Positions 1 through 12,485 of a stretch of 12,485 bases of DNA are shown here, one piece after another. Positions within the stretch are counted from its first letter, which is position 1. Each line of letters begins with the position of its first letter. Both the position numbers and the translations under genes were made by a program. This DNA comes from Holophaga sp. Lineage in GTDB: Bacteria > Acidobacteriota > Holophagae > Holophagales > Holophagaceae. The DNA lies in assembly GCA_030691225.1 (NCBI GenBank), contig JAUYES010000024.1, forward strand, positions 1-12,485, given 5' to 3'. The notes under the pieces were generated by a model. It was given only the letters and a program-made list of their open reading frames with translations. It made no database searches and had not been told where the DNA came from.

Positions 1-1
1 G

Positions 2-3000
2 GCGGTCCTTACTCGGGATATCTCACAATATAATTTCACCATTACCACAGCCCGTCCGAGCGAGGATGGATCAGCCTGGCTATTCAGATCCGCTTGGTCT
101 CCTCGAGTTTCACGTCCAAGAATTCAACATCCTGACGATCCCCCGCCAGAGGTGTTGCCGGATGAAGGAACTCAGACCGTCGTAATTCAGGGCGGGCTTG
201 TTTACGCGCTGTCAGGCGGCAATACGATCATTCGGAATCAGTGGGGTGATCGGGTCCAGGTGAGCAATGCACCTGATGGCAGTAGCCAGACGATTACGAA
301 CGCCGCAGGACAAATGGTTTTGCTTCAAGTGTCAGAAAGCAACTGGACAGTGTCGAACAATCTGGGACTGGCAACGGTATCGGGGACTTTGGAAACGGGT
401 GTCCCAGCGAGAGGTCTGGTTGGAACGATTTCCAACGGCATCCAACAGCCGAGCAGGTTCGAGTGGGGGACTGGTACATCGCCCTTGAAGTTCACAGCGA
501 GCAACGGGTCAACCGTGAGCTTGACCTACAACGCAACGAGTTATAACGCGTTTCGTGAGGCGTTTTCAGGTGGGAATGTTAATACCGGCCTAGGGGTAGA
601 TGCGGGCGGTGTTCTAAGGGACCAATGGCGAGGGTATGAGCCCGTCAAGAAAAATCTCACTTACACCATTGGGGTTCCCCAAGGAGCCGTGAGTAGCATT
701 TCTGTAAGCGGTGGCTCTGGCGAGCCTGGGTACGTTACTACTTTTGATCGCCGATATCCCGAACCGACTGGTTACGACGAGAACACACAGACCATCACTT
801 GGGCCTCAAGGAATTACCAGGTGACCATACGAACCACCAGCAGCGAAGGCAAGACTCGATTCAGTCGTTTGTTTTTAGCGCAGCCGAGTCCAGGTGGGGA
901 ATACGGCGCTGCTGCCTGGCCTCTTCGAGGCAAGGCGAGCCAGAGCCTGTCCAGCCAGAAGCAGATGATGCTCTTCGCGCTCGGGACCGTCGTTAGGGAA
1001 GAGTCCGGCTACGATAACGGTGCCGAAATCATCACGCAACGGACCTCCATGGAAGGCTGGAGTCTCCTGAATCGCGCGAATCCGAATGGCGTGGTTGAGG
1101 GTGAGGTTGGCTTGAAACCCACGCCAACTAGGGTTCGCACGGAGTACCCCCAAGACCTTGGCCCGACGATGGTGCGAGAATTGACTGGCTGGGATGCGCT
1201 TACCAATACCTATACGAATTCAAAAGAGACCACGCTTCCGCCCGACCAGGGGGCATCCGCGCAGGATGCATCTGCGCTCGCTTGGCGGGGCGAGAGTATC
1301 GGGGCTTCCAGCCAAGTGACGGGCTTTATTGAACGAACAGGGAATAGCCAGGCAACCTGGAACTCAACCTTGCTGCGAGCTCAGATCAATACCAGCAGTT
1401 CCAGCGTGGCTGGGTCGGATTACGTGAATGAACGAGGGGTTCCTTCCGTTGATTTAGGAACCAAGACGTACGGCTACGACACCAAGGGCCGCACAACGAG
1501 TGTTTCTGGAGTGTCCGGGGGGATTACCGGCACGACTACGAACACCTATGGAACCGGTCCGGAGGTAACGGATGTTAGCCGCAGCATGACGGGAACCGAA
1601 CCGGCGGGTGAAGTGGGCGAAGCCTATAGCTGGAATGGCCCCTTCCGCACCGGCGTCCGGATTAAGCCGGATCCACGCTGGTCCACCGAAGACCGGGATA
1701 GTTTGGGGCGATTGACGAGGATGGTCAGTCCCGAGGGTGTCACCACCCGAACCCAATACGACAGCCTCGGGCGCGTCACGGTCAGCAGCAGGGACGCTGT
1801 TGCTGGGGCAGGTGCCATTCAGACTCAAACGGAGTACGCTCCGGATGGTCGAACCCTGCTGCAGACCGTCAGTGGATCTGGCATAGCCACCCGTAAGACG
1901 CGAACCAAACTCGATGGGGCGGGTCGTCCGATCGCCGTTACCGTGGATGCAGACACTTCTATCGCCCGCACGGTTTTCACAACATACGACGGATTTGGCA
2001 ACAAAGTGTTTGAAAGCCTCCCGCTGCGGAAGGCCAGTCTGGAGCCAGGGGACCCAAGAACCACCTACGAGTACGAAGCAGACGGCTTCCTAAAATCCGT
2101 CACCAATGCGCGTGGCTTCATTACCACCTATAGCCGCCCAACCCGGGGAAACCTCGATGGCGTGGATGGCTTTCTATCCACCGCGAGCAATACGAAGGGG
2201 ACCACCACCAGCCTGAAGGATCTCATGGGGCAGGTCCGTCGGGTGAAGGATGTAACGGGGGTAATTGCTCGCCTGAGTTATGACGCTTATGGGCATTTGA
2301 CCCGTGTCGAGCGTGCAGGGCAGGTGCGCAAGTACACCTACAACGCGGTCGGCTGGCTTCTTGATCAGGAGCAGCCCGAGGAAGGCATAACCACCTACGG
2401 CCGGCACACATTCTCGGGGACACCCCTCAGGGCCTCCAAGGGGGGCGGCACCGTCAACACCTATGTGCATACCTCGGGTTCCGATGTAGGGCTTCCATCG
2501 AGCGTTTCCACCAGTGGAGCGGGTACCAGTGTGGACCGGTCCTATGCCTACACCAACCGCCGTTTGACCAGCATGAGCGAGACTCAGAATGGGAGCAGCG
2601 TTTGGGAAAGCTATGGCTACGACAGCCTAGGGCGGAATATCTCCAAGTTCACCAGCGATGGGTCTCAGGGCTTCACGGTGAGCCGAAACCTGGATGCGGC
2701 CGGGAATGTGATTGATCTCCACTATCCCCAAGGCGCGGGGAAAGGTGATCGCATCAGTCGGAACAGCTTGGACGAGTTCGGGCGCGCCTACTCGATGGCT
2801 TTTGGAAGTCCCAGCGGTCCTGGGGGCATCGCTACCATGAAATATGACGCCTGGGGCCAAGATCAAGATTTGCTGATGTACGCCAACGATACATTCACCT
2901 TCTTTGGCCGGAATGCTTTCCAGGAGCTAAGTCGCGTCATTCATTACCAGACCGGATGGAACGCGGTGGAGGATGCCTGGCTGACATGGTCTGCAGATGG

Positions 3001-4618
3001 GTTATTGACGGACCGCGGAAGTGACCACTTTGAATACGATGCTCTCGGGCGCCTGAACCTGAGCCGAGTCTCTGGCCCTGATGGCTCCCGCGTGCAGCAG
3101 AACTTTGCCTACGATGTGTGGGGCAACCGGACCTCAACCGTATCTACCGCCCTGGCCGGGGGACTCCCGGAGGAGGCTGCGAATTATGCAATGAGCTACG
3201 GTAGCGATAACCGGATTCCGAACTTCACGGCTGCGGGGGCCAATACTGGAGCGATTTACGATGGCCTCGGGCGCTTGACTCAGGTGAACGCCATCCCTGG
3301 CCAGGAAAACAGCCGGACCTCATGGACCTATGATGGCATGGGGCGAGTGATCGCCCAGGGGGGCGCCAGGGCGGAATATTCCGAATCCTACCTGCTGGAT
3401 GGATCCGGTCTGCGGTTTCGCCGGAACAAGGCAGACGGCAGCCGGGAATACGTTGTCTATGGATTCAACCGTGAACCCCTGAGTCGCTTCCTCGCGCCGG
3501 CCGCGGGAGGACTGCTCTGGAAAGGAGACATGGTCTATGCCTTCGGCCAGCTCGTTATGGAGGACAAGCCCTCGGGCCGCACGTACCAGCAGGCGGACCA
3601 GGTGGGCACGCCGACGATCCTGACTGACGCCAGTGGTGTGGTCACGGGACGCCAGAAGGCCTTGCCCTTCGGAGAGCGGATGTCCGGCGTGGTTGGCATG
3701 AGCGCACGGCGCTACACGAACCACGAGGATGGCCCACAATTCCCGATTTACATGCAGGCCCGGATGTACCTGCCCACCTACGGTCGTTTTGCCGCGCCAG
3801 ACCCGGCTTATGACCACAGCTCAGACGGCCTGAATCTGTATTCCTACTGCAGCAATAACCCAGTCACTCGGACCGACCCTGATGGGATGCGGGATATTTC
3901 GGCCGGAGGTAGTGGGCACCCGGGGAGTACCCAATACCTCCATGAACCAATCAGTAATTGGATGGATGAAGATGAGTCATATGATCCTTGGATCGTGGCC
4001 GGGATGGCTGGCGGTGGGGGATCCGTGTTTAACCTTTTCTCTCCCATCGAAAGGCCGGTTTATAGTGAGACGACGGCTGCGTCGTCGAAAACAGCACAAG
4101 GGGTCGCTGGAAAGGTGAGTCGAAAATCTTCGCCTAGTCAGCCTATTAGACTTGTAAACCTTGGTAATAATATAATTTTTGTTCTTCTCGGTATTGAAAA
4201 TGAGGAGCAAGTTTTGAATGCAGTTCGAATAGCTTTGCAATCTCCAATTGTGCAAGAGGCTCATCGTAGAGGTCAGGCCAAACAGAAGAGGCCACTGTAT
4301 GTAAGAGCCACGAGAAACGCGGGTAAATTTAACGCAGCTCTTTATGACCCATGGGATAATAGTATTAACATTAATCCAAATGGAACATTTTATCTTCCAA
4401 CCGAAAAGGGCCCCACCCCAACCTCTCTAGATGTTATTTTCGCCCATGAAATGGGACATCAAGACGGGACGATAGATGGTCCAAGTGTAGCGATGATGGA
4501 AAACGTAAACGGAATAGAAAATCAGTACCGAGTATGGTTAGGAATTCCATTGCGTACTTCGTATTTAGGCGGATTTTTTACCCCGACACAAAGTGCTACG
4601 GTAATTGTCGTTGAATAA
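2..4618 (+). CDS. Rhs/YD-repeat polymorphic toxin with C-terminal metalloprotease-like tip (5' partial)
   Basis: The reading frame is open to the left edge, so the GTG at 152 is probably internal and the true start lies outside. The body has many YD-type repeats (YDSLGRVT, YDAYGHLT, YDALGRLN, YDGLGRLT, YDGMGRVI), then the DQVGTPTILTDASG segment and the Rhs core end GRFAAPDPAY...LNLYSYCSNNP...DPDGM at about 3800-3889. In known Rhs proteins such repeats form a hollow shell around a C-terminal toxin released by self-cleavage near the DPxG motif. Here the tip is about 242 residues. It contains FAHEMGH (HExxH, zinc metalloprotease signature, H and E codons from 4445), followed by ENQYRVWLGIPLRTSY, which resembles the segment after HExxH in M91/NleD-like Rhs tips. 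The family assignment is from memory. From about 4130 the DNA becomes AT-rich (17 of 60 bases G/C in 4141-4200, against 39 of 60 in 3481-3540), suggesting an exchanged tip. Export route is unknown. Confidence 0.9.
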   Translation, partial: AVLTRDISQYNFTITTARPSEDGSAWLFRSAWSPRVSRPRIQHPDDPPPEVLPDEGTQTVVIQGGLVYALSGGNTIIRNQWGDRVQVSNAPDGSSQTITNAAGQMVLLQVSESNWTVSNNLGLATVSGTLETGVPARGLVGTISNGIQQPSRFEWGTGTSPLKFTASNGSTVSLTYNATSYNAFREAFSGGNVNTGLGVDAGGVLRDQWRGYEPVKKNLTYTIGVPQGAVSSISVSGGSGEPGYVTTFDRRYPEPTGYDENTQTITWASRNYQVTIRTTSSEGKTRFSRLFLAQPSPGGEYGAAAWPLRGKASQSLSSQKQMMLFALGTVVREESGYDNGAEIITQRTSMEGWSLLNRANPNGVVEGEVGLKPTPTRVRTEYPQDLGPTMVRELTGWDALTNTYTNSKETTLPPDQGASAQDASALAWRGESIGASSQVTGFIERTGNSQATWNSTLLRAQINTSSSSVAGSDYVNERGVPSVDLGTKTYGYDTKGRTTSVSGVSGGITGTTTNTYGTGPEVTDVSRSMTGTEPAGEVGEAYSWNGPFRTGVRIKPDPRWSTEDRDSLGRLTRMVSPEGVTTRTQYDSLGRVTVSSRDAVAGAGAIQTQTEYAPDGRTLLQTVSGSGIATRKTRTKLDGAGRPIAVTVDADTSIARTVFTTYDGFGNKVFESLPLRKASLEPGDPRTTYEYEADGFLKSVTNARGFITTYSRPTRGNLDGVDGFLSTASNTKGTTTSLKDLMGQVRRVKDVTGVIARLSYDAYGHLTRVERAGQVRKYTYNAVGWLLDQEQPEEGITTYGRHTFSGTPLRASKGGGTVNTYVHTSGSDVGLPSSVSTSGAGTSVDRSYAYTNRRLTSMSETQNGSSVWESYGYDSLGRNISKFTSDGSQGFTVSRNLDAAGNVIDLHYPQGAGKGDRISRNSLDEFGRAYSMAFGSPSGPGGIATMKYDAWGQDQDLLMYANDTFTFFGRNAFQELSRVIHYQTGWNAVEDAWLTWSADGLLTDRGSDHFEYDALGRLNLSRVSGPDGSRVQQNFAYDVWGNRTSTVSTALAGGLPEEAANYAMSYGSDNRIPNFTAAGANTGAIYDGLGRLTQVNAIPGQENSRTSWTYDGMGRVIAQGGARAEYSESYLLDGSGLRFRRNKADGSREYVVYGFNREPLSRFLAPAAGGLLWKGDMVYAFGQLVMEDKPSGRTYQQADQVGTPTILTDASGVVTGRQKALPFGERMSGVVGMSARRYTNHEDGPQFPIYMQARMYLPTYGRFAAPDPAYDHSSDGLNLYSYCSNNPVTRTDPDGMRDISAGGSGHPGSTQYLHEPISNWMDEDESYDPWIVAGMAGGGGSVFNLFSPIERPVYSETTAASSKTAQGVAGKVSRKSSPSQPIRLVNLGNNIIFVLLGIENEEQVLNAVRIALQSPIVQEAHRRGQAKQKRPLYVRATRNAGKFNAALYDPWDNSININPNGTFYLPTEKGPTPTSLDVIFAHEMGHQDGTIDGPSVAMMENVNGIENQYRVWLGIPLRTSYLGGFFTPTQSATVIVVE

Positions 4619-4639
4619 GCTTAGGATTGAGGTGAATTT

Positions 4640-5029
4640 ATGAACTATCGTTCTAGTGTTTTATCGGGAATTGTCTTTATGACAACCCTTTTGCCTATTT
4701 ATGCAGAAGGCAAAAATATGATTATGTGGTATATGCCATTACGGGTGGAAACGTTTGCGGCTGTAACAATGGAGGATATGGAAACCAGTGGTGCGATTAA
4801 ATACATTATAAAAAAACAAGAATACGTTCGTGAATTGATGACTATAATTACACGTGCAAAAAAAACAAAAATCAATAAAGTGCGAGACGGCAGAATTCGA
4901 GTAAAACTGTGCTATGAGAATATTACTTACTATATTGATGCTGAAGGTAATTTTATGAATTCGAATAGAGAATTTGGACAAATAAATACAAGTAAATTTT
5001 CAAAAATCATAGAGAAATTTGCGAAATAA
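4640..5029 (+). CDS. Putative immunity protein for the Rhs tip, with signal peptide
   Basis: A 129-residue protein begins 21 bp after the rhs stop, with a good ribosome binding site (GAGGTGA at 4629-4635, 4 nt before ATG). Residues 1-22 look like a Sec signal peptide: Arg4, a hydrophobic stretch, and a plausible cleavage after PIYA. The mature part is lysine-rich and mixed alpha/beta in appearance, with no motif I recognise. It shares the low GC content of the toxin tip and differs from the GC-rich genes around it. The position directly downstream of an Rhs tip, the small size and the shared composition are the usual signs of a cognate immunity gene. The signal peptide suggests it works in the periplasm or at the envelope. 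The immunity role is inferred from context only; it could instead be an unrelated small exported protein. Confidence 0.7.
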   Translation: MNYRSSVLSGIVFMTTLLPIYAEGKNMIMWYMPLRVETFAAVTMEDMETSGAIKYIIKKQEYVRELMTIITRAKKTKINKVRDGRIRVKLCYENITYYIDAEGNFMNSNREFGQINTSKFSKIIEKFAK

Positions 5030-5809
5030 TGTGATGTTTATCTAAATAAATCACAAGAAAGCGATTTCGCTGAATGGGTTTTAGTAAAAGTCACCCTTTA
5101 TAACGATGGTTCTAACTGATTCAAATTTGGGGTAACGGCTGGTCTTTGGATTGCTCAAGTGTTGCAATTTCAATGTTTCCATTGTCGAAGCTGACTAATC
5201 GACGTATTTCAATAATTCGACTTTGTTTTGGGATAGGAGTTGTAGCTGCTTTTTTTTCAACCTTTAGGGGTGTCTTGGCTCTAGAAACAGTAAGTATTTC
5301 GTAGGTGGCGGGACCCGTGAGATTGGATGGGTCGGCGCGGCGATGCCTACCGGTGAAATGCTTACTGTTTGGACGATTCGCATCAAGTCCCCTCTTGCCC
5401 CGGGACCGCATGCTTTTCTGGTGGGTGGGAGAGATCTCGAGTTCCTCCCCTTCGTCGTGAAATAAACGGACTCATCCCGCCCTCGTGGTTACCTTGGCCG
5501 AGCGAACTTGAAAGATTGGATCTTGCCTTTCAGTCTTCGCCGCCTTACCTTCTCCTCACCGACACGACGCCAGGATCCCACACATGAGGAGACCTGGATT
5601 TCCACAGGGGACATGCTCGATAAGCGCCCCGCGGATGGCTGATCCGATACCTTTCGTCGGTGTTTAAAATCTGGGTGGAATCGGCACCCCTTCTTCCATC
5701 ACGGAAGTCGAGCGTTCCTCGCAAGTCTGGAATTTCTGGACTGCGAACCTGACCTGTGAGCCCAGGCCAGCATGGACCTTCGCCCCCGTGATGGATTTGA
5801 GGGTGTTCC
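5030..5809. other. Gene-poor stretch between the rhs module and the AAA+ operon
   Basis: No convincing gene was found. Composition moves from AT-rich (left, continuing the toxin cassette) to GC-rich (right). A 96-codon minus-strand frame (5121-5411) and a 72-codon plus-strand frame (5369-5587) exist, but neither has a ribosome binding site or recognisable motif. Structured DNA is present: a small AT-rich hairpin at 5031-5054 (GTGA/TCAC and TTTAT/ATAAA, loop CTAA, 2-nt bulge) just after the immunity gene, the large stem-loop at 5285-5370, and a hairpin at 5719-5746 (TCGC-A-AGTC against GACT-GCGA). No T-run follows the first hairpin, so it is not a canonical intrinsic terminator. The promoter of the downstream operon must lie in or before this stretch, but I see no clear -35/-10 pair. 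Confidence 0.6.
5285..5370. repeat. Large imperfect inverted repeat / stem-loop (86 bp)
   Basis: AAACAGTAAGTATTTC (5285-5300) pairs with GAAATGCTTACTGTTT (5355-5370) along 16 positions, with one T.G wobble. Further in, GTAGG (5301-5305) can pair with CCTAC (5346-5350) after a bulge on the right arm, and GACCC (5312-5316) pairs with GGGTC (5329-5333) as an apical hairpin. The outer stem is AT-rich and the inner part GC-rich. No flanking target duplication is visible. It could be a structured RNA, a miniature element or a folded boundary; the sequence alone does not decide, nor does it show which strand is used. Confidence 0.6.
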
Positions 5810-7024
5810 ATGTCCGACGAAGCATTGTTTTCCGGCCACGCCCGGCGAGGGCGGTCTTCCGCCTCGTCCCCAGAGAAGCCCCACAAAGACCCCCTTACGA
5901 TGCGGTGGGTACAGGAAGCGATGGTGCTGGCCTTCGCCACCGGTGGGGCCTCCGTCATGCAAGAAGAGTTGGCAGCCACTCTCGAAGCCAACGGGCTACT
6001 GAAACCCCTTGGACTCGAAGCGCCCAAGCAGCCGCCCGAATGGTATTCCCTGCTGGTCCACCACGCCGATGACCTTGATGAGTTCTCGCCAGAAAGCTGC
6101 CCTCCGGGTGAGCTGCCCTTGGACACCTCGCTGCCTTGGAAGGCCGTACGCCTGCTGCAAGGCCACGCACCGATCCGTGAGTGTTTCCGCGCCCTCATCG
6201 AAAGCAACGATCCGATTTTCACAGCATTGTTTGGAGCGGCTTGGCACGCGAAGCACGACTCCCCGCGCATGAAGCTTCAGACCGCGCACACCTGCGCGAC
6301 CATTGTGGAACAGGAACTCCGGCGCTCGTTGGTGGGCCAGTCCGAGACCGTGGTGGCACTGAAGCGGATGGCTTTTGAATTGGAACTGAGGCGTGGTACC
6401 AAGGCGCCCCCGGCGACGGCTCTGTTTCTTGGCCCTCCCGGATGCGGCAAGAGCCTGGCGGCGCGGCGGTTCGCGGAAGCACTCTCCCTGGCAGCCAATG
6501 CCACGCAGGCGGAACAGCGCCACCTGATGGAGGTGGAGATGACGCAGCATGTGCAGTGGAGCAGCACGGGAGACCTCATCGGGGATGGGGGCCGGCAGGG
6601 GATCATCACTGCCTTCGTGGCCAAGCATCCCAATGCCCTGATCATCTGCAATGAATTTGAAAAAGCACACAGGAAGGTCTTGGAATCCTTCCTGCCCGTG
6701 CTGGATCAGGGTTTCCTGCCTCTTCAGGGGGGTGTGAAAGTGGATTTCCGGAATGCGGTTTTCGTTTTTACATCGAACCTCGGTTCGGAATTCTGGAACC
6801 GCCCCGCTTCGCCCGAGGAAGCCTCTTTGCAGGTGGATCCCATGGACCTCCTGAGCCTGGCGGAAACACCGGACGAGCGCTCGGAATGGTACAAGACCCC
6901 AGTTCCCATGGAACTGCTCAGCCGCCTCGGAAAGGGCCCCGTGGTGCTCTTTCGGCGCCACCTGGGCCATCACCTGCTCGAAAAAGTCGATCGCACGTGC
7001 CGCCTGAACCTGGAGGTGCTGTGA
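5810..7024 (+). CDS. Clp/HSP100-type AAA+ ATPase, single module with unusual Walker B
   Basis: A 404-residue protein starting at ATG 5810 after GAGGG (5799-5803). Residues 1-165 match nothing I recognise. Residues 165-385 form an AAA+ module of the ClpA/ClpB D2 type: RRSLVGQSETVV before the nucleotide site, Walker A GPPGCGKS (208-215), Walker-B region ALIICNEFEKAH (276-287), sensor 1 VFVFTSNLGS (317-326), and ELLSRLG (368-374), where Arg372 matches the arginine finger of the FLNRID motif. Two oddities stand out. The usual Walker B Asp is Asn281 (AAT), although Glu282 is kept. Only about 30 residues follow the arginine finger, so the usual C-terminal lid with sensor 2 is missing or vestigial. 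HSP100 proteins unfold substrates as hexamers; whether this one hydrolyses ATP is open. The stop overlaps the next start (TGATG), so it is the first gene of an operon. Confidence 0.85.
   Translation: MSDEALFSGHARRGRSSASSPEKPHKDPLTMRWVQEAMVLAFATGGASVMQEELAATLEANGLLKPLGLEAPKQPPEWYSLLVHHADDLDEFSPESCPPGELPLDTSLPWKAVRLLQGHAPIRECFRALIESNDPIFTALFGAAWHAKHDSPRMKLQTAHTCATIVEQELRRSLVGQSETVVALKRMAFELELRRGTKAPPATALFLGPPGCGKSLAARRFAEALSLAANATQAEQRHLMEVEMTQHVQWSSTGDLIGDGGRQGIITAFVAKHPNALIICNEFEKAHRKVLESFLPVLDQGFLPLQGGVKVDFRNAVFVFTSNLGSEFWNRPASPEEASLQVDPMDLLSLAETPDERSEWYKTPVPMELLSRLGKGPVVLFRRHLGHHLLEKVDRTCRLNLEVL
7012..7018 (+). promoter_or_regulatory. Ribosome binding site that fixes the start of the AAA-M41 protease gene
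   Basis: GGAGGTG lies 5 nt before ATG 7024, inside the last codons of the upstream ATPase gene. The ATG shares its A with the upstream TGA stop, indicating translational coupling. This supports 7024 over the longer in-frame start at 6886, whose first 46 codons would only overlap the upstream gene. Confidence 0.8.
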
Positions 7025-9141
7025 TGGAAACCAAGGCCTTTTCCCATTCCGGGTTCTGCTTCGCGCTGAAGGGCGAAGTGCTTCCGGGCCTTGTGTTGAC
7101 GCATCTTGTCGGCAAGGATTTGCGCACGGCTGAACGCCTGCTGGACGGTTTCTTTCTGGACCTGATGATGGTGGCCCAGGACCGCTTCGGGGATCAGATT
7201 CAGCAGGCGCCTGAGCCTTTCGGATTCATGGTGGAAGGCGATCCGAAGCTGCGTCAGAGGCTGAAAGAGGCCCTGCGGGAAGTGCGAAGCATGACCTACC
7301 TGGTGACCCGGAATCCCTTGGTGGAAGTGCTGATCCGCCGCCTCCTGCCCTCGGGCGAGGATGGGTTCCAGGTGGTGGATTCCACGGAGAAACTGCGCAA
7401 CCTCCCGCCCGGGGGATTGGTGCTGCTCGATGCGCTGGACCTTTCGTGGGAATCGCCGTTTCCATTTCCAACCGGTCTGGACCACATGGTGGTGCGGACC
7501 CTGGTGGATGCAGGGGCTTCCCAAGAAGCCGAATTCTGGCTCCGGGAGCAATTTGTTCCCATCCAGGTGCACCCACGGTATGGGTTCGGTAAGCACCAGA
7601 TCGTGGCAGAGAAGGCGTTGCTGGAAGTGCTCGAGCTGGCGCGCTTCTCCCGCTATTTCGAGCGGTGCCGCTCGGCGCATCTGCGCTGGCGCACACATCT
7701 GGAAGTGGATTATGTGCCCGGAACCTTGAACGTCCAGGCGACGCTTTGCTTCGACGGTGAGGATCGCGTGCTGCGTTCTGCGGATCTCAAGCGGGATATC
7801 CCCTGGGCGCAAATCCCCGACCTTCGGTTTTCCGATGTCCTAGGCCTGCAGTCCGCCAAGGAGCGGCTCCAGGAATACCTCGATTGGTTGAAAGATCCCA
7901 GAGGGGAACCGGGCATCCAGGCCTGTGTGTTGTTCGGCCCTCCCGGAACCGGAAAAACCCATGCCTGTTTGGCCACCGCCGGAGAAGCACAGGTGCCCTG
8001 CATTGTGATGGGGGGAAGCGAATTCTTGAACCAGTGGTACGGCGAAACGGAAAGGATCATTCGGGAAACGTTTTCAGCGATGCAGCTGTACGATGCCGCT
8101 GTGCTGGTAATCGACGAATTCGATTCGATCGCTTGGCGCCGGGATCAGAGCAACGAATGGCGGGCCCAGGATCAAGCCCAAGTCGTGGGTGAGCTGCTGC
8201 GCAGCGTCGACAAGCTGCGAAAGGGACCCGGCCGCGTGCTTTTGTTGGCCACGACCAACCAATACGAACGCCTCGACCCCGCCCTGGTCCGCAGCATGCG
8301 GATGGGAGATCACCTTCACCTTGGACTGCCCTCGGCGGAGGATCGCCGGGCCATGCTTCAGGGGTTGTTGAGGGACCTGCTGGAAACCGCTGAACGAAAT
8401 GAAGCCGTGGCGATGACTACAGGATTGAGTCCTGCTGATTTGACCGAACTAGTGGCCCGGGCCAGGAAGTTGGCCGCACGCAAATCGGAAACATTTTCGT
8501 TTGTGCATCTTCGTGCTGCGGTCTTCGAGCGCCGCCACGGCGAACTAGAAGGCAGTGTGCGGATGGATCAGGTCACAAAACGTCGAGTCGCTTTCCACGA
8601 AGCAGGCCATGCCCTCGTGGCTTTCCATTTGCTGGGTCCTGACCGCATCGAGCACCTGTCTGTGATTCCGGCGGCCTCCGGAACCCTAGGCACGATGTTT
8701 CAACGGCGCTCCGAAACGGTGGACCTGATGGATCGGCGCACCGTGGAGCACCAAATGGCGATGCTGCTGGCAGGACGCGTTGCGGAAGGCTTCAGCCATC
8801 CCGAAACAGGTCCCTCCCAAGGAGCTGAAAACGATCTCCAGGAAGCCACCCGCCTGGCCCAGTTCGCCATCGGCGCGTGGGGCCTGGACCCGGAATTCCC
8901 CCTGCTATCCATGGAGGCACTGCCCATCAGTCTTCAACACGAGCTCTCATCCCAATTCCTCGGGCGGATCCAGCATTGGATTCAGGCGGCGGAGGCCCTC
9001 GCGAGGGTCGAACTCACCCGTCACCGGGAACAACTCAAGGCCCTTGCGCTGCGCCTAGCGGAAGCCGAAACCCTCCATCGCCCGGATCTGATCGCGATAC
9101 TTGGAGCTCCCGAGGCCACCACCCATGAGGTGACATCATGA
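7024..9141 (+). CDS. Soluble FtsH-like AAA + M41 metalloprotease with a new N-terminal domain
   Basis: This 705-residue protein is FtsH-like in its C-terminal two thirds. The AAA module has FSDVLGLQSAKERL (269-282), Walker A GPPGTGKT (305-312), Walker B VLVIDEFDS (360-368), sensor 1 ATTN (409-412) and DPALVRSMR (418-426). The M41 protease part has FHEAGHALV (524-532; zinc ligands His525, His529, catalytic Glu526) and GAENDLQEAT (600-609), where Asp604 is the expected third ligand. Active-site residues are therefore intact. Unlike FtsH, it has no membrane segment; residues 1-265 are a soluble region I do not recognise. The pore-loop region reads NQWYGETE, closer to the Cdc48/Vps4/katanin type than to the FtsH Phe-Val-Gly loop, and of the FtsH GRFDR arginine pair only the first (Arg426) seems kept. 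It is probably a cytosolic ATP-dependent protease. It sits between two coupled genes. Confidence 0.9.
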   Translation: METKAFSHSGFCFALKGEVLPGLVLTHLVGKDLRTAERLLDGFFLDLMMVAQDRFGDQIQQAPEPFGFMVEGDPKLRQRLKEALREVRSMTYLVTRNPLVEVLIRRLLPSGEDGFQVVDSTEKLRNLPPGGLVLLDALDLSWESPFPFPTGLDHMVVRTLVDAGASQEAEFWLREQFVPIQVHPRYGFGKHQIVAEKALLEVLELARFSRYFERCRSAHLRWRTHLEVDYVPGTLNVQATLCFDGEDRVLRSADLKRDIPWAQIPDLRFSDVLGLQSAKERLQEYLDWLKDPRGEPGIQACVLFGPPGTGKTHACLATAGEAQVPCIVMGGSEFLNQWYGETERIIRETFSAMQLYDAAVLVIDEFDSIAWRRDQSNEWRAQDQAQVVGELLRSVDKLRKGPGRVLLLATTNQYERLDPALVRSMRMGDHLHLGLPSAEDRRAMLQGLLRDLLETAERNEAVAMTTGLSPADLTELVARARKLAARKSETFSFVHLRAAVFERRHGELEGSVRMDQVTKRRVAFHEAGHALVAFHLLGPDRIEHLSVIPAASGTLGTMFQRRSETVDLMDRRTVEHQMAMLLAGRVAEGFSHPETGPSQGAENDLQEATRLAQFAIGAWGLDPEFPLLSMEALPISLQHELSSQFLGRIQHWIQAAEALARVELTRHREQLKALALRLAEAETLHRPDLIAILGAPEATTHEVTS
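9127..9133 (+). promoter_or_regulatory. Ribosome binding site of the third operon gene
   Basis: GAGGTGA ends 4 nt before ATG 9138. The ATG overlaps the protease stop as ATGA, so the third gene is translationally coupled to the protease. Confidence 0.75.
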
Positions 9142-9611
9142 CCCTGGACGTTGCCATGCACGATCTAGCTCGGGCCCTGTTGGCGGTGGGCACGCCCCCG
9201 GCTGAGGTTCTAGAGCTCCTTATCGGACAGGCCTGGACCGCGGTGCTGATCACATGCCGTCCTACTCCCCCTCTTCTCTCAGAAATCCTCACTGAAATGG
9301 CAAAGGAACTCGATACCAACCGTTTCCGGCCACGTGTGGCCCGGATGGCCCTGGAGTCTGCGGGGATCGATCCGCTCCTCCTGGCGCTGCATGCCGATCG
9401 GATATGCAAAAAAGGCGATCCGCTGGTCTTGGCGAAAATCCTTGCCCGAGGTTTGGGTGTTCCGGAGGCCATGGTGAAGCGCATCTCCACTGGGTGGTGG
9501 ACACCCTCTGTATTCTTCCCCCTGCCATTTCCTGATCTTGGCGTCGACCTGGAGGGGCTTTCGGATGAAGAAGCCCAGGCCTTGCGGGATGCCCTTGGCT
9601 CCGGTCAATAA
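9138..9611 (+). CDS. Small protein of unknown function, third gene of the AAA/protease operon
   Basis: A 157-residue protein that I do not recognise. Residues 1-115 look mainly alpha-helical, rich in Leu and Ala, with several amphipathic stretches. A Trp/Phe/Pro-rich segment follows (GWWTPSVFFPLPFPDLG, 119-135), then an acidic tail helix (LSDEEAQALRDAL). There is no signal peptide, and no stretch looks long enough to be a membrane segment. The ATGA overlap with the protease gene and the strong ribosome binding site make co-expression near certain. Plausible roles are an adaptor, substrate-delivery factor or substrate of the protease, by analogy with adaptor genes next to AAA+ proteases, but nothing in the sequence proves any of these. 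It is the last gene of the operon; 109 bp without a gene follow. Confidence 0.8.
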   Translation: MTLDVAMHDLARALLAVGTPPAEVLELLIGQAWTAVLITCRPTPPLLSEILTEMAKELDTNRFRPRVARMALESAGIDPLLLALHADRICKKGDPLVLAKILARGLGVPEAMVKRISTGWWTPSVFFPLPFPDLGVDLEGLSDEEAQALRDALGSGQ

Positions 9612-9720
9612 AGGTCAGAAAGTGCACGCCCGCAAAGCGTCATTTCACACGAAGATCACCTATACACTGATCATTCGCCAACCTGGATAGGTCGTCCCCC
9701 TGGATTAGGAAAGGTCTCCT

Positions 9721-9886
9721 ATGAATAACCGCGCCCTCGGCCTCCTGCTCACATGTCTCCCTGCAATCGTGTCGGCCCAGGCTCCTCCAGCCTCACGTCA
9801 CCGTGCGCCCCACGATCTATGGCATCGCAGAAGGTCGCGATGAAGTGCTTGAGCGTGCCATCCGTTTTTCTACAGAAGGTAGGTGA
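9721..9886 (+). pseudogene. Short secreted-protein remnant with a frame break
   Basis: ATG 9721 follows GGAAAGG (9708-9714) and opens a clear signal peptide (MNNRALGLLLTCLPAIVSAQ), but this frame stops at 9841-9843 after 40 codons and its second half looks non-coding. In the +1 frame, 9788-9886 reads like real protein (QPHVTVRPTIYGIAEGRDEV and onward, ending STEGR), with its stop 3 bp before the hydrolase start. One indel near 9780-9795 would join them into an exported peptide of about 55 residues. It is either a decayed gene or a sequencing indel. The family is not recognised. Confidence 0.45.
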
Positions 9887-9889
9887 ACC

Positions 9890-11080
9890 ATGATCCCTTC
9901 CACGAATCTTTTGAAATTTTTCCCGATTTTCCTGATCCTTCTCTGCGCTTCGGCCGTTCGCGCCCAGCCCACGATTCAGGAGGTATGGGCACGACACGAC
10001 AAGTTCGTGATGACGGCGGCTTCAAAGCCCATCCCAGTTGATCCCTCCTGCGCCACCAAATTCAAGGGCAAGCGCGGGCAGACGGTGCGCGGATGGGACG
10101 TGGGATCCAGGAACGCGCCGGTAATCCTTACTTGGGGTGGTGGCCCTGGAGAGACCTATTCGCCCGAATACCTTGCCGCCTCCTACGCAAATCCCCTTGG
10201 CTATCGTCATGTCTCGATCGATCAGCCGGGGACCGGAGAATCCGCTTGGCTGTCCGGATGGAAGCCCGAGGACACGGTCGATGACGCAGCCGAATTCCTC
10301 AGGCTCCGCGAGATCAAAGCCCCGGTTATCGTGACCGGCTGGAGCTGGGGTTCCACCATGGCACTGCTCTTCGCACAGAGGCACCCAAACCTTGTCGGTG
10401 GGATTGTCGTAGGGGGCGTGTGGACGAACGCTCCTGAGGAAGTTGCCTATTACCTTGACGCGGCCGGACCACGGGCTTGGATGCCGGGGATATCCGAAGC
10501 CTTCCGTGCATTTTCAAACGGCCGGGGAACAGCCTGTGACCTTCACCAGGCCATCCGTGATGGACGTGGCGGAACAGCCCTTCCAAAGGCATACCAGGAG
10601 GCTGAATTTGATCAGTGCTTCCAGGGGCAAATCCCGCGAAAGCCACTCATCGAGCCAGTGGGGCGGACAGAGTCCAAGCCCGTGGACATGAAAACCGAAA
10701 CCGATGAAGGCGTGCGCTTTGCCTTTATCGAATCTGAGATGATGTGCCGGGGCCAGCGCGGCGAATGGAGACTGAGGCTGCGTTTTCCGGAGAGACTTTC
10801 GGAAGTTCCCCTCATCGTAATCCAGGGGCGTTATGACCAAGTCTGCAACCCCGAGGTGGCCCGAAGGGTATTCCGCGCATGGCCCGCCAAAAGAAAAGTG
10901 TTCGTGCCATTCAATGGCGGCCACTGGAACTTCTATGGCCCAGGCAAGGAGGAACGCACTCAGGTCGGCTTGAACCTGAACGCAGAACAAGAAGCACAAC
11001 TCGGAAAGGCTAACCGCCTGCATTTCGGGGATGCTGCTTTACTCGGTGGAGCCGCGGTGGATTGCCTAATCAACCCGTAG
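9890..11080 (+). CDS. Secreted alpha/beta hydrolase, proline iminopeptidase (S33)-like
   Basis: A 396-residue protein starting at ATG 9890, preceded by AGGTAGGTGA. Residues 1-25 are a Sec signal peptide (hydrophobic FFPIFLILLCA, cleavage after AVRA). The mature protein has the landmarks of S33 prolyl aminopeptidases: WGGGPG (82-87, oxyanion region), DQPGTGES (111-118), the nucleophile elbow GWSWGS (150-155, Ser152), the acid at GRYD (Asp316) and the base at GGH (His345). All three catalytic residues are in place. Several cysteines (54, 216, 243, 286, 319, 392) could form disulfides after export. It probably cleaves N-terminal proline from peptides or hydrolyses another small substrate in the periplasm; specificity cannot be read from sequence. 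It follows the broken small secreted gene by 3 bp and converges with the minus-strand genes to its right. Confidence 0.85.
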   Translation: MIPSTNLLKFFPIFLILLCASAVRAQPTIQEVWARHDKFVMTAASKPIPVDPSCATKFKGKRGQTVRGWDVGSRNAPVILTWGGGPGETYSPEYLAASYANPLGYRHVSIDQPGTGESAWLSGWKPEDTVDDAAEFLRLREIKAPVIVTGWSWGSTMALLFAQRHPNLVGGIVVGGVWTNAPEEVAYYLDAAGPRAWMPGISEAFRAFSNGRGTACDLHQAIRDGRGGTALPKAYQEAEFDQCFQGQIPRKPLIEPVGRTESKPVDMKTETDEGVRFAFIESEMMCRGQRGEWRLRLRFPERLSEVPLIVIQGRYDQVCNPEVARRVFRAWPAKRKVFVPFNGGHWNFYGPGKEERTQVGLNLNAEQEAQLGKANRLHFGDAALLGGAAVDCLINP

Positions 11081-11142
11081 CCCCGTTGATCCGTCAAACA
11101 CTAGGGTGCCAAATTCGATACCAAGGATCCTCACACGGATCA

Positions 11143-11622
11143 CTATAGGCGATCAAAAATCCGGCCGACTTCAGCCAGATTGAATTGCAGGTCTTCGAGT
11201 GTGCTTTGGATCGCGGCAGCATGTTCCACAACAACATTGTGTTGGTGGTGAACCAAATCGCGCATGCACCGGATCGCGTCTTCAGCATAGGTAATGGGAT
11301 CACGATCACGAAGCGCTTCCGCAACGAAGCAGCCCTCCGCGTGTCCCTGAGCGGGGAAGCGTGAACACGCACAGCAGGGACCGCGTCCATCTGAATCAGG
11401 CCCTCCCCACTCGATGAGCCTTAAGGCCGACTGCATTCGTTGGGCACGAAGACCAAGCCGCATGAGTGATCGGCCATATTCGGTGATGCCACCCCCACGG
11501 CTGTCTTCTCCGCTCTCAAAGTCCTCTTCCACATGGCCTCCATTCTTCTGACCAGCCTGCACCGTCGGATTCGCGATGGGAGCCCGCGAAGTCCTAGGTG
11601 ACGAGGTTAAAAAGGTACCCAT
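11143..11622 (-). CDS. Small CCHC zinc-knuckle protein, mobile-element type
   Basis: Read from ATG 11622, this gives 159 residues and overlaps the preceding gene by 29 bp. A longer in-frame start at 11730 exists, but its extra residues lie inside the upstream gene and look like noise. The first 45 residues are low in structure. The core is LRLIEW (67-72), then C83-x2-C86-x7-H94-x3-C98, then a helical tail. Small proteins with an IEW segment followed by a CxxC...GHxxxC knuckle and an Ala/Leu helix are frequent in phages and other mobile DNA, mostly without known function (family memory, not a search). The knuckle probably binds one zinc ion. No strong ribosome binding site is visible, so translation may be coupled to the upstream gene. 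Confidence 0.6.
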   Translation of the reverse strand: MGTFLTSSPRTSRAPIANPTVQAGQKNGGHVEEDFESGEDSRGGGITEYGRSLMRLGLRAQRMQSALRLIEWGGPDSDGRGPCCACSRFPAQGHAEGCFVAEALRDRDPITYAEDAIRCMRDLVHHQHNVVVEHAAAIQSTLEDLQFNLAEVGRIFDRL

Positions 11623-12151
11623 GGTTGGCCGCTGCTTCAGCCCATGGAAGGATCTGATCTCTCGGCAAAGGAACAGCAAGGAAAACAGGTGCGTCGCTGA
11701 TCTGGTCCATGGGGCCGAATCCCCTGGCATCCAAAGAATGCAGCCTCAGTTGCGGCCCCTGTGCTCGGGCTTCCCGAAAGTCTTCAGGGCGATCCAGGAT
11801 GAAGATCAAGTTCATTCCACTGATGCAGGCCCAAAGTAGCTCATTCTCGAAAACCACAAATCCACTGATGCACTCCTGCCGGATGGTTTCGATTCGATTT
11901 GTCCTGGCATCGGAAGGTGGGTCTTCCCGCTCATCCCGAAGAAGCTCCTTCATTGTCCGCAGTCGTTGCAACTGGTCTGCGCGGGTCATTTTCTGCTGGG
12001 TCAACCAACGCCACAAGATGTCCCATCGGTCCTGTATTTCCTGCGCAATTCCTGGGGCCATCAGAACAGGGACTGGCCTTTGGTCAGCTCCAGGTGAAAC
12101 CTGGGGCTGCTTAGCGTAGTGGGGAACCGGCCATGGGGCGGTGTCCACCAT
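11594..12151 (-). CDS. Hypothetical protein in the mobile-type minus-strand operon
   Basis: I do not recognise this protein. From ATG 12151 it is 185 residues: a Pro-rich N-terminus (PWPVPHYAKQPQV), a Trp/Arg-rich helical part (EIQDRWDILWRWLTQQ), a charged region, a short hydrophobic stretch (ISGMNLIFILD) and a C-terminal part with PVFLAVPLPRDQILPW. G/C at third codon positions becomes high in this frame at about 12175 and drops in the upstream frame, which favours a start near 12151. An alternative start at 12244 has a perfect AGGAGG (12250-12255, minus strand) 5 nt ahead and would give 216 residues, but it would overlap the upstream gene by 134 bp with noise-like sequence. A frameshift joining this gene to the upstream one cannot be excluded. 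Confidence 0.6.
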   Translation of the reverse strand: MVDTAPWPVPHYAKQPQVSPGADQRPVPVLMAPGIAQEIQDRWDILWRWLTQQKMTRADQLQRLRTMKELLRDEREDPPSDARTNRIETIRQECISGFVVFENELLWACISGMNLIFILDRPEDFREARAQGPQLRLHSLDARGFGPMDQISDAPVFLAVPLPRDQILPWAEAAANHGYLFNLVT

Positions 12152-12485
12152 CAAGTTGTCGAATAATGTGATCCCACCGCCGCATGACGTCGTAGACCGT
12201 GAGTTTATTGGGGTCAACGGTGGTGCGCTGTTCGGTTGCGCCATGGAGTCCTCCTATACGCTCAAAAAATCGTTTTCCTGCGTACTCCGTACCGAGGCGC
12301 GCGCCTGGGAATCGGTTTCCGTTCGTATCCATCCAGCAAATGCCAACGGGGTGGCCATTGCGCCAAGTCGTGTAGGGCTCGAAGCCCCGTTTCTTCATTT
12401 CAATCAGGACCCCGCCCTTCCTGAAGCCTGCAGCGATAACGGCATCAATGGTTTCTCGCAGTAACTGTTTCTGCGGGACTTTCCC
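12111..12485 (-). CDS. Possible relaxase C-terminal fragment (partial at window edge)
   Basis: The frame is open to the right edge, so only the last 124 residues are seen. The part LRETIDAVIAAG...MKKRGFEPYTTWRNGHPVGI...RFPGARLGTEYAGKRF resembles a segment found after the nuclease domain of many MobA/VirD2-type relaxases: a helix beginning LR..I, a hydrophobic-helix-then-RGF/RGV strand, a G-x-x-x-G-I/F-x-F hairpin and a (G)S/A-x-LG-x-x-Y/F motif. The catalytic tyrosine and histidine triad would lie outside the window, so the assignment rests on this one segment. The similarity is recalled, not searched. If right, the sequence to the right is part of a plasmid or integrative element. The stop at 12111 overlaps the next gene by 41 bp. 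Confidence 0.45.
   Translation of the reverse strand, partial: GKVPQKQLLRETIDAVIAAGFRKGGVLIEMKKRGFEPYTTWRNGHPVGICWMDTNGNRFPGARLGTEYAGKRFFERIGGLHGATEQRTTVDPNKLTVYDVMRRWDHIIRQLDGGHRPMAGSPLR

Follow-up and report, generated by a model that had tools for sequence, protein, structure and literature searches.

A putative soluble AAA+ metalloprotease divided between an HSP100-type ATPase gene and an FtsH-type protease gene in Holophaga sp.

Energy-dependent proteases are known in which an HSP100 ATPase works with ClpP, or in which an AAA ring is joined to an M41 peptidase in a membrane protein. FtsH is membrane-anchored, according to PMC9020784. The nearest published system that was found is the FtsH-type MoxR-vWA ternary system, and its description (PMC7159879) presents an accessory, predicted conflict system with an FtsH-type AAA, whose protein has two AAA domains, the first being of an inactive FtsH type, and is accompanied by MoxR and vWA. 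An FtsH-type AAA is common to that system and to the locus described here, but in the latter the first ATPase module is of HSP100 type and the partners are different. No MoxR or vWA match was obtained among the nine ORFs scanned in the window, i.e. the whole stretch of DNA analysed (12,485 nucleotides), whose contig ends at 12485. Response-regulator proteins can also steer AAA+ proteases, as PMC7226468 reports for RssB and ClpXP, but RssB is an adaptor acting in trans whereas here the protease chain itself contains a receiver-like domain, in decayed form in the window. No description of an HSP100-M41 protein was found in the accessible literature searched, which covered few subscription journals.

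The window is one entire contig of a fragmented MAG (837 contigs, 76% complete). Three ORFs on the forward strand, genes 1, 2 and 3, encode proteins of 404, 705 and 157 amino acids (Table 1), and the codon-position GC pattern of all three is as typical for coding DNA. The preliminary description had reported these genes with stop-start overlaps at both junctions, and both are present: CTGGAGGTGCTGTGATGG between genes 1 and 2, where TGA occupies 7022-7024 and ATG 7024-7026, and CATCATGACC between genes 2 and 3, where ATG occupies 9138-9140 and TGA 9139-9141. The good ribosome-binding sites that it assigned to all three starts were found before gene 2 (GGAGGTG) and gene 3 (GAGGTGA), but the one before gene 1 (GAGGGTG) is weaker, and this start is supported instead by the invariance of M1 in the 39-row gene 1 alignment. 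Mobile-type genes had been suspected on the right of the trio, a suggestion that found no support: an alpha/beta hydrolase was recognised by Pfam at 9890-11080, and no Pfam or PHROGs match was obtained for the three ORFs tried at 11143-12485. On the left of the trio lies a putative Rhs gene, identified by reading its translation.

Table 1. Positions in the window of the three genes, their junctions and the motifs discussed in the text
Feature	Position	Strand	Evidence
Gene 1: N-terminal domain and HSP100 D2-type AAA+ large subdomain, no lid	5810..7024	+	AAA_2 E 6e-19
Gene 1 Walker A, GPPGCGKS, residues 208-215	6431..6454	+	motif census, 39 rows
Gene 1 Walker B, IICNEFEKA, with Asn for Asp and the catalytic Glu282 retained	6641..6667	+	motif census, 39 rows
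Gene 1 Arg finger, R372 in SRLGKG	6923..6925	+	R372 invariant in 39 rows
TGATG stop-start overlap, genes 1/2	7022..7026	+	sequence read directly
Gene 2: lid-like N-terminus, decayed receiver-like domain, linker, AAA of FtsH type, M41 protease	7024..9141	+	Pfam and alignments
Putative HSP100 lid, gene 2 residues 1-55	7024..7188	+	alignment to lid of single-chain relatives
R34, candidate sensor-2 Arg (GKDLR vs ClpB GARPL)	7123..7125	+	D32 and R34 present in 38/38 rows
Degenerate receiver-like region, gene 2 residues 88-165	7285..7518	+	alignment; D136 invariant in 38 rows
FtsH-type AAA module, gene 2 residues 263-490, pore loop QWYGE	7810..8493	+	PF00004 E 7e-28
Peptidase M41 domain, gene 2 residues 514-690	8563..9093	+	PF01434 E 6e-27
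HEAGH zinc motif, gene 2 residues 525-529	8596..8610	+	HEAGH in 36/38, HESGH in 2/38 rows
D604, candidate third zinc ligand	8833..8835	+	invariant in 38 rows
ATGA overlap, genes 2/3	9138..9141	+	sequence read directly
Gene 3: small orphan protein of probably helical structure, candidate partner specific to its lineage	9138..9611	+	17 rows including itself

The product of gene 1 is a Clp-type ATPase, as had been proposed, on the evidence of its AAA_2 match, of HSP100 D2 models and of its ATPase motifs. Its top curated models are the D2 domains of ClpB, ClpA and ClpV, although all score far below their cut-offs, and its profile aligned with that of HSP100 (hhalign) with a probability of 99.9 and an E-value of 1.5e-33. 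With the second ATPase domain of ClpA, ClpB and ClpV it has in common the large subdomain, Walker A, the catalytic Glu, sensor 1 and the Arg finger, a role that we assign to R372 by analogy with HSP100. It differs from these proteins by having a single ATPase module, a chain without lid and no pore-loop aromatic residue, and by its partner, which is an M41 protease instead of ClpP or a disaggregation partner; no ClpP match was present among the nine window ORFs scanned. The profile alignment with HSP100 ends right after VVLFRRH(L), whereas the ClpB relative used for comparison extends about 100 residues beyond that point. Among the matches listed, 29-50 residues separate the Arg finger from the C-terminus in the 64 homologues counted of 65 tried, the count excluding P0203, which is distant, and one row in which the pattern is absent, and it is for this reason that gene 1 is considered to lack a lid. 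In summary of its domain content, the D2-type AAA+ large subdomain is present with its ATPase motifs, Walker B Asp being replaced, and the C-terminal HSP100 lid is absent from this chain.

The motifs of gene 1 are unevenly preserved. Glu282 is kept in 39/39 rows and the sensor-1 Asn is conserved alongside Walker A and the Arg finger, while the Asp site of Walker B (position 281) holds N in 30 rows, E in 6 and H in 3; the fusion protein P0046, discussed below, retains this Asp. The pore-loop aromatic is absent (DLIGDGGRQG in the window vs LVGFEPSYQGARPG in the single-chain relative L062), whereas the single-chain relatives retain it, Y242 being invariant in 7 rows. As the Walker B Asp is replaced in 39/39 rows and the pore-loop aromatic is gone, the ring formed by gene 1 is possibly a poor motor, which may bind ATP and perhaps hydrolyse it with a poor grip on the substrate. 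The N-terminal domain gave no match to Clp_N directly; Clp_N against the single-chain N-domain reached 76%, which is suggestive, and the gene 1 N-domain against the single-chain form reached 63%.

Gene 2 had been described as a soluble FtsH-like protease devoid of its anchor, and this description can be retained: the protein carries AAA and Peptidase_M41 domains, and it is called soluble because its largest 19-residue hydropathy mean (1.46) is below that of three FtsH controls (2.12-2.29). Among known systems it is close to FtsH and the i-AAA and m-AAA proteases; FtsH shares with it the HEXGH motif and a distant Asp (HE[AS]GH in 38/38 rows and the invariant D604, presumably a zinc ligand as in FtsH) and the position of the AAA directly before M41. 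Walker A, the Walker B Glu, the sensor 1 Asn and the Arg fingers are also retained, and position 338 in the pore loop is aromatic in 38/38 rows (W 33, Y 4, F 1); we take the QWYGE loop to resemble the Vps4/katanin type, unlike the FVG of FtsH. The protein also differs from FtsH in that no membrane-like segment stands in place of the N-terminal transmembrane anchor, in the lid-like and receiver-like regions ahead of the AAA, in its placement outside the canonical clade and in its score of 221.9 bits, below the FtsH_fam equivalog cut-off of 600. It likewise scores below the IteA/IetA cut-off (NF042959; 81.4 bits vs 510), and the PADLOC match to IetA, the protein of IetAS defence (E 2e-26), spans residues 299-501, i.e. 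the AAA part. The first 262 residues or so, before the AAA module, have no Pfam match. Pfam Response_reg gave no match to window positions 7201-7620 and, of the receiver acidic pair and phospho-acceptor Asp, only D136 is kept in gene 2 of the window.

Relatives of the two proteins form parallel families, with at least 65 members for gene 1 and at least 58 for gene 2 (best 120 rows each). From 65 gene 1 and 56 gene 2 rows, 21 pairs were found on equally long contigs (among the matches listed, equal length serving as a proxy for linkage), their gene 1 being 41-89% identical to that of the window. The mirror-tree distance matrices correlate with r = 0.972 over 20 pairs, i.e. the 21 less the partial P0043 and P0047 and plus the window pair, with the fusions P0044 and P0046 excluded, compared with at most 0.411 in 2000 permutations. 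The pair was read directly in L022 (the same locus as L065), L043 and L046, where the gene order is conserved; in L043 and L046 small gaps replace the overlap at the junction of genes 1 and 2. Genome G074 and locus L022 carry pairs of identical sequence. Of the 77 Holophagaceae genomes scanned, G000, G074 and G017 contain a near full-length match to gene 1; G012 of the same family has a divergent pair and G017 two single chains. The proposal that the Clp-type ATPase and the AAA-M41 protease belong together is upheld by this recurrence in pairs, by the correlation of their distances and by natural fusions. As to the three genes together, it is the pair that recurs with its order; the trio does not, gene 3 being limited to close relatives.

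HSP100, receiver (REC), AAA and M41 modules also occur on one chain in MAGs of Acidobacteriota, Myxococcota and "Deltaproteobacteria", in the same domain order as genes 1 and 2 (L062, L063, L024, L025, L026 and L072), and no published name was found for these HSP100-REC-AAA-M41 proteins. They differ from the pair in being unsplit, in having a different small partner gene and in that the receiver is recognisable in L025 and L026, where VVDED and LDLS are kept (Response_reg E 1.4e-5 and 1.5e-6, respectively, both under the gathering score). At least 21 loci were obtained in a genome scan and read using the single-chain protein as query. L024 (Thermoanaerobaculales), L025 (Myxococcota) and L026 (Deltaproteobacteria) each combine the two modules in one ORF, while L036, L038, L039 and L040 have a shorter, degenerate single-chain form and L041 is incomplete. 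L022 is a split pair, L027 has separate ClpB-like and FtsH-like genes, and the remaining loci gave mainly matches to the HSP100 part alone, with none for L042. In a phylum sample, to which G017 does not belong, the gene 1 profile was passed at 1e-33 by 6 of 396 genomes, with pairs in G000, G012 and G074, single chains in G354 and G223 and a ClpB-like ORF in G265. The single-chain profile had near full-length matches in 3 of 297 genomes (G354, G223 and G109), and its other matches, among those listed, span only about 650-1120 and are mostly housekeeping FtsH by length; absences in the 396- and 297-genome scans are soft because scoring was confined, in each genome, to the 4 and the 2 best candidates, respectively.

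These single-chain proteins connect the start of gene 2, indirectly, with the lid missing from gene 1. Residues 14-268 of gene 2 aligned end to end with the lid-REC-linker of seven single-chain relatives over 239 columns (two-profile score 63.8, probability 95%); none of 50 column shuffles scored above 19.4, and two reversed controls scored about 16. On the single-chain side, residues 146-433 and 145-432 of L062 match the ClpB and ClpA D2 models, respectively, reaching into the lid, and in a global alignment the single-chain lid falls on the ClpB D2 small domain, with DLDAR over YGAR. GKDLR of gene 2 occupies the position of this DLDAR. Other comparisons were less productive: the N-terminus of gene 2 did not match the HSP100 small domain in a direct profile comparison, residues 1-60 against the single-chain lid alone reached 9%, the HSP100 small domain alone did not match the single-chain lid alone, and when the whole of gene 2 was first aligned locally with two single-chain proteins, the match did not start before its residue 225. 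The AlphaFold2 model of the fusion P0044 (mean pLDDT 77.9, pTM 0.55) has in residues 377-468 a helix, two strands, a helix, a short helix, a long helix and a strand, an order which we take to fit that of the HSP100 lid. Fold searches with this model matched nearly always the FtsH half, so that the HSP100 half was hardly tested; a few double-ring AAA proteins (Rix7, Drg1) cover both modules with an rmsd over 16, and the AAA module directly before M41 is seen in these fold matches as well as by Pfam in gene 2. By way of the single-chain relatives, gene 2 appears as the best candidate source of the lid missing from gene 1.

P0044 and P0046 carry genes 1 and 2 as one chain, joined at this same junction. 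In the tree of the AAA-M41 half, the node with all 20 split rows and these two fusions is supported at 100/97, and within it the fusions are placed apart with moderate support (94/92 and 85/91). Their separate positions inside the split clade are most simply explained if fusion followed the split, perhaps on two occasions. Canonical FtsH forms its own clade (100/99) outside the split clade, which is adjoined by the single chains L044 and L045 with modest support (87/75). This tree has 47 rows and is midpoint-rooted, with warnings for long branches (L046, L045, P0061, L072) and uneven composition; a motif and length filter removed from it the FtsH of L008, L012, L018, L019, L027 and P0064-P0066 and the split row P0031. 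In the tree of the HSP100 half (ATPase 1), split, single-chain and ClpB sequences are three groups whose branching order is not fixed. Judged from these sequences, the AAA-M41 half places the single chains next to the split forms, and for the HSP100 half the latter may or may not descend from the former. The mixed alignment used, A6, was chosen after placement tests, and no row in it has more than 3 residues assigned to the wrong half.

Since gene 1 is lidless and the best lid candidate lies in gene 2, the two genes can be read as encoding one cytosolic AAA+ metalloprotease with two rings, divided within the first of its ATPase modules, a reading to which we give a probability of roughly 0.7. 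Gene 1 would provide an N-domain together with the ATP-binding large subdomain of HSP100 D2 type, and gene 2 would provide the lid of that module followed by a decayed receiver, an AAA ring of FtsH type and the zinc protease domain (M41), both chains being delivered together by the stop-start overlap. Six of each chain may assemble into an HSP100-like upper ring stacked on an AAA-M41 lower ring, of which the lower would thread the substrate into the M41 chamber by means of its aromatic pore loop and the upper, having lost its own aromatic, would mainly gate or select the substrate. Gene 3 might then be a lineage-specific regulator or client-delivery protein.

The preliminary description had seen an unfoldase coupled to a protease, and the association stands while the idea of two complete machines fares less well. 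That the operon encodes two separate machines, a minimal HSP100 unfoldase or disaggregase feeding a separate soluble AAA-M41 protease, would agree with the genes being separate in most of the relatives listed and with each of the two proteins having its own Walker A, catalytic Glu and Arg finger, but the lid is absent from gene 1 in all 64 rows counted, the fusions P0044 and P0046 are joined at the same junction and the start of gene 2 aligns to the single-chain lid-REC region, and we regard it as improbable. It is chiefly the missing lid and the fusions that set back two complete machines side by side. A fragmented and incomplete MAG could in principle bring together an ordinary extra FtsH and an unrelated truncated ClpB fragment by chance; such a coincidence is hardly credible in view of the parallel distances over the recurring pairs, the conserved order, the fusions and the placement of gene 2 outside canonical FtsH, and the mirror distances contradict it. 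Compatible with the split machine is the further possibility, rather doubtful in our judgement, that gene 1 has ceased to be a motor and acts as a cap that regulates, or selects substrates for, a protease driven by the gene 2 ring alone. It would explain why pore-loop aromatic and Walker B Asp are both lost in gene 1, but conservation of Walker A, Glu282, the sensor-1 Asn and the Arg finger would be unusual for a dead ATPase.

Genes 1 and 2 may belong to an undescribed class of soluble AAA+ proteases with an HSP100 ring on an FtsH ring, an M41 chamber and an ancestral receiver for phospho-signals, present in Holophagaceae as an obligate two-chain form with a trans lid and spread patchily with mobile and defence islands; for this wider proposal we consider the chances about even. 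A natural HSP100-FtsH hybrid would demonstrate that different families have exchanged their ATPase rings and protease chambers. With the lid and the large subdomain of one AAA+ module on separate chains, the cooperation of lid and ring would become testable by mixing the two, and a receiver domain within the chain would place a protease under direct two-component control, which RssB exerts in trans.

A role in defence, stress or toxin action had been put forward from the surroundings of the trio, and of these defence stays possible, though unproven. L043 is beside DISARM-like genes (DrmD- and DrmMI-like) as well as a phage integrase, L065 beside the restriction gene HsdR, an HTH-M78 gene, a DUF4411 gene and RadC, and L072 beside the CRISPR genes Cas6-RT-Cas1 and Cas2, a NYN gene and a repeat array with at least 20 copies; L046 has a TrwC-type relaxase as neighbour. 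These three defence-associated loci, the relaxase and the patchy spread of near full-length gene 1 in the 77 family genomes would suit a protease of anti-phage or abortive function that travels with mobile islands, a claim about role that is compatible with the split machine. The loci, on the other hand, are few and were picked by availability, and no defence genes were recognised in L062, L024 and L026, few of whose ORFs were scanned. None of 48 candidate viral-contig stretches was confirmed (gene 1 profile only), and the PADLOC matches are limited to AAA parts and look like general similarity, so that we hold a defence effector to be a tentative suggestion, on the unlikely side. Among plasmid records none spans 80% of the single-chain protein; 199 are partial, the best 15 of these 199 lying in the FtsH part. 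In L026 a divergent GAF-HisKA-HATPase kinase gene stands about 1 kb away.

Small partner genes differ between the two forms. A similar gene of about 190 amino acids lies downstream of the single chain in L062, L063, L024 and L072. The gene upstream in L063 resembles YbjN, just below the cut-off, and a literature search on YbjN returned nothing. Kinship of gene 3 with these small partner genes of the single chains was considered and rejected: profile comparison matched it neither with them nor with the N-domains nor with gene 2. It matched nothing in Pfam, NCBIfam, PADLOC or PHROG, and tblastn with five members of its family (E up to 1, 74 loci) gave a convincing match at the window's own locus only. 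The earlier suggestion that it is an adaptor is unsupported as far as a conserved adaptor is meant, given its 16 close homologues and these tblastn results; that it is helical agrees with its all-helix AlphaFold2 model, which is however weak (pLDDT 64.4). Gene 3 is best regarded as a recent partner within a single subclade. Its 16 other homologues are 68-87% identical, and their contigs are as long as those of gene 1 homologues in three cases and of gene 2 homologues in two.

A shorter form of the single-chain HSP100-REC-AAA-M41 protein, 774-824 aa in length as read, was found in four loci (L036, L038, L039 and L040). Its first Walker A motif reads GPPGVGKI and its second Walker B motif FLDGID, and the zinc motif HEAGH is intact in all four. 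Judged from these sequences, the short form appears to have decayed motors and to have retained its protease motif.

A similar gene of ~190 aa lies directly 3' of the single-chain protease gene in four of four loci (L062, L063, L024 and L072), the first three of which also carry a second small gene upstream. A kinase gene in L026 is divergent to the receiver-bearing single-chain protease gene, of which it may encode the cognate kinase. The single-chain HSP100-AAA-M41 gene of L072 is contained in a CRISPR locus. Genes for fused Cas6-RT-Cas1, for Cas2 and for an NYN protein are also present there, together with a repeat array of which 20 copies are among the matches listed, two of these at 61%; a receiver-asparaginase ORF lies further along.

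The solo AAA-M41 protein of L073 is soluble-looking, and its gene adjoins genes for a DnaJ-domain protein and a vWA protein; the same locus contains an ATPase gene. In L043, from a Holophagaceae genome, a short ORF occurs just 3' of gene 2, and the wider match around it is interrupted by an internal stop.

In the window, HEMGH occurs in the C-terminal part of the Rhs-like gene. The AT-rich orphan ORF directly after this gene (GC 0.29-0.35 by codon position) is by its position alone a candidate immunity gene.

Coordinates of the features described
Locus	Positions	Feature
L026	4686-6551	GAF-HisKA-HATPase kinase gene
L072	2988-14502	Single-chain gene in its CRISPR locus
L072	474-2102	Receiver-asparaginase ORF
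L073 (G192:C6)	6301-10453	Solo AAA-M41 (453 aa) with DnaJ-domain and vWA genes
L073	773-3310	NACHT/AAA_16-like ATPase gene
L043 (G017)	12225-12503	ORF similar to M41 C-terminal part
Window	4640-5029	Orphan ORF
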